64,000 bases of DNA from Curtobacterium sp. VKM Ac-2865 (lineage in GTDB: Bacteria > Actinomycetota > Actinomycetes > Actinomycetales > Microbacteriaceae), in contig NZ_JADKRZ010000001.1 in the NCBI RefSeq assembly GCF_015350905.1, positions 620,001 through 684,000 of the forward strand. The letters are read 5' to 3'. Below the pieces are notes generated by a model. It saw only the letters and a program-made list of their open reading frames with translations, made no database searches and had not been told where the DNA came from. This document shows, in pieces, positions 1 through 64,000 of the stretch (positions within the stretch are counted from its first letter, which is position 1; each line of letters begins with the position of its first letter). The position numbers and the translations under genes are program-made.

Positions 1-1
1 G

Positions 2-454
2 CCGCGGCAGTTTCAGCTCGTCGTCGACGAGCGCGACGAGAGCTGGACGTTCGATTGGCAGGGCGACCGTCACCGCGACCAGTACGCGGAGGGCGTCCTC
101 CACTCGGTCGACGGGCCGGTGGAGGTCAGCTTTGCCCGCAGCGGCACGGTAGCTTCTCCGGTTCGGCTGCTGACTCCGGAGCTTCTGCCCTTGTGGGGCT
201 CGCCCGCGAGCTTCGTCCCGGTCCTGGTTCAACGGATCCACGGACACTGGCTGCTCGTGACCTTCGAGCATGAGCGCGACCCGGCGGACCGCGTAACGGT
301 GGTCATCGACGAGCGGGACGGCATCGCGCACCGCTGGTATGGCACGAGGGAAGTCACGGTGCTCACTCAGGTTCGAATGATGGATGACGACGAGCCGGCA
401 CCGCCGCGCCCCCGCTTCTCCCGGCTGTCGGAGTGGCCAGCGCTCGAATACTGA
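2..454 (+). CDS. Unknown protein, 5' end outside window
   Basis: The frame is open from the first bases of the window and stops with TGA at 452-454, giving the last 150 residues of a protein whose start lies to the left. I do not recognise the family. The visible part is soluble, with no membrane segment, and is rich in beta-prone stretches, Asp, Arg and Trp. A motif of the form V-(V/I)-D-E-R-D occurs twice (VVDERDESW near the beginning and VVIDERDGIAHRW further on), which hints at an internal duplication of about 90 residues. The tail is acidic then Pro-rich (DDDEPAPPRPR). An internal ATG is less likely as the start because the frame and codon bias continue unbroken upstream. Confidence 0.6.
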   Translation, partial: PRQFQLVVDERDESWTFDWQGDRHRDQYAEGVLHSVDGPVEVSFARSGTVASPVRLLTPELLPLWGSPASFVPVLVQRIHGHWLLVTFEHERDPADRVTVVIDERDGIAHRWYGTREVTVLTQVRMMDDDEPAPPRPRFSRLSEWPALEY

Positions 455-655
455 GTGTCGCGCCGTCGTCTCGCTCACCGATCGGTCACCGGTCAACGTC
501 TGGGGGTCGCCTCGTGGGAGGAGCCACTGGTGCCCTCGGAGTGGCCGAGCTATCGTCACGAAATGGCAGCGGTTCCGTTGCTCACGTGGGTGATCAGAGT
601 GAGGACAGAGCATGAACGGGAGAGTGGCGGTGGTCAGGAGTGCGAGGATCGCAGC

Positions 656-1249
656 GTGCCACTTCGCTCCCTCGCGACGCTCGACGATGCGACGTTCGAT
701 GTGACCGCCGCACGAGTGGTTGACGGTCTCTTGCTCCTTCGTGGGTCGGTCGAAGACCATGACACGAGCGTGGGCTCAGCTCGGTTACCAGTCACTCTGA
801 CAGTCCCCGATGCAACAGACGTCGTCGTCGACAGCGCCGGAGGGACCGGCGAGCTCGTGCTCGAGAGCTTCGACGTCACCTCGACGTCAGTGACGCTTCG
901 AGGTGTGATCCCATGCACGGTCACCGTGACCACAACGGCACGGAGCCAGGTGCTGCTCGATGTCGGTCTGACCCCTCTTGCGGTCCGTCGGTGGGGCCGA
1001 TGGCAGCCCTGGGACGGGGGCACGCCGGTGCTGCTTGACTACCGCGCCGTGTCGCGGCGACTCCGGAGCACTGACTGCACCGCATGCACGCATCCGTGGG
1101 AAGAGCACCCAGGCGGAGAGGATGCGGCGCTGACGACCTGTGGTGAATGCGTGTACGAGCACGAGCATGGTGAGCTGCCGCCGGGGCGATCGATCTGCAC
1201 GGCGGCCGTGCCGCAGCGGCTTCTGCAGCCCTATGCAGCGAAACCGTGA
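656..1249 (+). CDS. Unknown protein with Cys4-type C-terminal tail
   Basis: This 197-residue protein is not assigned to a named family. The first two thirds alternate Val/Thr/Leu in a beta-sandwich-like pattern. The last 50 residues hold CTAC and CGEC pairs separated by a His/Glu-rich loop, plus a later Cys, which is a plausible small zinc-binding module. The frame is open back to a GTG at 455, but the N-terminal 67 residues coded from there look non-coding. A GTG at 656 is preceded by GAGG about 8 bases upstream and begins just before the well-behaved part, so I prefer it. The next gene upstream ends at 454, leaving a 200-base gap that holds only this possible extension. Confidence 0.5.
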   Translation: MPLRSLATLDDATFDVTAARVVDGLLLLRGSVEDHDTSVGSARLPVTLTVPDATDVVVDSAGGTGELVLESFDVTSTSVTLRGVIPCTVTVTTTARSQVLLDVGLTPLAVRRWGRWQPWDGGTPVLLDYRAVSRRLRSTDCTACTHPWEEHPGGEDAALTTCGECVYEHEHGELPPGRSICTAAVPQRLLQPYAAKP

Positions 1250-1367
1250 TGCGGGCATCCAGGAGGGGACGAGCGGAGATGGTTCTCTCGACAGCCGATC
1301 GGCCATCGAGACGACCGGTACTGTGTCGTCGCGGTCGCTCGACTGCTCGAATCGGGGGATGCTGACC

Positions 1368-1892
1368 ATGTCTGACGCAATCGAGGCGCAGCTCGACGCG
1401 ATCTTCGCTGCCCGGGACCGCGAGGACATGCGACCGACCATCGACGCGCTGCTTCCCATCCACAACGAGCACCCGGAGAACCCTCGGGTCCTCTACGAGC
1501 TCGGTGGTGCCTACGACACGGCTGGGGACGAGGCGGAGGCGCTCAGCTTCTACGAGCGAGCGATGGAACGAGGACTTGCCGGAGACGTCCGGCGCCGCTG
1601 CTGGCTCCAGTACGGGAGCACCCTCCGGAACCTCGGCCGGATCGACGACTCCCTCCGGGTCTTCGCGCGGGCGCGGGCTGAGTTCCCTGACTCCGTCGCC
1701 CTGGGAGCCTTCGAGGCCCTGACCTTCCACGCCGACGGGCGACCGAACACCGCCCTCGCCAGCCTTCTCGTGCTCCTCGCAGAGCACGTGCATGCTCCGG
1801 AGCTCGACCGGTACAAGCCGGCCTTGCGCGGCAACGCTGACTACCTCGCCTCGCTGGGGACAGGAGACGAGCCCGCTCACTCGGGGACCTGA
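1368..1892 (+). CDS. Tetratricopeptide-repeat protein (TPR_5-like)
   Basis: This 174-residue helical protein is built from degenerate TPR units. The pattern LYELGGAYDTAGDEAEALSFY followed by a second unit, STLRNLGRIDDSLRVFARA, carries the small and aromatic residues expected at TPR positions 8, 20 and 27. Such proteins act as cytoplasmic protein-interaction scaffolds; length and arrangement resemble the actinobacterial TPR_5 group, whose targets are mostly unknown. ATG 1368 is chosen because GGGGGA ends about 8 bases before it; an in-frame ATG at 1359 overlaps that site. The gene faces the importer operon that ends at 1959. No signal peptide or membrane segment is seen. Confidence 0.75.
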   Translation: MSDAIEAQLDAIFAARDREDMRPTIDALLPIHNEHPENPRVLYELGGAYDTAGDEAEALSFYERAMERGLAGDVRRRCWLQYGSTLRNLGRIDDSLRVFARARAEFPDSVALGAFEALTFHADGRPNTALASLLVLLAEHVHAPELDRYKPALRGNADYLASLGTGDEPAHSGT

Positions 1893-1958
1893 CGGGGAAC
1901 GGTCGATCTGATCGTGCCCTTCGTCGCTTGCCCGAGACGTCGGTGTCTCACGCGCCCC

Positions 1959-2786
1959 TCACACCGACGCCGAACGACCCCCCGCACCACCCGCGTGGTG
2001 CCGCCCGATCGGCACCATCAGCGGCGACCCCGACACCGGGTCCGTCGTGATCACGCTCTCGAGCCGGAACAACCGGCGCACGGTCTCCTCGGTGAGCACA
2101 GCCGCGGGCGTGCCGGCAGCGCACACCGTGCCGTCGGCCAGCGCCACCAGGTGGTCCGCGTACCGCGCCGCGAGGTTCAGGTCGTGCAGCACCATCACGA
2201 TGGTGGTCCCGTTGCGGAGGTTGAGGTCGCGCAGCAGGTCGAGCACCTCGACCTGGTGTGCGACGTCGAGGAACGTCGTGGGCTCGTCGAGCAGCAGCAC
2301 GTCGGTCTCCTGCGCCAGCGCCATCGCGATCCAGACGCGCTGCCGCTGCCCGCCGGAGAGCTCGTCGACGTTCCGGTCCGCCAGCTCGGTGGTGCCGGTG
2401 ACGTCGAGGGCGGTCCCCACGGCGTCGTCGTCCGCACGACTCCAGCGCTGGAACGCCCGCTGGTGCGGGTGCCGTCCGCGTCCGACCAGGTCGGCGACGG
2501 AGATGCCCTCCGGCACGATCGGCGACTGCGGTAGCAACCCGAGCGTCTTCGCGAGTTCGCGCGCGGGGGTCTGGTGCACGGCGCGTCCGTCGAGCAGCAC
2601 CTGTCCGCCGGCAGGGCGCAGCAGCCGGGACATCGAGCGCAGCAGGGTCGACTTGCCGCAGGCGTTCGCGCCGACGATCGCGGTGATCCGGCCGGTCGGG
2701 AGCTCGAGCGACAGGTCGTCGATCACGGTGCGGTCGTCGTAGCCGAGGGTGAGGCCGGTCGTGCGGAGGTCGTGGGCGGTGGTCAC
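1959..2786 (-). CDS. Iron-siderophore ABC importer, ATP-binding subunit
   Basis: This 275-residue ATPase of the FecE/FepC type drives siderophore-iron uptake with the two permeases encoded just upstream. Walker A is GANACGKST (about residues 38-46), the ABC signature is ELSGGQRQR, Walker B is VLLLDEPTTFLD, and the switch His lies in VMVLHDLNLA. The GTG start at 2786 overlaps the TGA of the preceding permease (GTGA), and AGGGGG lies about 8 bases upstream, so translation is probably coupled. It is the last gene of the SBP-permease-permease-ATPase operon controlled by the box at 6108-6126. Confidence 0.93.
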   Translation of the reverse strand: MTTAHDLRTTGLTLGYDDRTVIDDLSLELPTGRITAIVGANACGKSTLLRSMSRLLRPAGGQVLLDGRAVHQTPARELAKTLGLLPQSPIVPEGISVADLVGRGRHPHQRAFQRWSRADDDAVGTALDVTGTTELADRNVDELSGGQRQRVWIAMALAQETDVLLLDEPTTFLDVAHQVEVLDLLRDLNLRNGTTIVMVLHDLNLAARYADHLVALADGTVCAAGTPAAVLTEETVRRLFRLESVITTDPVSGSPLMVPIGRHHAGGAGGRSASV

Positions 2787-3901
2787 AGCGAGGTCCCCCT
2801 GCGGTTGGTGCGGATGATGAGCCAGACGAGGTACGGCGAGCCGAGCACCCCGGTGACGACGCCGACGGGGTAGCGGACCCCGAGCGCGTTCTGCCCGACC
2901 AGGTCCGCCACCAGCACGAGCGCGGCACCGACGAGCCCCGCGGGCAGGAGCGGTGACGTCCCGGCACCGACGAGCCGAGCGGCGATCGGCCCGGACAGGA
3001 ACGCGACGAAGGCGATCGGCCCCGAGGCCGCCGTGGCGAACGCGACGAGGCCGACGGCCGCGACGATCACGAGCACCCGCGTCCGTTCGACCCGGACGCC
3101 CTGGGCGGACGCCGCGTCGTCGCCGAGCCGCAGCGCGGCGAGGCCACGGCCCTGTCCGAGGAGCACGGGTCCCAGGACCGCGAGGGCCACGACGGTGGGG
3201 AGCACAGCCTCCCAGTCGGCGCCGTTGAGACTGCCGGTCAGCCACCGCGTCGCCTCCTGCAGGTCCCACTGGGCCGCGCGCGACAGCACGTACGCCGTGA
3301 CGGACTCGAGCATCGCGGCCACGCCGATCCCGATCAGGATGAGCCGCGTGCCGGCGACCCCGTCCCGGTACGCCAGCAGGTAGACCACCAGGGCGACGCC
3401 GAGGGCGGCGACGATGGCGAAGGCCGAGACGGCCGCACCGCTCAGGCCGAGCGTGATGATCGCGAAGGCGGCCGCGGCGCTCGCACCGGAGCTGATGCCG
3501 ATGACGTCCGGGCTGGCGAGCGGGTTGCGGAGCATGGTCTGGATCGCGACCCCGGCGAGCCCGAAGCAGAAGCCCGTGACGGCGCCGAGCACGGCTCGTG
3601 GCAGGCGGAGCCGACCGACGGTGAACGAGGCGCCCGGGACGTCTCGCCCCGTGACGACGGCGACGACGTCGGGGATCGAGTACAAGCGTTCGCCGACGAC
3701 GAGCGTGGCGGTGAACGCGACGAGGACCACTGCGGCGAGCACGCCGATGACGACGCCGGCGCGCACGGCACGGCGACGACGGATGCGGCGGACCGTGGCC
3801 GCGGTGCTGCCGGACTTCGGGGTGCCGGGGACGTCCTGCCGGACGGCGTCGAGGTGCGGATGCGTGTCCGCGACACGATCCGGCGGCGGGTTCCTGCTCA
3901 C
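2783..3901 (-). CDS. Iron-siderophore ABC importer, second permease subunit
   Basis: This 372-residue FecCD-family permease has about nine to ten hydrophobic segments after a charged cytoplasmic N terminus of about 45 residues rich in Arg. Family hallmarks include MLRNPLASPDVIGISSGAS, ATRWLTGSLNG and the terminal LGSPYLVWLIIRTNR. It forms the translocation pore as a heterodimer with the permease at 3898-4926 and docks on the ATPase at 1959-2786. The GTG start at 3901 overlaps the upstream stop (GTGA), and the stop overlaps the ATPase start. The substrate is inferred as a ferric siderophore from the family and the iron-repressor box; the exact siderophore cannot be told. Confidence 0.93.
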   Translation of the reverse strand: MSRNPPPDRVADTHPHLDAVRQDVPGTPKSGSTAATVRRIRRRRAVRAGVVIGVLAAVVLVAFTATLVVGERLYSIPDVVAVVTGRDVPGASFTVGRLRLPRAVLGAVTGFCFGLAGVAIQTMLRNPLASPDVIGISSGASAAAAFAIITLGLSGAAVSAFAIVAALGVALVVYLLAYRDGVAGTRLILIGIGVAAMLESVTAYVLSRAAQWDLQEATRWLTGSLNGADWEAVLPTVVALAVLGPVLLGQGRGLAALRLGDDAASAQGVRVERTRVLVIVAAVGLVAFATAASGPIAFVAFLSGPIAARLVGAGTSPLLPAGLVGAALVLVADLVGQNALGVRYPVGVVTGVLGSPYLVWLIIRTNRRGTSL

Positions 3902-4926
3902 AGCGACCGGACCTTCCGACGTCGGATGATCGCGATGAACACCGGCGCACCGACGATCGCGGTGATGATCCCGACGTCGATCTCCTCGGGGCGCGCGACG
4001 ACCCGACCGAGCACGTCCGCCGCGACGAGCAGCACGGCTCCCCCGACGGCCGAGAACGGCAGCAGCCAGCGGTGGTCGGTGCCGACGAGCAGCCGGTACG
4101 CGTGCGGGACGACGAGCCCGACGAACCCGATGGGGCCTGCGACGGCCGTGCTCGCACCGCACAGCAGCACGGCGCCGGTCGCGGCGAGACCGCGGGTGAT
4201 CGCGACGCGCTCGCCGAGGCCGGCGGCGAGGTCGTCGCCGAGTGCCAGCGTGTTCAGGCCCTTCGCGGTCGCGGCGCAGAGCAGCGCTCCGGCGGCCAGG
4301 AACGGCAGCACCTGCAGGATCCGGTCGGCGGTGGCACCGCCGACGCCGCCGATCTGCCAGGACCGCACGCCCTCGGCGATGTCGCCGCGGGGCAGCGAGA
4401 CGGCGATGACCAGCGACGCGAAGGCAGCGGACGACGCCGCACCCGCCAGCGCGAGCTTGAGCGGGCTGGCTCCCCCGCGGCCGAGCGACCCGACGACGTA
4501 CACGAAGACCGCGGCGACCGCCGCTCCGGCGATCGCGACCCACATGGTCGCGATCGCGGCGGAGAGCCCGAACCACGCCATCCCGGTCACCACCGCGAGC
4601 GAGGCGCCCGCGTTGACCCCGAGGATTCCCGGGTCGGCCAACGGGTTGCGGGTCACGCCCTGCATGACGGTCCCGGCGATCGCCAGGGAGGCTCCGATCA
4701 CCACCGCGAGCAGGGTGCGTGGCAGACGTACCGCGACCGCGGCCTCCCCCACGGTCCGCGACGAGCCCGTCAGCCCGGCGAGCACCTCGTCCGCGCTGAC
4801 CGCGCGGGCGCCGACCGTCACGGAGAGCAGGACGAGACCCGCCAGCACGGCGAGACTGACGACGAACCACACCGGCCGCGCCGAGTGGCGCGACCGGTGT
4901 GTTGTCGTCGTGGCGAGGTCGGTCAC
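3898..4926 (-). CDS. Iron-siderophore ABC importer, first permease subunit
   Basis: This 342-residue FecCD-family integral membrane protein has about nine to ten transmembrane helices. Diagnostic stretches are VTRNPLADPGILGVNAGAS, RSWQIGGVGG and PIGFVGLVVPHAYRLLVG, and the C-terminal GAPVFIAIIRR corresponds to the segment that contacts the ATPase. The GTG start at 4926 directly follows the TAG stop of the binding-protein gene with no spacer, and its own TGA overlaps the GTG of the second permease. This tight arrangement indicates one polycistronic message. Confidence 0.93.
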   Translation of the reverse strand: MTDLATTTTHRSRHSARPVWFVVSLAVLAGLVLLSVTVGARAVSADEVLAGLTGSSRTVGEAAVAVRLPRTLLAVVIGASLAIAGTVMQGVTRNPLADPGILGVNAGASLAVVTGMAWFGLSAAIATMWVAIAGAAVAAVFVYVVGSLGRGGASPLKLALAGAASSAAFASLVIAVSLPRGDIAEGVRSWQIGGVGGATADRILQVLPFLAAGALLCAATAKGLNTLALGDDLAAGLGERVAITRGLAATGAVLLCGASTAVAGPIGFVGLVVPHAYRLLVGTDHRWLLPFSAVGGAVLLVAADVLGRVVARPEEIDVGIITAIVGAPVFIAIIRRRKVRSL

Positions 4927-5976
4927 CTACGAGGCGTTGGCGGAGTCCGCGTCCGCCTTGTCGGCGGCGTCGGCCAGCATCTGCACGTAGTCCTCGAGGA
5001 CCCACGAGATCGCCAGGGGCGTCGGGTTCGCGGCAGTGCCGATCGGGTCGTCGGAGGGCAGGGCGACGATCGCGTTGTTCGCGACCGCGGGCATCTTCGA
5101 CAGGAGCGGGTCGGACTCGAGCGTCTTGACCAGGCTGTCGTCGCCGTAGGTCACGATCATGTCGACGTCGTCGAACGTGTCCACCTTCTCGGCGCTGATG
5201 GTCTCGGAGAACTCCGTGCCCTTCGACGCCTCGGCGATCGACTCGGGGGCCTCGAGGCCGAGGTCCTCGAAGAACAGCGCGCGGGTGTCCTTCGTCGTGT
5301 AGAAGCTGACCTCGCTGAGGTCACTCGCGTCGACGTGGGTGAGGAACATCGTCGACTTGCCCTCGAGCTGCGGGTGCTTGGCGACGGCGGCCTCGATGTC
5401 GTCCTCGATGCCGTCGACCAGGTCGTCGCCCTGCTCCTCGCGCCCGAGCGCCCGGCTGCTCATCTCGATGGACTCGCGCCAGTTGGTCGCCCAGGCGGCC
5501 TCGGGGTACGCGACCGTCGGGGCGATCTCGCTGAGGGTCTCGTAGTCGTCCTTCGTCAGGCCCGAGTACGGCGCGAGGATGACGTCGGGGTTCGTGTCCG
5601 CGACTGCCTCGAAGTCGATGCCGTCGGTCTCGTCGAACAGGACCGGAGTCTCCGCGTCGAGCTCCTCCAGCTCGTCCGCCACCCACGGCAGCACGCCGTC
5701 GCCGTCGTCGTCGCCGAAGTCCGCCCGAGCCATGCCGACGGGCACGATGCCGAGCGCGAGCGGCACCTCCTGGTTCTCCCACTGCACCGTGGCGACGCGC
5801 TTGGGCTCCGCGTCGATCGTGGTCGTGCCGAGCGCGTGCTCGATCGTCACCGGGAAGGCGCCGTCGGCGGACGCTGCCGAGGTGCTCTCGGCCGTGGGGG
5901 TGGTCGCGCTGCAGGCGGCGGTGAGCAGCACGGCTGCAGCGGCAGCCGAGACGGCGACGAGACGGAGTGGGCGCAC
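4927..5976 (-). CDS. Siderophore-binding lipoprotein of the ABC importer
   Basis: This 349-residue Peripla_BP_2 (FecB/FhuD-like) protein captures ferric siderophore outside the membrane and delivers it to the permeases. The N terminus is an Arg-containing signal peptide ending in a lipobox-like LLTAAC, so Cys22 is the likely lipid-modified residue. The mature part shows the fold's typical phrases, such as PKRVATVQWENQE and NPDVILAPYSGLT, and an acidic Asp-rich loop. The start is GTG 5976, preceded by AGGAAGGACC. It is the first gene of the operon, with a leader of about 130 bases below the iron box. Confidence 0.92.
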   Translation of the reverse strand: MRPLRLVAVSAAAAAVLLTAACSATTPTAESTSAASADGAFPVTIEHALGTTTIDAEPKRVATVQWENQEVPLALGIVPVGMARADFGDDDGDGVLPWVADELEELDAETPVLFDETDGIDFEAVADTNPDVILAPYSGLTKDDYETLSEIAPTVAYPEAAWATNWRESIEMSSRALGREEQGDDLVDGIEDDIEAAVAKHPQLEGKSTMFLTHVDASDLSEVSFYTTKDTRALFFEDLGLEAPESIAEASKGTEFSETISAEKVDTFDDVDMIVTYGDDSLVKTLESDPLLSKMPAVANNAIVALPSDDPIGTAANPTPLAISWVLEDYVQMLADAADKADADSANAS

Positions 5977-6107
5977 GAGAGGTCCTTCCTGGGCGCGGTC
6001 GAGTGACCGGGCAGGGGTGTGGTGTCGGCCTCGGCGCGGGCTGCGGCGTCGGCTCGTCGGGGCGGGGTGGTCCCGGCGGCGGGCGACTGATCGCTCCGGC
6101 CGCCGGG

Positions 6108-6126
6108 CAAGGCAAGCCTAACCTAA
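6108..6126 (-). promoter_or_regulatory. DtxR/IdeR-type iron-repressor box
   Basis: The 19-bp sequence CAAGGCAAGCCTAACCTAA, read on the opposite strand as TTAGGTTAGGCTTGCCTTG, matches the textbook DtxR consensus TTAGGTTAGGCTAACCTAA at 15 of 19 positions, with the first 12 identical. It lies about 130 bases upstream of the siderophore importer start. With Fe(II) loaded, the repressor would shut the operon off. It might also affect the BLUF gene on the other side, whose start is 135 bases away. Confidence 0.85.
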
Positions 6127-6260
6127 CAACCGGGTTCTCTGTACAGCCCCACAGGAGGACCTTGTCCGCGATCCGTCGCCGGGCCGGACTCCGTCCAGGA
6201 GGACACGAGTTCAGTGGGCCGCGTCTGCGCGGATGCACCGCGTGACGTCGGAGGAACCAC

Positions 6261-6677
6261 ATGCTGTCCTTGATCTACTCCAGCGTCGCGACGAGCGTCC
6301 TCGAGCCGCAGGAGCTGACCGCGCTGCTGGCACAGAGCCGCGCGTCGAACGAGCAGAACGGCATCACGGGCATGCTGCTGTACCGGAACGGCTACTTCCT
6401 GCAGGTGCTGGAGGGCCCGGACGCCGTGGTCCGACGCAAGATGCAGACGATCCGGGACGACGCCCGCCACACCAAGGTGTCCGTGCTGCTCGAGGACGTC
6501 ATCGAGGACCGTCAGTTCCCGGAGTGGACGATGGGCTTCCCCGCCGAGGACGAGCTCGAGGACGTGCCGGGCTACCGCGCGACCTTCGACGACCTCGACG
6601 CCCACGAGGGTGACGCCGTGTCGTCGGTGCCCGCACTCCGCGCGCTGGTCGGCTGGTTCCAGGCGCGCGCGTCCTGA
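6261..6677 (+). CDS. BLUF-domain blue-light sensor (stand-alone)
   Basis: This 138-residue protein consists of one BLUF domain and a short helical tail, the layout of short BLUF proteins that signal through a partner protein. The flavin-binding residues line up without gaps with AppA numbering: Tyr6 (AppA Tyr21), Asn30 (Asn45), Gln48 (Gln63), Trp89 and Met91 (Trp104 and Met106). All residues of the light-driven Tyr/Gln hydrogen-bond switch are therefore present, and the protein should bind FAD and respond to blue light. GGAGG sits 6 bases before ATG 6261. It converges on the GAF gene, leaving 22 bases between the stops. The output partner is unknown. Confidence 0.93.
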   Translation: MLSLIYSSVATSVLEPQELTALLAQSRASNEQNGITGMLLYRNGYFLQVLEGPDAVVRRKMQTIRDDARHTKVSVLLEDVIEDRQFPEWTMGFPAEDELEDVPGYRATFDDLDAHEGDAVSSVPALRALVGWFQARAS

Positions 6678-6699
6678 CCATCCCGCCGCGCCGAGGCCC

Positions 6700-7701
6700 T
6701 CAGCGGTAGAGCTCTGTGCGGGCGAGCACGGCGAAGTCGCGGAGCAGGTCCACCTCCACGGACCCTTCGCTCCTCGGTGCGGGGTCGAAGACGCACACCG
6801 CCCCGACACGGACGCCGTCGAGGGTCTCGATCGGGTGGCCGGCGTAGAAGCGGATCGCGTTGCGCGGCAGTCCACCGGCGTCGTGCCAGGCGTCACCGAC
6901 GACCATCGGCCCTGGTCCGGACACCGTGGTCCTGCAGAACGAGTCCTCGAGCGCCGTGTCCCCGGAGGCGTTCCAGGTGCCCGACTTCGTCCACTGGCGG
7001 CCCTCGGGCAGGAAGTTGATCGCTGCCCCCTGGGTCCGGAACAGCCGGCGCATGCCGTCGACGATGCGGTCGAAGCGTTCCTCCCCCGGGGTGTCCAGGA
7101 TGCCGAGGCGGTCCAGGGCGTCGTACCGCCGCTGCTCGTGCTGCGGCGCGTGTCGGTGCCCCTGCGGGCTGTCCGTCCGTGCTCGCTGCTCCGCCAGGAC
7201 CGCCCGCACGACCTCGATCACCCGCGGCCGTCCGACCGGCCCGCTGTCCACGGCGAGTGCGACGATCCCGGGGCCGGACGCCTGGACGGCAGCGGCGAGG
7301 AACCCCCGGTCAGCTCCGCCGGGGATCACCACCACGAACACCGCTGCGCGGTCACCACCCGGCCGGACCGCGTCGATCAGGGTCGTGACGCTCATGACGA
7401 CGTGCGACGGCGACTGCCCCTGCACCGCGCGCTCCGGGACGGCGAGGAGCACGACGTCGTACGTCGACGTGTCCACCCCGAGGTCGGCGTCCACAGGTCC
7501 CGCCCCCGACGACCACCACGCCGTTGCCGTGACGTCCGTGCCGCGCCCGGTGCTCGCCGCGAGTTCGTCCGCGATGAGCCGTGCTCCGGTCGACCGCCCG
7601 GCACCGTGCGGCGCGAAGGCGTCCCCGAGCACCAGCACGCGATCGGGGTCGAGCCCGCTTGCAGAGACAGTCGTGGCCGACGACGTCGTGACCGGGTCCA
7701 T
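6700..7701 (-). CDS. GAF-domain protein with N-terminal SGNH-like region
   Basis: In this 333-residue cytoplasmic protein, residues about 185-333 form a GAF domain of the type preceded by the RxxxLxxLGILDTPGEERFDRI helix, with RQWTKSGTW, DSFCRTTV, RFYAGHPI and GAVCVFD. Such domains bind small ligands or chromophores or mediate dimer signalling. The first 170 residues (RVLVLGDAFAPHGAG, then YDVVLLAVPE) look like an alpha/beta SGNH-hydrolase-like fold, but the GDS nucleophile position reads GDA, so it may be a non-catalytic binding domain. There is no enzymatic output domain, so it probably acts through a partner. ATG 7701 follows a GGAG. The SGNH reading is tentative. Confidence 0.78.
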   Translation of the reverse strand: MDPVTTSSATTVSASGLDPDRVLVLGDAFAPHGAGRSTGARLIADELAASTGRGTDVTATAWWSSGAGPVDADLGVDTSTYDVVLLAVPERAVQGQSPSHVVMSVTTLIDAVRPGGDRAAVFVVVIPGGADRGFLAAAVQASGPGIVALAVDSGPVGRPRVIEVVRAVLAEQRARTDSPQGHRHAPQHEQRRYDALDRLGILDTPGEERFDRIVDGMRRLFRTQGAAINFLPEGRQWTKSGTWNASGDTALEDSFCRTTVSGPGPMVVGDAWHDAGGLPRNAIRFYAGHPIETLDGVRVGAVCVFDPAPRSEGSVEVDLLRDFAVLARTELYR

Positions 7702-7941
7702 CGGTTCTCCGTTCCCCGAGGAGCGGCGCAGAGCACCTGCCGCGACCTCGGCCGTCTCCCTGTCGAAACAGCAGCCCCGCTGCTCGACGTCGGTTGAACG
7801 CGAGACCCTGCGGGATCCGCACCACGATACGCGAACGCGGACGGCGAGACGGCGCGACGGCGCGACGACACGGTCACACGACGGCCCGGTCGTAGGCTCG
7901 CGACCACCAGGACGACGAGCACCACGACGACCGGAGGAACG

Positions 7942-8700
7942 ATGACCGACCTGCACCACGCCCGAGCACTCATCACCGGCGGGACCTCGGGTCTCGGGCG
8001 CGCCATGGCCGAGGGGCTCGTCGAGGCCGGTGCCCGGGTCGCCGTCACCGGGCGGTCGGCGGACCGCGTCGCCGAGGCCGCGTCGGCGATCGGCAACGAC
8101 ACCGTCGGCATCGTGATGGACAGCCGCGACGAGGCCTCGGTCGACGCCGGGACGACGGCGGCGTGGGACGCGCTCGGCGGGATCGACCTGCTGGTGAACA
8201 ACGCCGGGATCGGGATGCGCACGGTGAACCCGGACTTCATGACGACACCGCAGGGCTTCTGGGACGTCACGCCGGACGGGTTCCGCGCCGTGGTCGACAC
8301 GAACCTGACGGGCTACTTCCTGGTCGCGCGGGCGGTGGTCCCCCGGATGCTCGCCGCCGGCAGCGGCCGTGTCGTCACGATCAGCATGAACCACGGCACC
8401 ATGAACCGTCGCGGGTTCGTCCCCTACGGCCCGTCCCGCGCCGGGGCCGAGGCATTCGCGCGGATCATGGCAGCCGACCTCGCGGACACCCCGGTCCGGG
8501 CGAACATCCTGCTGCCGGGCGGCGCGACGGCGACCGGGATGCTCGACGGCGCCGCGCAGCCCGCGGGGCTCGCGGTGCTCTCCCCCGACGTCATGCGCGA
8601 GCCGATCCGGTGGCTCGCCTCTGACGAGGCCGCCGACGTGCACGACGAGCGGATCGTCGCGACCGAGTTCGCGGACTGGCTGGCCGCCCGACGCATGTGA
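7942..8700 (+). CDS. Short-chain dehydrogenase/reductase with altered active site
   Basis: This 252-residue classical SDR has a Rossmann fold with TGGTSGLG (residues 12-19) for NAD(P) and NNAG at 86-89. The catalytic motif is unusual: YxxxK reads Y162-GPS-R166, and the position 13 residues before the Tyr, normally Ser, is Met149 (ISMNHG). Either a neighbouring Ser148 and Arg166 substitute or the protein has lost normal oxidoreductase chemistry. GGAGG lies about 6 bases before the ATG, and TAGGCT at 7893-7898 is a likely -10. The 240 bases upstream hold only this promoter region. It is followed by a palindromic repeat. Confidence 0.85.
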   Translation: MTDLHHARALITGGTSGLGRAMAEGLVEAGARVAVTGRSADRVAEAASAIGNDTVGIVMDSRDEASVDAGTTAAWDALGGIDLLVNNAGIGMRTVNPDFMTTPQGFWDVTPDGFRAVVDTNLTGYFLVARAVVPRMLAAGSGRVVTISMNHGTMNRRGFVPYGPSRAGAEAFARIMAADLADTPVRANILLPGGATATGMLDGAAQPAGLAVLSPDVMREPIRWLASDEAADVHDERIVATEFADWLAARRM

Positions 8701-8703
8701 CCA

Positions 8704-8749
8704 CCGGACTGGAGGCTCCGTGCCAGCTGGCACCGAGCCTCCAGTCCGG
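8704..8749. repeat. Palindromic repeat family, copy 1
   Basis: This 46-bp palindrome is centred on CAGCTG, with arms reading GGACTGGAGGCTC and its complement and one arm mismatch. It starts four bases after the SDR stop and precedes the DUF4232 gene on the same strand. It can form a strong GC-rich hairpin and may act as a terminator for the SDR, although there is no U tract. Extra copies of a small AGTCCGGC unit follow at 8743-8770. Six related copies occur in the window. Confidence 0.85.
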
Positions 8750-8815
8750 CAGTCCGGCAGTCCGGCAGTCCGTCGCACCCGTGGGAGGATCGAAGCTGAT
8801 CGGGAGGGGATCCGC

Positions 8816-10054
8816 GTGACCACAGGGGACGGGACTGTCGAGCCGTCCGCGGACGGCGGCGGCACGAGCGCGCAGCGCGCCGGACGCGCCGCCTGGGTGG
8901 TCGTGCCGGCTGTCGCGGCGGGGCTGTGGCTGCTGAGCGGAGCCCTGGCGGTCGCCGTCACCTGGAACGGGGTGCTGCCGGCCAGCGTCAACGCGGTCCT
9001 GCCGCAGACGCTGCCGTTCTCGCCCGCGGTGCACCCGTGGTCCTGGAGTCTGACCACGACCGTGCTCGCCGCGCTCGTCGTCGCCCTCGTCGTGCGGCTC
9101 GTGGTCCCGCTGACCGGCCGGGCGGGCGATCGCTCCGTCCGGTTCGTGGTCGCGTGGTTCGCCGTCGTCCTGGCTGGCGCCGCTGCGGGGCTCGCCGTCG
9201 ACGTCGCCGCGATCGTGGGGGCGCTGCCCGCGCCGCGCCTCCGCATGCTGCTCGACGGTCTGGGCACCAACGCGACCGTGGGCGCCTGGTGGGGCGTGGT
9301 GCAGGGCTGGCTGCCCGCCCTCGTCGTGCTGCGTCGCGCGGCCGTCCCAGTTCCCCTGTCGGGGCAGCGTGTCCCTGACGAGCCGGGGACGAGGACTCCC
9401 GCACGGCGTCGGCGTGCCGTCCTCGTGGCGGTCGCCGTCGTCGCGGCGGCGGCCGTCGTGACCACCGGCGCCCTCGGGCAGCGGGCGGCACGGGTGACCT
9501 CGGCGCAGGAGGCCGCCCGGGCGGAGGGGGCCGACCCCGAGCAGGGCGCGTTGCCCGATCCCTACGCCGAGGGCACGCCCGTCCCGACCCGGGACCCGGC
9601 CGGTGACCCGGACCGCGACCCGTCCTGGTGCACCGAGGACCGGGCGATGCTGCTGCTCGGCGACCCCGGGGCCGCAACGGGGCACCGCAGCCAGACGATC
9701 CGCTTCATGAACCACTCGGACGCACCCTGCGTCGTCGAGGGGTACCCGGACGTGGCGTTCGCGGACCAGAACGGCAACGAGCTCGCGGTGACCGTCGAGC
9801 ACGGCGGCTCGTTCCTGGCCGAGGACCCCGGGTACGCACAGTTCGAGCTCCCCGCCGGAGCGTCGGCCGTCACGACCCTCGGCTGGGACGCCGGCGCCAC
9901 CTCGGACGCGCTCGTCGCACGCACCATGTACGCCGCGCCCTTCGCGACCGACGAGCGGGGGTCGTGGCCGGTCGAGTACGACATCGTCGCGGGCTCGGTC
10001 GTCCACGTGACCGCCTGGGCGCTCGAGCCGCCGCAGCCCACGGCAGCACCCTGA
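8816..10054 (+). CDS. Membrane-anchored DUF4232 protein
   Basis: This 412-residue protein has a short charged N terminus and about four hydrophobic segments in the first 200 residues, then a further helix at roughly 205-225 (RRRAVLVAVAVVAAAAVV). Residues about 270-405 form an exposed DUF4232 domain (DPSWC, AATGHRSQTIRFMNHS, PCVVEGYPDVAF), a beta-sandwich common in actinobacterial surface proteins, probably with one disulfide. The function of DUF4232 is not known. GTG 8816 is preceded by GGGAGGGG 7 bases upstream. An in-frame ATG at 8720 lies inside the palindromic repeat and is rejected. Confidence 0.8.
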   Translation: MTTGDGTVEPSADGGGTSAQRAGRAAWVVVPAVAAGLWLLSGALAVAVTWNGVLPASVNAVLPQTLPFSPAVHPWSWSLTTTVLAALVVALVVRLVVPLTGRAGDRSVRFVVAWFAVVLAGAAAGLAVDVAAIVGALPAPRLRMLLDGLGTNATVGAWWGVVQGWLPALVVLRRAAVPVPLSGQRVPDEPGTRTPARRRRAVLVAVAVVAAAAVVTTGALGQRAARVTSAQEAARAEGADPEQGALPDPYAEGTPVPTRDPAGDPDRDPSWCTEDRAMLLLGDPGAATGHRSQTIRFMNHSDAPCVVEGYPDVAFADQNGNELAVTVEHGGSFLAEDPGYAQFELPAGASAVTTLGWDAGATSDALVARTMYAAPFATDERGSWPVEYDIVAGSVVHVTAWALEPPQPTAAP

Positions 10055-10171
10055 CGCCACGAGCGAGCCGACGACACCCGGGTCCTCGCCTGGCCGCGCT
10101 ACGTCGACGGCACGCCGCTGCCGACGCTGGCGGACGGCTCCCCCGACTTCTCGGGCGTCCTCCGGCGCTGA
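10055..10171 (+). other. Coding-like tail, possible gene remnant
   Basis: Directly after the DUF4232 stop, the same frame stays open for about 38 codons and ends with TGA at 10169-10171. The translated stretch (VLAWPRYVDGTPLPT, then LADGSPDFSGVLRR) looks like a genuine protein C terminus with actinobacterial codon bias. No start codon or ribosome site is visible, so it is either the leftover 3' end of a deleted gene or chance. I do not recognise the family. Confidence 0.25.
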
Positions 10172-10187
10172 GCGCTCGGTCCCCCGC

Positions 10188-10775
10188 TCAGTCGTCGGGG
10201 TGCAGGCTCGTGTCCGCCGGTCCCGTCCGCCACGCGGTGAAGTGGACCGTGAGGTCGTCCCGTGACGGGGCGCAGCACATCGGCCCCGCGGTGACGACGG
10301 CGTCCGGGTCCAGCGGCGCCACCCGCACCAGGCGCCACGGTTCGTCGTCCACCCGGGCGCGGACGGTCAGCGCGTCGCCGGATCGGCTGGCGCGGACGGT
10401 GACGACCCGGTCGTGCCACCCGGGGACCGGCGAGAGCGACCAGTCGGAGACGCCTCGGGTGACGACCGCACCGAGGCTGTCCTCGCCGTCGCTCCGTTCC
10501 ACACCGGTCTTGATCCAGGTGCTGTCGTCGACCTTGACGAAGATGCCGGCCTGGTCGAACTGGGCGGAGAAGTCCAGGAGGAACGACACCTCCACCGCGC
10601 TGTCCTGCGGGAACGGGGCCAGGAGCGCGTGTTCCGTGTCGTGGACGAAGCCGTACGAGGTGATCCGCCAGGCGTCGCTCTCCTCGACGGCGGTGACGTG
10701 CATCCCGTCGTCCGCGATCTCCACGTGCGCGGGCGCGGTCGTCCAGGTGCCGGAGTTCCAGTCGATGTCGGTCAT
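10188..10775 (-). CDS. DUF1349 (concanavalin A-like) protein
   Basis: This 195-residue cytoplasmic protein has the DUF1349 jelly-roll fold, with WNSGTWTT at the start, then FSAQFDQAGIFVKVDDSTWIKTGVE and PMCCAPSRDDLTVHF near the end, all typical of the family. These proteins are related to glucanase-like lectins. Their activity is unproven, and the old name (regulation of enolase) comes from yeast. There is no signal peptide. ATG 10775 lies 7 bases after a TACGGT element (complement of 10783-10788), so the message is probably leaderless. It faces the DUF4232 gene. Confidence 0.85.
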   Translation of the reverse strand: MTDIDWNSGTWTTAPAHVEIADDGMHVTAVEESDAWRITSYGFVHDTEHALLAPFPQDSAVEVSFLLDFSAQFDQAGIFVKVDDSTWIKTGVERSDGEDSLGAVVTRGVSDWSLSPVPGWHDRVVTVRASRSGDALTVRARVDDEPWRLVRVAPLDPDAVVTAGPMCCAPSRDDLTVHFTAWRTGPADTSLHPDD

Positions 10776-10834
10776 GGTCCCGACCGTACCGGCCGTCCGA
10801 TCGACCGGTGGTGGTCCGCGGTACCGTCGACACC

Positions 10835-11119
10835 GTGAAGTGGGTGATCGGGTTCTCCTCGCTCCTGAAGCTGCCGTTGCTGGCGCTCGGGGCTCTGGCT
10901 ATCGTGGCGTTCTCCTCTGCGCATGGTGACCTCGGACGGGTCGGACTGGGATGTCTGGCTGCGGCGGGTGCGGCTGCCTGCTTCGTCCTGATGTGGCTCG
11001 CTGAGAGAGCGGCCCGGAACCGCGCGGCGGACGACGCCATCGCTCGGCGCGTCGAGTGGGACGCCGCTGCGGATCGTGAGCGGGCGGCTTCGGCCGACGG
11101 CGACGCGGACCGTCCGTAG
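10835..11119 (+). CDS. Small two-helix membrane protein
   Basis: This 94-residue protein of unknown function has two hydrophobic helices (LKLPLLALGALAIVAF and LAAAGAAACFVLMWLA) followed by a charged cytoplasmic tail rich in Arg, Ala and Asp. The start is uncertain between GTG 10808 and GTG 10835. I choose 10835 because TACCGT at 10822-10827 is separated from it by 7 bases, the leaderless spacing seen at many genes here, and neither candidate has a ribosome site. It stands divergent to the DUF1349 gene. Confidence 0.55.
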   Translation: MKWVIGFSSLLKLPLLALGALAIVAFSSAHGDLGRVGLGCLAAAGAAACFVLMWLAERAARNRAADDAIARRVEWDAAADRERAASADGDADRP

Positions 11120-11219
11120 GGCGAGCGGCGCATCCCGCGTGAAGGGTGTCGGCTGACCCGCAGGGACGCTGGTCCTCCCTCGTCGACTCCACGTACCAAC
11201 GCGCCTCTACGCTGACGGG

Positions 11220-11564
11220 ATGAGCAGCGCGCAGGAGGGCCCACGCGGCATGATCGCGGCGATGTGGGTCGTCCTCGTCCTCGGGTGCGGGGTCGCCGTC
11301 GCGGTGCTGTGGTTCGGTGCCCTCCTCGACGTGTTCACGCTCTCCACGACACCGTCCCCCTCGGCTGCCGCTGCCGGTCATCGCAGCCTCGATGCTGCTG
11401 CCGTCGTCAGCGCGGCGTCGGCAGTCGCGACGGTGGTCATGGCCGTCGTCCTGCTGCGTCGTGGCCTGCACCGGGTCGGTGCCGTCGTGGCGCTGGTCCT
11501 CGCGCTCGTTGCGCCGTGGGTCCCCGTGGCGGTGGCCGCCAGCGCGAGCCTCGCCGGCGACTGA
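11220..11564 (+). CDS. Small three-helix membrane protein
   Basis: This 114-residue protein of unknown function has three hydrophobic segments (MIAAMWVVLVLGCGVAVAVL, VSAASAVATVVMAVVLL and VGAVVALVLALVAPWVPVAV). A TACGCT element at 11208-11213 ends 6 bases before ATG 11220, and no Shine-Dalgarno sequence is seen, so translation is probably leaderless. It lies between another small membrane protein and the ABC exporter, but the exporter has its own promoter-like TAGGCT at 11605-11610. Confidence 0.6.
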   Translation: MSSAQEGPRGMIAAMWVVLVLGCGVAVAVLWFGALLDVFTLSTTPSPSAAAAGHRSLDAAAVVSAASAVATVVMAVVLLRRGLHRVGAVVALVLALVAPWVPVAVAASASLAGD

Positions 11565-11697
11565 GCCAGCAGGCACCGTCCGCACGGACGTCGGTACCGC
11601 GCCGTAGGCTGAGCGCGGCGCGCCGCCGCTGGGGAGGACCCCGATCTCGGGCGACCACCCATCTGGACCGGGCCTGGCGCCCACGGAAGGAACCGCA

Positions 11698-13617
11698 ATG
11701 AGCATGGAAGGCGTGGCCTGGAGCTCGCTCTACAAGATCTCCACCGCCAGGGACGGCAAGCACGGCATCTCCCGCGAGTCCGTGCGGCGGATCATGACGT
11801 TCGCCGTGCCGTACCGGGCCAAGCTGGTGGTCTTCATCATCCTCTCCGTCGTGGGCGCGTTCCTGGCGGTCGCGACGCCGGTGCTCGCCGGCCAGGTGGT
11901 CGACGTCATCGCCGCCCGGGGCGCGGTCGGCACGATCGTCTGGCTCGCCGTCGTCATCGCCCTGGTCGCCGTCGCCGACGCCGCCGCCTCGCTGGTGACG
12001 CGGTGGTACTCGGCCCGCATCGGTGAGGGCGTGATCCTGGACCTCCGCACCGCCGTCTTCAACCACGTGCAGAAGATGCCGATCGCCTTCTTCACCCGCA
12101 CGCGGACGGGCGCGCTCGTGAGCCGTCTCAACAACGACGTGATCGGCGCGCAGCAGGCCTTCAGCGGCACGCTGTCCGGCGTGGTCACGAACGTCGTGGC
12201 GCTGGTCCTCACCCTGGCCGTCATGCTCAGCACCTCGTGGCTCGTGACGGTGCTCGCGGTGGTCATGCTCCCCGTCTTCCTCATCCCCGCGCGCCGGATG
12301 GGCAGTCGCCTCGCTGCGTTGCGCCGTGAGGCCGCCGACCACAACTCCGCGATGAGCACGCAGATGACCGAGCGGTTCTCGGCGCCCGGCGCCACGCTCG
12401 TCAAGCTCTTCGGCCGTCCCGACGAAGAAGCCGAGGAGTTCCGCGTCCGCGCCGCCCGCGTCCGCGACATCGGGGTCCGCAGCGCACTGCTGCAGTTCGT
12501 CTTCGTCACCGCGCTCACCCTGGTCTCCGCGCTCGCACTCGCGCTCGTCTACGGGGTCGGCGGTTCGCTGGCACTCGGCGGCCAGCTGAACACCGGCGAC
12601 GTCGTGACGCTGGCCCTCCTGCTCACCCGCCTGTACGCGCCGCTCACCAGCCTGGCGAACGCCCGGGTGGAGATCATGAGCGCCGTCGTCAGCTTCGAGC
12701 GCGTGTTCGAGGTGCTGGACCTGAAGCCGCTCATCGAGGAGAAGCCCGACGCGGTCACCGTCCCCGAGGGCCCGGTGTCCGTCGAGTTCGACGACGTCCG
12801 CTTCGCCTACCCGTCCGCCGACAAGGTGTCCCTCGCCTCCCTCGAAGAGGTCTCCACGCTCGACACCCGCGGCGGCGACGAGGTGCTGCACGGCATGTCC
12901 TTCCGGATCGAGCCGGGGCAGACCGTCGCCCTCGTCGGCACGTCCGGTGCGGGCAAGTCCACGGTCGCGCAGCTCCTGTCACGGCTGTACGACGTGGACA
13001 GCGGCGCCGTCCGCCTGGCCGGCACGGACGTCCGCGACGTGACCTTCGCCTCCATGCGGCACACCATGGGCATGGTGACCCAGGACGGCCACCTGTTCCA
13101 CGAGACGATCCTGTCGAACCTGCGTCTCGCGCGGCCCGAGGCCACCGAGGACGAGGTGTGGGACGCCGTCCGCCGTGCACGCCTCGAGCCGCTCATCCGG
13201 TCCCTGCCGGACCAGCTCGACACGATGGTCGGAGAGCGCGGCTACCGGTTGTCCGGCGGTGAGCGCCAGCGGATGACCATCGCGCGACTCCTGCTCGCCC
13301 AGCCGCGCGTCGTCATCCTCGACGAGGCGACCGCGGCGCTCGACTCCACGTCAGAGGCCGCTGTGCAGGCGGCCCTGAGCGAGGCGCTCGAGGGCCGAAC
13401 CGCGATGGTCATCGCACACCGGCTCTCCACCATCCGCAGTGCGGACATGATCCTCGTGGTCGAGGACGGCTCGATCGTGCAGCGCGGGACGCACGAGGAA
13501 CTGCTGGCAGCGGGTGGGCGCTACGAGGAACTGCACCGGACCCAGTTCGCGGTGCAGAAGGACGTCGCACCGGACGAGGAAGCACTGAGCGGGGCCGGGT
13601 CCGCGGGTCGCGTCTAG
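11698..13617 (+). CDS. ABC exporter half-transporter (TMD-NBD)
   Basis: This 639-residue protein has six transmembrane helices (about residues 40-330) fused to an ATPase domain (about 365-620), the layout of MsbA/LmrA-type multidrug or lipid exporters that work as dimers. Motifs are Walker A GTSGAGKST, Q-loop MVTQDGHLF, signature LSGGERQRM, Walker B VVILDEATAALD and the H-loop IAHRLST. A loop of about 20 residues (DKVSLASLEEVSTLDTRGGD) is inserted early in the ATPase domain before Walker A. GGAAGGA lies 6 bases before the ATG. The stop overlaps the stop of the convergent SDR by 3-4 bases. The substrate cannot be read from sequence. Confidence 0.92.
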   Translation: MSMEGVAWSSLYKISTARDGKHGISRESVRRIMTFAVPYRAKLVVFIILSVVGAFLAVATPVLAGQVVDVIAARGAVGTIVWLAVVIALVAVADAAASLVTRWYSARIGEGVILDLRTAVFNHVQKMPIAFFTRTRTGALVSRLNNDVIGAQQAFSGTLSGVVTNVVALVLTLAVMLSTSWLVTVLAVVMLPVFLIPARRMGSRLAALRREAADHNSAMSTQMTERFSAPGATLVKLFGRPDEEAEEFRVRAARVRDIGVRSALLQFVFVTALTLVSALALALVYGVGGSLALGGQLNTGDVVTLALLLTRLYAPLTSLANARVEIMSAVVSFERVFEVLDLKPLIEEKPDAVTVPEGPVSVEFDDVRFAYPSADKVSLASLEEVSTLDTRGGDEVLHGMSFRIEPGQTVALVGTSGAGKSTVAQLLSRLYDVDSGAVRLAGTDVRDVTFASMRHTMGMVTQDGHLFHETILSNLRLARPEATEDEVWDAVRRARLEPLIRSLPDQLDTMVGERGYRLSGGERQRMTIARLLLAQPRVVILDEATAALDSTSEAAVQAALSEALEGRTAMVIAHRLSTIRSADMILVVEDGSIVQRGTHEELLAAGGRYEELHRTQFAVQKDVAPDEEALSGAGSAGRV

Positions 13618-14591
13618 GGTCGGCGCACCAGGGCCGTCGACACCGTCCAGAGTCGTTCCGCAGCGGTTGGGTCGAGCGCCCAGACCTTGACGCCGTGCGG
13701 GTGGTCAGCGAGGTCGGCGTCGTCCGGCACGGTGTAGGCCTCCTGCGCGTCGTCGAGGTAGTGACCGCCCGTGTGTGCCAGTTCCGGTCGGACGGCCGCG
13801 ACGACGGTGGTCGCGGCGCCCTGCTGCACGGTCTTCCAGGAGAACAGGCCCGCTGCCTCCGCGGCGTCGAGCGATGCTCTCTGCCCGGGTGTGAAGTGGC
13901 GCTGGAGTCCGGTGGCGACTCCACCGGGGTTGACCGTGTTCGCCACGATCCCGTCCGACGCCCAGCGACGGGTCGCCTCCACGGCCAACAGCGAGTTCGC
14001 TGTCTTCGCCTGGGCGTACGCGATCTGCGGGTCGTACGGCCGGTGCTCGAAGTGCAGGTCGTCGAAGCCGATGCCCGCCCGCATGTGCGCCGTCGAGCTG
14101 AGCGACACGATCCGGGCGCCGTCCCGCTCGGCAGCGCCCGATGCAAGGGCCCTGTGCAGACCAGCCGTGAGCGCGAAGTGTCCCAGGTGGTTCGTCGCGA
14201 ACTGGAGCTCCCAGCCCTCCGCGGTGCGGTCGAGTCCCCCGGTGACGAGGCCGGCGTTGTTGACGAGCAGGTGCAACGGCCCCTCCCAGGTGTCGACGAA
14301 CCGGGACACGGAGGCCTGGTCGGCGAGGTCGAGCGCTGCGACGCACGGTCGCTCGGATGCGCCGAGCCTCGTGATCTCGTCCGCGACGGCAGCTCCCGCG
14401 ACGACGTCCCGGACAGCGAGCGTCACGGCAGCACCCGCGGCGGCGAGTGCCCGCGCGGTCTCCCGGCCGAGGCCCGAGGACGCCCCCGTGACCACGGCCC
14501 GGACGCCACCGAGGTCGACGCCTCGCAGCACGTCGTCGGCCGTGCTGTCGGCGGTGAAGGGCGTGGTGATGAGTGGTGTGCGGGAGACCAT
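13614..14591 (-). CDS. SDR oxidoreductase (retinol dehydrogenase-like)
   Basis: This 325-residue SDR has a full active site: TGASSGLG for the coenzyme, LLVNNAG, NHLGHF, SLSS and YAQAK. The C-terminal extension resembles WW-oxidoreductase/retinol-dehydrogenase-like actinobacterial enzymes that reduce carbonyls with NADPH. ATG 14591 is placed 7 bases after TACAGT (complement of 14599-14604), indicating a leaderless message; an in-frame ATG at 14636 would overlap the divergent promoter. It stands back to back with a TetR regulator 65 bases away, its probable controller. Confidence 0.88.
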   Translation of the reverse strand: MVSRTPLITTPFTADSTADDVLRGVDLGGVRAVVTGASSGLGRETARALAAAGAAVTLAVRDVVAGAAVADEITRLGASERPCVAALDLADQASVSRFVDTWEGPLHLLVNNAGLVTGGLDRTAEGWELQFATNHLGHFALTAGLHRALASGAAERDGARIVSLSSTAHMRAGIGFDDLHFEHRPYDPQIAYAQAKTANSLLAVEATRRWASDGIVANTVNPGGVATGLQRHFTPGQRASLDAAEAAGLFSWKTVQQGAATTVVAAVRPELAHTGGHYLDDAQEAYTVPDDADLADHPHGVKVWALDPTAAERLWTVSTALVRRP

Positions 14592-14614
14592 GCCGATGAC
14601 TGTACGCGCTTGCC

Positions 14615-14635
14615 TGAACCTGTCTAGTGCGTTCA
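14615..14635. promoter_or_regulatory. Candidate TetR operator (TGAAC-N11-GTTCA)
   Basis: An inverted repeat, TGAAC and GTTCA separated by 11 bases, lies midway in the 65-base gap between the divergent SDR and TetR genes, between their two -10 elements. Position and symmetry suit autoregulation by the TetR protein. The arms are short, so this is tentative. Confidence 0.4.
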
Positions 14636-14656
14636 CGGGTGCAGTAGGCTGCGTTC

Positions 14657-15226
14657 ATGGCTGACCGTGACATGACCACCGTCGATGGAACGGGGCGGCG
14701 CGAGTCCGTTCTCGACTCCGCGATGCGCACGTTCACGCGGTTCGGGTACCGGAAGACGTCGATGGACGACATCGCCCGCGCGGCGCAGGTGTCCCGACAG
14801 GGGCTCTACTTCCTGTTCGACTCCAAGCCAGCGCTCTTCCGCGACGCCGTGTCGCGAGCACTCACCCGCGACCTCGACGCCGTCGCGGACGCCCTCGGCG
14901 ACGGACGCCCCCTTCGCGACCGGCTCCTCACGGCGTTCGACCGCTGGGCCGGCTCCTTCATGGGCCCGCTCACCGACCAGACCGGGAGCGTGCGCGACTT
15001 CGACCCCGCGCTGCTGGGACCGGTGCTGCACACCGCGCCGCGACGCTTCGAGGACCTGGTCACGACGGCGATCGCCGAGTCCTACCCGACGGACGCTCCG
15101 GACCGTGCGCGCACGCTGATCAGCGCCTCCATCGGCATCAAGCACCAGGTCGAGACGCGCGAGCAGCACTCCGGGTCGATGGCGATCGCCCTCGACCTCG
15201 TCGTCGGCTCCCAGCCCCGGGACTGA
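14657..15226 (+). CDS. TetR-family regulator of the adjacent SDR
   Basis: This 189-residue regulator has an N-terminal TetR helix-turn-helix (about residues 14-60: TRFGYRKTSMDDIARAAQVS and LYFLFDSKPALFRDAV) and a variable ligand domain. TAGGCT at 14645-14650 ends 6 bases before the ATG, so the message is probably leaderless. Head-to-head with the SDR, it most likely represses that gene until a small aldehyde- or ketone-like ligand binds; the ligand is not predictable. Its 3' end faces the AraC gene across a palindromic repeat. Confidence 0.88.
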   Translation: MADRDMTTVDGTGRRESVLDSAMRTFTRFGYRKTSMDDIARAAQVSRQGLYFLFDSKPALFRDAVSRALTRDLDAVADALGDGRPLRDRLLTAFDRWAGSFMGPLTDQTGSVRDFDPALLGPVLHTAPRRFEDLVTTAIAESYPTDAPDRARTLISASIGIKHQVETREQHSGSMAIALDLVVGSQPRD

Positions 15227-15253
15227 CCGCTGACGACGGGCGCGACCAGGAGG

Positions 15254-15297
15254 CGGACGGGAGGCTCGGCACCAGCTGGCACCGAGCCTCCAGTCCG
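15254..15297. repeat. Palindromic repeat family, copy 2
   Basis: This 44-bp palindrome is centred on CAGCTG, between the converging TetR and AraC genes. The inner arms GGCTCGG.ACC and complement are well paired; the outer arms are GGACGGG on the left and CCAGTCC on the right. Outer flanks CGCGACCAG and TTGGTCACCG give a further partial pairing. It is followed at about 15307-15340 by a short run of CACCGCG units. A role as bidirectional terminator is likely but unproven. Confidence 0.85.
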
Positions 15298-15350
15298 GTG
15301 GTTGGTCACCGCGCACCGCGCACCGCGCACCGCGCGGTGCCGGTGATCGG

Positions 15351-16301
15351 TCACCGCGCAGGTGGCGTGCTCTCGGTGCGCGACGCGGTCCGGTACCGCC
15401 CGGGCGGGAGGTCGCGTTCGCGGCGGAAGGCCCGGTTGAACGCGTAGACGGAGGTGTAGCCCACGTCGGCCGCGATGGCTTCGAGTGCGTCGTCGGTGTC
15501 ACGGAGCCGATGGGCGGCGAGGTCCATCCGCCAGCGGGTCAGGTACTCCCCCGGCGTGGTCCCCGCGAACGTCGAGAACCGGCGGATGAGGGTCTGCTTG
15601 GACGTTGCGACCTCACGAGCCAGGGCCTCCGTCGTCCACGGGTGGCCAGGGGCTTCGTGGATCCGGGTCACTGCGCGCAACAGGAGCGGGTCCCGCAGGA
15701 CGCCCCACCACGACGGGTCGGCCTGTGGTGACGAGGCGAGCCAGGCACGGAGGATCTCGATGAGGAGGACCTCGACGAGGCGGTCCAGGACGACGTGGGT
15801 GGCGACGCCGGGGCGGGCGAGTTCTCGTCCGAGGAGCCGGACGACGTCCGTCAGGCTCGCGTCGAGCTGCTGTGCACGGAAGTGGACCACGGGCGGGAGG
15901 AGGGCGAAGACAGGCGTGCTCCCCGCCGGGTCGTGGGAGTACGAGGCACCGAGGATCTGTGTCTGCACGTCGTCCTCACCGTCGCCGTCTCCGAGACGCA
16001 GGACGTCACCGTGTCGACGGGCGTCGGCAGCGGCTGCCACGTCGCACGAGTGGACCGGGGCGCCGGGTGCACTGGACAGCGTGTGGGCCGCACCCGTGGC
16101 GAGGATCACCACGTCCCCGGTCATCAGGAGCCGCGGGTCCTCGTCGTCGAGCGTCAGGTAGGCGGTCCCAGCCGTGACCGCGTAGACGACGGCGTCCCGG
16201 TCGCGGAGCCACTCGACGCCCCAGTCGCCAGCCGCCGCGATCCGTGCGCCAGCGCTCCCGCGGACGCCGGAGACGGTCAGCACCTCGGAGAGAACGTCCA
16301 T
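15351..16301 (-). CDS. AraC-family regulator with cupin ligand domain
   Basis: In this 316-residue regulator, residues about 8-190 form the Cupin_6 (AraC ligand) domain and about 210-305 carry two helix-turn-helix units (ALAREVATSKQTLIRRFSTF, then IAADVGYTSVYAFNRAFRR) ending in the family signature PPGRYR. ATG 16301 lies 6 bases after TACAGT (complement of 16308-16313), so it is probably leaderless. It stands divergent to the ABM monooxygenase gene with a 169-base gap and is the natural regulator of it; relatives of this subfamily often govern oxidoreductase genes. Confidence 0.88.
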   Translation of the reverse strand: MDVLSEVLTVSGVRGSAGARIAAAGDWGVEWLRDRDAVVYAVTAGTAYLTLDDEDPRLLMTGDVVILATGAAHTLSSAPGAPVHSCDVAAAADARRHGDVLRLGDGDGEDDVQTQILGASYSHDPAGSTPVFALLPPVVHFRAQQLDASLTDVVRLLGRELARPGVATHVVLDRLVEVLLIEILRAWLASSPQADPSWWGVLRDPLLLRAVTRIHEAPGHPWTTEALAREVATSKQTLIRRFSTFAGTTPGEYLTRWRMDLAAHRLRDTDDALEAIAADVGYTSVYAFNRAFRRERDLPPGRYRTASRTESTPPAR

Positions 16302-16470
16302 GCCACGACTGTACGGGGCGAACAGTCGAGAGCAACAACGGGTCCCGTCCGGTGGGTCGTTCGGACAACATCATGGCGTCTCCGCACATTGATCGTGTCA
16401 CGTCGTGCTCCTAGCGTTGACGGTGTCCGGGCACCCGCCCGTGACCGTTCAGAACGAAGGAAGACGCCAC

Positions 16471-16827
16471 ATGAGCACGACTGACGACACCGTCCCCGAC
16501 GGCCTGATGCCCGCCGATGTCCTGGCCTCCACCACCCCGGTGGCCGTCTACGGCTTCGCCCGCGCGAAGGCCGGCAAGGAGCAGGAGCTCGAGGACGCGA
16601 TCCGCGCGGTCATCCCGGCGGTGCGGGCCGAGCAGGGCCACGAGCAGTACTGGGTGCACACCACGAAGGAGCAGCCCGGGGCGTTCGCGTTCTACGAGCG
16701 CTGGTCGTCCGGCGCGGACATCGCCCGCCACGTGCAGCAGCCGCACATGCAGGACTACTTCGGGAAGCTGGCCGACCTCGTCGAGGGCGACCTCGAGGCC
16801 GAGTGGCTGTGGCCGCTCAGCGACTGA
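16471..16827 (+). CDS. Antibiotic-biosynthesis-type (ABM) monooxygenase
   Basis: This 118-residue protein has one ABM ferredoxin-like domain (VAVYGFARAKAGKEQELEDA, VRAEQGHEQYWVHTTKEQPG, FAFYERWSSGADIARHVQQP), the YgiN/quinol-monooxygenase-like family. Members oxidise quinols or act on polyketide-like aromatics as cofactor-free dimers. GAAGGA lies about 9 bases before ATG 16471, and a TAGCGT element near 16412 fits its promoter. The last 73 bases overlap the oppositely oriented Nudix gene. AraC control is inferred from the divergent layout. Confidence 0.85.
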   Translation: MSTTDDTVPDGLMPADVLASTTPVAVYGFARAKAGKEQELEDAIRAVIPAVRAEQGHEQYWVHTTKEQPGAFAFYERWSSGADIARHVQQPHMQDYFGKLADLVEGDLEAEWLWPLSD

Positions 16828-17504
16828 CCCTCCTGGTGCGCGCTGCGAGCCGGTAGGCCGTGCAGGGCTGCCCACTGCAGGAGCAGGATCGTCTTGCCAT
16901 CGACGATCCGGCCGTCGTCGAGCATCGCCAGCGCCTGGTCGAGGGGCATCTCGAGGACCTCGATCTCCTCGCCCTCCTCGGCGACGCCGCCGCCCGCGTC
17001 GACCAGGTCCTCCGGTCCGTAGGGCGCGGCGTAGCAGTGCACCCGCTCGGTCACGGAGCCGGGACTCATGTACGCGTCGACCACGTGGGTGAGCGGGCCG
17101 AGCCGGACGCCGAGCTCCTCGTGGGCCTCCCGCCGGACCGCGGTCTCCGGGTCGTCGGCGTCGAGCAGCCCCGCCGCGACCTCGACGAGCATCCCGTCCG
17201 GGTGGTCGTTGACGTACGCGGGCCAGCGGAACTGCCGGGTGAGCAGGACCGTGGCGCGCACCGGGTCGAACGGCAGGACCGCCGCGCCGTTGCCCCGGTC
17301 GTAGGTCTCGCGCTGCTGCGTCGTCCACGAGCCGTCTCGGCCCCGGACGTCGAACGTGGTCCGGCGCAGCACGTGCCAGCCGTCCGAGGTGACCTCGACG
17401 TCCCGGACGACCACGTCGGGGTTGCGGTCGAGGCCGCGGCCGACCTGGTCGAGACCGGTCCGTCCCCTGCTGTCCGGTCGCGTCGTCCCTCGTGTGGTCG
17501 TCAT
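16755..17504 (-). CDS. Nudix hydrolase, NudK/ADP-sugar pyrophosphatase type
   Basis: The Nudix box of this 249-residue protein is the NudK-like form GLLDADDPETAVRREAHEEL followed by G, with the metal-binding RREAHEEL core intact. Upstream, QFRWPAYVND and VEVAAG fit the nucleoside-diphosphate-sugar pyrophosphatase group (ADP-ribose or GDP-mannose). ATG 17504 is 6 bases after TAGCGT (complement of 17511-17516), so it is probably leaderless. The Ser-rich C-terminal tail of about 30 residues is coded antisense to the end of the ABM gene and is probably not part of the fold. Confidence 0.87.
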   Translation of the reverse strand: MTTTRGTTRPDSRGRTGLDQVGRGLDRNPDVVVRDVEVTSDGWHVLRRTTFDVRGRDGSWTTQQRETYDRGNGAAVLPFDPVRATVLLTRQFRWPAYVNDHPDGMLVEVAAGLLDADDPETAVRREAHEELGVRLGPLTHVVDAYMSPGSVTERVHCYAAPYGPEDLVDAGGGVAEEGEEIEVLEMPLDQALAMLDDGRIVDGKTILLLQWAALHGLPARSAHQEGQSLSGHSHSASRSPSTRSASFPK

Positions 17505-17532
17505 CCCTCGACGCTAGCGGGCCGCGCGCGGG

Positions 17533-18258
17533 TCAGGGGCAGACCGCCTGCGTCGAACCCTTGGTGTCGTTGACGACGACGGCCATGACGAGGTCGTGCT
17601 CGGCATCGCCGCCCGTCGTGTCGAAGTGCAACCAGTGTCCGTCGGCGGTGGGCGTCACGTACTCGCGGTAACCGCCGGTCTGCGCCTCCCACGTGTCGAC
17701 GGTCTTGACGAGGTCGGGGTAGGCCGACCGCACCGCGTCGGCGGTCGAGCCGAGCGCGATGCCGGTCGTCGTCAGGACCGGCGACGAGAACGCATCGGGA
17801 GGGGCAACCTGTCCGGCGACTCGGACGTACCGGACGCCTGGTCCGGAGTCGTCTTCTCCGATCTGGACGCGGTACCCGGAGCTGTCCGGGTTCGTCAGGT
17901 CGGTCGAGGTCCAGTCCCAGAGCGTGGCACAACCGGAGGGGGCCTGCCGTGTGAAGCCAGCCGGCGGGAGGAGCGTGTCAGCGTCGGCGGCGCCGAGGGT
18001 GACCGGTCCGAAGGACGAGGGGCCGAAGAGCCAGGTCGACGGGCCGGACGCCGGCGCTGTCGGCACCGCGGTCGGTGTGCTCGTCGCTGTCCGAGACGGA
18101 GACGCCGTCGCCGTCGGTGTCGGCGTTGCTCGGGCTGTGCTGGCGACCGGCGGCGCGGCACTCGGAGCTCCCTGGCCCGGCACGGCGGCGCAACCGGTGA
18201 TGCTGAGCAGCAGCGCGGCCAACCCGATGGTCAGGGCGGAGGTACGGTGTGTGGTCAT
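17533..18258 (-). CDS. Secreted lipoprotein of unknown function
   Basis: This 241-residue protein has a signal peptide ending in the lipobox SITGC, so the mature protein is anchored at Cys23. A Thr/Pro/Ala/Ser-rich linker of about 60 residues leads to a folded domain with FGPVTLGAADADTLL, two Cys (SGCATLWDW and the terminal AVCP) and GIALGSTADAVRSAYPD. The GxxxLGxT-like phrase recurs, as in two-unit stress or inhibitor-like domains, but I do not assign a family. GAAGGGGG precedes ATG 18258. The message probably ends in the short gap before the Nudix start. Confidence 0.7.
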   Translation of the reverse strand: MTTHRTSALTIGLAALLLSITGCAAVPGQGAPSAAPPVASTARATPTPTATASPSRTATSTPTAVPTAPASGPSTWLFGPSSFGPVTLGAADADTLLPPAGFTRQAPSGCATLWDWTSTDLTNPDSSGYRVQIGEDDSGPGVRYVRVAGQVAPPDAFSSPVLTTTGIALGSTADAVRSAYPDLVKTVDTWEAQTGGYREYVTPTADGHWLHFDTTGGDAEHDLVMAVVVNDTKGSTQAVCP

Positions 18259-18391
18259 GTGATGGCCCCCTTCACTCAGCAATGTCGCCGCAGCGCTGAT
18301 CCTGACAGGTCGGGCCGAGGTCCGACGGCCGATCGACGTCGGCCACCTCGCAACGGCGGATGCGGCCGCACGAGCGAGTGTGGCGTATCGG

Positions 18392-20554
18392 TCACACCCG
18401 GCCGGCGAACCGGTACCGGAAGCCGTCACCGGTGTTGGCCGTGACCACGACGTCGTAGTACCCCCACTCGTCCACGGGCCACTCCACGATCTCGCGCCGC
18501 CGGCCGGCGACGTACGTCGTCGAGCGGTGGGTGACGAAGTCGTTCCCCACGATGTCGAACCGCACCTCGGCACCGCCGGCGTTCTCGAGCACCACGCGGA
18601 GCTTCCGGTGTGCCCCACCGGTCGTGGTGACCGCCGCATGCGGGAGTCCGACGTCCCTGCGGTGGCCGGGCACGACCGTCCCGGCGAACCGCCGGAGGAA
18701 CCGGTCCGGTCCGTAGACGCTGACGTCGTACCGGCCGTCGGTCTGCGCGGTCTCCCACGTCCAGGACGCCGTGGCTCCGGGGGCGATGGTGTGCGGATCG
18801 GCGCGGAACGGCAGGGCGATGTTGGGGTAGACCAGGTGGTTGACGCCCTGGGTGCCGTCGTTGCCGAGTGTCAGGGTGACCACACCGGTCTGCCGGTCGA
18901 CCACAGCGTCGGCGCGCTGCCGGTAGGGCAGCGCACGGCGCTTGACGGCGCCGGCGTCCTGGACGGGCATCTGCTGCGCACCGATCGCGGGCTGCGCGAT
19001 GGGGGGCTTCGCGTTGTCGGCGTCCGCGGCGGCGACGAGCTCCTGCGTCTGGACGAGGCCGGGCACCACGTCGGGCCCGGGGATGCTCGTGTCGGGGTGG
19101 GCGAAGTCGAAGCAGCTCGTCAAGTCGCCGGACACGGTGCGGCGCCAGGCCGAGATGTTCGGTTCGGTGACGCCGGTGACCTGCTCGAGGAACCGGATGA
19201 CCGAGGTGTGGTCGGCGACCTGCGAGTTGATCCAGCCGCCACGGCTCCAGGGCGACACGACGGTCATCGGCACGCGGGCGCCCATGCCGATGGGGAGTCC
19301 GTCGACGAACTCGTCCGGGGTCCCGGCCTCGGGGAACGGGGGCACGACGTGGTCGAAGTAGCCGTCGTTCTCGTCGTAGTTCACCAGCAGCACGGTGGAG
19401 GCCCAGGTCTCCGGGTTGCTGAACAGCGCCTGCACGACGGCGTTCGTGTAGTGCGCGCCGTAGTCGGGGCTCGCCGCGGGGTGCTCGCACCAGCCGTACG
19501 GCGCGATGACGTAGGACACCGTCGGCAGGGAGTTCGTCGCGCAGTCCTCACCGAACTGGCTGAGCAGGTGGGAGACGTCGAGGCCCTTGCCGGAGTTCGG
19601 CTTCCACCCGTCGTGCAGGCCGGCGTCGGCGGCCAGCTGCTTCCGTACCGGGTCCGTCGAGGCGAGGGCGTCGTGGTACTGCTGGAACAGCCAGAGCGGG
19701 TTGTCGCCGTAGTCGCCGACGTAGGGGTCGGCACCGCTGTCCCCGACCTCGTCGTTGGCGTAGGTCTTCCACGTCACGCCCGCTGCCTGCAGTCGTTCGC
19801 CGTAGGTGCTCCAGCGGTAGACGGGCTCGTAGTCGGCCGGGTTGTCGGTCGCCGGTCCGCCCAGGCCGCCCTGCGGGTTGATCGTGCCGGTCCACTGGTA
19901 GAGCCGGTTCGGTGTCGTCGGGCCGTTGAGGGAGCAGTGGTAGTCGTCGAGGATCGTGAAGGCGCTGGCCAGGGCGCGCTGGTACGGGATGTCCTCCTTG
20001 GTGAAGTACCCCATGGTCTGCGCGCTCTTCGCGTCGACCCACTGGTTCCAGGCGCCGTCGTTCCACGCGGTGTGCCCGCCGCCCCACGAGTGGTCGAGGC
20101 CACCGGCGTTCTGGGCGTTGTACTTCGTGGTGTCCAGGCGGAACGGGAGCATCGCGCCGCCGTCCGTGCGGGCTGCGGCCGGCTGGTGGAAGACGTTCTG
20201 TCCGCCGGGCAGCTCGAGGGCCTGCTTGTCGGAGAACCCGCGGACACCGGGCATCGTGCCGTGGTAGTGGTCGAACGACCGGTTCTCCTGCATGAGGACC
20301 ACGACGTGCTTGACGTCCTTGATCGACCCGGTCCGGCGAGCCGCGACGGTCGCTGCCGAGGCGGCGTCCGCTCCGCGACCGAAGGCCGAGCCGGCCGCGA
20401 CACCGGCCATGATCGACGCGGCTCCGCCGAGGAGCAGTGCGCGTCGGCTGAGTCCTGGTCGGACCGGACTCGGGTACGTCGCGTCCGGGGTGAGCGGGGG
20501 CGCAGCGGTCAGGTGGACGTCGGGTGCTCCGTGCTCGGGCTTCGAGGTGCTCAC
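18392..20554 (-). CDS. Tat-exported phosphocholine-specific phospholipase C
   Basis: This 720-residue protein of the non-haemolytic PLC/acid phosphatase superfamily (PF04185) ends with two DUF756-type beta domains. A twin-arginine signal occurs around Arg37-Arg38 (LSRRALLLGG), with an unusually long N region. The catalytic block VVVLMQENRSFDHYHGTMPG and the later SYVIAPYGWCEHPAASPDYG and NYDENDGYFDHV match the family's metal and nucleophile regions. It should release phosphocholine from phosphatidylcholine or sphingomyelin, for phosphate or host-lipid use. GTG 20554 overlaps the upstream stop (GTGA), with AGGAAGG about 8 bases before it. Confidence 0.9.
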   Translation of the reverse strand: MSTSKPEHGAPDVHLTAAPPLTPDATYPSPVRPGLSRRALLLGGAASIMAGVAAGSAFGRGADAASAATVAARRTGSIKDVKHVVVLMQENRSFDHYHGTMPGVRGFSDKQALELPGGQNVFHQPAAARTDGGAMLPFRLDTTKYNAQNAGGLDHSWGGGHTAWNDGAWNQWVDAKSAQTMGYFTKEDIPYQRALASAFTILDDYHCSLNGPTTPNRLYQWTGTINPQGGLGGPATDNPADYEPVYRWSTYGERLQAAGVTWKTYANDEVGDSGADPYVGDYGDNPLWLFQQYHDALASTDPVRKQLAADAGLHDGWKPNSGKGLDVSHLLSQFGEDCATNSLPTVSYVIAPYGWCEHPAASPDYGAHYTNAVVQALFSNPETWASTVLLVNYDENDGYFDHVVPPFPEAGTPDEFVDGLPIGMGARVPMTVVSPWSRGGWINSQVADHTSVIRFLEQVTGVTEPNISAWRRTVSGDLTSCFDFAHPDTSIPGPDVVPGLVQTQELVAAADADNAKPPIAQPAIGAQQMPVQDAGAVKRRALPYRQRADAVVDRQTGVVTLTLGNDGTQGVNHLVYPNIALPFRADPHTIAPGATASWTWETAQTDGRYDVSVYGPDRFLRRFAGTVVPGHRRDVGLPHAAVTTTGGAHRKLRVVLENAGGAEVRFDIVGNDFVTHRSTTYVAGRRREIVEWPVDEWGYYDVVVTANTGDGFRYRFAGRV

Positions 20555-22494
20555 CGGGTGCCTTCCTGGTGGGTGCTGGGGGTGGGATCGAGGACGAGGT
20601 CGGTGCTGCCGGCGGTGGGTGCACCCATGACGGCACGGCGGCGGAGGACGAACAGGGCCACACCGAGCGCGAGGAGGCAGAGGGCGAGCGCGGCCGCCGT
20701 CAGGACCGCGACGGGGCCGGTGAACGCCAGCAGCCCGGTGGGGTCGGACGTCCGGGCGCCGGTCGGGTCCGTCTGCACGCCGGTGCCAGCGGGAGCGCCG
20801 TTCCCTGCGGCCGCCGCGCTGCCTGCTGCGCCGCCGGTCGTGCCGCCGTCTCCGCCCGCGTGTCCGGCGCCCCCGGCACCGTGCCCTCCGGCACCGGCCC
20901 CCGACGTCGTGAGCACGAGGGTCGCCGCGACCGCCGCGTGGTCAGACGTCCACGCGTTCGCGCGGGAGCCCTGCACGGGGAACCCGTCGACGGCGGTGTG
21001 CGCCTCGGTGACCCGCACCGGCCCACCGACGTCGACCGCGTCGACCCGGCCGATCGTGGCCGGTGCCGGGGCGGCGGCAGCGCGTGCGGGCTCCGCGCCG
21101 GCTGCCTGTCCGGAGAACACCGCTGTGGTGCTGCCGGGGTCCTGTGCGACCGAGGGGTTCGCCGTGCGGAACGCGTCGGTCAACCCGGCACGAGCGAGTA
21201 CCGTCGTCACGGGCCAGGCGACCGGACCCGCTCCGCAGGTGTCGGTCGACGCGGTCCAGTCGAGGTGTGACGGGGACCGCACGGCGCCGAGCAGGAGCAC
21301 GCGCTCACCGGCAGCGACCTGCCGTCGGACGGCTGCGGCGATGGCCGCCGCCTGCCGGTACGTCTCGGTGGCGCGCTCGGCCGTGACGGTGGCCGTCGCG
21401 CCGACCGTGCACACCTGGGCGGGATCGACGGGGTTCGTGGCGAGCCCGGCGTTCCAGACGGACACCGACCGCCCGCGCACGCTGATGGTCGAGGCGATCG
21501 CCCTGACGCCGGCCGGCACGCCGGTCCTCGGGGTGACGTCGTAGGGGCTCAGCGTGGCGAGGCCGTCGCTGGTCTCCTGCACGTGCCAGCCCACCACGGC
21601 AGCGAGGGCGGCGCCCTCCGTGCCACCGGTGTCCTGCAGTGCGAGGAGGTCGATGCGGTCGTGGAGCACCGACCGGGCGAGTTTCTCGACGGCGTCGTCG
21701 ACGTGCGAGCCGCCGGCCCATGCCTCGAGCGTCTCGGCCGTGAGCGTCGGCGCCGTCCCCGGTCGGGCGATCGGGAGCTCGACGACCACCACACCCGTCA
21801 CCCCGTCGGCGTCCGTCGCGGTCACCGTCACCAGGGCCGGGTGCGCCGGCACCGCGCCCGGGGCCGTCCCGGTGACCAGGCCGTCGGGCGACACGTGCGC
21901 CCACGCGGGGCCGGCGGTCAGGGCGAACCGGACCGCACTCGTCGGCGCTCCCCCGTCGGTGGCGCGCCAGAGCCCGGCGACCGACCGGTGCAGGGCGGCA
22001 CCCGCCGTGGTCACCGGTTCGACGACGTCGTCCGTGACGAAGTGGGGCGTCGTGGGGGCCGAGGAACCGACGGTCGGCGGCTTCGGTGCGAGCGCGAAGG
22101 TGACCGGCGGCGCGAGTCGCTGGTACCCGTCGTGGTACAGCAGCACCGCGGTGAGCGTCGTGCCGGCGGGCAGCCCTGCCGTCGCCAGGTCCGCGGTGCC
22201 GGAGGCCGTGGCCGGGACGTACGTCCAGACCGTTGACGCGCCGTGCGAGACGCCGTCCGAGGGCACCGTCGCGGGGTCGGTGTAGACGCCGATCCAGTTC
22301 GTCGCGTCCGGTGTGGCGGTCGCGAAGGTGAACCGGACCGTGTCACCGACGTGCGCGCCGGTGGTGTCGAGGTGGAGCGAGCCACCGTCGGTCGGGACGG
22401 CCGCGGCTGCTGTGGCCGCGCCTCCCGGCATGAGGACGGCACCGGCGAGAGCGGCCAGGGCGGCGAGGCCCAGGAGACGACGTGAGAAGCGCAC
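20551..22494 (-). CDS. Cell-wall-anchored phosphoesterase-like surface protein (LAFTG)
   Basis: This protein of about 647 residues starts with a signal peptide, then a beta domain of the SLHLDTTGAHVGDTVRFTF/NWIGVYTDP type, a putative Ig-like unit (FALTAGPAWAHVSPDGLVTG), and an endonuclease/exonuclease/phosphatase-like fold (DLLALQDTGG, RVLLLGAVRSPSHLDW, RVDAVDVGG, AWTSDHAAVAA). The C terminus is a sorting signal: LAFTG, a hydrophobic helix and RRR, the LAXTG form used by class E sortases. A Gly/Ala-rich linker precedes it. Several EEP catalytic residues are degenerate, so activity is uncertain. GTG 22494 is the likely start; a longer form from 22536 is possible. It is translationally coupled to the phospholipase C gene. 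Confidence 0.75.
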   Translation of the reverse strand: MRFSRRLLGLAALAALAGAVLMPGGAATAAAAVPTDGGSLHLDTTGAHVGDTVRFTFATATPDATNWIGVYTDPATVPSDGVSHGASTVWTYVPATASGTADLATAGLPAGTTLTAVLLYHDGYQRLAPPVTFALAPKPPTVGSSAPTTPHFVTDDVVEPVTTAGAALHRSVAGLWRATDGGAPTSAVRFALTAGPAWAHVSPDGLVTGTAPGAVPAHPALVTVTATDADGVTGVVVVELPIARPGTAPTLTAETLEAWAGGSHVDDAVEKLARSVLHDRIDLLALQDTGGTEGAALAAVVGWHVQETSDGLATLSPYDVTPRTGVPAGVRAIASTISVRGRSVSVWNAGLATNPVDPAQVCTVGATATVTAERATETYRQAAAIAAAVRRQVAAGERVLLLGAVRSPSHLDWTASTDTCGAGPVAWPVTTVLARAGLTDAFRTANPSVAQDPGSTTAVFSGQAAGAEPARAAAAPAPATIGRVDAVDVGGPVRVTEAHTAVDGFPVQGSRANAWTSDHAAVAATLVLTTSGAGAGGHGAGGAGHAGGDGGTTGGAAGSAAAAGNGAPAGTGVQTDPTGARTSDPTGLLAFTGPVAVLTAAALALCLLALGVALFVLRRRAVMGAPTAGSTDLVLDPTPSTHQEGTR

Positions 22495-22675
22495 CCGAGC
22501 ATGACAGCGGCGGCCCTTGAATCGGGACTGGACCATCCGTTGCGGATCGGTGAACGACGCCGAGCGACTTCGCCGGACCTGTCCAGGTCCGCTGTCACCG
22601 GTTCGTCGTGATCGCTTCCCCTGCTGGTCGTTCCACGGGCGCCACCTGGACAGCTCTGGAGCCGACGATCGCTCG

Positions 22676-23410
22676 GTGCGCGCTCACTACCAGCTCATCG
22701 CGGCCGACGTCGCCGACCGGATCCTGCGGGCCGAGTTCGACCCGGAGGCTCCCCTGCCGTCCGAACACGTGCTCGCCGCGGAGTACGGCGTCGCGCGCGG
22801 CACCGTCCGGCACGCCCTCACGCGGCTCCGCCAGCAGGGGGTGGTGGACGCCCGCCCCGGCTCACGGTGGCGCGTCCGTTCGGCGGAGCAGAGCCAGGAC
22901 CCCGGCCGCCTCGACTCGTTCGCGCAGTGGGCTCGTGCACGAGGACTCGAGCCAGGCGGCCAGGTGGTGGCGACGGACGAGCTCCTCGCGACCGTGGTCG
23001 AACGCCGGCGACTCCGGATGGAGCCGGGCGAACAGGTCCTGCACGTCACCAGGCTCCGGTCGTTGGACGGCCGGGACGTCATGGTCGAACGGACCACGTA
23101 CCCCGCGTGGATGGCAGCGGTCATCCGCTCGATGCCCGACTGGCAGTCGTCGGTCGCCGCGGCGATGGAGGACCGGTTCGGCGTGGTCATCGCCACCGCG
23201 GAGAGCACGATCGACGCGGTCGCTGCGTCGGCCCCGGACGCGGCGCTCCTCGGGGTGCCCGAGGGCTCGCCGGTGCTGCGGGTGCAGCGCCTGAGCCTGG
23301 ACGCCGAGGGTCGCCCGGTCGAGCTCGGGGACGACCGCTACGTCGGTGGGAGCGTCGCGTTCCTCGTCCGGTCCGGCGACGACCAGGGTTGCGCGGCTTG
23401 TTCTACATAG
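22676..23410 (+). CDS. GntR-family (HutC/UTRA) regulator
   Basis: In this 244-residue regulator, residues 1-70 are a winged helix typical of GntR (YQLIAADVADRILRAEFDPE, PLPSEHVLAAEYGVARGTVR), and residues about 85-235 are a UTRA ligand domain (PGEQVLHVTRLRSLDGRDVM, PEGSPVLRVQRL). GTG 22676 is chosen because it starts just before the helix and follows GACGAT (22664-22669) by 6 bases. It stands divergent to the surface protein/phospholipase operon and could regulate it, for example in response to a choline or phosphate-ester product; that link is only positional. Confidence 0.82.
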   Translation: MRAHYQLIAADVADRILRAEFDPEAPLPSEHVLAAEYGVARGTVRHALTRLRQQGVVDARPGSRWRVRSAEQSQDPGRLDSFAQWARARGLEPGGQVVATDELLATVVERRRLRMEPGEQVLHVTRLRSLDGRDVMVERTTYPAWMAAVIRSMPDWQSSVAAAMEDRFGVVIATAESTIDAVAASAPDAALLGVPEGSPVLRVQRLSLDAEGRPVELGDDRYVGGSVAFLVRSGDDQGCAACST

Positions 23411-23423
23411 GTAGGTTCAACGC

Positions 23424-23762
23424 ATGGACCCGATCAGACGCGTGACCGCTCCCACGCTCGAGGTGCTCGATGCACTGCTCGCGAGCGACGGACCGACCTG
23501 GGGGCTGCTCGTCATCAAGGCGACCGGACGACCGGCCGGCACCGTGTACCCGATCCTCGAGCGCCTGGAGCGCCAGGGGTGGACGCGTTCCACGTGGGAG
23601 GACGACACCGACCGCTCCGGTCCGCGGCGTCGGCTCCACGAGTTCACGGCCGAGGGTGCCGTGGCTGCGCGCGAACTGGTGCAGGCCCGCGGCGATGCAG
23701 CCCGTGCTGCGGCACGCGCTGCCGGGACCGCCCGCCCGACCCACCGGCCGGTGGCCCAGTGA
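23424..23762 (+). CDS. PadR-family regulator
   Basis: This 112-residue winged-helix protein has the PadR pattern LEVLDALLASDGPTWGLLVI, GTVYPILERLERQGWTRS and an Arg-rich tail. TAGGTT (23412-23417) ends 6 bases before ATG 23424, indicating a leaderless message whose promoter overlaps the end of the GntR gene. Its stop overlaps the GTG of the membrane protein gene (GTGA), a common PadR-plus-membrane-partner layout in actinobacteria. It probably represses its own operon. Confidence 0.87.
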   Translation: MDPIRRVTAPTLEVLDALLASDGPTWGLLVIKATGRPAGTVYPILERLERQGWTRSTWEDDTDRSGPRRRLHEFTAEGAVAARELVQARGDAARAAARAAGTARPTHRPVAQ

Positions 23763-24598
23763 GCGCGCTCGACCGACTGCTCGTCTCCGCTGCCGTCGCC
23801 GCCTCTCCGCTGGAACAGCGCGCCGCCCGGCACGAGCAGTGGCTCGCCGACGTCCGCGACGCCCACGAACTCGACCTCTCGCCGACCGCCCTCGCGTTCG
23901 GCGCACTCACCACGGCGCTCTTCCACCGACGCGCCGGCCACCGATCCACCTGGGGGAACACCATGACCACGATGCCCGGCACCGTCCGCAGCACACCGCA
24001 CACGATCCCGACGATCCCGGTCCTCCTGACCCTGGCCGTCGTGTCCTTCCTTGCCGGCAGCGTGGGACTCGGGCTCGTGCAGCGCTACAACGGGATCGCA
24101 GGCAGCCTCCCGGTGTTCCTGCTGATCTCGATCGTCCTCACCGTGGTGCCCGGGCTCGCCGTGGCCGCGAGTGTCCTCCTCGTCACCGGGGCGCCGATCC
24201 GCCGCCGGGCGGTGGGTGCACTGGTCGTCCTGGCCGTGACCGCCCTGTGGTGGTCGGTCCAGACCGGGTTCTTCAACCCGCCGGTCTATCCCGCACTGTC
24301 CCTGGGGATCATCACGGGCGCCTGGCTCGCCGTCTGGCTCGTCGTCCTCCGTCGCCCGGGCTGGACCTGGTCACTGCTGCTCCTGCCGGTCCTGGCCTCG
24401 GTCCTCGTGTTCCCGCTGTCGAACGGCGTGTACGAGACCCAGCTCGCCTACTCACTCAAGGCTGCGGTCTCGTCCGCGACCGCGCTCGTGCCCTTCCTCG
24501 CCGCGCTGCTGGCCGCGACGATCGCCGGCCGGCTGTCCAAGGGGACGCCCACCGGCTTCGCGCAGCACCCGGAGGCGCTGGCGGCCACCAGCGCCTGA
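23759..24598 (+). CDS. PadR-coupled membrane protein
   Basis: This 279-residue protein starts with a cytoplasmic helical segment of about 55 residues (LLVSAAVAASPLEQRAARHE), the permease-prefix type often found beside PadR genes, then about six to seven transmembrane helices. Function is unknown; related pairs have been tied to envelope stress or drug export. GTG 23759 overlaps the PadR stop. The TGA at 24596-24598 directly abuts the stop of the convergent ASCH gene. Confidence 0.7.
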   Translation: MSALDRLLVSAAVAASPLEQRAARHEQWLADVRDAHELDLSPTALAFGALTTALFHRRAGHRSTWGNTMTTMPGTVRSTPHTIPTIPVLLTLAVVSFLAGSVGLGLVQRYNGIAGSLPVFLLISIVLTVVPGLAVAASVLLVTGAPIRRRAVGALVVLAVTALWWSVQTGFFNPPVYPALSLGIITGAWLAVWLVVLRRPGWTWSLLLLPVLASVLVFPLSNGVYETQLAYSLKAAVSSATALVPFLAALLAATIAGRLSKGTPTGFAQHPEALAATSA

Positions 24599-24934
24599 TC
24601 AGGACGGCTCGATCGCGAGTTCAGCCACCTCGACGACAGCGTCGTGCGGCATGTCGGGGTAGTAGTTCTCCCGGAGCTGGTGCGCGAAGAGCTCCATGTC
24701 GGTTCCCGGCGGCTGATGCGCCTGTTCGGCGGTGAGGGTGTCGAGCCGGTACTGGTGGACCGCCGTGACGGTGCCGGCCACCGGTCCAGCCGTCGGGTGG
24801 CCCTCGAAGACGAACGTCGCGGGGCCCATTGTCACGGACTCGTTCCACCGCACGGTGGTGACCTTCTCGCCGCTGAGGACCGCGTCGTGGTGCTTCTGGT
24901 GGAAGTGGATGGTGTCCGGAGGAGTGTCGACCAT
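24599..24934 (-). CDS. ASCH-domain protein
   Basis: This 111-residue single-domain protein has the opening IHFHQKHHDAVLSGEKVTTV, typical of ASCH (PUA-related, RNA-binding) proteins, including the conserved Lys/Thr of the substrate cleft. Some ASCH proteins are RNases or amidohydrolases acting on modified nucleosides. ATG 24934 is 6 bases after CACGAT (complement of 24941-24946), fitting a leaderless message. It stands divergent to the P-loop gene, with start codons only 55 bases apart. Confidence 0.8.
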   Translation of the reverse strand: MVDTPPDTIHFHQKHHDAVLSGEKVTTVRWNESVTMGPATFVFEGHPTAGPVAGTVTAVHQYRLDTLTAEQAHQPPGTDMELFAHQLRENYYPDMPHDAVVEVAELAIEPS

Positions 24935-24989
24935 GTGACCATCGTGCCGGACGCCGGTCCGGCTGACGATCGCGTGCAACGATCACCGT

Positions 24990-25508
24990 GTGGCCACACT
25001 CGTCAGCGGGAACCCCGGTTCGGGGAAGTCGACCTTGACCGCGCTCCTGCGGAACCAGGGCATCCGCGCGCTCGATTCCGACGAGGTACTCGGCCTGGCC
25101 GCCTGGATGGACGCGTCGGGCGAGGTCGTCGGTGACGGTTCCCTCGAGCCCACGCCCGAGCTGCTGGCGACGTGCTTCTGGGGGTGGTCCGGCCCACGGG
25201 TCGCGCAGGTCATCGACGAACTGGGCGCCGACGGGGTGCTCCTCGGCATCGCCGTCAACCAGTGGGACTTCATCCACCTGTTCGACCGCCTGGTCCTGCT
25301 CGAACTCGACGCCCCGACGCAACGTGATCGGGTCGCTTCCCGCGATCCGCTCTTCCGGCAGCAGATCGCCGTCGGCCTCCCGGTGATGCAGGCGCAGATG
25401 CTCGACCACGGAGCGCAGACCGTCGATGCGACGCAGACCGCGGAACACGTCGCTCGCGACGTCCTCGCCCTCCTCCGCAGCGCCCGAGGAACTGGGTCGC
25501 TGGACTGA
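24990..25508 (+). CDS. P-loop kinase-like protein
   Basis: This 172-residue protein begins with Walker A GNPGSGKST (residues 7-15), followed by DSDEV (a likely second acidic site) and LVLLELDAPTQRDRVASRD, the lid-like region of small-molecule kinases such as the shikimate/gluconate/AAA_33 group. The substrate is unknown. The second of two overlapping GTG codons (24990) is in frame. AACGAT at 24978-24983 lies 6 bases before it and no ribosome site is visible. A palindromic repeat follows the gene. Confidence 0.75.
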   Translation: MATLVSGNPGSGKSTLTALLRNQGIRALDSDEVLGLAAWMDASGEVVGDGSLEPTPELLATCFWGWSGPRVAQVIDELGADGVLLGIAVNQWDFIHLFDRLVLLELDAPTQRDRVASRDPLFRQQIAVGLPVMQAQMLDHGAQTVDATQTAEHVARDVLALLRSARGTGSLD

Positions 25509-25568
25509 CGCCGGTCCGCCTCGGCTCCCAGCCCCGCTGCTGACTGCGGTCGACGGGCCGACCAGAGG

Positions 25569-25612
25569 CGGACTGGAGGCTCGTCACCAGCTGGCCCCGA
25601 GCCTCCAGTCCG
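25569..25612. repeat. Palindromic repeat family, copy 3
   Basis: This 44-bp palindrome is centred on CAGCTG, between the converging P-loop kinase and TetR genes. The arms GGACTGGAGGCTCG pair with the complementary right arm apart from two central mismatches. Flanks GACCAG (left) and TGGTC (right) extend the symmetry. The gap of about 110 bases contains nothing else that I can identify. Confidence 0.85.
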
Positions 25613-25620
25613 CCAGGTGG

Positions 25621-26208
25621 TCACCGCGCGCCGTGCGGTACCGGACCTCGGCGGAACGCGTCGACGGCCAGCACGGCAAAGCGCCGTGCCGCTGCGTCAC
25701 GATCGGCGGCGTCGATGGTGGCCAGAGCTCGTCCCGCGAGCAGGACGAGCACCAGGTCCTGGATGACGAAGTCCTGCCGCAACCGGCCCTGGGCCCTCGC
25801 GCGCTGCGCGAGGTGCGCGAGGTGCGCCAGGAGACTGCGGCGGTGCTCCGCGATCGCGGTCCCCGGCCGGTCCGTGGCCATGAACGCGTCGACGAACCCG
25901 CGGTTCGCTGCGTTCATGACGGTCAGCCGTTCCACGACCGAGACGAACCCGCTCCACGGGTCCGGATCGGCGACGCCGTCGAGGACGATCGCTCGGCAGA
26001 CCCCGAGTTCGACGGCGAAGGCCTCGTCCACGAGCGCCTGGCGGGTCGGGAACCGGCGGTAGAGGGTGGCTGGTCCGACCCCTGCTCGGCGGGCCACTTC
26101 ACGCATCCCCACGTCGAGGCCATGCTCGGCGAACAGCTCCCGCGCCGCAGCGAGCACGCGGTCGCGGTTCTCCCGCGCGTCGGAACGGAGGTTCTGAGGC
26201 AGATCCAT
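25621..26208 (-). CDS. TetR-family regulator of the adjacent MDR gene
   Basis: This 195-residue regulator has a helix-turn-helix at about residues 15-60 (ELFAEHGLDVGMREVARRAG, ATLYRRFPTRQALVDEAF) and a C-terminal domain of the SbtR-like type (AHRRSLLAHLAHLAQRARA). ATG 26208 follows AGGA about 9 bases upstream, and a GTG at 26223 is the alternative. A perfect inverted repeat lies 24 bases upstream. Back to back with the MDR oxidoreductase gene, it is its probable repressor. Confidence 0.87.
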   Translation of the reverse strand: MDLPQNLRSDARENRDRVLAAARELFAEHGLDVGMREVARRAGVGPATLYRRFPTRQALVDEAFAVELGVCRAIVLDGVADPDPWSGFVSVVERLTVMNAANRGFVDAFMATDRPGTAIAEHRRSLLAHLAHLAQRARAQGRLRQDFVIQDLVLVLLAGRALATIDAADRDAAARRFAVLAVDAFRRGPVPHGAR

Positions 26209-26231
26209 GGTCGTGGTCCTCACTTCGCGAA

Positions 26232-26251
26232 AGCGGACGCCCCCGTCCGCT
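26232..26251. promoter_or_regulatory. TetR operator: perfect 8-bp inverted repeat
   Basis: AGCGGACG and CGTCCGCT are separated by CCCC and form a perfect palindrome of 20 bp in the 87-base gap between TetR and MDR genes. Its right end coincides with the first base of TACCGT (26251-26256), the likely -10 of the MDR gene, so binding would block that promoter. A second small palindrome, TTCGCGAA, lies directly to the left at 26224-26231. Confidence 0.65.
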
Positions 26252-26295
26252 ACCGTCCCGAGCGTACCCCGACCAGATGACGAGCAGGAGATGCC

Positions 26296-27255
26296 ATGCG
26301 TGCGACCACGATCCAGCAGTTCGGTGACCCGGACGGGATGGTCATGACCGACCTACCGGAGCCCGTTCCGGCCGCCGGTCAGGTCCTCATCCAGACGGAG
26401 GCCGTCGGCGTGGGCGGGGTCGACGCCGTCATCCGCCGCGGCACGCTCGGCTCCGGCTGGCCGGTGGGGATGATCCCGGGCAGCGAGGTCGCCGGGACCG
26501 TCGTCGGCGTCGGTCCGGGGAGCGACAGCGGGCTCGTCGGCCGTCGGGTCTGGGCGTTCACCGGCACCGACGGCGCGTACGCCGAGCAGGCCGTGGCCCG
26601 GGTCGGCGACGTCGTGGCGCTCCCGGACGGGCTCTCCTCGATCGACGCCGTCACGCTCGGGAGCGCGGCTCCGGTCGCGCACTTCGCCCTCGCACAGGCC
26701 CACACTGCGCAAGGCGACTCCGTGTTGATCCGCGGTGCGGCAGGCAGCATCGGGATCGCGGCCGTCGAGCTCGCACATCGGCTCGGCGCAGGGTCGATCG
26801 CCGTCACGACGTCGTCCGAGGATCGCGGCCGACGACTCCGAGCCCTCGGAGCCACGGTCGTCCTCGACCGTGCCGGCAGGGGGTCGGACGCTGCGCCAGC
26901 GTCCTTCGACGTGGTCATCGACATCGTGGGCGGAGCAGCGGTCCCGGACTTCATCGACCGCCTCGCACCGAACGGCCGGATGGTCCTCGTCGGCGCGGTC
27001 GGTGGCTTCCCGCCGAGTGACTTCGGGATGCGCCTGATGCGGTCGTTCCAGCAGTCACGCTCGATCGGGACGTTCAGCCTCGACTCGATCCCACCGGTCG
27101 AACGGGACCGGGTCCGCGCCGGACAGTTCGACGCGGCAGCCGGGGGCGACCTGCACGCGGTCGTCCACGACGTCATGCCGCTCGACCAGGCAGCGGAGGC
27201 GCATCGACGCATGGACGCTGGTGAGGTCTTCGGACGCATCGTCCTGGTTCCCTGA
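26296..27255 (+). CDS. Zinc-free MDR oxidoreductase (quinone reductase-like)
   Basis: This 319-residue NADPH-dependent medium-chain reductase of the QOR type has an N-terminal GroES-like domain (GQVLIQTEAVGVGGVDAVIR, IPGSEVAGTV) without zinc ligands, then a Rossmann domain with GAAGSIGIAAVELAHRLGA. Such enzymes reduce quinones or enones. AGGAG lies 6 bases before the ATG. The promoter -10 TACCGT overlaps the TetR palindrome about 40 bases upstream. Confidence 0.88.
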   Translation: MRATTIQQFGDPDGMVMTDLPEPVPAAGQVLIQTEAVGVGGVDAVIRRGTLGSGWPVGMIPGSEVAGTVVGVGPGSDSGLVGRRVWAFTGTDGAYAEQAVARVGDVVALPDGLSSIDAVTLGSAAPVAHFALAQAHTAQGDSVLIRGAAGSIGIAAVELAHRLGAGSIAVTTSSEDRGRRLRALGATVVLDRAGRGSDAAPASFDVVIDIVGGAAVPDFIDRLAPNGRMVLVGAVGGFPPSDFGMRLMRSFQQSRSIGTFSLDSIPPVERDRVRAGQFDAAAGGDLHAVVHDVMPLDQAAEAHRRMDAGEVFGRIVLVP

Positions 27256-27410
27256 CCCGAGCCGCAACGTCGCGCGGCTCACGCTGCCATCCGCCGGATC
27301 CACTACGTTCGAGGTGACGCACATCGTGCGCTCGCAGGCGCCGGAACGACCGGCCGGTGCCTTCGATCTCGTCACGGCCACGTCTGCCGTGGGAACCAGG
27401 GGACACGGCA

Positions 27411-28208
27411 ATGAACACCAGTGCTGAACGATCAGGATGGGCACGCTTCTGGGACCACGGGCGGTGGTGGAAGGCACTCGTCCTCGCCGTCGGCTACCTC
27501 GCGATCTACGAGCCGGCTTCCCTGCTCATGGCACCGTTCGTGCCCTACATCGGCGACGCAGACTCGACCAGCTACGTGCTCGTGCTCATCGCCGTCCCGG
27601 TCCTCATCGGCGGCATCGTCCTGATCGGGTTCGGGGCAACCGTCGGATGGCTGCGGAGCACCTTCGAGCGACAGCCGATCCGTGGCCGAGGGTGGATGTG
27701 GATCGCGATCGTGGTCGTGCTGCTGTTCAACGTGCTGCGGTTCGCGAGCATCGACTACTCCGCTGCAGGACTCGACTGGGTCGCCGCGTGGCTGCTCGCC
27801 GGACTCGTCATCGGCTTCTCGGAGGAACTCCTCACCCGCGGCTACGTCGTCCGCATCATGCGGTCCTCGGGGCACTCCGAGGTCGCCGTCGGCCTGGTCT
27901 CGGCGGCACTGTTCGCCCTCCTGCACGGGAGCAACCTCTTCACGGGTCAGGCGCTGGGACCCACGCTGCTCCAGATGGTCTACACGTTCTTCTTCGGCTT
28001 CTGCATGTACCTCGCGTTGCGGGTGACGCGCACGATCATCGCGCCGATCCTGCTGCACGCCAGCACCGACCCGAGCATCTTCATGCAGGGCACCCATCCG
28101 GTGACCGGCGGCCTCGCCTCCCTCGCCCAGCTCGGCAACGTCGCCGTGGTCCTGGTCGGGGTCGTTCTCCTCGTCGTCTTCCTCGTCTCGGAACGACGCG
28201 TGCAGTAG
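27411..28208 (+). CDS. CPBP-family intramembrane protease
   Basis: This 265-residue polytopic protein of about eight helices has the CPBP (Abi/CAAX-like) catalytic set: Glu138-Glu139 in SEELLTRGYVVR, His172 in LLHGSN and His216 in LLHASTD. This family covers prenyl-protein peptidase-like and bacteriocin-immunity proteins; bacterial substrates are mostly unknown. AGGGG lies about 8 bases before ATG 27411. The 155 bases upstream contain no other gene. Its stop faces a decayed palindromic repeat. Confidence 0.86.
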   Translation: MNTSAERSGWARFWDHGRWWKALVLAVGYLAIYEPASLLMAPFVPYIGDADSTSYVLVLIAVPVLIGGIVLIGFGATVGWLRSTFERQPIRGRGWMWIAIVVVLLFNVLRFASIDYSAAGLDWVAAWLLAGLVIGFSEELLTRGYVVRIMRSSGHSEVAVGLVSAALFALLHGSNLFTGQALGPTLLQMVYTFFFGFCMYLALRVTRTIIAPILLHASTDPSIFMQGTHPVTGGLASLAQLGNVAVVLVGVVLLVVFLVSERRVQ

Positions 28209-28302
28209 CTCGTCGGGTCGTCGGCGTACTGCCCGGAGCGAGGGATCTGCTCGTACCCAGACCGCTCGTAGCGGCCGCCGGTCCCGACCGGTGTCGACGA
28301 GG

Positions 28303-28340
28303 CGGACTGGAGGCTCGGTGTCAGTTGGTCCCGAGCCTCA
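28303..28340. repeat. Palindromic repeat family, copy 4 (decayed right arm)
   Basis: The left arm CGGACTGGAGGCTCGG is intact, but the right arm breaks off after CCGAGCCTCA and the centre is CAGTTG instead of CAGCTG. Outer flanks GGTCCCGACC (28281-28290) and GGTCGGGACC pair perfectly, which shows the larger nested structure. It lies between the converging CPBP and monooxygenase genes. Confidence 0.75.
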
Positions 28341-28399
28341 CGCTGCCCTGGTCGGGACCGACCTACCAACGGCGGGTCTGTCGCGACCGGTGGCACTGG

Positions 28400-29608
28400 T
28401 CAGTTCGTGGCCATGGTGGGGAGGATCGCCGCATCGTCGTCCTCCTTGCCGGCATGCAGTCGCTGGACGAGGGTGCGGAGGATCGTCGCCGTCACGAGCC
28501 GGTCGGCGATGCCGCGAGCGACGAGACCGGCCCGGGTCCGCGGGTAGGCGAACCGGACGAGCGCCTTCGGAGTGCGCCCGACCCGGTCGGCCAGGGGTCG
28601 CATCCGGCGTTCGTAGGCGACGAGGGCGCTCGTCGGGTCGTCGTTCGCGTCGTCCGTCAGCGCGGCCGCGAGTGTGTAGCCGCCGATGAGCGCGAGGGAG
28701 GCTCCGCCGCCGCCCATCAGGGTCACGCACCAGGCGGCGTCGCCGACGAGGACCACCCGGCCGCGGTGCCACTGGTCCACCCGGATCTGCGTGAGCTGGT
28801 CGAAGTAGAGGTCGTCCGCGTGCTCGAAGGCGTCGAGGACACGCTGCGCCTGCCAGCCGACGTCGGCGTACCGACTCCGGACGCGTGCCAGCGCCTCTTG
28901 ACGGTCGACTCCGAGGAGGTCCTCGCCGGGGGCGTAGGCGAGGATCGCGCGGGTGGTGCCGTGGTTGTCGGGGCGCAGGTGGACCGAGCGCCCGCCGACG
29001 GCGTTGTACCAGCGCCAGGTCTGGTCGTCCGTGTCGGTGCGCGGGATCGTCCCGACCGCCATCGTGATGTCGAGGTCCCGGCGGTGGATGGTCTCCGCGG
29101 GGAAGAGCCGGTCGCGCGTCCTCGACCGGGCGCCCTCGGCGACGACGAGGAACTCCGCGTCGAGGTGTCGTCCCGTGGTGGTGACGACCTCCACCCGGTC
29201 ATCGTGGTGTCGAACTTCGGCGACGGTGTCCCCGTACACGAGCTCGACGTCGGGGACGGCGTCGAGGATGATCTTCGCGAGGTCGCCGCGGAGCACCTCC
29301 AGCTCAGCGGTGGCTCCCTCTGGTCCGTCCGACGGGAGCGTCGCGCGCACCGTGCCGTCGGTGTTCACGACGACCGTCCCGGTCTCGGTGGTGTTGGCCG
29401 CCCGCACTGCGTCCAGGAGTCCCATCCGCTGCAGGACCTCCCGTGCGAGCCCGCGGACGTCGACGTTCTGTCCACCGTCCCGGAACTGCGGGGCACGCTC
29501 GAGGACGGTCACGTGCCATCCAGCGCGGTGCAGCCAGAACGCGGTCGACAAGCCGGCGATGCTCGCCCCCGACACGATCGCGCGACGCTGTTCTCCTGGT
29601 CGTGCCAT
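28400..29608 (-). CDS. FAD-dependent monooxygenase 1 (class A)
   Basis: This 402-residue flavoprotein of the PHBH/Tet(X)-like superfamily has an ADP-binding GASIAG near residue 15, a DG-like motif VVAEGARSRTRDRL and the flavin-binding VVLVGDAAWCVTLMGGGG. It probably hydroxylates an aromatic or polyketide-like molecule with NAD(P)H and O2. ATG 29608 follows GAGCAGGACC; a longer start at 29632 lacks support. It stands divergent to a TetR gene 82 bases away, the first of four such flavoenzymes in 20 kb. Confidence 0.88.
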   Translation of the reverse strand: MARPGEQRRAIVSGASIAGLSTAFWLHRAGWHVTVLERAPQFRDGGQNVDVRGLAREVLQRMGLLDAVRAANTTETGTVVVNTDGTVRATLPSDGPEGATAELEVLRGDLAKIILDAVPDVELVYGDTVAEVRHHDDRVEVVTTTGRHLDAEFLVVAEGARSRTRDRLFPAETIHRRDLDITMAVGTIPRTDTDDQTWRWYNAVGGRSVHLRPDNHGTTRAILAYAPGEDLLGVDRQEALARVRSRYADVGWQAQRVLDAFEHADDLYFDQLTQIRVDQWHRGRVVLVGDAAWCVTLMGGGGASLALIGGYTLAAALTDDANDDPTSALVAYERRMRPLADRVGRTPKALVRFAYPRTRAGLVARGIADRLVTATILRTLVQRLHAGKEDDDAAILPTMATN

Positions 29609-29666
29609 GGTCCTGCTCCTCTGATGCGTCACTCAGCAAACCGAATGGTCATGCTTTTTGCGACGT

Positions 29667-29680
29667 TAGCAGATCAGCTA
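29667..29680. promoter_or_regulatory. Candidate TetR operator (TAGC..GATC..GCTA)
   Basis: TAGCAGATCAGCTA is symmetric apart from the two bases flanking GATC. Its end overlaps the TAGGCT -10 element (29679-29684) of the TetR gene, so binding would give autorepression. It lies between the divergent monooxygenase and TetR starts. Confidence 0.45.
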
Positions 29681-29690
29681 GGCTGTTTGT

Positions 29691-30305
29691 GTGCCTCGTC
29701 TCAAGGAATCCACGCGACTGGAGCGACGCCGGCGGATCGCGGCGGCCGCGATGCAGTGCTTCGCGGCCAACGGCATCAGCGGGACGTCCATGGCGGACAT
29801 CATCCGAGCCTCCGGGCTGTCGTCCGGTGCCATCTACTCGCACTTCGACAGCAAGGCGGAGCTGCTCCGCCACGTGATGGCGACGATGCTCGAGGACCGC
29901 TTCACGGCGGTGGCGGCGGAACCGGACGGGTCGGCGACGACCGTCACCCCGGAGGCGCTCCTGGCCCGCCTGCTCGCCGGCCCTTCGGCGAACCCGGCGC
30001 AGACGAGCGTCCTGGTGCAGGTGTGGGGCGAGATGTCCAGGGACGCGGACCTCGTGCTCGTCGCCGAGGACAACGTCGCCCACCTCCGCGTGCTGCTCGT
30101 CCGGACGCTGACGCCGTGGGCGACGCAGCACGCCGACGCTGACCAGGTCGAGGCGCTCACGGCTCGGACCGCGGACTGGCTGATCGCGGTCACGTTCGGC
30201 TTCGCCACCGTGCTCGCGCTGCAGTCAACCGGCGAGCCGGAGGGGTTCCACGGCAACCTGCTGCAGGCCGCTCGTGCGATCGGCGACCAGGAACAGCGTT
30301 CGTGA
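29691..30305 (+). CDS. TetR-family regulator (monooxygenase 1)
   Basis: This 204-residue regulator has a classical TetR head (MQCFAANGISGTSMADIIRA, GAIYSHFDSKAELLRHVM) and a C-terminal domain of the type found with AcrR-like proteins. The GTG start is 6 bases after TAGGCT (29679-29684), a clear leaderless arrangement. It probably represses the divergent flavin monooxygenase and itself. The stop lies 24 bases before the stop of the convergent MDR gene. Confidence 0.88.
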   Translation: MPRLKESTRLERRRRIAAAAMQCFAANGISGTSMADIIRASGLSSGAIYSHFDSKAELLRHVMATMLEDRFTAVAAEPDGSATTVTPEALLARLLAGPSANPAQTSVLVQVWGEMSRDADLVLVAEDNVAHLRVLLVRTLTPWATQHADADQVEALTARTADWLIAVTFGFATVLALQSTGEPEGFHGNLLQAARAIGDQEQRS

Positions 30306-30329
30306 TCCTCGCCGGACGGCGGCGGGACG

Positions 30330-31406
30330 TCAGGGGGTGAGCACCGCGATCGACAGGCCACGCAGCTGCTCCGCCCGCGTCAGCGCTGCACTGGGGTCGT
30401 CGATGCCGACGGTGGCGACCTCCAGCGCACTGAGGTCGATGACGCCCGCCTGGACCTGACGCCAGACCCGGAACGCTGTCTCCTCCGAGCACATCCACGA
30501 CCCGCGGAGGGTGATCCGGCGGCGCATCAGCTGGTCGTACGGGACGGGGAGGGACTGGCGGACTCCCCCGAGCAGGACCATCGTGCCGTCGGTACGGACC
30601 GTGTCGAACCCCGCCATCGTGAGGTCGGAGGTCGGCGTCGGACCGAGTGCGTCGATCACGACGTCCGCCTCCCCGTCGAGCGCCGTGCTGATCGCCGCCG
30701 CGTCACCAGCGCGACCACCCACGGACCGGACGGCGCGCACCCGACGGTCCAGGGCCTCCAGGCGGTCGAGGCTGGCGGCGTCACGCCCGACCGCGACCAC
30801 TCGTGCCGCGCCGCGCGCGAGTGCCAGGAGGACCGCCGCGCCGCCCATCTGCCCGCTCGCGCCGAGCACGATGACCCGGTCCCCCGCGGCCATCCCGCTG
30901 CGTTCCACCGCGCCGGCCGCGACGCTCAGCCACGGCAGGAACGCGAGCTTCGTGGGGTCCGCGTAGGCGTCGGCACCGGGCAGTGCCAGGACCGCCGACC
31001 CGGGCATCAAGGTGCGCTCGGCGAAGGTGCCCGTCCGCCACACCCGCCGCATCCGGTCCGTGGTCGCCGTCGTGACCCCACGACCGCCGATCCCGGTCCA
31101 GCCGAGCAGCACCTCCTCGGGTTCGGCGACCCGGCCGCTCCGCAGGAAGCCGGTGCACAGCGCCGTCTCACCGACGCGGACCGTCGTGACGTCGTCCGCG
31201 ACCTCCTCCACGATCCCGATGCCGCCGATGCCGAGCACCGTCGGTGTCGCGATCCCACCGCGCCCGCCCTCGACGAGCACGCGCGTGTAGGCCGGTACCT
31301 GCACCGCGAGCATCCGCAGCACCACGCCGCCGCTCCGGACCAGGGGGTCGGGCACCTCCTCGAGCGTGAGTGCCGAGCCGAGGTCGTCGAGTGTCCATGC
31401 CTGCAT
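30330..31406 (-). CDS. Zinc-free MDR alcohol dehydrogenase-like protein
   Basis: This 358-residue MDR protein has a coenzyme-binding GASGQMGGAAVLLALARGA and the C-terminal LRGSWMCSEETAFRVWRQV, which resembles bacterial alcohol dehydrogenases. The catalytic-zinc GHE motif is replaced by LGIGGIGIV, and the structural Cys cluster is missing, so it is a zinc-independent reductase or quinone reductase. ATG 31406 follows GGAG by about 8 bases. It stands divergent to an XRE/MmyB regulator 79 bases away, a pairing common in actinobacteria. Confidence 0.82.
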   Translation of the reverse strand: MQAWTLDDLGSALTLEEVPDPLVRSGGVVLRMLAVQVPAYTRVLVEGGRGGIATPTVLGIGGIGIVEEVADDVTTVRVGETALCTGFLRSGRVAEPEEVLLGWTGIGGRGVTTATTDRMRRVWRTGTFAERTLMPGSAVLALPGADAYADPTKLAFLPWLSVAAGAVERSGMAAGDRVIVLGASGQMGGAAVLLALARGAARVVAVGRDAASLDRLEALDRRVRAVRSVGGRAGDAAAISTALDGEADVVIDALGPTPTSDLTMAGFDTVRTDGTMVLLGGVRQSLPVPYDQLMRRRITLRGSWMCSEETAFRVWRQVQAGVIDLSALEVATVGIDDPSAALTRAEQLRGLSIAVLTP

Positions 31407-31485
31407 GTCGACAGTCTCCGGCGCGGCCGGGGCAGCATCCAGAGCCGCCGCATACTGGTACCCAGACCACCAGGGAGGAACCGGC

Positions 31486-32271
31486 GTGAGCGACGTCAGC
31501 GAGCAGCAGCGCCGGGAACTCGGCGCGTTCCTGCGGGCGCGACGCGAACGCACACCCCCGGAGGACGTGGGGATGTCGGGCTCGCCCCGGCGACGCACAC
31601 CGGGCCTCCGTCGCGAGGAACTGGCGATGCGCGCCGGGATCAGCCCCACCTGGTACACGTTCCTGGAACAGGGCCGCGACGTCCGCCCGTCACACCAGGT
31701 GCTCGACGCGATCGCCCGGGCCCTCGGACTCCGCGACGCCGAGCAGGCCCACCTGTTCGCGATCGCCGGGCACGCGCCCGTCGACGACACGCGCGCGGAT
31801 CGACCACTGGACCCGGAGGTCGCGCGGATCGTCGACCACCTCGACCCTGACCCGGCGTACGTGACCGGGGAGACCTTCGACCTGCTCGCGTGGAACAGCG
31901 CGGCGGCCGAGCTGTTCCGCGGCGCCCTGACCGACCACGAACACCCGAACCTGGTCCGGTGGGTGTTCCTCTCCCCTGACGCCCGCGACGTGCTGCCCGA
32001 CTGGACCGACGTGGCACAGAGCCTGCTCGCTCGGGTGCGCACGCGCGCCGGACGACAGCTGGCTCGCGCGTCGTTCGCGGAGCTCGAGGCCGAACTGCGG
32101 AGCGCCAGCCCGGAGGCCGACCAGTGGTGGCCGCGGTACGACATCGGGACCGAGGGGGCCGGCATCAAGCGCGTGCGTCTCGTCGACGGGGAGGAACAGC
32201 GTCTGGCGTTCACGTCGTTCGACGTCGCAGAGCACCCAGGGCAGACCATGACCGTGTACCGACGGCTCTGA
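31486..32271 (+). CDS. XRE/MmyB-family regulator 1
   Basis: In this 261-residue regulator, residues 1-85 are an XRE helix-turn-helix (ELGAFLRARRERTPPEDVGM, TPGLRREELAMRAGISPTWY, LEQGRDVRPSHQVLDAI), and residues 105-255 are an MmyB-like ligand-binding domain (DLLAWNSAAAELF, LVRWVFLSPDARD), thought to bind fatty-acyl or other hydrophobic ligands. GGAGGA lies 7 bases before GTG 31486. A short palindrome, CTGGTACCCAG (31455-31465), lies just below a CATACT -10. Its target is probably the divergent MDR gene. Confidence 0.88.
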   Translation: MSDVSEQQRRELGAFLRARRERTPPEDVGMSGSPRRRTPGLRREELAMRAGISPTWYTFLEQGRDVRPSHQVLDAIARALGLRDAEQAHLFAIAGHAPVDDTRADRPLDPEVARIVDHLDPDPAYVTGETFDLLAWNSAAAELFRGALTDHEHPNLVRWVFLSPDARDVLPDWTDVAQSLLARVRTRAGRQLARASFAELEAELRSASPEADQWWPRYDIGTEGAGIKRVRLVDGEEQRLAFTSFDVAEHPGQTMTVYRRL

Positions 32272-32298
32272 CACCCGCCGGCTCGGTACGGTGGAGGC

Positions 32299-33219
32299 GT
32301 GACCGCCCGTCGTCCTCTCAGCCCGCTGTTCTGGGCCCTCGCACAGGTCGGGTCGCGTGTCCGCGCCGGGTCTCCGCGCGGCCTCCCGGAACCGAGTACA
32401 CCGCTGCCCGCCCCGACGGACCTGCAGATCCCGACGCGGTACGGCTCCGTCCGTGCGGTGGTGCAACGTCCCGCCGTCGACACGGCTGACGCTCCGGTCG
32501 TGCTCCAGCTGCACGGCGGCGGGTTCGTCAACCGGTACCCCGAACAGGACCTCCACATCGCCCGAGCGATGGCCGACCGGCTCGGTGCCGTCGTGGTGCT
32601 GCCCGACTACGACACCGGACCGCGTGTGCAGTACCCGGTCGCCGAGGAAGAGGCCCATGACGTCGCCCGGTGGCTCCGTGACGCGGAAGGTGCCGGGTGG
32701 TCCGGTGACCGGCTCCTGCTCAGCGGCGTCAGCGCCGGCGCGAAGCTCGCGATCAACGTCTGCCAACAGCTGCACGCCGGGTCGTCACCGGCTCCCGTGG
32801 CCGTCGCACTCGTCGTCCCGGTGACCGACGTCACGCGCACGGACCGGACGTCGGACATCCGTCGCCCCGCGATCAGTCCGTTCGTGCAGCGCTTCTCCGG
32901 GTGGGCGTACTTCCCGGACACCGTCCGTCAGCAGGAGCCGCTCGCGTCGCCGTCCCGCGACAGCGCGCTGCCCGAGGCGATGCCGCCGACACTCGTGCTG
33001 ACCGGGGGCGACGACACGCTCGCGCCCGAGGGGGCCGAGCTCGTCGCGCAGCTCCGGAACGGGGGCGTCCACACGGAGCACCACGTCTTCGTCGGGTCAG
33101 ACCACGACTTCGTCGCGGGCCGCGACCGTGCGGTCATCGTGGAGACACTCGACCGGCTCACCGACTTCTTCGCCGCACAGCTCGCGCACCCGGGCCCCAA
33201 CCCGCGGAGCGCCCGGTAG
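32299..33219 (+). CDS. Alpha/beta hydrolase, hormone-sensitive-lipase type
   Basis: This 306-residue esterase has HGGGF (residues 72-76) for the oxyanion hole, nucleophile Ser145 in GVSAG, acid GGDDTLAPEG and the His in GSDHDF, so the catalytic set of the HSL family is complete. No signal peptide is seen, although a short hydrophobic N terminus is present. TACGGT (32287-32292) ends 6 bases before GTG 32299, so it is probably leaderless. It follows the XRE gene by 27 bases but likely has its own promoter. The substrate is likely a short acyl ester. Confidence 0.88.
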   Translation: MTARRPLSPLFWALAQVGSRVRAGSPRGLPEPSTPLPAPTDLQIPTRYGSVRAVVQRPAVDTADAPVVLQLHGGGFVNRYPEQDLHIARAMADRLGAVVVLPDYDTGPRVQYPVAEEEAHDVARWLRDAEGAGWSGDRLLLSGVSAGAKLAINVCQQLHAGSSPAPVAVALVVPVTDVTRTDRTSDIRRPAISPFVQRFSGWAYFPDTVRQQEPLASPSRDSALPEAMPPTLVLTGGDDTLAPEGAELVAQLRNGGVHTEHHVFVGSDHDFVAGRDRAVIVETLDRLTDFFAAQLAHPGPNPRSAR

Positions 33220-33269
33220 TCGACCGACCACGGGGCGGAGCCTGGTCACAGCGCCGTGCGGCGTGCTGA

Positions 33270-34436
33270 TCACATCGCGAGGAGCTGGGCGTTCCGGGCT
33301 GCGATCTCCTCGTCGGTGTCCGGAGAGATCATCGGCAAGCCGAACTCCTCGGTCTCCGACTGGATCTTCTCCGCGGTGGGGCGGAAGCTGCGCTCGTACT
33401 CGGCGAAGGCGGCGAGGACGTCACCGTCGGTCGTGACGAAGGCGTCGTACAGGGCGGTCGCACCGAGGATCGCGACGGACCCGCCCATGCCGGCAGCGGG
33501 TGAGGGGCAGTAGGCGGCATCGCCGACGAGCCCGATCCGGCCCGCCGACCACGCGGGCAGCCGGTTCTGGCTGAGCTTGTCGAAGTAGAAGTTGTCGGCG
33601 TTCAGGGCCTGGTCGAAGACGTCCGAGAACGGCTGTCCGGCGTCGGCGAACACCTCGCGGATGATCTGCTTCTGCGCCTCGACGTCGTGGTGGTCGTAGG
33701 CGATCTCCTCGTCGGACTGGAACATGAACACCACGTCGGTGCTGTGCTCGTACGAGTTCAGCAGCAGCGTGCGGCCGGGTGCGTTCTGGATGCGCGACGT
33801 CCACGGCTGGATGAACATGTCCTGGACGACCGTGACGGACGTGTAGTGGTGCAGGAAGTGGCTGTGGTCCGCTTCCGGACCGAACGAGAGCCGCCGCACG
33901 GTGGAGTGGTTGCCGTCGCAGCCGAGCACCATCGCGAACTCCCGCTCCGGCCCGTGGCGGAACGAGGCACGGACACCGCCGGGCGTCTCGGTGAGTGCGG
34001 TGATCGAGTCGCTGAACGTCACCTCGACGGTGTCCTCGATCTCGGCGAAGAGGATGTCGAGGAGGTCGTCGCGGTGGACCTCGACGTCGTCGAAGCGGTG
34101 GATCTCGTAGTCGTCGATGACGATGCTCGCGTCCGAGCCGCCCGAGGCGTCCGGGTCAGCGGTCACGACGGGGGTGCCGTCGAGGTCAGCGATCACGGTG
34201 GTCCGCGGCGGCAGTGCCTTCGCGCGGACCGCCGGGAGGACGCCCATCCGCTCGAAGATCTCCATCGCGTCGCGCCGGAGGTCGACCGGCGTCCCGCCCC
34301 TGCGGAGCCCCGGCGCCTGCTCCACGATGGTGACCTCGTACCCGAGGCGTCGCATCCAGATCGCTGTCGTCATCCCCGCGAAGCTCGCCCCCGAGATGAG
34401 GACCCGGTCGGGCTGCTGCATGGTTTCCGTGCTCAT
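33270..34436 (-). CDS. FAD-dependent monooxygenase 2 (class A)
   Basis: This 388-residue flavoprotein has GASFAG near residue 16, VLGCDGNHSTVRR for the DG motif and IGLVGDAAYCPSPAAGMG for the flavin ribityl site. Its length matches Tet(X)-type single-component hydroxylases. GGGAGGA lies about 6 bases before ATG 34436. It is transcribed away from a TetR gene across a gap with two near-identical palindromes, so ligand-controlled repression is likely. The substrate is unknown. Confidence 0.88.
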   Translation of the reverse strand: MSTETMQQPDRVLISGASFAGMTTAIWMRRLGYEVTIVEQAPGLRRGGTPVDLRRDAMEIFERMGVLPAVRAKALPPRTTVIADLDGTPVVTADPDASGGSDASIVIDDYEIHRFDDVEVHRDDLLDILFAEIEDTVEVTFSDSITALTETPGGVRASFRHGPEREFAMVLGCDGNHSTVRRLSFGPEADHSHFLHHYTSVTVVQDMFIQPWTSRIQNAPGRTLLLNSYEHSTDVVFMFQSDEEIAYDHHDVEAQKQIIREVFADAGQPFSDVFDQALNADNFYFDKLSQNRLPAWSAGRIGLVGDAAYCPSPAAGMGGSVAILGATALYDAFVTTDGDVLAAFAEYERSFRPTAEKIQSETEEFGLPMISPDTDEEIAARNAQLLAM

Positions 34437-34470
34437 GGTGTTCCTCCCTGGCGGACTGCCACGATCAATC

Positions 34471-34485
34471 GTGGAGTGACTCTAC
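34471..34485. promoter_or_regulatory. TetR operator copy A (GTGGAGTGACTCTAC)
   Basis: This palindrome is centred on G34478 with arms GGAGT/ACTC and symmetric outer GT/AC. It is one of two copies in the 106-base gap between monooxygenase 2 and its TetR gene, placed nearer the monooxygenase start. Confidence 0.65.
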
Positions 34486-34507
34486 TTTTCGCAGCGTAGC
34501 ACCGTTC

Positions 34508-34522
34508 TTGGAGTGACTCCAC
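34508..34522. promoter_or_regulatory. TetR operator copy B (TTGGAGTGACTCCAC)
   Basis: The core GGAGTGACTCC is perfectly symmetric. It shares 13 of 15 bases with copy A, lies 37 bp away centre to centre, and sits 20 bases before the TetR start, where it would cover that gene's promoter. Confidence 0.65.
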
Positions 34523-34542
34523 GTTTGTGGGAGGATGTCGTC

Positions 34543-35190
34543 GTGCAGGATCAGATGGGTCTCCGGGAGCGCAAGAAGCTCGAGATGCGGCAGCGGCTGG
34601 CCGACGTCGCCGCGCAGCTCTTCATGGATCGCGGGTACGACGCCGTGGCCATGTCGGACGTCGCGCGGGCCGCCGGGGTGGCAGACCAGACCGTCTACAA
34701 CTACTTCCCGACGAAGCCGAGCCTCGTCCTCGACCGGGCCGACGACATGCTCGAACGCGCCCGTCACGCCGTCCTCGAGCGCGCTTCGGACACGACCCCG
34801 GCTGAGGCCCTGAGCGCGCAGGTGCACGGCGACATCGACCACTTCGCTGCCCGCGACGCTGTCTTCGCACGCGGCGAGTTCCCCGCGCAGTCAGTGATCA
34901 GCGACTCGCTCCGCCGCTATGCGCTGGAGTTCCGCCACGACCAAGCCGAGGCGATCGCCGCGGCCATCGGGCAGACGGATCCGGACGTGCCCGCCCTCAT
35001 CGCCCGTGTCCACGCCAGCGCGCTCACGACCGTGATGCAAGCGGTCACCGACCGCATCGGGGCGGCGATCCTGGCTGGCGCAGATCTCGGAGCCACCGCC
35101 CGTGAGCTCCACGTCGACGTCGACGTGGCGCTCATGGACGCCTCGGGGGCGTTCCGGTCCACCACGGCGCGGTTCGCAGGGCCGTCCTGA
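34543..35190 (+). CDS. TetR-family regulator (monooxygenase 2)
   Basis: This 215-residue regulator has a head region LGLRERKK-like basic start and LADVAAQLFMDRGYDAVAMS followed by TVYNYFPTKPSLVL. The C-terminal domain is of the MftR-like type. GTG 34543 is preceded by GGGAGG with 8-base spacing; the in-frame ACG/ATG codons up- and downstream are less likely. Two matching palindromes upstream support autoregulation and control of the divergent flavin monooxygenase. Confidence 0.85.
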   Translation: MQDQMGLRERKKLEMRQRLADVAAQLFMDRGYDAVAMSDVARAAGVADQTVYNYFPTKPSLVLDRADDMLERARHAVLERASDTTPAEALSAQVHGDIDHFAARDAVFARGEFPAQSVISDSLRRYALEFRHDQAEAIAAAIGQTDPDVPALIARVHASALTTVMQAVTDRIGAAILAGADLGATARELHVDVDVALMDASGAFRSTTARFAGPS

Positions 35191-35205
35191 CGCCGGCGCG
35201 AGGGC

Positions 35206-35973
35206 TCAGCTGTAGGAGGCGCGGTTCACAGCGACGAGGAAGGGCCCGGTGACGCTGCCGCCGGCTCGGACGTAGTCGCCGATGACCTCCATCGCCAGGT
35301 CGCGGCGCTCCGGCACGCGCTCCTGCCGGGCAGCCGCGAGCCAGCCCGGCATCTCGTCGCGCGTCCGGTCGGTGCAGTAGACGGGCGAGCCGGGCTGCTG
35401 GCGCCACGACTCGGCGAGGACGCCCGCGTCGACGGCGTCGAACCCGGTCTGCTCCACGAGCCGCATGGCGAGGACGCGATCGGCGTCGCGGTCGGCCGCC
35501 ACGGGGATCGCGACGCGGTCGGGGTCGCCGGGTTCGGTGGCCGTCGCGTCGAGGGACTGCGACGTGATGGCGTTCCACGCCTTGACGACGGGACGCCCGA
35601 ACAGCCGGGACACCCACACGCTCTCGGGGGTTCCCTCCTCGAACTCCCGCACGGAACCGTCGCGCGCCGGGTAGTAGTTGGAGGTGTCGATGACCACCGC
35701 TCCCTCCGGCGCTGACCGGACGTGGTCGGCGATGTCGGCGTTCCGGTTCATGGGCACCGACACGATCAGCACGTCGACGTCCTGGGTCACGTCTGCAGCG
35801 GCGACGGCCCGGGCGCCGGTGCGGAGTGCCGCGTCGTCGATGGTCTCGGGGCCGCGCGAGTTCGCGATGACGACGTCGTGCCCGTGCCGGGCGAGACGGC
35901 GGCCGATGGTGGAGCCGATGGACCCGGCGCCGATGATCCCGATCTTGAGCTGGTCTTCGTGTGCAACAGACAT
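35206..35973 (-). CDS. NAD(P)-binding reductase, F420-oxidoreductase-like
   Basis: In this 255-residue protein, the N-terminal Rossmann motif GIIGAGSIGSTIGRRLARHG, the following ANSRGPE and the phrase VVIDTSNYYPARDG match the NADP-dependent F420 reductase-like family, used by many actinobacterial oxidoreductases that do not all use F420. The promoter is a MerR-type one: TTGACC and GACCCT separated by 20 bases on the minus strand, with the -10 element 6 bases before the ATG, so the message is leaderless. The divergent MerR gene is its regulator. Confidence 0.82.
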   Translation of the reverse strand: MSVAHEDQLKIGIIGAGSIGSTIGRRLARHGHDVVIANSRGPETIDDAALRTGARAVAAADVTQDVDVLIVSVPMNRNADIADHVRSAPEGAVVIDTSNYYPARDGSVREFEEGTPESVWVSRLFGRPVVKAWNAITSQSLDATATEPGDPDRVAIPVAADRDADRVLAMRLVEQTGFDAVDAGVLAESWRQQPGSPVYCTDRTRDEMPGWLAAARQERVPERRDLAMEVIGDYVRAGGSVTGPFLVAVNRASYS

Positions 35974-35979
35974 GCGACT

Positions 35980-36011
35980 AGGGTCAACGTTCTCACTAGT
36001 GTGAAGGTCAA
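35980..36011 (-). promoter_or_regulatory. MerR-type promoter with 20-bp spacer, copy 1
   Basis: On the minus strand, TTGACC (complement of 36006-36011) and GACCCT (complement of 35980-35985) are separated by 20 bases. The dyad ACGTTCTCA-CTAG-TGTGAAGGT (35987-36008) fills the spacer; seven of nine positions of the left arm match the perfect copy at 36439-36460. Over-long spacers with a central dyad are the hallmark of promoters activated by MerR proteins through DNA twisting. Confidence 0.75.
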
Positions 36012-36029
36012 GTCGCCCGAGGAGGACGC

Positions 36030-36419
36030 ATGCGCATCGGAGAGCTCTCGAAGCGGACCGGGGTGGCGTCCCGCATGCTCCGGTACTACGAGGAGCAGTG
36101 CCTCATCACGCCGCGACGCCTCCACAACGGGTACCGCGAGTACGACGAGTACCTGGTCGACCGGGTGGGCAAGATCAAGGGGCTGGTCGACGCGGGCATC
36201 CCCACGCGCATCGTGACGAGCATCCTGCCGTGTCTCGGGCAACCGCAGACCATCGTCGTCGAGAACGCCGAGCCTGGCCTGTTCGAGCTGCTCGAGACCG
36301 AACGTGACCGGATGAGCGAGAAGATCGACTTCCTCACCCACAACCGGGACGCCATCACCAGCTACCTCCGAGCCCTCGAGCTCGCGGGCGTCGAGTCGCC
36401 GGAGAGCAAGGCGAGCTGA
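36030..36419 (+). CDS. MerR-family regulator
   Basis: This 129-residue protein opens with the MerR head MRIGELSKRTGVASRMLRYY followed by EEQCLITPRR and GYREYDEYLVDRV, then a dimerisation helix of about 40 residues (LLETERDRMSEKIDFLTHNR). It lacks Cys ligands for metal and has no large ligand domain, so the signal is probably a small organic or redox effector. GAGGAGGA lies about 4 bases before the ATG. Matching dyads lie in the promoters of both flanking genes. Confidence 0.88.
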   Translation: MRIGELSKRTGVASRMLRYYEEQCLITPRRLHNGYREYDEYLVDRVGKIKGLVDAGIPTRIVTSILPCLGQPQTIVVENAEPGLFELLETERDRMSEKIDFLTHNRDAITSYLRALELAGVESPESKAS

Positions 36420-36435
36420 CCCGCTGGTCCAAGAC

Positions 36436-36467
36436 TTGACCTTCACACCAATGTGAAGGTCGAGACT
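36436..36467 (+). promoter_or_regulatory. MerR-type promoter with 20-bp spacer, copy 2
   Basis: TTGACC (36436-36441) and GAGACT (36462-36467) are spaced by 20 bases, with the perfect inverted repeat ACCTTCACA-CCAA-TGTGAAGGT at 36439-36460 between them. The -10 ends 6 bases before ATG 36474 of the efflux pump. This is the same layout as copy 1, so the MerR protein should switch on both genes together. Confidence 0.8.
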
Positions 36468-36473
36468 GCTCAG

Positions 36474-37946
36474 ATGAGCACTGACGTCCACTTCACCCCC
36501 GCCACCGACTCGGTCGCCATCGTTGCCGATGGCGACGCGTCCTCCACCAAGCGGTTGTCACCCGGCGAGGTCCTCACGATCTCCGTCCTGGTCTTCTCCG
36601 CGTTCGTGGCGTTCCTGTCCGAGATGGTGGTCGGGGTCGCACTGCCGCAGATCATGGTCGACCTCGACATCACGGCGACGACCGGGCAGTGGCTGACCAC
36701 CGGGTACGCACTCACCCTCGCGGTCGTCATCCCGACCACCGGCTACGTCATGCAGCGGTTCCAGCTCCGCACGATCTTCATCGCGAGCGTCGGGATGTTC
36801 ACCCTCGGCACGGCGATCGCCGCCGTCGCCCCGGGGTACGAACTGCTGCTCACCGGACGGATCGTGCAGGCGCTGGGGACGGCCGTCCTGGTGCCGCTGC
36901 TGATGACGACCTCGATCGGACTCGTCGCGCCGTCTCGTCGTGGTCAGATGATGGCGCTCGTGACCGCGGTGACGGCCGTGGCGCCAGCGGTCGGGCCGGC
37001 GTTCTCGGGCCTCGTGATGTCGCAGTTGACCTGGCGGTGGCTGTTCATCATCATCCTGCCGCTGGCGGTCATCGGCCTCGTGATCGGCGCGGTCAAGATG
37101 CCGAACCTGACCACCCCGAAGCGGATCCGCTTCGACCTCCTGTCGCTCATGCTCTCCGCGATCGGGTTCGGCGCCCTGGTCTACGGACTGGCGACCGCGG
37201 GCGAGTCTGCCGGTGGCAGCTTCTCGATGTCGACGTGGGTCGCCCTCCCGCTGGGCGTCGCCGGGATCGCGGCCTTCGTGTGGCGTCAGCTCCGGCTGCA
37301 GCACCGTGGCGCCGCAGTCCTCGACATGCGGATCTTCACCCACGCCTCGTTCGCACGCCCCGTCATCGTCTTCGTCTTCCTCGTGATGGGCGCCTTCAGC
37401 CTGGCCACCGTCCTGCCCCTCGTCCTGCAGGAGTCCCTCGGCCTCGGGTCGCTGGAGACGGGGCTGCTCATGGTGCCGGGCGGCGCGACGATCGGGATCG
37501 TGTCGGTCCTGGTCGGTCGGTACTACGACCGACTCGGAGCTCGCGGGCTCGCGATCCCCGGGACGATCGTGGTCGCTGCCGGGTGGTGGTTCATGACCAC
37601 GTTCACCGAGGACACCTCGGTGGGGGTGGTCCTCGCCACCTACGTGGTCATCTGCGCCGGACAGGCGTTCGCCTGGGTCGCCATCTTCACCATGTCCCTC
37701 GGTTCCCTCCCCGGCACACTCACCGGCCACGGCAGCGCTGCGCTCAACAGCATCCAGCAGCTCGGCGGCGCCGCCGGCCTGGCCGTGCTCATCGGCGTCC
37801 TCAGCGCGACCGCCGGCGTCACCGATGCGGCAGCGATCGCGGCCGGTGCCCGCGCCGCCTTCACGGTCGGCGCCGTCCTGGCCCTCGTCGCACTGGTGCT
37901 CGCCCTGTTCCTCCCCCGGCACTCGCGCACCACCGACCAGGCCTGA
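36474..37946 (+). CDS. DHA2-family MFS efflux pump 1
   Basis: This 490-residue, 14-helix drug:proton antiporter resembles EmrB/QacA. Helix 1 has FVAFLSEMVVGVALPQIMVD, and motif C-like GPAFSGLVMSQLTWRW follows in helix 5. ATG 36474 is 6 bases after the GAGACT -10 of the MerR-type promoter; an upstream in-frame GTG at 36453 lies within the operator and is rejected. The pump should expel the compound sensed by the MerR protein, alongside the reductase on the other side. Confidence 0.9.
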   Translation: MSTDVHFTPATDSVAIVADGDASSTKRLSPGEVLTISVLVFSAFVAFLSEMVVGVALPQIMVDLDITATTGQWLTTGYALTLAVVIPTTGYVMQRFQLRTIFIASVGMFTLGTAIAAVAPGYELLLTGRIVQALGTAVLVPLLMTTSIGLVAPSRRGQMMALVTAVTAVAPAVGPAFSGLVMSQLTWRWLFIIILPLAVIGLVIGAVKMPNLTTPKRIRFDLLSLMLSAIGFGALVYGLATAGESAGGSFSMSTWVALPLGVAGIAAFVWRQLRLQHRGAAVLDMRIFTHASFARPVIVFVFLVMGAFSLATVLPLVLQESLGLGSLETGLLMVPGGATIGIVSVLVGRYYDRLGARGLAIPGTIVVAAGWWFMTTFTEDTSVGVVLATYVVICAGQAFAWVAIFTMSLGSLPGTLTGHGSAALNSIQQLGGAAGLAVLIGVLSATAGVTDAAAIAAGARAAFTVGAVLALVALVLALFLPRHSRTTDQA

Positions 37947-38036
37947 CGGGCCTGACCGGCTGACAGGGCAGGCCCCTCGCCAGGGGTTCCCCGCCAGGGC
38001 CTCCCCCGGACCCGGTCCACACGCGACGATCAGACG

Positions 38037-39407
38037 GTGGCAGCCCCGACGACGACCGACCCCCAGGCACCGCCGACCCGGAACGTCGCGCGGCTGACGC
38101 TCCTGCTCGCCGCCCTCGGCTTCTTCCTCATCACCCTCGACATCCTGATCGTCAACGTCGCCCTGACCACGATCGGCCGAGAGCTCGGCGGCAGCACCTC
38201 CGGGCTGCAGTGGGTCATCGACGCGTACACGCTGCTGTTCGCGTCGCTGCTGCTGTTCGCCGGCAACCTGTCGGACCGCATCGGCGCGAAGCGGGCCATC
38301 GGCTGGGGCATCGCCGGCTTCCTGCTCGCGTCCGTCGCCTGCGCCCTCGCTCCGACGCTCGGCGCACTGATCGCCGCCCGCGCGGTCCAGGGAGCGACGG
38401 CCGCGGTCATGCTCCCGGCGTCGATGGCCCTCGTCCGCGAGGCCTTCCCCGACGCACGTGAGCGCGCCCACGCGCTCGGCCTCTGGGCGGTCGGCGGTGC
38501 GGTCGCCGGGGCCGTCGGGCCGGTCCTCGGCGGCGCACTCACGACGCTCGACTGGCGGCTCGTGTTCGCGATCAACCTGCCGGTCTGCGTCGTCATGCTC
38601 GTGCTGCTCGCCCGGGTGGCCCCGTCGCAGCGACGCCCCAGCCGGTTCGACCCCGTCGGTCAGGTGCTGGCGCTCGTCACGCTCGTGGGACTCGTCTTCG
38701 GCCTCATCGAGGGCGGCGCGGACGGCTTCGGCGCCTGGTACGTCGTGAGCGCGCTCGTCGTCGCGGCGGCGGCACTCGTCGGGTTCCTGCTCGTCCAGGC
38801 CCGCGGACGCTCCCCGATGATGCCGCTCGACCTGTTCCGCTCGAGCGGGATGCGGATCGCGCTCGGCGTCGGCTTCGCGTTCATGGTGGGCAACTTCGGC
38901 AGCGTGTTCGTCCTGAGCCTCTACCTGCAGCAGCACCTCGGGCTGTCGCCCCTGGCCGCCGGGCTGGTGTTCCTGCCCTCCGCGGCCTTCAGCATCGTCG
39001 GCAACGTCGTCAGCGGCACGCTCGCGAACCGGTTCGGTGCGCGGGTCCCGGTCGTCGCCGGGCTCGCCTCGATGGTGCTCGGCCTGGCGGTGATGACCGT
39101 GCTCGCTCCGTCCGACTCGGTCCTCGGCGTCGCCGTCTGCACGGTCCTGACCGGCGCCGGTGGTGCCGTGGCCATGCCGCCGGCGACCTCCGTCGTGCTC
39201 GCCGCGGTCCCCGCTGATCGCGCCGGGACCGCCAGTGCGGTGTTCAACACGTTCCGGCAGGTCGGTGGCGCCGTCGCGATCGCCGTGTTCGGGGCGTTCC
39301 TCGCGGACCGGGCGCACTTCGTCGCAGGAACGCAGCTCAGCTGCGTCGTCGCCGGGACCGTCATCCTCGTGGCCGCGGTGGCGGCCACCCGGATCCGGAC
39401 CAGGTGA
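38037..39407 (+). CDS. DHA2-family MFS efflux pump 2
   Basis: This 456-residue transporter has helix 1 FFLITLDILIVNVALTTIGR, which carries the LDxTIVNVALP-type motif D1 of this family, loop 2-3 NLSDRIGAKRAI (motif A), and motif C GAVAGAVGPVLGG. GTG 38037 lies 6 bases after GACGAT (38025-38030), so it is transcribed separately from pump 1 and is leaderless. No regulator lies beside it. A palindromic repeat begins directly after its stop codon. Confidence 0.9.
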   Translation: MAAPTTTDPQAPPTRNVARLTLLLAALGFFLITLDILIVNVALTTIGRELGGSTSGLQWVIDAYTLLFASLLLFAGNLSDRIGAKRAIGWGIAGFLLASVACALAPTLGALIAARAVQGATAAVMLPASMALVREAFPDARERAHALGLWAVGGAVAGAVGPVLGGALTTLDWRLVFAINLPVCVVMLVLLARVAPSQRRPSRFDPVGQVLALVTLVGLVFGLIEGGADGFGAWYVVSALVVAAAALVGFLLVQARGRSPMMPLDLFRSSGMRIALGVGFAFMVGNFGSVFVLSLYLQQHLGLSPLAAGLVFLPSAAFSIVGNVVSGTLANRFGARVPVVAGLASMVLGLAVMTVLAPSDSVLGVAVCTVLTGAGGAVAMPPATSVVLAAVPADRAGTASAVFNTFRQVGGAVAIAVFGAFLADRAHFVAGTQLSCVVAGTVILVAAVAATRIRTR

Positions 39408-39451
39408 CGGACTGGAGGCTCGGTACCAGCTGGCACCGAGCCTCCAGGCCG
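39408..39451. repeat. Palindromic repeat family, copy 5
   Basis: This 44-bp palindrome begins at the base after the TGA of efflux pump 2 and ends 15 bases before the stop of the convergent aldo-keto reductase. The arms GGACTGGAGGCTCGGTACCAG and complement pair with only one outer mismatch. This is the most direct evidence that the family serves as shared bidirectional terminators. Confidence 0.87.
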
Positions 39452-39465
39452 TCATGCGGTCGCGA

Positions 39466-41411
<1,946 letters not shown>

Positions 41412-41420
41412 GAGGTGACC

Positions 41421-41807
41421 CTACGAGAGCACGTCGGGGCGCGGAGTGATCCGGACGGTCGCCGAGGTCGGGCCGTCCTGCAGCATCGGCGGCAGGTACT
41501 GGCTGCCCGCGTACTTCGTCTCGTAGGCGGCGTCGATGCGGCTGTTCAGGTCGGGCCCGATCGCCTCGAACGTCACCTCGTGGTCGGCTCCGGCGACCGT
41601 GATCCTGCCGGCGCCCTGCTCGATGGCGGAGCGGTACCAGCGGGAGCGTCGCCCGTTGTACGCGCGGACGTAGAGGTCGCCGTCGACGACGACCGACCAG
41701 ATCCAGGTCGGCGTGCCGTACGTCGTGCCGTCCGCGCGGAAGGGGCTGACGTGGAGGTCGTCGCTGGCTGCGATCGCGGCGATGGTGTCGGGGGTCCAGG
41801 TGGACAT
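41421..41807 (-). CDS. DUF2255 protein (flavin-reductase-like fold)
   Basis: This 128-residue protein has the DUF2255 pattern LHVSPFRADGTTYGTPTWIW, VRAYNGRRSRWYRSAIEQGA, YETKYAG. The fold is related to split-barrel flavin/F420-dependent proteins that act on small organic substrates. CAGGAG lies about 6 bases before ATG 41807. It sits 41 bases after the cupin gene and 9 before the XRE gene, all on one strand, consistent with one message. Confidence 0.85.
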   Translation of the reverse strand: MSTWTPDTIAAIAASDDLHVSPFRADGTTYGTPTWIWSVVVDGDLYVRAYNGRRSRWYRSAIEQGAGRITVAGADHEVTFEAIGPDLNSRIDAAYETKYAGSQYLPPMLQDGPTSATVRITPRPDVLS

Positions 41808-41848
41808 GGTGCTCCTGTTCGTGGGGTTGCCGGCGCGGGTGCCGTTCG

Positions 41849-42256
41849 TCAGTGCCCGGCGAGGTCCTCGTCGGAGACGTGCTCGAGCCAGGTGGTCGTG
41901 GTCGAGGGGTCGTCGGCGTTCTCGAGCATCGCGAGGTGCTCCATGAAGGTGTCCTCGGCGGACGCGTGGAAGTGCTCCTCGCCGGGCGAGACGTGGACCG
42001 TGTCACCGGGGTGTGCGGTGATCACCGTCCCGTCGCGGGTCCCGAAGTGCGCGACGCCCTGCGTGACGCGCAGGAACTGGCCGCGGGCGTGCGAGTGCCA
42101 CGCGGTGCGAGCACCGGGAGCGAACTTGACGAGGGCGAGCGTGGCGCGCTGGTCGTCGTTCTGCGGGGTGGCGATCGGGTCGACCCAGACGTCGCCGGCG
42201 AACTGCTCCGGCGGGTTCTTGACGGTCGGTGTCTTCGGCAGGATCTCCTGCGACAT
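41849..42256 (-). CDS. Small cupin-domain protein
   Basis: This 135-residue single cupin has motif 1, GARTAWHSHARGQFLRVTQG, and motif 2, HPGDTVHVSPGEEHFHAS; the His/Glu ligands for a metal are present. It belongs to the group often encoded next to carboxymuconolactone decarboxylase-like proteins and AKRs. A TAGCGT element (complement of 42314-42319) gives it its own promoter within the cluster. A palindrome-like CCCTGACGGGG lies 35 bases further upstream. Confidence 0.88.
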   Translation of the reverse strand: MSQEILPKTPTVKNPPEQFAGDVWVDPIATPQNDDQRATLALVKFAPGARTAWHSHARGQFLRVTQGVAHFGTRDGTVITAHPGDTVHVSPGEEHFHASAEDTFMEHLAMLENADDPSTTTTWLEHVSDEDLAGH

Positions 42257-42354
42257 GGTGGTCCCTTCGGGGTCGGTGTTCGCGCGGCGCGGGTGGCTGG
42301 CGCGGCGTCGTCCACGCTACGAGCGGGGCAAGCGCTGAGGGATGCCCTGACGGG

Positions 42355-42365
42355 GAAGCCCTCCC
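42355..42365. promoter_or_regulatory. Candidate XRE site, cupin promoter
   Basis: CCCTG-A-CGGGG is an imperfect copy of the palindrome at 43221-43231. It lies 35 bases upstream of the -10 of the cupin gene, about where an activator would bind. Confidence 0.35.
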
Positions 42366-42372
42366 CGCTCCT

Positions 42373-43137
42373 TCAGTCGTCTCCCGCGGGTGCGGCGGCG
42401 TTCACCTGCGCCAGCCCGTTGAGCGTGCGCGGGTAGCCGACCAGGGGCAGGAGGACCGTGAGCACGTCGAGGAGCTGGGCGCGGGTGGTGCCGACGTTGC
42501 GGTTCGCGGCGACGTGCCCCTTGACCTGGGTGTCGGCGCCGCCGAGCGCGACGAGCAGCGCGAACGTGATCAGCTCGCGGTGCTGCAGGTCGAACCCGGT
42601 GCGCGTGTAGTGGTCGCCGAAGCAGTTGGCGGACAGGAACCGCTGGAACCGGAGTGCGTCCGCTGGAGCGTCGTCGTACATGGCGTCGACGGTCTCCGTC
42701 CCGACGATCTGGCGCTGCACCGCGATACCCAGGTCCATGCGGTCCGCCGGTGTGGTGGTCGACTGTCCGGGCAGGGGCAGCGCGACACCGCGTTCCGTGA
42801 GGACCTCGTTGGTGATCGCGATGAAGTCGACGACGCGGGCGACCCCGACGTAGGCGACGGCCTGGTAGGCGACCTCCTTCACCTGGACCGGGGTGACGCC
42901 GTGCTCGAGCGCTGCTCTGAGCAGGCTGCGGAACGGAGCGTGCGCGCCGACGGCGATCGTCGCTGCGAGCTGGTAGGTGAGGCGGTCGGCACGGCTCAGG
43001 GCACTCTCCGCGAGCACCTCGCCGAGCGCGAAGTCGGCGTGGTACGCCCAGAACTCCGGGTCGGTCTCGGCGAGCGAGGTGGTCGCGTCCGGGAACAGCG
43101 TCGCGAGTTCCTGCTGCGCGTCGTCGTGGATGGTCAT
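42373..43137 (-). CDS. Carboxymuconolactone decarboxylase-family protein (two domains)
   Basis: This 254-residue protein has two CMD/AhpD-like domains: residues about 30-115 (LTYQLAATIAVGAHAPFRSL) and about 160-245 (RELITFALLVALGGADTQVK, GHVAANRNVGTTRAQLLDVL). The CxxC pair of AhpD peroxidases is absent, so it resembles the CMD enzymes rather than a thiol peroxidase. AGGAG lies about 6 bases before ATG 43137; TAGCGT (complement of 43190-43195) is the probable -10. It is the first gene of the oxidoreductase cluster that ends with the aldo-keto reductase. Confidence 0.88.
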   Translation of the reverse strand: MTIHDDAQQELATLFPDATTSLAETDPEFWAYHADFALGEVLAESALSRADRLTYQLAATIAVGAHAPFRSLLRAALEHGVTPVQVKEVAYQAVAYVGVARVVDFIAITNEVLTERGVALPLPGQSTTTPADRMDLGIAVQRQIVGTETVDAMYDDAPADALRFQRFLSANCFGDHYTRTGFDLQHRELITFALLVALGGADTQVKGHVAANRNVGTTRAQLLDVLTVLLPLVGYPRTLNGLAQVNAAAPAGDD

Positions 43138-43220
43138 CGGGGCTCCTGTCGTCGTGCGAGCGCAGCGGTGGTCCGACTGCACCCGTTCGACGCTAGGAGT
43201 GGGAGTCCTGACCTGGGACA

Positions 43221-43231
43221 CCCTGTCAGGG
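43221..43231. promoter_or_regulatory. Candidate XRE site, CMD promoter
   Basis: The perfect palindrome CCCTG-T-CAGGG lies 25 bases upstream of the -10 of the CMD gene. Just before it, CCTGAC (43206-43211) pairs with part of its right arm at a wider spacing. The related site at 42355 is 35 bases from its -10, so the two differ by one helical turn. Confidence 0.4.
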
Positions 43232-43284
43232 AACCGCTGTCGGGACCGCCGTTCCGTGGTGGGCCAGGTCGATGTCGCGAGGAG

Positions 43285-44118
43285 TCAGAGGGCGGCAGCG
43301 AGACGACGGAGCCGTGTCGCGGACTCGGAGCCGGGTGCCGCCGTCCAGAGCACGATCTGCTGGTCCGGGTCCATCGCGGAGGCGAGGATCTCCCAGTCCA
43401 GGGTCAGCTCGCCGACCACCGGATGGTACAGGGTCTTGCTGCCGGTACCGCGGCCCGCGACCTCGTGCGCCGTCCAGATGTCGGCGAACTCGGGGAACTG
43501 CGCCGACAGTTCGCTCACGATGCGGGTCAGTTCGGGGTCGTCCGGGTACCGGGCGCTGTCCCGGCGGAGCTGTGCGATCGCGAGTTCGACGACGCCCGGC
43601 CAGTCCGCGTACAGACTCCGCATCGCGGGATCCGCGAACAGGAGCCTGATGAACGTCCGGTCCTGTTCCGGGATGGCGCCGAAGTCGGTGATGAGCGCCG
43701 CTCCGAGCCGGTTCCAGCCGATGACGTCGGTGCGTCGTCCGAGGACGAACGCCGGCGTCGTCGCGAGGTCGTCGAGCGCGCGTTGCAGCGGGGCCTGGAC
43801 GACCTGTCGTCGGGGTCGGGGTGGCTCGATCTCGGGCTTCCCGGCGAGTTCGAACAGGTACGCCCGGTCCTCGTCGCCGAGCCGCAGCACCCGCGCCAGG
43901 TCGGCGAGCACCGGCGCGGACGCGGACATCCGTCCTTGCTCGATGCGGGTGTAGTACTCGACGCTGATCGCTGCGGCCTCCGCGACCTCGCCGCGGCGCA
44001 GGCCCGGCACACGTCGTGCTCGTCCCGCCGTGGGCACCCCGAACGACTCCGGGTCGAGTTCCGCACGACGGGCACGGAGGAAGTCACCGAGTTCACGAGC
44101 TCGCACGTCCATGGCCAT
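43285..44118 (-). CDS. XRE/MmyB-family regulator 3
   Basis: This 277-residue regulator has an XRE domain (ELGDFLRARRAELDPESFGV, VPGLRRGEVAEAAAISVEYY, RIEQGRMSASAPVL) and an MmyB domain (VIGWNRLGAALITDFGAIPE, HPVVGELTLDWEILAS). CAGGAT precedes ATG 44118; a second ATG lies two codons in. It stands divergent to an MDR reductase across a gap holding an 8+8 bp palindrome. It may also act on the CMD cluster behind it. Confidence 0.87.
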   Translation of the reverse strand: MAMDVRARELGDFLRARRAELDPESFGVPTAGRARRVPGLRRGEVAEAAAISVEYYTRIEQGRMSASAPVLADLARVLRLGDEDRAYLFELAGKPEIEPPRPRRQVVQAPLQRALDDLATTPAFVLGRRTDVIGWNRLGAALITDFGAIPEQDRTFIRLLFADPAMRSLYADWPGVVELAIAQLRRDSARYPDDPELTRIVSELSAQFPEFADIWTAHEVAGRGTGSKTLYHPVVGELTLDWEILASAMDPDQQIVLWTAAPGSESATRLRRLAAAL

Positions 44119-44142
44119 CTGGTGATCCTGCCATCCGGAAGG

Positions 44143-44160
44143 GGGCAGAGAACTCTGCCC
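44143..44160. promoter_or_regulatory. Candidate XRE operator (GGGCAGAG-AA-CTCTGCCC)
   Basis: A perfect 8-bp inverted repeat with a 2-base spacer lies 24 bases upstream of the XRE/MmyB 3 gene and 62 bases upstream of the MDR gene. No other palindrome in this 104-base gap is as good. Confidence 0.6.
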
Positions 44161-44222
44161 TGCACGAACGCGAGCCGCGCTGTCAGAGTCGTCACCATCA
44201 ACGTGCGTCGTGAGGAGACACC

Positions 44223-45170
44223 ATGAAGGTCATCGGTCTGACCGAGTTCGGAGCAGCTTCCGTGCTGCGGCCCCTGGACGTGCCGGAGCGGCACGCCGGG
44301 CCCGGAGAAGTCCGCGTGCGCGTCCGCGCCGCCGCCGTCAACCCGGTGGACGCCATCATCCGTGCGGGGGGCTTCGCCGGCAACGACCGCGCGGTCACCG
44401 AGCCCGTCGTTCCCGGCACGGACGTCGCCGGCACGATCGACGAGGTCGGCACCGACCAGCCCGACGGGTTCGACCTCGCCATCGGGGACGCCGTCTCCGG
44501 GTTCGTCGTGCCGGACGGCAGCCACGGCGGCTACTCGGAGCAGATCGTGCTCCCGGCACTGTCCGTCACCCGGATGCCCGCGAACGGCAGCTACGCCGAG
44601 GGGGCAGCGTTCCTCTCGAACGCGCTCACGGCCGAGATCACGCTGGAACACCTCGCACTCGACCCCGGACAGACGCTCGCCGTCACGGGAGCGACCGGCG
44701 CCGTCGGCGGGTACCTCGTCGAACTCGCCGCACAGCGCGGCATCACCGTCATCGCGGACGCCCGCGCTGAGGAGTCCGACCGCGTCCGCGCGCTCGGTGC
44801 CACGGTCGTCCTGGACCGCGAGGACGACTTCGTGGCCGGGGTCCTCGCTGCGACGGACGGTGTCGGCGCCGACGCGCTCGCAGACCCGGCGATCCTGACC
44901 GACCGGGTCATCGGCGCGGTCCGCGACGGTGGGCAGGTCGCCTTCTACCTGCCCACTGACATCGACCCGGGCCGCGGCATCCGCGTCTTCGGGTCGTACG
45001 TCATGCGCTCCAACCTGCGGCACGACGCCATCGAGCGGTTGGCACGGGCCGTGGAGCGCGGCGACCTCACCGCGACCGTGGCGGGCACCCTCCCCGCAGA
45101 ACAGGCAGCGACCGCCCACGACCGTCTCGAGCACGGCGGCTTCCGCGGCCGCCTCGTCCTCGAGTTCTGA
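44223..45170 (+). CDS. Zinc-free MDR reductase (quinone oxidoreductase-like)
   Basis: This 315-residue MDR reductase has a GroES-like half with VRAAAVNPVDAIIRAGG and VPGTDVAGTIDEVG, a coenzyme site TGATGAVGGYLVELAAQRGI, and no zinc ligands. It probably reduces quinones or enones with NADPH. GAGGAG lies about 6 bases before the ATG. It is followed closely by a MoaF-like protein and is probably controlled by the divergent XRE/MmyB regulator, the same pairing as at 30.3-32.3 kb. Confidence 0.88.
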   Translation: MKVIGLTEFGAASVLRPLDVPERHAGPGEVRVRVRAAAVNPVDAIIRAGGFAGNDRAVTEPVVPGTDVAGTIDEVGTDQPDGFDLAIGDAVSGFVVPDGSHGGYSEQIVLPALSVTRMPANGSYAEGAAFLSNALTAEITLEHLALDPGQTLAVTGATGAVGGYLVELAAQRGITVIADARAEESDRVRALGATVVLDREDDFVAGVLAATDGVGADALADPAILTDRVIGAVRDGGQVAFYLPTDIDPGRGIRVFGSYVMRSNLRHDAIERLARAVERGDLTATVAGTLPAEQAATAHDRLEHGGFRGRLVLEF

Positions 45171-45196
45171 CCATGACCACCACGAAGGAGCACCCG

Positions 45197-45535
45197 ATGG
45201 ACACCACAGCAACCCACCCCGCAGTCGGACAGACCTGGCTCGCCGACCTCGGCCCCGACACGCCCCTCGGCCACTTCACCGTCGAGATCACGTTCGACAC
45301 CGAGACCCAGGTCACGTTCCACGTCACCGGCGGTGCGATCGCCGGGCGCACCGAGACGATGCCCTACACCACCATGAAGGTCCGCGACGGGCTGTACGTC
45401 GTGCGCTGGACGGAGGCCGACGCCGGCGACCACGTCACGCACATCGAGGACTACGACAACGGCACCTGCATGGCCAGCTCCGTCGTCGGCGGCGAGTTCA
45501 TCCAACTGGCCGGCAGCTGGACCCGCGTCCGCTGA
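45197..45535 (+). CDS. MoaF-like small beta-barrel protein
   Basis: This 112-residue protein resembles the MoaF-related lipocalin-like family (HFTVEITFDTETQVTFHVTG, THIEDYDNGTCMASSV). In such operons it often accompanies oxidoreductases and may bind a small phenolic substrate. AAGGAG ends 6 bases before ATG 45197, which decides this start over the ATG at 45173 that overlaps the site. It begins 26 bases after the MDR stop, so the two are co-transcribed. The convergent MarR stop is 7 bases away. Confidence 0.7.
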   Translation: MDTTATHPAVGQTWLADLGPDTPLGHFTVEITFDTETQVTFHVTGGAIAGRTETMPYTTMKVRDGLYVVRWTEADAGDHVTHIEDYDNGTCMASSVVGGEFIQLAGSWTRVR

Positions 45536-45542
45536 GCGCGGC

Positions 45543-46082
45543 TCAGCGGGACGATCCTCCGGGAGTCGCCCGGTCGTAGGCCACGAGGAGTCCTCGGACG
45601 AAGTCCTCGACGACCTGGCGATCTGCCTCCCCCAACGAGTCGATCAGCGACTCGACGCCATCGATCAGCGGCGCGACGTGACCGTACGCACGTTCTGACG
45701 TCTCGTCGGACGCAGTGACGACGAGCTTGCGCCGGTCGGACGGGTGCGGCTCGCGCCGGAGGTGCCCGGCGGCCTCCAGCCGGTTCAGGACCAACGTCAT
45801 CGCGGCCGTCGAGACACCGAGCCGCCGCGCGAGCTCCGTCGGGGTTGTCGGCCCCGTGGTCATCAGGTGGTCCATCGCTTCCAGACCGGTCCGGTCGACA
45901 CCGAGTTCGGTTGCGAGGTACTGCTCGAACCGCTCCTGGCGGATGGAGATCTGCTGCACCTTCGACCGGAGGTCACCGCTTGCAGCGTCGCTGCCGTCGC
46001 GGCGAGCAGCAGTCCGTGCTGCTCGGTCCGCAGGAGTGGGCGGGGTCGGGACCGGTTCCGGCTTGACGTCCATGCCCCCCAT
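45543..46082 (-). CDS. MarR-family regulator (monooxygenase 3)
   Basis: This winged-helix protein of about 179 residues has a disordered N-terminal arm of about 40 residues rich in Pro, Ala and Arg, then the MarR fold: TPTELARRLGVSTAAMTLVL, RLEAAGHLRREPHPSDRRKL with the DxRxx wing. The start is ATG 46082 or ATG 46073; neither has a convincing ribosome site. It stands divergent to flavin monooxygenase 3, with overlapping palindromes between them, and probably represses it until a phenolic ligand binds. Confidence 0.83.
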   Translation of the reverse strand: MGGMDVKPEPVPTPPTPADRAARTAARRDGSDAASGDLRSKVQQISIRQERFEQYLATELGVDRTGLEAMDHLMTTGPTTPTELARRLGVSTAAMTLVLNRLEAAGHLRREPHPSDRRKLVVTASDETSERAYGHVAPLIDGVESLIDSLGEADRQVVEDFVRGLLVAYDRATPGGSSR

Positions 46083-46100
46083 GGTAATACTCAGAGTTGC

Positions 46101-46119
46101 CAATCGGATTGATTATCAA
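46101..46119. promoter_or_regulatory. Candidate MarR operator (two overlapping palindromes)
   Basis: CAATC-G-GATTG (46101-46111) and TTGAT-T-ATCAA (46109-46119) are both perfectly symmetric and overlap by three bases in the AT-rich centre of the 61-base gap between the MarR and monooxygenase genes. The TTGAT/ATCAA form resembles known MarR-family sites. Confidence 0.6.
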
Positions 46120-46143
46120 CAGAACCAGCAGCTGAGGACCACC

Positions 46144-47361
46144 ATGCCCCGCACGAAGACCGCTCTGATCTCCGGGGCCAGCATCGCTGGACCAGCCCTG
46201 GCCTCCTGGCTCGTCTCCTCCGGGTGGCAAGTCACCATCGTCGAGCGCGCCCCGGAACTCCGCACCGGTGGGCAGAACATCGACGTCCGCGGCGCCGGCC
46301 GCACCGTGGCACGCCGCATGGGTGTCGAGGACGCCATCCGTGATGCCACCACCGGAGAGCTCGGCACCGAGTTCGTCCGTTCGGACGGCAGCACCGTCGC
46401 GCGGTTCCCGGCCGGCACCTCCGACACCACCGGGGCGACGGCCGAGCTGGAGATCCTGCGTGGCGACCTCGCCCGCCTCCTCGTCGATGCCGCGGGCGAC
46501 GGCGTCGAGTACGTCTTCGGCGACAGCATCACCGCGATCGACGACCAGCACGACCACGTCCGGGTGTCGTTCGATCATGGAGACGACCGCAGCTTCGACC
46601 TCGTCGTGGTCGCGGACGGCATGAACTCGCGGACGCGGCGACTCGTGTTCGGTACCGCTCCGACCATCCGACCGCTGGGTCTCAACACCTCGTACCTGAC
46701 GATCCCGCGGACCCCTGCGGACAGCGACTGGGCTCGCTGGTTCAACGCCCCCGGCGGACGCACGATGACCCTCCGTCCGGACACCAAGGGCACGATCCGA
46801 GCCACGATGTCGTTCCTCGCGGGACCCGGCGCCCACGACGGCCTCACAGCCGACGAGCAGAAGCGCCTGCTGCGCGAGACGTTCATCGACGCCGGTTGGG
46901 AGGCACGACGCATCCTCGACGGGCTCGAACAGGAGAGGGACCTCTACTTCGAACACATCGGCCAGGTGCAGGCGCCGACCTGGACGTCCGGCCGGGTGGC
47001 ACTCCTCGGCGACGCAGCCTGGTGCGCTTCACCGATCAGCGGCATGGGCACCAGTCTCGCGCTCGTCGGCGCCTACGTCCTCGCCGGCGAGCTCGCCGCG
47101 CACGTCGACCACCGAGACGCCTTCCGGGGCTATGAGCGCATCATGCGGCCCTACGTCACGCAGGCCCAGAAGCTCCCGCCGGGCGCCCCTCGGATCGCCA
47201 ACCCCCGGACCCGCATCGGGATCGCTGCGCTCAACACGGCCGCGAAGGTCGGAGCGAGCCGGGCCTTCAGCGCGATCGGGGGGAAGCTGTTCTCGCCGCC
47301 GGCTGATGCGATCGATCTCCCTGACTACGCACATCTCACCCGGCAGGGCTCCGACCGCTGA
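46144..47361 (+). CDS. FAD-dependent monooxygenase 3 (class A)
   Basis: This 405-residue flavoprotein has GASIAGPALASWLVSSGW at the FAD site, VVVADGMNSRTRR and VALLGDAAWCASPISGMGTS. The close likeness of GGQN(I/V)DVRG and the DG motif to monooxygenase 1 suggests that they are paralogues. TGAGGACC precedes ATG 46144. It converges on monooxygenase 4, with only two bases between the stops. Regulation is probably by the divergent MarR protein. Confidence 0.9.
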   Translation: MPRTKTALISGASIAGPALASWLVSSGWQVTIVERAPELRTGGQNIDVRGAGRTVARRMGVEDAIRDATTGELGTEFVRSDGSTVARFPAGTSDTTGATAELEILRGDLARLLVDAAGDGVEYVFGDSITAIDDQHDHVRVSFDHGDDRSFDLVVVADGMNSRTRRLVFGTAPTIRPLGLNTSYLTIPRTPADSDWARWFNAPGGRTMTLRPDTKGTIRATMSFLAGPGAHDGLTADEQKRLLRETFIDAGWEARRILDGLEQERDLYFEHIGQVQAPTWTSGRVALLGDAAWCASPISGMGTSLALVGAYVLAGELAAHVDHRDAFRGYERIMRPYVTQAQKLPPGAPRIANPRTRIGIAALNTAAKVGASRAFSAIGGKLFSPPADAIDLPDYAHLTRQGSDR

Positions 47362-47363
47362 CG

Positions 47364-48650
47364 TCAAGCCGTCCTGGTGGTCGCCGGCCGGGCGCGACCC
47401 GTCGATGTGTCAGCCCGTCCCTGCTCGTAGCGGGGAAGCGCCCACGCACCCCCTCGATCCGTCGTGGCTCGTGCCGCGATGCGTTCGGGGATGCGGAGGG
47501 CGCAGGCGACGGCGAACGCCGCCTGGAGCGCAGCGACAGCGATCCTCGGTCGCGGGAACCCGAAGGCCAGCAGGCGGGGCTTCACCGCGGCCTGGATCTC
47601 GTCGACGAACGGGCGGAGCGTCGAGTCGTACCGGGCGAGGGCGCCTTCCAGGTCGTCCGGCGTTGCGGTGAGCTCCCCCGCGAGGACGTACGCACCGACC
47701 AGCCCGCCGGAGATGCCCATGCCGCTGTAGGGCGACGCGCAGTGCGCTGCGTCTCCGAGCAGGACGACGCGGCCGTTCGACCAGGTGTCGGTGCGGACCT
47801 GCAGGACCTCCTGCGAGTAGAAGAACGGCGCTTCCGCCATGCCGTCGACGAACCGCTGCGTCTGCCACCCGGCGTCCCGGAACCGGTCGGCCCAGAACCG
47901 CTGCTGGTCCTCGATCGGAGCACGGTGGACCGCGGAGGCCTCGTCCGACGAGTCGCGGAGGATGAAGTACGCCTGCGTCTCGGTCGCGTTGTGGCTGCGC
48001 CGCATGATCTGCCGTCCGCCTGGAGCCGCGTAGGTCTCCCGCACGTCAGTGTCGGAAGCGACACGAGGCACGAACCAGTAGGCCATGTGCAGCCCGGTCC
48101 GCCAGTACACGTCCGTCCCCTCGGGCAGGATGTCGCGGCGGATCCGGGATCCCTGACCGTCTGCGCCGACGAGCAGGTCGAACGTCTCGTCCGAGCCGTC
48201 GGAGAAGTGCGCGACGACCTCGTCCTGCGTCTGGTCGAACCCCTCGACGGTCAGCCCGAAGCGGTACTCGACGTCCTCCTTCGTGGCGTCGTGGAGGATG
48301 CGCACGAGGTCACCGCGCATGATCTCGAACTCCGAGGTGAGCGTCTGCTTCCCCTGACCGGAGGTGTTGGCCATGATCGCGCCGAGCCGTCGTCCCGATC
48401 CGTTCACGAACGCGACACCGGGCTCGGCGACGAGGTGCGCCCGGACCTCGTCCAACAGGCCCATCGCCGTGATCGCCTCGATGCCCTGCCCGCGCAGGTC
48501 GACCTGCGCCCCCGTGGCCCGCAGCGCCGGGTACCGCTCCGCCACCGTGACCCGATGACCAGCTCGCGCCAGCCAGAAGGCCAGCGCAGGACCGGCGACT
48601 CCCCCGCCGGCGACGAGCACCTTCAGCGACTTCTTCTGCTTCGTGACCAT
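47364..48650 (-). CDS. FAD-dependent monooxygenase 4, Tet(X)-like, under tetO control
   Basis: This 428-residue class A flavin monooxygenase has VAGGGVAGPALAFWLARAG (GxGxxG, residues 13-31), LLVGADGQGSRIRR and VVLLGDAAHCASPYSGMGIS. Its layout matches tetracycline-inactivating flavin hydroxylases of the Tet(X)/Tet(50) kind and also other actinobacterial hydroxylases, so the substrate is open. What makes tetracycline plausible is the regulation: the promoter region contains two tet-operator cores and the divergent gene codes for a TetR of the tetracycline-responsive type. CGGGAG lies 8 bases before ATG 48650. TTGACA and CACACT at 18-base spacing form the likely promoter on the minus strand. Confidence 0.87.
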   Translation of the reverse strand: MVTKQKKSLKVLVAGGGVAGPALAFWLARAGHRVTVAERYPALRATGAQVDLRGQGIEAITAMGLLDEVRAHLVAEPGVAFVNGSGRRLGAIMANTSGQGKQTLTSEFEIMRGDLVRILHDATKEDVEYRFGLTVEGFDQTQDEVVAHFSDGSDETFDLLVGADGQGSRIRRDILPEGTDVYWRTGLHMAYWFVPRVASDTDVRETYAAPGGRQIMRRSHNATETQAYFILRDSSDEASAVHRAPIEDQQRFWADRFRDAGWQTQRFVDGMAEAPFFYSQEVLQVRTDTWSNGRVVLLGDAAHCASPYSGMGISGGLVGAYVLAGELTATPDDLEGALARYDSTLRPFVDEIQAAVKPRLLAFGFPRPRIAVAALQAAFAVACALRIPERIAARATTDRGGAWALPRYEQGRADTSTGRARPATTRTA

Positions 48651-48668
48651 GGTGCGTCTCCCGCTTCC

Positions 48669-48681
48669 CTATCAGTGATAG
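48669..48681. promoter_or_regulatory. tetO-like operator 1 (CTATCAGTGATAG)
   Basis: The 13-bp core is identical to that of the Tn10 tetO2 operator (TCCCTATCAGTGATAGAGA); the longer stretch TCCCTATCAGTGATAG is shared. It lies 19 bases upstream of monooxygenase 4, downstream of its likely -10. It is the first of two operators 26 bp apart. Confidence 0.9.
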
Positions 48682-48694
48682 TGGGAGTGTGCGC

Positions 48695-48707
48695 CTATCA
48701 GCGATAG
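48695..48707. promoter_or_regulatory. tetO-like operator 2 (CTATCAGCGATAG)
   Basis: One base (the central T to C) differs from operator 1. It overlaps the TAGTCT -10 (48705-48710) of the tetR gene and lies in the spacer of the monooxygenase promoter, so one bound repressor would silence both genes, as in Tn10. Confidence 0.88.
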
Positions 48708-48717
48708 TCTGTCAAGC

Positions 48718-49296
48718 ATGGCGAAGATCGATCGGGCTGTCGCAGTCCAGGAAGCACTGGCGTTGCTCGACGAAGTCGGTCTCGACGGGGTGAGCACCCG
48801 GGCGGTGGCGCGGCGGCTCGGCGTGGAGCAACCGTCCCTGTACTGGCACTTCAAGAACAAGCAGGAGCTGTTGGCGGCGATGGCCGCGGCCGTGCTCGAG
48901 CGGCAGGATGCGCTCCCGTTGCCGCAGCCGGGCGACGACTGGAGGTCATGGTTCCTCGAGAACTACCGGAGCTTCCGCAGCGCCCTCCTGGCGCATCGCG
49001 ACGGAGCGCGCCTCCACGCCGGGTCCGTCCCTGACGGCGCTTCCCGGGAACGGCTCCTGCAGAAGTTCGCGTTCCTGGTCGACGCCGGTGTCGCCCAGCA
49101 GAACGCGATCGCGGGGATGCTCGCGGCGAGCCGGTTCACCGTCGGCAGCGCCCTCGAGCAGCAGGCCGATCCGGACGCAGACGAACCAGCGGCTCCAGCA
49201 GCAGCCGGACAGCTCACCGTCCCCACACACGACCAGGCCTTCGAGGCGGGCCTGCTGATGCTACTCACCGGCCTCGAAGCTGCCAGCGCGACTTGA
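48718..49296 (+). CDS. TetR regulator of the tetracycline-responsive type
   Basis: This 192-residue protein aligns with Tn10 TetR over its length. The recognition region LGVEQPSLYWHFKNKQELL is almost that of TetR (LGVEQPTLYWHVKNKRALL). As I recall the TetR numbering, contact residues Asn82, Phe86, His100 (the Mg ligand, in HRDGARLH), Pro105 and Glu147 are all kept at the same positions; His64 is Asp64, Thr103 is Ser103 and Arg104 is Val104. It should therefore bind tetO-like DNA and a Mg-chelated polyketide, perhaps with shifted specificity. TAGTCT lies 7 bases before the ATG (leaderless). Confidence 0.9.
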   Translation: MAKIDRAVAVQEALALLDEVGLDGVSTRAVARRLGVEQPSLYWHFKNKQELLAAMAAAVLERQDALPLPQPGDDWRSWFLENYRSFRSALLAHRDGARLHAGSVPDGASRERLLQKFAFLVDAGVAQQNAIAGMLAASRFTVGSALEQQADPDADEPAAPAAAGQLTVPTHDQAFEAGLLMLLTGLEAASAT

Positions 49297-49304
49297 CTGC
49301 CCCG

Positions 49305-49730
49305 TCACCCCTCCGCTGCGTCGCCGTCGAACGACTGCCGGTTGACGGCGATCGTCTGCTGGTGCTCCTGCACCCAGTCGGCGAGGGCGAGCGCCACGTG
49401 CTGCAGTGACCGCCCGAGATCGGTGAGCTCGTACTCGACCCGGGGTGGCACCTGGGCGTGCACGGTCCGCGACACGAGCCCGTCGCGCTCGAGCGCGCGC
49501 AGGGTCACGGTCAGCATCCGTCGGGAGATGCCCGGGATCACCTCGGAGAGCTCGGTGAACCGCCGCCGATCGTCGCCGAGCACGCCGATCACCAGGAGCG
49601 TCCACTTGTCGCCCATGCGCGACAGCAGCGACCGGAAGAGCTCCGGGTCCTCGCTCGTGCACAGCTCAGCCATCGTGGGCATGGTCTCGTCGAGCCTGGC
49701 CTGCAACGACTTCAGCGCCGTCTGCTCCAT
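49305..49730 (-). CDS. HxlR-family regulator
   Basis: This 141-residue winged-helix protein has the HxlR pattern LLSRMGDKWTLLVIGVLGDD, RRFTELSEVIPGISRRMLTV and LERDGLVSRTVHAQVPPRVE. It lacks the usual N-terminal Cys of disulfide-sensing members except Cys24 (AELCTSED), which may be a redox or electrophile sensor. GGGAGGGAA lies about 5 bases before ATG 49730. It stands divergent to the azoreductase-like gene with two palindromic sites in the gap, the arrangement known for quinone- and diamide-sensing HxlR proteins such as YodB. Confidence 0.88.
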   Translation of the reverse strand: MEQTALKSLQARLDETMPTMAELCTSEDPELFRSLLSRMGDKWTLLVIGVLGDDRRRFTELSEVIPGISRRMLTVTLRALERDGLVSRTVHAQVPPRVEYELTDLGRSLQHVALALADWVQEHQQTIAVNRQSFDGDAAEG

Positions 49731-49746
49731 CGAGTTCCCTCCCGTC

Positions 49747-49762
49747 GTTACCGCCGGGTAAC
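49747..49762. promoter_or_regulatory. HxlR operator copy A (GTTACC-N4-GGTAAC)
   Basis: A perfect 6+6 bp inverted repeat lies 16 bases upstream of the HxlR gene. A single half site, GGTAAC, recurs at 49777-49782. YodB-like proteins bind symmetric sites containing TAC and GTA half sites, which this resembles. Confidence 0.65.
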
Positions 49763-49800
49763 AGGGGGTCGTTTGCGGTAACGCGAGCCCGGCGGGCAGG

Positions 49801-49815
49801 GTTACTGATCGTAAC
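49801..49815. promoter_or_regulatory. HxlR operator copy B (GTTAC-N5-GTAAC)
   Basis: A perfect 5+5 bp inverted repeat lies 42 bases before the azoreductase-like gene, shares the GTTAC arm with copy A and lies about 54 bp from it centre to centre. It probably overlaps the promoter of the enzyme gene (AACTGTAG at 49812-49819). Confidence 0.6.
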
Positions 49816-49857
49816 TGTAGCCGGGGTCGCCGACCCGGGCACGATCGAAGGACTGTC

Positions 49858-50511
49858 ATGACCCTGTTCCGTCTGGACGCCAGCATCCGCACCGACGGCT
49901 CCACCAGCCGAGCCCTCGGCGACATCGTCGAGGCCGAGTGGAGCGCCGTGCACGCGGGCTCCACCGTGACCCGCCGTCACGTCGGCGCTGAGCCCCTGCC
50001 CGCCGATGCCTGGGCGAACGCCGTCGGCGCGTCCATGACGCCCGAGGCCGAGCGCACGCCGGCCCAGGTCGCCGCGGTCACCCTCGCGAGGCAGCTGACC
50101 GACGAGCTCGCCGGAGCCGACGCACTGCTGTTCGCCGTGCCGCTCTACAACTTCGGCGTCTCGCAGCACTTCAAGTCCTACGTCGACCTGGTGCTGACCG
50201 ATCCGCGCATGGCACCCGGCGCGGTCCCGGTCACCGTGGGCAAGCCCGCCGTCCTGGTCACGGTGCAGGGCGGCAACTACTCCGCCGGCACGCCCCGGGA
50301 GGGCTGGGACCACGCCACGGCCTGGATGCGGCGCATCCTCGAGGACGTCTGGCAGCTCGACCTCGACGTGGTGACGCGCGAGTTCACGCTCGTCGGGGTG
50401 AACCCCGCCCTCGACCAGTTCACGGAGCTGGCCGACGAGTTGCGGGTCCGTGCCGAGGAGGAGGCGGCCCGGCACGGCCGCACGTTGGCGGCCCTGCCGA
50501 AGGCCGCCTGA
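49858..50511 (+). CDS. FMN-dependent azoreductase/quinone reductase-like protein
   Basis: This 217-residue flavodoxin-fold (Flavodoxin_2) protein has LFRLDASIRTDGSTSRALGD for the phosphate loop and PLYNFGVSQHFKSYVDLVLT, the hallmark motif of AzoR-type FMN enzymes. They reduce quinones and azo compounds by two-electron transfer, protecting thiols. GAAGGA lies 6 bases before ATG 49858. Together with the HxlR regulator it mirrors the Bacillus YodB/AzoR1 detoxification pair. A palindromic repeat follows. Confidence 0.9.
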   Translation: MTLFRLDASIRTDGSTSRALGDIVEAEWSAVHAGSTVTRRHVGAEPLPADAWANAVGASMTPEAERTPAQVAAVTLARQLTDELAGADALLFAVPLYNFGVSQHFKSYVDLVLTDPRMAPGAVPVTVGKPAVLVTVQGGNYSAGTPREGWDHATAWMRRILEDVWQLDLDVVTREFTLVGVNPALDQFTELADELRVRAEEEAARHGRTLAALPKAA

Positions 50512-50544
50512 ACAGGCGGCTGCGCGCGTCCAGCTCGTGGACGC

Positions 50545-50588
50545 CGGACGGGAGGCTCGGATCCAGCTGGCACCGAGCCTCCAGTCCG
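50545..50588. repeat. Palindromic repeat family, copy 6
   Basis: This 44-bp palindrome is centred on CAGCTG, between the converging azoreductase-like and signal peptidase genes. It has arms GGAGGCTCGG and complement, outer left GGACGGG and outer right CCAGTCC, the same arm asymmetry as copy 2. Confidence 0.85.
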
Positions 50589-50639
50589 TCCCGCCCACGA
50601 TGGGTGCACCTGTCGTCGGCGCGACCAGACAGAACTGTG

Positions 50640-51341
50640 TCAGTGCCGGTCTGGATCGGTGCCCGCGAACACGGACGGGTAGTCGTCCACTCCTGCCCAT
50701 CGCTGCACCGGCCAGGAGATGGCCACAGCGCGACCGACGACGTCCTGCTCCGGGACGAACCCCTTCGAGGGGAGGCCCTGGTGTGCGCGGGAGTCAGCGG
50801 ACTCGTACCGGTTGTCCCCCATCACCCACAGTTCCCCTGGAGGCACCGTCACGTCGAAGGACGTACCGGAGGCCGCCTCTCCCGCCTGCTTGCGGACGTA
50901 GGGCTCGCTGAGCGGGACTCCGTTGACCTCCATCTGCCCGAGCGCGTTGCAACACTGCACGTGGTCGCCGGGCAGTCCGATCACACGCTTCACGAGGTGG
51001 TTGCCGCTGTCCGAGCCGAGACCAACCATGCTGAGAGCGTCGGACACGAAGGAGCGCGGCCGGAGAGATCGGCCTTCTGACGATCCGGCCGAATCGAGCC
51101 AGCCCCCCGGGTCGCTGAACACGACGACGTCGCCGCGGTGGATCGTCGCGCGTTCGTTGACGATGACGTGGTCATCGATCTGGAGCGTGTTCTCCATCGA
51201 CCCGGACGGGATCCAGAAGGAGCGGATGAGGAAGGTCTTGACGAGGAAGGAGACCAGGAGCGCTGCGAGCACGATGATCAGCAGGTCCCGCAGGAACCGG
51301 AGCGTGCTGTTCGACTGTCGTGTTCCCGTCGACTCACCCAT
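50640..51341 (-). CDS. lepB: Signal peptidase I
   Basis: This 233-residue membrane protease (S26) removes signal peptides from exported proteins. It has a single N-terminal anchor (LRDLLIIVLAALLVSFLVKT), catalytic Ser48 in IPSGSMENTL, catalytic Lys118 in HLVKRVIGLPGD, and box E, VMGDNRYESADSR. ATG 51341 is 7 bases after TAGTGT (complement of 51349-51354), so the message is leaderless. Actinobacteria usually have more than one such peptidase; this one is isolated from the ribosomal-gene neighbourhood, so it may be a secondary copy. Confidence 0.92.
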   Translation of the reverse strand: MGESTGTRQSNSTLRFLRDLLIIVLAALLVSFLVKTFLIRSFWIPSGSMENTLQIDDHVIVNERATIHRGDVVVFSDPGGWLDSAGSSEGRSLRPRSFVSDALSMVGLGSDSGNHLVKRVIGLPGDHVQCCNALGQMEVNGVPLSEPYVRKQAGEAASGTSFDVTVPPGELWVMGDNRYESADSRAHQGLPSKGFVPEQDVVGRAVAISWPVQRWAGVDDYPSVFAGTDPDRH

Positions 51342-51440
51342 GGGACGCACACTAGATGCGCTCACCGAGTCGAAGGTGTGGATTCGTCGCCTGAATCGAC
51401 GGAGCGCGCATGGTGACGGCACAGTCTGCGAGAACCGTCG

Positions 51441-51722
51441 GTGGACCGGGCACGTCCGCGAACCGCCCGCAGCGCTCTGAGCAGCGCCGGCAGCCGCCTC
51501 GGGCAACGACTGCTGGCGTGGGTGGAGGCGAGAGCTGCCGAGCGCCGAGCGGCCTTCGTGCGGCTCGACTGTGCAACGGACAACCCCAGCCTGCGACGCT
51601 TCTACGAACAGCAGGGGTTCCGGCACGTTCGTGACGTGACGGTGACCGCGTTCGGCGGCGGACGGCAACTCGCTTCCAGCCTCTACGAACGCGAGCTGGG
51701 CCTGGGACCCTGGGGAGCATGA
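51441..51722 (+). pseudogene. GNAT acetyltransferase remnant, 5' part lost
   Basis: The frame codes for the last two thirds of a GNAT domain: GSRLGQRLLAWVEARAAERR (the acetyl-CoA-binding A motif and following helix), VRLDCATDNPSLRRFYEQQG and FRHVRDVTV (B motif). The N-terminal beta-sheet is missing and the frame closes upstream at 51411-51413. It is thus a 5'-truncated or frameshifted acetyltransferase. The stop overlaps the next gene's ATG (ATGA), a relic of an intact two-gene operon. GTG 51441 is only the first start codon in frame. Confidence 0.65.
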
Positions 51723-52204
51723 CACTCTTCGGTGACCGAGTCGCGCTCGAGGCGATCTCACCAGCGCTGGCCCATCGCATCGTCGCGCGTGACGAGCGTC
51801 CCGGCGACGACTGGCACCCCGAGTACCCGTTCGTCGACGAACTGGACCCCCTCCGCTCACTCGCTGCTGAGACCGCTTCGGATCAGGACTTCACCATGTA
51901 CCTCGTGCGGCGTCGCTCAGATGGTCTCGCCGTCGGCGGCTTCGGGTTCTTCGGTCCGCCGGACGACACGGGCACCGTCGAGTTCGGCTACGGCCTGGTC
52001 CCCGCAGTCCGAGGAGCGGGACTCGCGAGCGAGGCCGTGCACCTGGGGCTGCGGCACGCCACGGAGCGCGGCGCGCGGATCGCACTTGCGGACACGGACC
52101 TCGAGAACATCGCCTCGCAACGTGTCCTGGAGAAGAACGGACTCACCGAGATCCAGCGCAACCAGACCCACGTGTTCTACCGACGCGAACTCTCGGCCCT
52201 GTAG
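51719..52204 (+). CDS. GNAT acetyltransferase (RimJ/RimL-like)
   Basis: This 161-residue protein has acetyl-CoA motif A in VEFGYGLVPAVRGAGLASEA (R-G-x-G-x-A) and the later ALADTDLENIASQRVLEKNG, which is the N-acetyltransferase_3 signature. The substrate is likely a protein N terminus or an amine-bearing small molecule. Its ATG overlaps the stop of the truncated GNAT gene, so expression may depend on translation through that remnant; no separate ribosome site is obvious. Confidence 0.85.
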   Translation: MTLFGDRVALEAISPALAHRIVARDERPGDDWHPEYPFVDELDPLRSLAAETASDQDFTMYLVRRRSDGLAVGGFGFFGPPDDTGTVEFGYGLVPAVRGAGLASEAVHLGLRHATERGARIALADTDLENIASQRVLEKNGLTEIQRNQTHVFYRRELSAL

Positions 52205-52236
52205 GCGATCGCCGGGCAGGCACTTACCGTGACGGG

Positions 52237-52836
52237 ATGCGCCGACGCCACGACCCGTCCGTGGACCGATGGGCACCGCTGTCCGTGACGCACGTGCGGG
52301 AGGTCATCGCGGGCAGCCCTGCGTGGCTCTCCGGCGGGTTCGGCATCGACATCGTCCTCGGGTACAGCTCACGCGCGCATGGCGACATCGACGTCAGCAT
52401 CGTCGATGCCGACTTCCCCGCCTTCGCCGCGACGCTCCCCCGGTGGATGCAGCTCTTCGCCGCGCAGTCAGGGCAGCTCGCGCCGATCGACGAAGCCGTC
52501 GACACGGAGCCGGTGGACAACGTCTGGTGTCGCGACGAGCGATCCGGGCTCTGGTGCCTCCAGGTCAACCGAGAGACCGGCGACAGCGACACGTGGCTCT
52601 ACCGCCGCGACCCGACGATCCAGCGTGCGTGGTCCGCGGCAGTCCTCGACGTCGACGGGTTGCGGGTCGTGGCGCCCGAGGTGCAACTGCTCTGGAAGTC
52701 AGCGCACCCGTCGGCGAAGGACGAATCGGACCGAGCAGCGGTGACGCCGTTGCTGGATGACGAGGCGCGTCAGTGGCTCCACGAAGCGATCGCGCGGGCA
52801 CATCCTGGATCGCCCTGGGCCAACGCGTTCCGGTGA
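52237..52836 (+). CDS. Aminoglycoside nucleotidyltransferase-like protein
   Basis: This 199-residue protein has the nucleotidyltransferase signature WLSGGFGIDIVLGYSSRAHG followed by DIDVSIVDAD (residues 30-58), with Asp50 and Asp52 as metal ligands, the pattern of ANT(2'')/lincosamide nucleotidyltransferases (PF10706). The C-terminal helical part (VVAPEVQLLWKSAHPSAKDE) also matches. It may adenylylate an aminoglycoside or an unrelated metabolite; resistance cannot be claimed from sequence alone. TACCGT (52225-52230) ends 6 bases before the ATG. Confidence 0.8.
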   Translation: MRRRHDPSVDRWAPLSVTHVREVIAGSPAWLSGGFGIDIVLGYSSRAHGDIDVSIVDADFPAFAATLPRWMQLFAAQSGQLAPIDEAVDTEPVDNVWCRDERSGLWCLQVNRETGDSDTWLYRRDPTIQRAWSAAVLDVDGLRVVAPEVQLLWKSAHPSAKDESDRAAVTPLLDDEARQWLHEAIARAHPGSPWANAFR

Positions 52837-52851
52837 CGTCGCGGCAGACGG

Positions 52852-53466
52852 TCACCGACGCAGCGGTTCCGCCGGCCGCTCCCGTCTGCTGGCCGGTCCT
52901 GCCCCGGGACCACATCCTGAGTCGCCGGCGATGCGCGACCAGATCTCCAAGTCGACACGACCGGCATGGATGAACCCGGCGTTCCGCGCCACGCCCTCGA
53001 AGGTGAAGCCCGCTCGCACGGCCACTGCCGCCGATGCGCGGTTCCCAGTGGCGATTCGGAGTTCGACGCGCTCGAACGACCGCTCGACCAGGAGCCACTT
53101 CGCCCGAGCGTCGACGGCTGCTGACGCGTGCCCGCAGCCACGGTAGGAGAGCTTGAGCCAGTACCCGATCTCAGCAGTCCGAGCTCGCCAGTTGATCCGT
53201 TTGACGTCGATGCACCCAGCCAGGGCGCCGTCGACCCGAATGCACCTCACGAGCCCGGCACCGCTGGTGCGAATCGACTCAGTCACGTTCGTGCTCCACT
53301 CCTCCGCGAGTGCGACCGGATACGGATACGGATCCGGAAGCGGGAGCCATCGCCTGATCTCGCTGTCCTCCACCGCAGTTGCCAGCGCGGTGGCGTCGGA
53401 CGCGGTGAAGCCGGTCAGATCCGCCGCGTCCTCGACCTTGATGACGACATCGGGGAGAACATGCAT
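52852..53466 (-). CDS. GNAT acetyltransferase (RimJ-type) 2
   Basis: This 204-residue protein carries ARTAEIGYWLKLSYRGCGHA (beta-4 and acetyl-CoA motif) and VELRIATGNRASAAVAVRAG, signature phrases of N-acetyltransferase_3. In the motif R-G-C-G-H-A one Gly is replaced by Cys. GAGACT (complement of 53473-53478) ends 6 bases before ATG 53466, so the gene is probably leaderless. A Pro/Arg-rich tail of about 25 residues follows the fold. It converges on the nucleotidyltransferase gene. Confidence 0.85.
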   Translation of the reverse strand: MHVLPDVVIKVEDAADLTGFTASDATALATAVEDSEIRRWLPLPDPYPYPVALAEEWSTNVTESIRTSGAGLVRCIRVDGALAGCIDVKRINWRARTAEIGYWLKLSYRGCGHASAAVDARAKWLLVERSFERVELRIATGNRASAAVAVRAGFTFEGVARNAGFIHAGRVDLEIWSRIAGDSGCGPGAGPASRRERPAEPLRR

Positions 53467-53491
53467 GTGACCAGTCTCGTGGACGGAAGGC

Positions 53492-53800
53492 GTGTCGTCC
53501 TCGCGCCCTCAGGCAGCCGATGCGCACACCCAGCCTCGGATGGCTGTCGCAATGGTCTGGGTAGTGGCAGGACTCTTCAACCTGACTCTCGTGAGCTTCT
53601 TCGGCTTGTACACGATCGCCGACGAACGGGCAGTGGATCGATCGGAGGCGACAGGCGAGTTCGACCCGTCCCAGTTGCTGCCGCGCTCCGTGGCGCTCTG
53701 GTTGGTCGCGCATGCGTCCATCGCCCTTCTCATCGTGCTCGACGTGGTGGGCATCGCGCTCTTCGTGCGCGCTCGGCGACGGCGTCGAACCGCAGCGTGA
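53492..53800 (+). CDS. Small two-helix membrane protein
   Basis: This 102-residue protein has two hydrophobic helices (MAVAMVWVVAGLFNLTLVSF and LVAHASIALLIVLDVVGIAL) with an acidic loop (EATGEFDPSQLLP) and an Arg-rich cytoplasmic end. Function is unknown. The start is uncertain: GTG 53492 has GGAAGG too close, and ATG 53540 would remove the first 16 residues but keep both helices. It stands divergent to the second GNAT gene. Confidence 0.5.
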   Translation: MSSSRPQAADAHTQPRMAVAMVWVVAGLFNLTLVSFFGLYTIADERAVDRSEATGEFDPSQLLPRSVALWLVAHASIALLIVLDVVGIALFVRARRRRRTAA

Positions 53801-53876
53801 TGACCGGCGCCTCAACGGCGCCTCCACCATCCAGGAGAGAGGGCTGAGCACGACCCAGCCTCGTGGCACTCGTCGG

Positions 53877-54785
53877 TCAGCCTCCGGACGGCGATCCCAC
53901 GGTCAGGCGACCGTGGTCGACGTCCAGTACCGCGGCCGTCCCGAGCGGCACGGTGACCAGGTCCTCGACGTGACCCAAGGGAAGCCCACCGAGCACCGGG
54001 ACGCCGAGCGCATCGAAGTGGTCGCGGAGGGTGTCGACGATGCTCCAGCCGCGGTCCTCGTAGCCGACGAACTGATCGATGCTGCCGAGCGCCACACCCG
54101 CGACACCGTCGAGCGCTCCGGAGTACCGGAGCTGCGTCAGCGCCCGATCGACCATCCCCAACCCCGCCGCCCGGTTGATCTCGAGCAGCAGGATCCCGCC
54201 TGCCAGGTCGAGGTCCACCACCCCGACCGACCGCGCCAGCATCTCGAGGTTCCCGCCGAGGAGCGGTCCCTCGGCGGTCCCCGTCCTCGTCAATCCGGCC
54301 GAGAGGGCTCCGCGATCGGCGTCGACGACCGTGTCCGCGTCCTCCGTGAGCAACCGCCGGACGTGATCAGCGTGGGCACCGGCGATCGCACCGTGCAGCG
54401 TCGGGACGCCCGCGGCGTTCCAGACCTGGTGGAGGGCCGTGATGTCGCTGTACCCGACGAGCAGCTTCGGGTCGGCGCGGAGTGCATCGACGTCGACGTC
54501 CGGAACGATGCGGAAACTGCCGCACCCTCCGACGGAGGCGATCACCGCACGGATCTCCGGATCCCGGATCGCGTCGTTGAGATCCGCCGCGCGGTCGACG
54601 TCGCTGCCGGCGAGGTACCCGCGACGGTCGAGCGTGTGTGGCGCGATGACCGCACGGAGACCCCATGCCTCGACCTGCCGCGCGATCCAGTCCGGCACGG
54701 ACTGCTCCGGCCACGACGCAGGCGAGACGATCGCGACTGTGTCACCGGCGGTCAAGGAGCGTGGCCGCAGCATCGTTGCTTCCAT
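53877..54785 (-). CDS. S66 peptidase (LD-carboxypeptidase/MccF-like)
   Basis: This 302-residue S66 family enzyme has nucleophile Ser113 in LLVGYSDITALHQVW, the Glu in ILLLEI and the His in GLPLGHVED, so the Ser-His-Glu set is present. Relatives either trim the D-Ala from murein tetrapeptides (LdcA) or cleave microcin C-type nucleotide antibiotics (MccF); this length and actinobacterial context fit either. There is no signal peptide. ATG 54785 is 7 bases after TAGGGT (complement of 54793-54798), so it is leaderless. Confidence 0.85.
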   Translation of the reverse strand: MEATMLRPRSLTAGDTVAIVSPASWPEQSVPDWIARQVEAWGLRAVIAPHTLDRRGYLAGSDVDRAADLNDAIRDPEIRAVIASVGGCGSFRIVPDVDVDALRADPKLLVGYSDITALHQVWNAAGVPTLHGAIAGAHADHVRRLLTEDADTVVDADRGALSAGLTRTGTAEGPLLGGNLEMLARSVGVVDLDLAGGILLLEINRAAGLGMVDRALTQLRYSGALDGVAGVALGSIDQFVGYEDRGWSIVDTLRDHFDALGVPVLGGLPLGHVEDLVTVPLGTAAVLDVDHGRLTVGSPSGG

Positions 54786-55004
54786 GTCTCGGACCCTATC
54801 CGCCGCCACCGCCACCGCCACCGTTGCATCCGGGCCCGCTTCCGCAGCGCTCGCTAGGCTTGATCGGTGAGGACCGTCGGCTCCGGAGCGTCAGCGACAC
54901 GGACGACACGGACGACGCGGAGCGCGAGCTCGGTGGTCTTCCGGCGACCAGGAGCCTGCCCCGCGGCGTCGGACAGCTGGTGGAGACGAGAGAGGAGCCC
55001 GCCC

Positions 55005-55394
55005 ATGACTGAGCCGGAGCGGGCTGACCCGACGCCGACGGGCGACGAGACGGCCGTGTCGCGTCGCACGCTGCAGGGCGTGCGACTCGCGAACCTGGTC
55101 AGCATCGTCGCCACCGCCCTCATGGCAGTGCTCGTCGTGGTGACGGTGCCCCTGTCCACGACCGTCGAGCACTCCCGATTGAGTCGCGGATGGGACCTGC
55201 CGGTCGTCATCCTGGCTGTGGTGCCGCTGGTGCTGCTGCCCCCGTACGTCACGACCGGCAGGCACCGCCCCGAGGACCTGCCGGCGAGGCAGCGGAAGGG
55301 GTTCGTCCTCGCCGCCAGCGTCTACCTCGCGCTCATGGTCGGGGCGCAGGTCGCCATGGGCTGGGGGTTCCTCCGCGCCGGTGGAGTCTGGTGA
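55005..55394 (+). CDS. Small three-helix membrane protein
   Basis: This 129-residue protein of unknown function has three hydrophobic segments (LANLVSIVATALMAVLVVVT, LPVVILAVVPLVLLPPYV, GFVLAASVYLALMVGAQVAM). ATG 55005 has GAGGAG about 9 bases upstream. The same frame is open back to GTG 54867, which lies 6 bases after TAGGCT (54855-54860), so a leaderless form with 46 more residues, mostly Arg, Ser and Thr, cannot be excluded. In another frame the 54.86-55.01 kb stretch also looks weakly coding. Confidence 0.55.
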   Translation: MTEPERADPTPTGDETAVSRRTLQGVRLANLVSIVATALMAVLVVVTVPLSTTVEHSRLSRGWDLPVVILAVVPLVLLPPYVTTGRHRPEDLPARQRKGFVLAASVYLALMVGAQVAMGWGFLRAGGVW

Positions 55395-55462
55395 AAGACC
55401 AGACCGCGACTGACGACGGGGCGTGTCCGCCACCGCCGCACCGCCTGGTCGACGCACGGCGT

Positions 55463-55510
55463 GACGGACGGGAGGCTCGGTGCCAGCTGGCACCGAGCCT
55501 CCCGTCCGTC
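55463..55510. repeat. Palindromic repeat family, copy 7 (perfect 48 bp)
   Basis: Both 24-base halves are exact complements, centred between CAG and CTG at 55486/55487. It lies between the converging membrane-protein and flgE genes, 26 bases before the flgE stop. It is the only perfect copy in the window and probably the youngest or best preserved. A strong hairpin here could terminate the flagellar operon. Confidence 0.9.
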
Positions 55511-55536
55511 ATCTGGTCGCGACCAGGACCCGACGA

Positions 55537-56712
55537 CTAGCGCTTCAGGTTCGTCAGCTCCTGCAGCACCTCGTCCGAGGTGGTGATGATGCGGGCGTTC
55601 GCCTGGAAGCCGCGCTGCGCGACGATCAGGTTCGTGAACTCCTGCGACAGGTCGACGTTCGACATCTCGAGCGTGCCGGACGCGAGCGACCCGATGCCCG
55701 CGGAACCGGGGGTGCCGACCCTCGCCTCCCCCGAGTTCGCGGTGGTGCGGTAGCCGGACGCGCCGGTCTTCTCGAGGCCGGCCGGGTTCGCGAAGGTCGC
55801 GAGGGCGATGCGGCCGATGGCGAGCGACGAGCCGTTCGAGAAGCTGCCGACGACGGTGCCGTCCTTCGAGATCGAGTAGCCCTTGAGCGACCCGGCCTCG
55901 TGGCCGTTCTGCGACGAGATCGACGCGGTGTTGAGCGACGCGAAGCCGGAGAGCTGCGTCATGTCGACGGTGATGCCGCCGACCGCGATGGTGCCGCCGG
56001 AGGCGATGGAGCCGTCGGCCTTGAAGGTCATGTCGGCGGTCTTCGAGGTCCCCTGGCCGTTGCTGGCCGTGACGGTCCAGCCCGTGGTCGTGCGCTGGTA
56101 CGCGAGCGACATCGTGTGCTTGGTGCCGTACTGGTCGTAGACGGTGGCGTCGCGGTTCAGCGTCTGGCCGACGGCGGTGTCGGAGGGCAGGTTGCCCGTG
56201 ACGGTCGCCGAGCTGGTGGCCGTGGCGGGGGCCGCCGCCTCGATCGGGAGCGTGATGTCGGTCAGGCCGCCACCGTCGTTGACGACGCCGTTGGTGGCCG
56301 GGTAGCCCTGGACGATCTTGCCGTCGGAGCTGACCAGACGACCGGTCGCGTCGAAGTCGAAGGCGCCGGCACGGCTGTAGACGGTCTCGTTGCCGAGGCG
56401 GGTGACGAAGAAGCCGTCGCCGGAGATCATCAGGTCGGTCGCCTTGCCGGTGGCCTGCGCCGAGCCCTGCGCGAAGTTCGTGGAGACGCCGGCGACCTGC
56501 ACGCCGAGGCCGATCTGGGCGGGGTTCGTGCCGCCGATGCCGGTCTGCGGTCCCCCGGCACCCTGGGTCATCTGCGACAGGGTGTCCTGGAAGACGGTCG
56601 ACGAGGCCTTGAAGCCGACGGTGTTCACGTTGGCGATGTTGTTGCCCGTGACGTCGAGCATCTCCTGGTGCGAGCGGAGGCCGGAGATCCCGGAGTAGAG
56701 CGAGCGGAGCAT
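55537..56712 (-). CDS. flgE: Flagellar hook protein
   Basis: This 391-residue protein polymerises into the hook joining basal body and filament. The N terminus MLRSLYSGISGLRSHQEMLD plus TGNNIANVNTVGFK and the C terminus LSQEFTNLIVAQRGFQANAR with ITTSDEVLQEL are the conserved coiled-coil ends of axial proteins. The central D1/D2 domains include SGDGFFV and VSSDGKIVQGYPA. AAGGGA lies about 7 bases before ATG 56712. It is the last gene seen of the flagellar operon, 52 bases after flgD. Confidence 0.96.
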   Translation of the reverse strand: MLRSLYSGISGLRSHQEMLDVTGNNIANVNTVGFKASSTVFQDTLSQMTQGAGGPQTGIGGTNPAQIGLGVQVAGVSTNFAQGSAQATGKATDLMISGDGFFVTRLGNETVYSRAGAFDFDATGRLVSSDGKIVQGYPATNGVVNDGGGLTDITLPIEAAAPATATSSATVTGNLPSDTAVGQTLNRDATVYDQYGTKHTMSLAYQRTTTGWTVTASNGQGTSKTADMTFKADGSIASGGTIAVGGITVDMTQLSGFASLNTASISSQNGHEAGSLKGYSISKDGTVVGSFSNGSSLAIGRIALATFANPAGLEKTGASGYRTTANSGEARVGTPGSAGIGSLASGTLEMSNVDLSQEFTNLIVAQRGFQANARIITTSDEVLQELTNLKR

Positions 56713-56764
56713 GGTGTGTCCCTTTCAGGGCGAGGAAGAAGAGTGGAGAGCAGGGGGAGGTGGA

Positions 56765-57199
56765 TCAGGAGGCGGTCTTGATACCGGAGATCACGTCGAG
56801 ATCGACCTCCTTCCCGTTCACGGTCACGGTCGGGACGCTCTGTGCGTACGAGACCGCCGAAGCGGTCCCGGTGATCGAGGCCCCTGACACGGCGTCCGTG
56901 TAGCTGACCTGCTTGCCCACGAGGTTCGCCGCGGCGATCCGCATCTGCAACGAGAAGTTCTCGTTCCCCGTGGTGGTCTGGTTGGTGACCTGTTCCATCA
57001 TCGCGAGCTGCGTCTGCTGGCTGATCATCTGGTTGGTGTCCATCGGCGACGACGGGTCCTGGTTCCGCAGCTGCGTGACGAGCAGCTTCATGAAGACCTC
57101 GGAGTCCATCGTCTGGGACGTCTTCGAGCTGCTGTTCGCAGCGAGTGCGGCGGCCTGCGCGGCCTGGTCCACACTCCCGGTGATCCCGTCGATCGGCAT
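56765..57199 (-). CDS. flgD: Flagellar hook-capping protein
   Basis: In this 144-residue hook cap scaffold, the N-terminal region MDSEVFMKLLVTQLRNQDPS and PMDTNQMISQQTQLAMMEQV is the FlgD signature. It is short, lacking most of the C-terminal FLG_D Ig-like part but keeping AANLVGKQVSYTD. AAGGAA lies about 9 bases before ATG 57199. It sits between fliK and flgE, as in other actinobacterial clusters. Confidence 0.94.
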   Translation of the reverse strand: MPIDGITGSVDQAAQAAALAANSSSKTSQTMDSEVFMKLLVTQLRNQDPSSPMDTNQMISQQTQLAMMEQVTNQTTTGNENFSLQMRIAAANLVGKQVSYTDAVSGASITGTASAVSYAQSVPTVTVNGKEVDLDVISGIKTAS

Positions 57200-57224
57200 G
57201 GTGTCTGTTCCTTGTCGTCAGGCC

Positions 57225-58718
57225 TCAGGCGAGGACGTCGAGTCCCGCGGTGCGGACGGTGGTGGGTGTGGGACGCAGGGTGCGTGCGGTGGTGGGGCGA
57301 GCCTCCCGGTCGTCGTCGGCTGCGCGCCCACCGGCGGCCGGACGCCCGTCGCGACCAGCGGACTCGCCGGTCGGTCGGTCCGGGTGGTTCTGCGACGACA
57401 GGTCGAGCGTCGTCGAGACGCCGCTGCCGGCAGCGTCGCGCCGCAGGTCGGGCAGGACCTGGCGGACCGCGTCGCGCCCGGCGTCCGAGGCGGCGAACAG
57501 CTCGACGTGCATCCCGTGCGCCCCGACGGCAGCCCGCACCGTGACCGGCCCGAGCGTGTCGGGCACCAGGTGGACGGTGACGACGTGCTCACCGGCACCG
57601 GCGTGCGCCAGCGTGAACAGCGGCCGCGCGAGCTGCTGCGCGAGCGGTGCGGGTGCCGGGGCCGTCGGTGCAGCCGGTGCCGTGGCTGACGCCGGCGCGG
57701 CCGGTGCGGTCGTCGGGAGCGCGAAGGCCACCTCCGGCGCGCGGCCGGTCGGTCCGGCCTGGAGGCCCGGGTCGGCCTGCTCCCGCTGGCTCGCCTCGGC
57801 ACGGTGGCCGGGCTCGGTCGTCGTGGTCGCGACGACCGCGGCGGCAGCAGCTGCGGCGGCTGGCGTGGTGGCGGCTGGCGCGGTGGCGGTGACCGGCTTG
57901 GTGGCGGTGACCGGCGTGGTGGCGATGGGCACCCCGGCAGGGGCCACCGCGCCAGCGGGTACGGGTACGGGCCCGGCGGTCGGCGCGGCGGAGGCTGGCG
58001 CAGCGGGGGTCGGCTCGCCGGAGGTCGGTGCAGCGGCGGTCGGCTCGCCGGAGGTCGGTGCAGCGGCGGTCGGTCGCGCGGCGTGCGTCGGGGCGACAGT
58101 CGGCCCGTCAACGCTCGCAGCGGCAGCGGCAGGCGTGGCAACGGCGGCGGCAGGCGTGGCAGCGGCAGCGGCAGCGGCAGCGGCAGCGGCAGCGGCAGGC
58201 TCGGCGGCAGCGGCAGGCGTGGCAGCGGCGCCGCCCACGCCAGCCGACGAGGCTCGTGCTGCGCGACCGAACTCCGTCCCCACAACCCGAGCCACGTCTC
58301 CCAGCGCGAGCCTCGGTTCCGCGACAGCGTCGGTGGCGGCAGGCGGGACGGCCTCCGTGGCCGAGGTTCGCGCTCCCGGACCGAACACAGCTCCTGCGAC
58401 GCGAGCCACGTCTGCCAACGCGAGACTCGGATCGGCGGTCAGCGGCGCGGCGACGTCGATCGGCGCGATGGCATCGCCCGACGCGGCCGCGTCCTCCGGG
58501 GCCGAGGCTCGCGCTGCCGGACCGAACTCGCGGCCCGCGGCGCGAGGTGCGTCGCCCTGCGCGAGACTCGGGTCGGCGACTGCCACTGCCGGGTCCCCGA
58601 CGGCGCGCATGGCGGCGTCGAACCCGGCGTCCGTGCCGGCAGCGCGGCCGGAGCCGGACGCCGCCGATCCCCCACGGGCGGGGCCCGCGGGTGCGTTCGG
58701 TGCGATGGTCATGCTCAT
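57225..58718 (-). CDS. fliK: Flagellar hook-length control protein
   Basis: In this 497-residue protein, residues about 355-450 form the Flg_hook (FliK C-terminal) domain (FTLAHAGAGEHVVTVHLVPD, TLGPVTVRAAVGAHGMHVEL). The first 350 residues are a disordered Ala/Pro/Thr-rich ruler region with three imperfect repeats of about 25 residues, a duplicated 10-residue unit and a poly-Ala run. FliK senses hook length and switches the export gate to filament proteins. Its ATG overlaps the stop of the NlpC/P60 gene (ATGA). Confidence 0.9.
   Translation of the reverse strand: MSMTIAPNAPAGPARGGSAASGSGRAAGTDAGFDAAMRAVGDPAVAVADPSLAQGDAPRAAGREFGPAARASAPEDAAASGDAIAPIDVAAPLTADPSLALADVARVAGAVFGPGARTSATEAVPPAATDAVAEPRLALGDVARVVGTEFGRAARASSAGVGGAAATPAAAAEPAAAAAAAAAAAAATPAAAVATPAAAAASVDGPTVAPTHAARPTAAAPTSGEPTAAAPTSGEPTPAAPASAAPTAGPVPVPAGAVAPAGVPIATTPVTATKPVTATAPAATTPAAAAAAAAVVATTTTEPGHRAEASQREQADPGLQAGPTGRAPEVAFALPTTAPAAPASATAPAAPTAPAPAPLAQQLARPLFTLAHAGAGEHVVTVHLVPDTLGPVTVRAAVGAHGMHVELFAASDAGRDAVRQVLPDLRRDAAGSGVSTTLDLSSQNHPDRPTGESAGRDGRPAAGGRAADDDREARPTTARTLRPTPTTVRTAGLDVLA
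58011..58070 (-). repeat. Perfect 30-bp duplication in fliK
   Basis: Two identical 30-bp units starting CGGCTCGCCGGAGGTCGGTG lie at 58011-58040 and 58041-58070. They code for two copies of a 10-residue unit (APTSGEPTAA). Close by, a hexanucleotide tract of about 6.5 GGCAGC units (58158-58197) encodes poly-Ala. Both are in frame and prone to copy-number change. Confidence 0.9.
58245..58574 (-). repeat. Three diverged repeats of about 25 residues in FliK ruler region
   Basis: Protein repeats occur at residues 49-73, 96-120 and 134-158, with the pattern DPSLALGDVARVAG followed by EFGPAARAS. The spacings are 47 and 38 residues. They lie in the N-terminal region whose length sets hook length in other bacteria. 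Confidence 0.75.
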
Positions 58719-59458
58719 GCGGCGGCCTTCCCGGTCTGCAGCAGCGACATCAGCGCGGCGGTCTGCAGGTCGGTGCCGCCGGCGGACGGCGCGGCGGAGA
58801 CGGCGTGGGCGGCCTTCGTCGCGGCGGCGTCCTGCGCGGACGGCACGATGCGCCGGATGGTCGCGATGTCGCTGTCCTTGTACCAGTTGTCGACGATCCG
58901 GACGTCCTTGCCGGGGCGGGGCGCGTGCAGCACCTTGCCGTCGCCGACGTAGATGACGACGTGGCCCTCGCCCTTGGGGATGATGAGGTCACCGGGCTGC
59001 GCGTTCGCGAGGGACCCGACCTCGGTGCCCATCTTCGCCTGGTCCGGCACGACGCGGGGCATCTTCACGCCGAGGTCCTTGAAGACCGTCTGCACGAGCC
59101 CGGAGCAGTCCATGCCGGCGGTCGTGGTGCCGCCGAACACGTACGGCACGCCGAGGTACTTCTTCGCGTCCGCGACGACGTCGTCCCCGGAGGCACCGCT
59201 GCCCGTCGCGACCGTCCCGGCACCGGCGTCCACGGAGGTCGCTGGTGCAGCGGGAGCCACCGTGGCAGCAGCGGCAGCTCCGGTCGTCGTCCCGGTGCCC
59301 GTCGAGCCGTTCGCGCCGGCGAGGGCCGAGGCGAACGCCGTCGAGGAGTCCGCCGCCGAGCCCGGGGCGGCCACCGTCCGGGTGGCTCCCCCGTTCTGCA
59401 GGGTGTCGATCTGGGAGCGGATCTCGGAGATCCGGCTCAACACGGCGTCGAGGCTCAT
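58715..59458 (-). CDS. NlpC/P60 (C40) peptidase of the flagellar operon
   Basis: This 247-residue protein has an N-terminal helix (LSRISEIRSQIDTLQ) and an Ala/Gly/Thr-rich linker, then a C40 domain with Cys118 in AGMDCSGLVQ, His166 in GEGHVVIYV and His178 in VLHAPRPGK. It probably cuts peptidoglycan cross-bridges so that the rod and hook can pass the wall, the task done by FlgJ in proteobacteria. There is no classical signal peptide, so it may leave through the flagellar export apparatus. Its ends overlap fliJ and fliK by 4 bases. Confidence 0.88.
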   Translation of the reverse strand: MSLDAVLSRISEIRSQIDTLQNGGATRTVAAPGSAADSSTAFASALAGANGSTGTGTTTGAAAAATVAPAAPATSVDAGAGTVATGSGASGDDVVADAKKYLGVPYVFGGTTTAGMDCSGLVQTVFKDLGVKMPRVVPDQAKMGTEVGSLANAQPGDLIIPKGEGHVVIYVGDGKVLHAPRPGKDVRIVDNWYKDSDIATIRRIVPSAQDAAATKAAHAVSAAPSAGGTDLQTAALMSLLQTGKAAA

Positions 59459-59886
59459 CGAGCACCACCTTCCTGGCGGCCACGTGCCGCGATCTCGTCG
59501 AGCACGGTCTGTTCCGTGCGGAGTTCCTCGGCCGCCACGCGCGTGCCGTGCTGCTCCTCGAGCTTCTCCAGCCCGAGTGCCGACCGGCGTGCGGCGGTGT
59601 ACGCGTCCTGCGCCCGGTCGGCGTCGACGCGGCGGTTCTGCACCACGGCGTCGAGCTCCTGGAGCATCCCGCGGGTCGCGGCACGCGCGGCGGCCACGGC
59701 GCTCAGGGTCGCGGCGTCCTGGATCGGCATCGCGACACCGGTGTCCTCGAGCGTGCGACGGGCGGCGATGCGAGCGTCGGCGGCCTCGCGGACGCGGTCG
59801 TTCGCGGTCGCCAGGGACGCCGCGGCACGGTCCTGTTCGGTGTGCCGCAGGCGCAGGAGCCCGGCGAGCGGGAAGCGGCGGTTCAC
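59455..59886 (-). CDS. fliJ: Flagellar export chaperone FliJ
   Basis: This 143-residue, almost entirely helical coiled-coil protein has FPLAGLLRLRHTEQDRAAAS at the start and EKLEEQHGTRVAAEELRTEQ near the end, typical of FliJ, the stalk of the export ATPase. GTG 59886 overlaps the fliI stop (GTGA) and the TGA overlaps the ATG of the NlpC/P60 gene. Identification rests on coiled-coil character plus position between fliI and fliK. Confidence 0.85.
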   Translation of the reverse strand: MNRRFPLAGLLRLRHTEQDRAAASLATANDRVREAADARIAARRTLEDTGVAMPIQDAATLSAVAAARAATRGMLQELDAVVQNRRVDADRAQDAYTAARRSALGLEKLEEQHGTRVAAEELRTEQTVLDEIAARGRQEGGAR

Positions 59887-61214
59887 CGGAGGCCCCCGAG
59901 CTGCTGGACCAGTCCGCCGAGGCGCTGCCACGAGTCGGTGGCGGTGACGCGCTCGTCCATGCCCTGGCGCAGGAACGCGTTGATCGCGTCCTCGTGGTCC
60001 ACGGCGGCGTCGACGAGCGGGTTCGAGCCACGCTGGTAGGCGCCGACGTCGAGCAGGTCCTGCGCGGCCGTGCGGGCGGCCATCACCGTCCGGAGCATCG
60101 TGGCCGCGGCGCGTTCCTCGGGCGACGTGACCTTCGACGCCACGCGCGAGATCGACCCGAGGGCGTCGACGGACGGGAAGTGCCCGGTCACGGCGAGCTT
60201 GCGGTCGAGCACGACGTGCCCGTCGAGGATGCTGCGCGCGGAGTCGGCGATCGGCTCGTTGTGGTCGTCGCCGTCCACGAGCACCGTGTACAGGCCCGTG
60301 ATGCTCCCGACGCGGTCGGTGCCCGCGCGCTCGAGCAGTCCGGCGAGGACGGAGAACGTCGACGGCGGGTAGCCCCGCGTGGCCGGCGGCTCCCCCACGG
60401 ACAGGCCGATCTCCCGCTGCGCCATCGCGACGCGGGTGAGCGAGTCCATCATCAGCACGACGTCCTGCCCGGCGTCACGGAACGACTCCGCGATCCGGGT
60501 GGCGACGAACGCGGCACGCAGGCGCATCAGCGCGGGCTCGTCCGAGGTGGACACGACGACGATCGAGCGGGCGAGGCCCTCGGCGCCGAGGTCGTCCTCG
60601 AGGAACTCGCGCACCTCGCGGCCACGCTCCCCGACCAGGGCGATCACGTTGACGGCGGCGTCGCTGCCCCGCGCGATCATCGACAGCAGCGAGGACTTGC
60701 CGACGCCGGACCCGGCGAACAGGCCCATGCGCTGGCCGCGGCCGACGGTCGTCAGGGTGTCGAGCACCCGGACGCCGAGCTGCAGAGGGGTGTCGATGCG
60801 GGTTCGGGCCATCGCGTTCGGGGTGGCGTGGTCGAGCTCGACCCAGTCGTCGGCGTCGAGCGGGCCGCGGTCGTCGATCGGACGCCCGAGCCCGTCGAGC
60901 ACACGCCCGAACAGCCCGCGGCCGGTCGGCACCAGCACCGGACGACCCGTGGGCCGTGCCGGGGTGCCGGCGGTGATCCCGGTCAGGCGCCCGAGCGGCA
61001 TGCAGCGGACCCCGGTCACGTCGGTGGCGACGACCTCGACGGCGGTCTGTGGTCCGTCCTCGTGGCCGACGAGCACGACCTCGCCGATGCGGGCGTCGAG
61101 GCCGGCGACGGTCAGTCCGAGCCCGACCGCGCTCGTGACGACACCGACCCGCTGCGGTGCGGCGAGGGCGACGGCCGCGTCGAGCGCGCGGGGACGGAGG
61201 AGCGTCGCGGTCAC
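59883..61214 (-). CDS. fliI: Flagellum-specific export ATPase
   Basis: This 443-residue F1-beta-like ATPase powers export of rod, hook and filament subunits. Walker A is AGSGVGKSS (residues 167-175), Walker B is VVLMMDSLTR, and VGERGREVREF and PPSTFSVLAGLLERAG are conserved. The GTG start overlaps the fliH stop. The sequence TRVAMAQREIGLSVGEPPAT matches FliI/YscN rather than ATP synthase. Confidence 0.96.
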   Translation of the reverse strand: MTATLLRPRALDAAVALAAPQRVGVVTSAVGLGLTVAGLDARIGEVVLVGHEDGPQTAVEVVATDVTGVRCMPLGRLTGITAGTPARPTGRPVLVPTGRGLFGRVLDGLGRPIDDRGPLDADDWVELDHATPNAMARTRIDTPLQLGVRVLDTLTTVGRGQRMGLFAGSGVGKSSLLSMIARGSDAAVNVIALVGERGREVREFLEDDLGAEGLARSIVVVSTSDEPALMRLRAAFVATRIAESFRDAGQDVVLMMDSLTRVAMAQREIGLSVGEPPATRGYPPSTFSVLAGLLERAGTDRVGSITGLYTVLVDGDDHNEPIADSARSILDGHVVLDRKLAVTGHFPSVDALGSISRVASKVTSPEERAAATMLRTVMAARTAAQDLLDVGAYQRGSNPLVDAAVDHEDAINAFLRQGMDERVTATDSWQRLGGLVQQLGGLR

Positions 61215-61843
61215 GCGGACACCCCCAGTGCGTCCTTCGCGCGGTCGAGCGCGACACCGATGCGGGCGTCGAGCACACCGTCGGGCAGGTCGACGACGGC
61301 GTCGCCGTCGGCGAGCGTGACGTCGGCGCGCACCGCGACCGGCAGGTCGAGGGCGGCGACCGCGGCGGCGTCGGCCGGGCTGAGCCGGACGGCGATCGCG
61401 ACGGTGTGGTCGACCAGGGCGAGCGCACGGCGGACGGTGGCCTCCGCACCGGACGCGGGGACAGCCTCCAGTCCGTCAGCGTGACCACTCACCGGACGGG
61501 AGGCGCGGATCGCGTACCCGACGGCGGCGTCGGCCAGCTCCATGGCCGCCTCCACCACCGACTGCTCGGCGGACTCCAGCACCGGCACGGCGCGCGCGAG
61601 GAGCGCGTCGGTCGCGGCGGCCAGCGCGGCGACCCGGCGGGCCGTCTCGGCCTCCAGGGCGGCGGACCGGGCGGCGTGCTCGGCGTCGAGCCGGGCACGG
61701 AGCGCCTCGGTCTCGGCGTGCGCCGCACGGAGCCCGGCGGCGTACCCGGCGGCGTGGCCACGGACCTCGGCACTGGCGACCCGGTTCGCGAACCCGGCGT
61801 CGGCGACGACGGGGAACGCCAGGCGTTCGAAGGTGTCAGTCAA
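61211..61843 (-). CDS. fliH: Flagellar assembly protein FliH
   Basis: This 210-residue protein is a stator-like regulator of FliI. The long Ala/Glu-rich helix (AAHAETEALRARLDAEHAAR) and the C-terminal V-ATPase-E-like part (VAIAVRLSPADAAAVAALDL, VDLPDGVLDARIGVALDRAK) are typical. No ATG or GTG fits the N terminus; TTG 61843 has GAGGAGG about 9 bases upstream and overlaps the fliG end by 8 bases, so a TTG start is inferred. Confidence 0.85.
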   Translation of the reverse strand: MTDTFERLAFPVVADAGFANRVASAEVRGHAAGYAAGLRAAHAETEALRARLDAEHAARSAALEAETARRVAALAAATDALLARAVPVLESAEQSVVEAAMELADAAVGYAIRASRPVSGHADGLEAVPASGAEATVRRALALVDHTVAIAVRLSPADAAAVAALDLPVAVRADVTLADGDAVVDLPDGVLDARIGVALDRAKDALGVSA

Positions 61844-62870
61844 CGAGCTCGTCCTCCTCGGCGCGGTGCACGGTGATGACGCCCTGCGCCTCGAGCTCGC
61901 GCACGGAGCGGACGACCTCGGCACGCGCTTCCTCGACCTGCGAGACACGGACCGGGCCCATCGACTGCAGTTCGTCGTCGAGCAGCTGGCGGTTGCGCTC
62001 GGACACGTTCGCGCGGATGGTCTCGGTGACCGGGCCAGCTGCGCCCTTCATGGCGGTCGCGAGGATCTTCGAGTCGATGCCGCGCAGGACCTGCTGGATG
62101 TCGCGGGACTCGAGCTTGACGATGTCCTCGAACGTGAGCATGCGGGAGCGGATGTCCTCGGCGAGCTCGGGGTCGCGGGCCTCGAGGCCGTCGAGCACGG
62201 CCTTCTCGGTGGCGACGTCGGAGCGGTTGATGATGTCGACGAGCGGCTGGATGCCCCCGACGACCTCGACGCTCTCGCGCGGCGACACGACGGCGCCGGC
62301 ACGCTGGCGGAGCACGCCGGCGACGATCCCGACGGACTCGGGGGTGGCGGAGCCCATGGTGGCGAACGCCTGCGCGACGTCGGTTCGGGCGTGGTCGTCG
62401 ACCCCGGCGAGCACGGCGCTGGCCTGTGCGGGCTTGAGGTGGGCGAGCACGAGGGCGATCGTCTGCGGCAGCTCGCCCTCGAGCAGGGACACGACCTGCC
62501 CGGGTTCGGCGTCGTCGAGGAAGTCGAACGACTGCCCGGCCAGGTTCGACGCCAACCGGTCCATCACGCCGGCGGCGCGCTCGGAGCCGAACGAGGCCTC
62601 GAGCAGCCCCATCGCGGCGTCCTTGCCACCGCGGCGCTGGCGACGACCGCTCTGGGTCATCCGGTGGAACTCGCTGAGGGTCTGGTCGACGACGGTGTCC
62701 TCGACGCGGCGCATCCGGACGATCTCGGCGGAGATCTCCTCGGCCTCGAGCTCGGAGAACTGCTTCATCACCTCGGCGGCGCGGTCGGTCTCCATCTGCA
62801 TGAGGATCAGCGCGACCTTCTGCGCACCGCTCAGGGAGCGGTCGCCGGCCTTGACCGCGGGGCCGTTCAC
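61836..62870 (-). CDS. fliG: Flagellar motor switch protein FliG
   Basis: This 344-residue rotor protein has middle-domain motif EGELPQTIALVLAHL (EHPQ form changed to ELPQ) and a C-terminal torque helix with charged residues KLESRDIQQVLRGIDSKILA and LLDDELQSMGPVRVSQVEEA. The C-terminal part interacts with MotA to produce torque and switching. GTG 62870 overlaps the fliF stop (GTGA). Confidence 0.96.
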   Translation of the reverse strand: MNGPAVKAGDRSLSGAQKVALILMQMETDRAAEVMKQFSELEAEEISAEIVRMRRVEDTVVDQTLSEFHRMTQSGRRQRRGGKDAAMGLLEASFGSERAAGVMDRLASNLAGQSFDFLDDAEPGQVVSLLEGELPQTIALVLAHLKPAQASAVLAGVDDHARTDVAQAFATMGSATPESVGIVAGVLRQRAGAVVSPRESVEVVGGIQPLVDIINRSDVATEKAVLDGLEARDPELAEDIRSRMLTFEDIVKLESRDIQQVLRGIDSKILATAMKGAAGPVTETIRANVSERNRQLLDDELQSMGPVRVSQVEEARAEVVRSVRELEAQGVITVHRAEEDELVD

Positions 62871-64000
62871 ACCGGGCTCCGGTCGTCCAGGAGCCCGCGG
62901 AGCAGGTCGGCCGTGCGCTTCGGGTCACGCTCGGCCAGGGCGGAGATGTCCTGGCGGCGGCGCTCGGCCGTGACCTCGTCCGTGGTCAGGATCTCGGTCG
63001 GGGCGTCGTCGTGCGGCATCGTCGGCAGGGCGACCGTGGCCGGGTCACTGCCGGCGAGCAATCCGGCGCGGGCGTCGGCGGCGTCGACGGCCATCGGCAG
63101 CTCGAACGCGGTGCCGAAGGCGTCGAGCTCGCCGACGTCGACGGTCTCGCGCTCCTGACGGCGGCCGCGGCGGACGAGCACGATCATCAGCGTGATGAGG
63201 GCGAGCGCGATGCCCACCACGATGCCGGCGGTCCGGATGGCGGACCAGAGGGCCTCCTGCTGGTCCGACTCCTGCTGGGCCTTGAGCGCCTTCGCGGCGT
63301 CGTCGGCGGCGCTGGTGTCGAAGTCCATCATCGCGACCTTGACCTGGTCGCCGCGGGCGGTGTCGGTGCCGGCGGCGGCGGACACCAGGTCGTTGATGCT
63401 CTGCAGGTTCGCGCTCTGCACCGACGGGGCCTTGCTGTTCAGGGCGACCGACACCGTCTGGCGGTCGACGGCACCGGCGGGGATCTGCGTCGTCTCGGTG
63501 GTGTGGTCGACGGCGTTGTTCTTCGTGGCCGACTCGTTCTTGTAGCCGTCGTCGCCGGCAGTGGAACCGCTGGCGGCCGTGCCGTTCGGCACGGCGATGT
63601 TGTCGGGACCGAGGACGCCCGTCGCGCCCTTGCCACCGGCGCCACTGCCGGCGCCGTACTGCTCGGTCGTGGACGACTCGTTCAGCGCGACCGGGCCGGT
63701 GGTCGGCGTCGTGTACGACTCCGCCGTGCGGGTGCCCGTGTTCTGGTTCATCGTCGCGGAGACGACGACGCTGGCGTTCCCGACGCCGAGCGTGGTGTCG
63801 AGCAGGTCCTGGATCTTCTTGCTCGTCGCGGCGTCGTAGTCGGCGGCCTGGTCGCTGCCGGAGCCGGTCGCGCCGGTACCGACGGCGGAGAGCGTCTGGC
63901 CCTTCTGGTCCACGACGGACACGTCGGTGGTCTGCATGCCCTCGACTGCGGCGCTGGTCAGGTGCACGATCGCCTGGACCTGGTCGGTCGTGAGCTCGGT
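62867..64000 (-). CDS. fliF: Flagellar MS-ring protein FliF, 5' end outside window
   Basis: The frame runs open to the right edge; 377 C-terminal residues are visible. LTTDQVQAIVHLTSAAVEGM and VSVVDQKGQTLS belong to the ring-building motif, NASVVVSATMNQNTGTRTAE continues it, IRTAGIVVGIALALITLMIV is the second membrane helix, and the cytoplasmic tail ending LLRGLLDDRSPV binds FliG. The N-terminal helix and first ring domain lie beyond 64000, as presumably does fliE. Confidence 0.95.
   Translation of the reverse strand, partial: TELTTDQVQAIVHLTSAAVEGMQTTDVSVVDQKGQTLSAVGTGATGSGSDQAADYDAATSKKIQDLLDTTLGVGNASVVVSATMNQNTGTRTAESYTTPTTGPVALNESSTTEQYGAGSGAGGKGATGVLGPDNIAVPNGTAASGSTAGDDGYKNESATKNNAVDHTTETTQIPAGAVDRQTVSVALNSKAPSVQSANLQSINDLVSAAAGTDTARGDQVKVAMMDFDTSAADDAAKALKAQQESDQQEALWSAIRTAGIVVGIALALITLMIVLVRRGRRQERETVDVGELDAFGTAFELPMAVDAADARAGLLAGSDPATVALPTMPHDDAPTEILTTDEVTAERRRQDISALAERDPKRTADLLRGLLDDRSPV

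What the first reader, a model, noticed from the sequence alone, without database searches (positions are those of the whole stretch)
47364..49296. Tet(X)-like flavin monooxygenase under a genuine-looking TetR/tetO switch
Two operators, CTATCAGTGATAG and CTATCAGCGATAG, lie between a TetR and a divergent flavin monooxygenase; the first is identical to the core of Tn10 tetO2. The TetR keeps Asn82, Phe86, His100, Pro105 and Glu147 at Tn10 positions (numbering from memory) but has Asp64 for His64. Known Tn10 modules pair TetR with the TetA pump; here the output is an oxidative enzyme. This could be an environmental tetracycline-destroying module or a switch for another Mg-chelating polyketide.
Basis: partly seen in the sequence, partly recalled or inferred. 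Interest (0 to 1): 0.82.

Follow-up and report, generated by a model that had tools for sequence, protein, structure and literature searches.

The report
Tetracycline-type switch driving a flavoenzyme
In a bacterium that is probably a Curtobacterium, a relative of the tetracycline-sensing TetR repressor and two matching DNA operator sites lie beside, and likely control, a flavin enzyme predicted to disarm tetracycline-like compounds; the same two-gene cassette recurs in Streptomyces and other actinobacteria, in genomes and on plasmids.

Summary
Two tetO-like operators (48669-48681, 48695-48707) separate a Tn10-type TetR from a divergent class A flavin monooxygenase (FMO); no other site within one mismatch is in the genome. 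The layout is under selection: 26 of 26 orthologous intergenic regions carry two sites, 25 of 26 carry TTGACA beside the proximal one. Repressor residue 40 tracks operator base 6 (Ser-CTATC in 25 of 25 relatives; Ala with Gln38-TTATC in 7 of 8). Asn82, Phe86, His100, Pro105 and Glu147 are all kept in 27 of 27 orthologs and in 0 of 72 distant TetRs; His64, Gln116 and His139 are changed in all 27. The FMO fold matches type 2 tetracycline destructases best, but its clade is separate and it scores 199 of the 550 bits that family requires.

This is an ortholog of a known module: the PDB relative is SCO0253, which I recall controls a natural tetracycline-inducible promoter in S. coelicolor (paper not held; only its title seen). 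Added here are the FMO output, its spread on genomes and plasmids, and the altered ring-A side of the pocket. DNA control is close to certain, a tetracycline-like inducer likely, destruction of the inducer inferred. No experiment was run.

The parts
47364..48650 (-). Class A flavin-dependent monooxygenase (428 aa), predicted output gene
   Evidence: PF01494 88.9 bits; best solved relatives are tetracycline destructases Tet(56), Tet(51), Tet(55), Tet(50); 20 orthologs form one clade 100/100
48657..48662 (-). Predicted ribosome-binding site (GGGAGA on the minus strand) of the monooxygenase
   Evidence: sequence; spacing 6 nt to ATG; inference
48669..48681 (.). Distal operator CTATCAGTGATAG, identical to the core of Tn10 tetO2 (identity to tetO2 recalled)
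   Evidence: a site with at most 2 mismatches of 10 in the equivalent place in 26 of 26 orthologous regions
48695..48707 (.). Proximal operator CTATCAGCGATAG
   Evidence: a perfect CTATCnnnGATAG at this place in 26 of 26 orthologous regions
48710..48715 (-). TTGACA, predicted -35 element of the monooxygenase promoter, 2 nt from the proximal operator
   Evidence: kept in 25 of 26 orthologous regions and at the same distance in 2 of 6 control loci, those of TetR(C) and TetR(Y); the consensus promoter scan finds no full promoter here
48718..49296 (+). TetR-type repressor (192 aa), ortholog of S. coelicolor SCO0253 (PDB 3fiw)

Best explanation
Two tetO-like operators lie between a Tn10-type TetR gene and a divergent class A flavin monooxygenase gene, and the TetR dimer is predicted to sit on both and shut off both genes until a Mg-chelated tetracycline-like compound would pull it off, after which the monooxygenase would likely oxidise that compound. 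Shown here: the genes, the operator pair, their conservation in 26 orthologous regions, the residue-40/base-6 covariation, and the kept metal-side pocket. Inferred: that the inducer is a tetracycline or an aromatic polyketide with the same metal-binding keto-enol but an altered ring A (His64, Gln116 and His139 are all replaced), and that the enzyme acts on the inducer. Untested: binding, release and catalysis.
Confidence: 0.6

Rival explanations
1. The switch is the same, but the natural inducer and substrate are another Mg-binding aromatic polyketide (for example an anthraquinone- or angucycline-type compound); tetracyclines would be at most accidental inducers and poor substrates.
For: The ring-A contacts His64 and Gln116, and also His139, are replaced by Ala/Asp/Ser/Glu, Lys and Arg while the metal side is kept in 27 of 27. 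FMO clade separate from Tet(51/55/56). Related TetRs with the same metal-side residues sit next to other class A FMOs: L144 beside an enzyme whose best solved relatives are polyketide hydroxylases GrhO5, RubL and RdmE, L095 beside a 561-aa rifampin-monooxygenase-like enzyme below that model's cut-off.
Against: The recalled tetracycline induction of the SCO0253 promoter; the best solved structures of the FMO are tetracycline destructases.
Confidence: 0.27
2. The FMO is an ordinary catabolic or housekeeping hydroxylase of the large PRK07588-type family that happens to be under a tetracycline-type repressor; it does not act on the inducer.
For: The genome has 7 related FMOs including this one, four of them inside this window; the best NCBIfam score is to PRK07588, whose description names no function.
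Against: The ortholog clade is tight (100/100) and keeps the TetR partner in 19 of 20 genome loci and 16 of 16 plasmids; no other neighbour is common to the seven plasmid loci whose annotation was read.
Confidence: 0.1
3. Chance: tetR was placed beside an unrelated FMO by recombination and the palindromes are coincidental.
For: None found.
Against: 26 of 26 regions keep two sites against 4 of 5200 shuffles; residue-base covariation.
Confidence: 0.01

Closest known systems
SCO0253 (PDB 3fiw) of Streptomyces coelicolor and its divergent gene, the natural tetracycline-inducible promoter of Rodriguez-Garcia et al. 2005 (function recalled; title only seen)
   Same: TetR ortholog, 56% identity over 178 columns, same clade; TetRs 92-97% identical to SCO0253 in L136, L140 and L149 stand beside FMO orthologs and two tetO-like sites
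   Different: Distal operator perfect here, degenerate (CTATCGGTGAATG type) in most of the Streptomyces read; Asp64 here against Ala64; S. coelicolor's own locus was not viewed
Tn10-type tetR/tetA modules (TetR classes A, B, C, Y)
   Same: Tandem operators between divergent genes, TTGACA beside the proximal operator in TetR(C) and TetR(Y), recognition head but for residue 40, metal-side pocket residues
   Different: Output is an FMO, not a TetA pump; His64, Thr103, Gln116, His139 changed; C-terminal part shorter, no alpha 9-like helix in the model
Type 2 tetracycline destructases Tet(50), Tet(51), Tet(55), Tet(56)
   Same: Fold over residues 5-409, about 33% identity
   Different: Separate clade; far below the NCBIfam cut-off. 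That they are not reported under a tetO switch is recalled; one review, searched by term, holds no 'operator' and no 'TetR family'
Tet(X) (type 1)
   Same: Class A FMO fold

Membership tests
Tetracycline repressor TetR (NCBIfam NF010319 equivalog) | Score over the curated cut-off of 265 bits | tested here: not met
   201.6 bits
Tetracycline repressor TetR (NCBIfam NF010319 equivalog) | DNA-reading head and tandem tetO | tested here: met
   Thr27 Arg28 Glu37 Gln38 Pro39 Tyr42 Trp43 His44 Lys48 kept, Thr40Ser; two operators. In Streptomyces orthologs Trp43 or His44 is often Tyr (18 of 27 rows, SCO0253 among them)
Tetracycline repressor TetR (NCBIfam NF010319 equivalog) | Tetracycline-binding residues His64, Asn82, Phe86, His100, Thr103, Arg104, Gln116, Glu147 (list from PMC8326586) | tested here: inconclusive
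   Window keeps Asn82, Phe86, His100, Glu147; lacks His64 (Asp), Thr103 (Ser), Arg104 (Val), Gln116 (Lys)
Tetracycline repressor TetR (NCBIfam NF010319 equivalog) | Release from the operator by tetracycline-Mg | not testable with these tools
   needs a gel shift or reporter
tetR/tetA resistance module | Divergent TetA-type efflux pump | tested here: not met
   The divergent gene is an FMO; no match over the tet_MFS_A_B_C_D cut-off in the genome
Tetracycline destructases (NCBIfam NF033476) | Score over the curated cut-off of 550 bits | tested here: not met
   199.4 bits
Tetracycline destructases (NCBIfam NF033476) | Clusters with Tet(51), Tet(55), Tet(56) | tested here: not met
   Tree of 47 rows: Tets with 19 other paralogs on one side of a 99/98 branch, FMO orthologs apart 100/100; long branches and unlike letter make-up of the Tet rows were warned of
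Tetracycline destructases (NCBIfam NF033476) | Destructase-type fold | tested here: met
Tetracycline destructases (NCBIfam NF033476) | Oxidation of tetracyclines | not testable with these tools
   enzyme assay needed
SCO0253-type module | TetR in the SCO0253 clade, two tetO-like sites, divergent FMO of the same ortholog group | tested here: met
   TetR group 99/98, with L095 also inside; FMO clade; TetRs 92-97% identical to SCO0253 have the same partner
SCO0253-type module | Tetracycline-inducible promoter | not testable with these tools
   known for S. coelicolor by recall only; paper not held

The most novel reading that the evidence does not exclude
A mobile actinobacterial resistance cassette: a natural Tn10-type TetR/tetO switch, its pocket naturally retuned on the ring-A side in the direction of the engineered 4-ddma-atc repressor (His64 lost and Leu135 in 27 of 27), drives an independent third lineage of tetracycline-destroying flavoenzymes aimed at tetracyclines with an unusual ring A.
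Probability: 0.3. Interest if true: 0.8.

Novelty: new member of a known kind. Interest (0 to 1): 0.52.

Why it matters
Tetracycline destructases are usually found without a dedicated tetracycline sensor (recalled). Here a genuine tetO switch, conserved across Microbacteriaceae, Streptomyces, Actinomadura, Nonomuraea and Embleya and present on 16 plasmid records, points to an enzyme lineage whose natural substrate can be found by asking what releases the repressor. It also gives a natural series in which repressor residues and operator bases change together, and a wild counterpart of laboratory-changed TetR pockets. If the enzyme does destroy tetracyclines, it is an environmental resistance reservoir that the present destructase model leaves below its cut-off.

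Tried and rejected
Chance palindromes: rejected. Direct membership in the destructase family: rejected on score and tree. A shared larger operon: in the seven plasmid loci whose annotation was read no neighbour is common to all; an SRPBCC, ABC-transporter and two-component set follows the TetR only in L140 and L149, whose TetRs are 92-94% identical to SCO0253. The neighbouring MarR/FMO2 pair (45546-47361) as part of the module: rejected, no second FMO shows in the 10.6 kb of L011, L012 or L013. Consensus sigma-70 promoter: none found, so the promoter claim rests on conservation alone; of six control loci only TetR(C) and TetR(Y) show TTGACA there. SCO0253 ranks first by Foldseek (TM 0.73) but is not among the 50 entries shown by VIA-align. 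Literature on SCO0253 and SCO0252 by name: 0 papers each. Searches for a TetR-regulated destructase in print; none of the listed titles tells of this module; the library lacks most subscription papers. PMC3511530, PMC5988894 and PMC10327574 were searched by term only; PMC7725328, PMC8326586, PMC2949611, PMC8724576, PMC7460540 and PMC10827964 were seen as passages (PMC2949611 also as outline). 4-ddma-atc: 0 papers; its link to H64K/S135L/S138I is from the PDB title 3fk7. TetR(A) and TetR(C) have Met135, so Leu135 alone is weak evidence. Glu147 alone does not set the orthologs apart (71 of 72 distant TetRs keep it). Viral and metagenome contigs, E. coli genomes and the phage collection were not searched.

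Counts and dropped rows: one search used 19 loci having both genes; L105 (FMO ortholog, no TetR) was left out there and is counted as the one exception of 20. L004, L010, L098, L102 are one locus, as are L011/L099, L012/L100, L013/L101; each counted once. Of 16 plasmid records 8 were fetched (the Embleya one bears no gene table) and 7 entered the 26-region counts; adjacency in all 16 is from the coordinates. The TetR tree took 15 of the 72 distant TetRs. One search's table has 106 rows, the window not among them: 8 show no symmetric half-site by its pattern (among them L095 with Gln38/Ala40 and 3 with Ala38) and one (L144) shows two kinds. In three plasmid records (CP014514, CP107961, Embleya CP108785) the FMO stretch bears no annotated gene and in CP107961 the match covers 62% of the query; not examined further. 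Family names were looked up for only four of the FMOs beside the more distant TetRs and for L095's.

Full report
Observation. The window lies in a 3.73-Mb genome whose closest named relatives at this locus are Curtobacterium (FMO 97% identical to Curtobacterium sp. VKM Ac-1395; 97% to Curtobacterium sp. SL109 in the protein listing). At 48669-48681 stands CTATCAGTGATAG and at 48695-48707 CTATCAGCGATAG. Allowing one mismatch, 0.02 matches are expected in the window and the whole genome contains these two sites alone. The pair separates a TetR gene (48718-49296, +) from a divergent FMO gene (47364-48650, -).

Conservation of the switch. Orthologous pairs were gathered from Curtobacterium, Frondihabitans, two further genomes of the same family, Actinomadura, Nonomuraea, ten Streptomyces genomes and plasmids. 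Of 20 genome loci with an FMO ortholog, 19 have the TetR divergent beside it; L105 of Nonomuraea guangzhouensis has no TetR in its 4.2 kb and only a site with two mismatches, TTATCGCTGACAG, upstream of the FMO. All 16 plasmid records with an FMO match at 60% identity or more have the TetR next to it on the other strand (coordinates). In 26 examined intergenic regions there are at least two sites with at most two mismatches in 26 of 26; the proximal one is a perfect CTATCnnnGATAG in 26 of 26; centre spacing runs from 26 to 36; only 4 of 5200 dinucleotide shuffles have two sites. The distal site is degenerate in most of the Streptomyces read. TTGACA lies 2-3 nt from the proximal operator on the FMO strand in 25 of 26 regions; among six control loci it lies at 2 nt in those of TetR(C) and TetR(Y) and is missing in the other four. 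So the promoter layout is shared with some TetA modules, although a consensus scan finds no full promoter.

Reading of DNA. At the ten DNA-contact positions examined the recognition head equals that of Tn10 TetR except Thr40Ser; in 18 of 27 orthologs, SCO0253 among them, Trp43 or His44 is Tyr. Ser40 goes with CTATC in 25 of 25 relatives; Gln38 with Ala40 goes with TTATC in 7 of 8 [TetR(C), TetR(Y) and relatives; the eighth, L095, has no symmetric site]; Ala38 goes with TTAAC in 65 of 68; L144 shows both CTATC and TTATC; 8 of the 106 rows show no symmetric half-site of the pattern. I recall a laboratory result that a Thr40-to-Ala change in TetR moves the preference at operator base pair 6 from G-C to A-T; the natural series agrees with it. 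This makes binding of this TetR to these operators close to certain, though not shown by experiment.

What it is. It belongs with the module of SCO0253 in S. coelicolor. The PDB title of 3fiw names SCO0253, and TetRs 97, 94 and 92% identical to it in L136, L140 and L149 stand next to FMO orthologs with the same kind of operators. I recall from the abstract of Rodriguez-Garcia et al. 2005 (Nucleic Acids Res. 33:e87) that S. coelicolor has an innate tetracycline-controllable promoter regulated by SCO0253; the text is not held and I saw only the title in reference lists. If recalled rightly, tetracycline response of this ortholog group is already shown, and the present locus is a new member of a known kind. 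What I add is the FMO output with its phylogenetic place, the operator covariation, the altered ring-A pocket, and the spread.

Spread. The cassette is rare and patchy: the TetR in 7 of 249 genomes of the family at E 1e-30 (four same-genus genomes listed without it), the FMO ortholog in 2 of 394 class genomes including the own one and in 10 of 246 Streptomyces genomes. It sits on plasmids, those of Streptomyces that were read being linear, and on a Frondihabitans plasmid beside two recombinase genes. Patchy spread with close conservation fits a horizontally moving resistance-like cassette; that is inference.

Mechanism and limits. The likely cycle is repression of both genes, inducer-Mg binding, release, enzyme synthesis and oxidation of the inducer. 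DNA control I hold at about 0.95, a tetracycline-like inducer at about 0.75, action of the FMO on the inducer at about 0.65. The main rival is a non-tetracycline Mg-binding polyketide. No binding, induction or enzyme result was obtained here.

Noticed in passing
window 45546-47361: A second, separate module: MarR-type regulator (45546-46103, -) divergent from another class A FMO (46144-47361, +) that scores higher for tet_destruct than the finding's FMO (233 of 550 bits); a relative of about 64% identity is in G639 (L115).
   Followed up: partly
window 28490-29587 (-) and 33285-34409 (-): Two more class A FMOs; four of the genome's seven FMOs of this kind found at E 1e-15 (this one included) lie within the 64-kb window.
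   Followed up: partly
L018-L089, upstream of the TetR: A large family of mostly actinobacterial TetRs with paired TTAACnnnGTTAA operators in place of tetO (65 of 72); 55 of 72 loci show a weakly matching FMO frame on the other strand. Of two of these FMOs looked up, both in L036 and L082, PRK06184 scores over the cut-off; a third (L054) is PRK06834/rifampin-monooxygenase-like below it. The five tetracycline pocket residues are never all present.
   Followed up: partly
L144 (Burkholderia arboris plasmid pla_2): TetR 55.7% identical over residues 1-149, with His64 kept, divergent from an FMO whose best solved relatives are GrhO5, RubL and RdmE; one CTATC and one TTATC operator.
   Followed up: partly
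L095 (G097): TetR 56% identical with metal-side residues kept but beside a different, 561-aa rifampin-monooxygenase-like FMO; no symmetric operator by the pattern used.
   Followed up: partly
L097 (G621): An actinobacterial TetR/TetA pair: pump over the NCBIfam TetA/B/C cut-off, TetR with His64 and Gln116, TTATC operator.
   Followed up: partly
L105, 1481-1493: An FMO ortholog without a nearby TetR whose only operator-like site is damaged, as if the repressor had been lost.
   Followed up: no
PDB 8twg and 8twf: Their molecule name reads 6-hydroxynicotinate 3-monooxygenase, while the entry titles call them tetracycline destructases Tet(56-2) and Tet(56-3).
   Followed up: no
window 49305-50511: HxlR-type regulator divergent from a flavodoxin-fold NAD(P)H oxidoreductase, directly after the TetR gene.
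   Followed up: no
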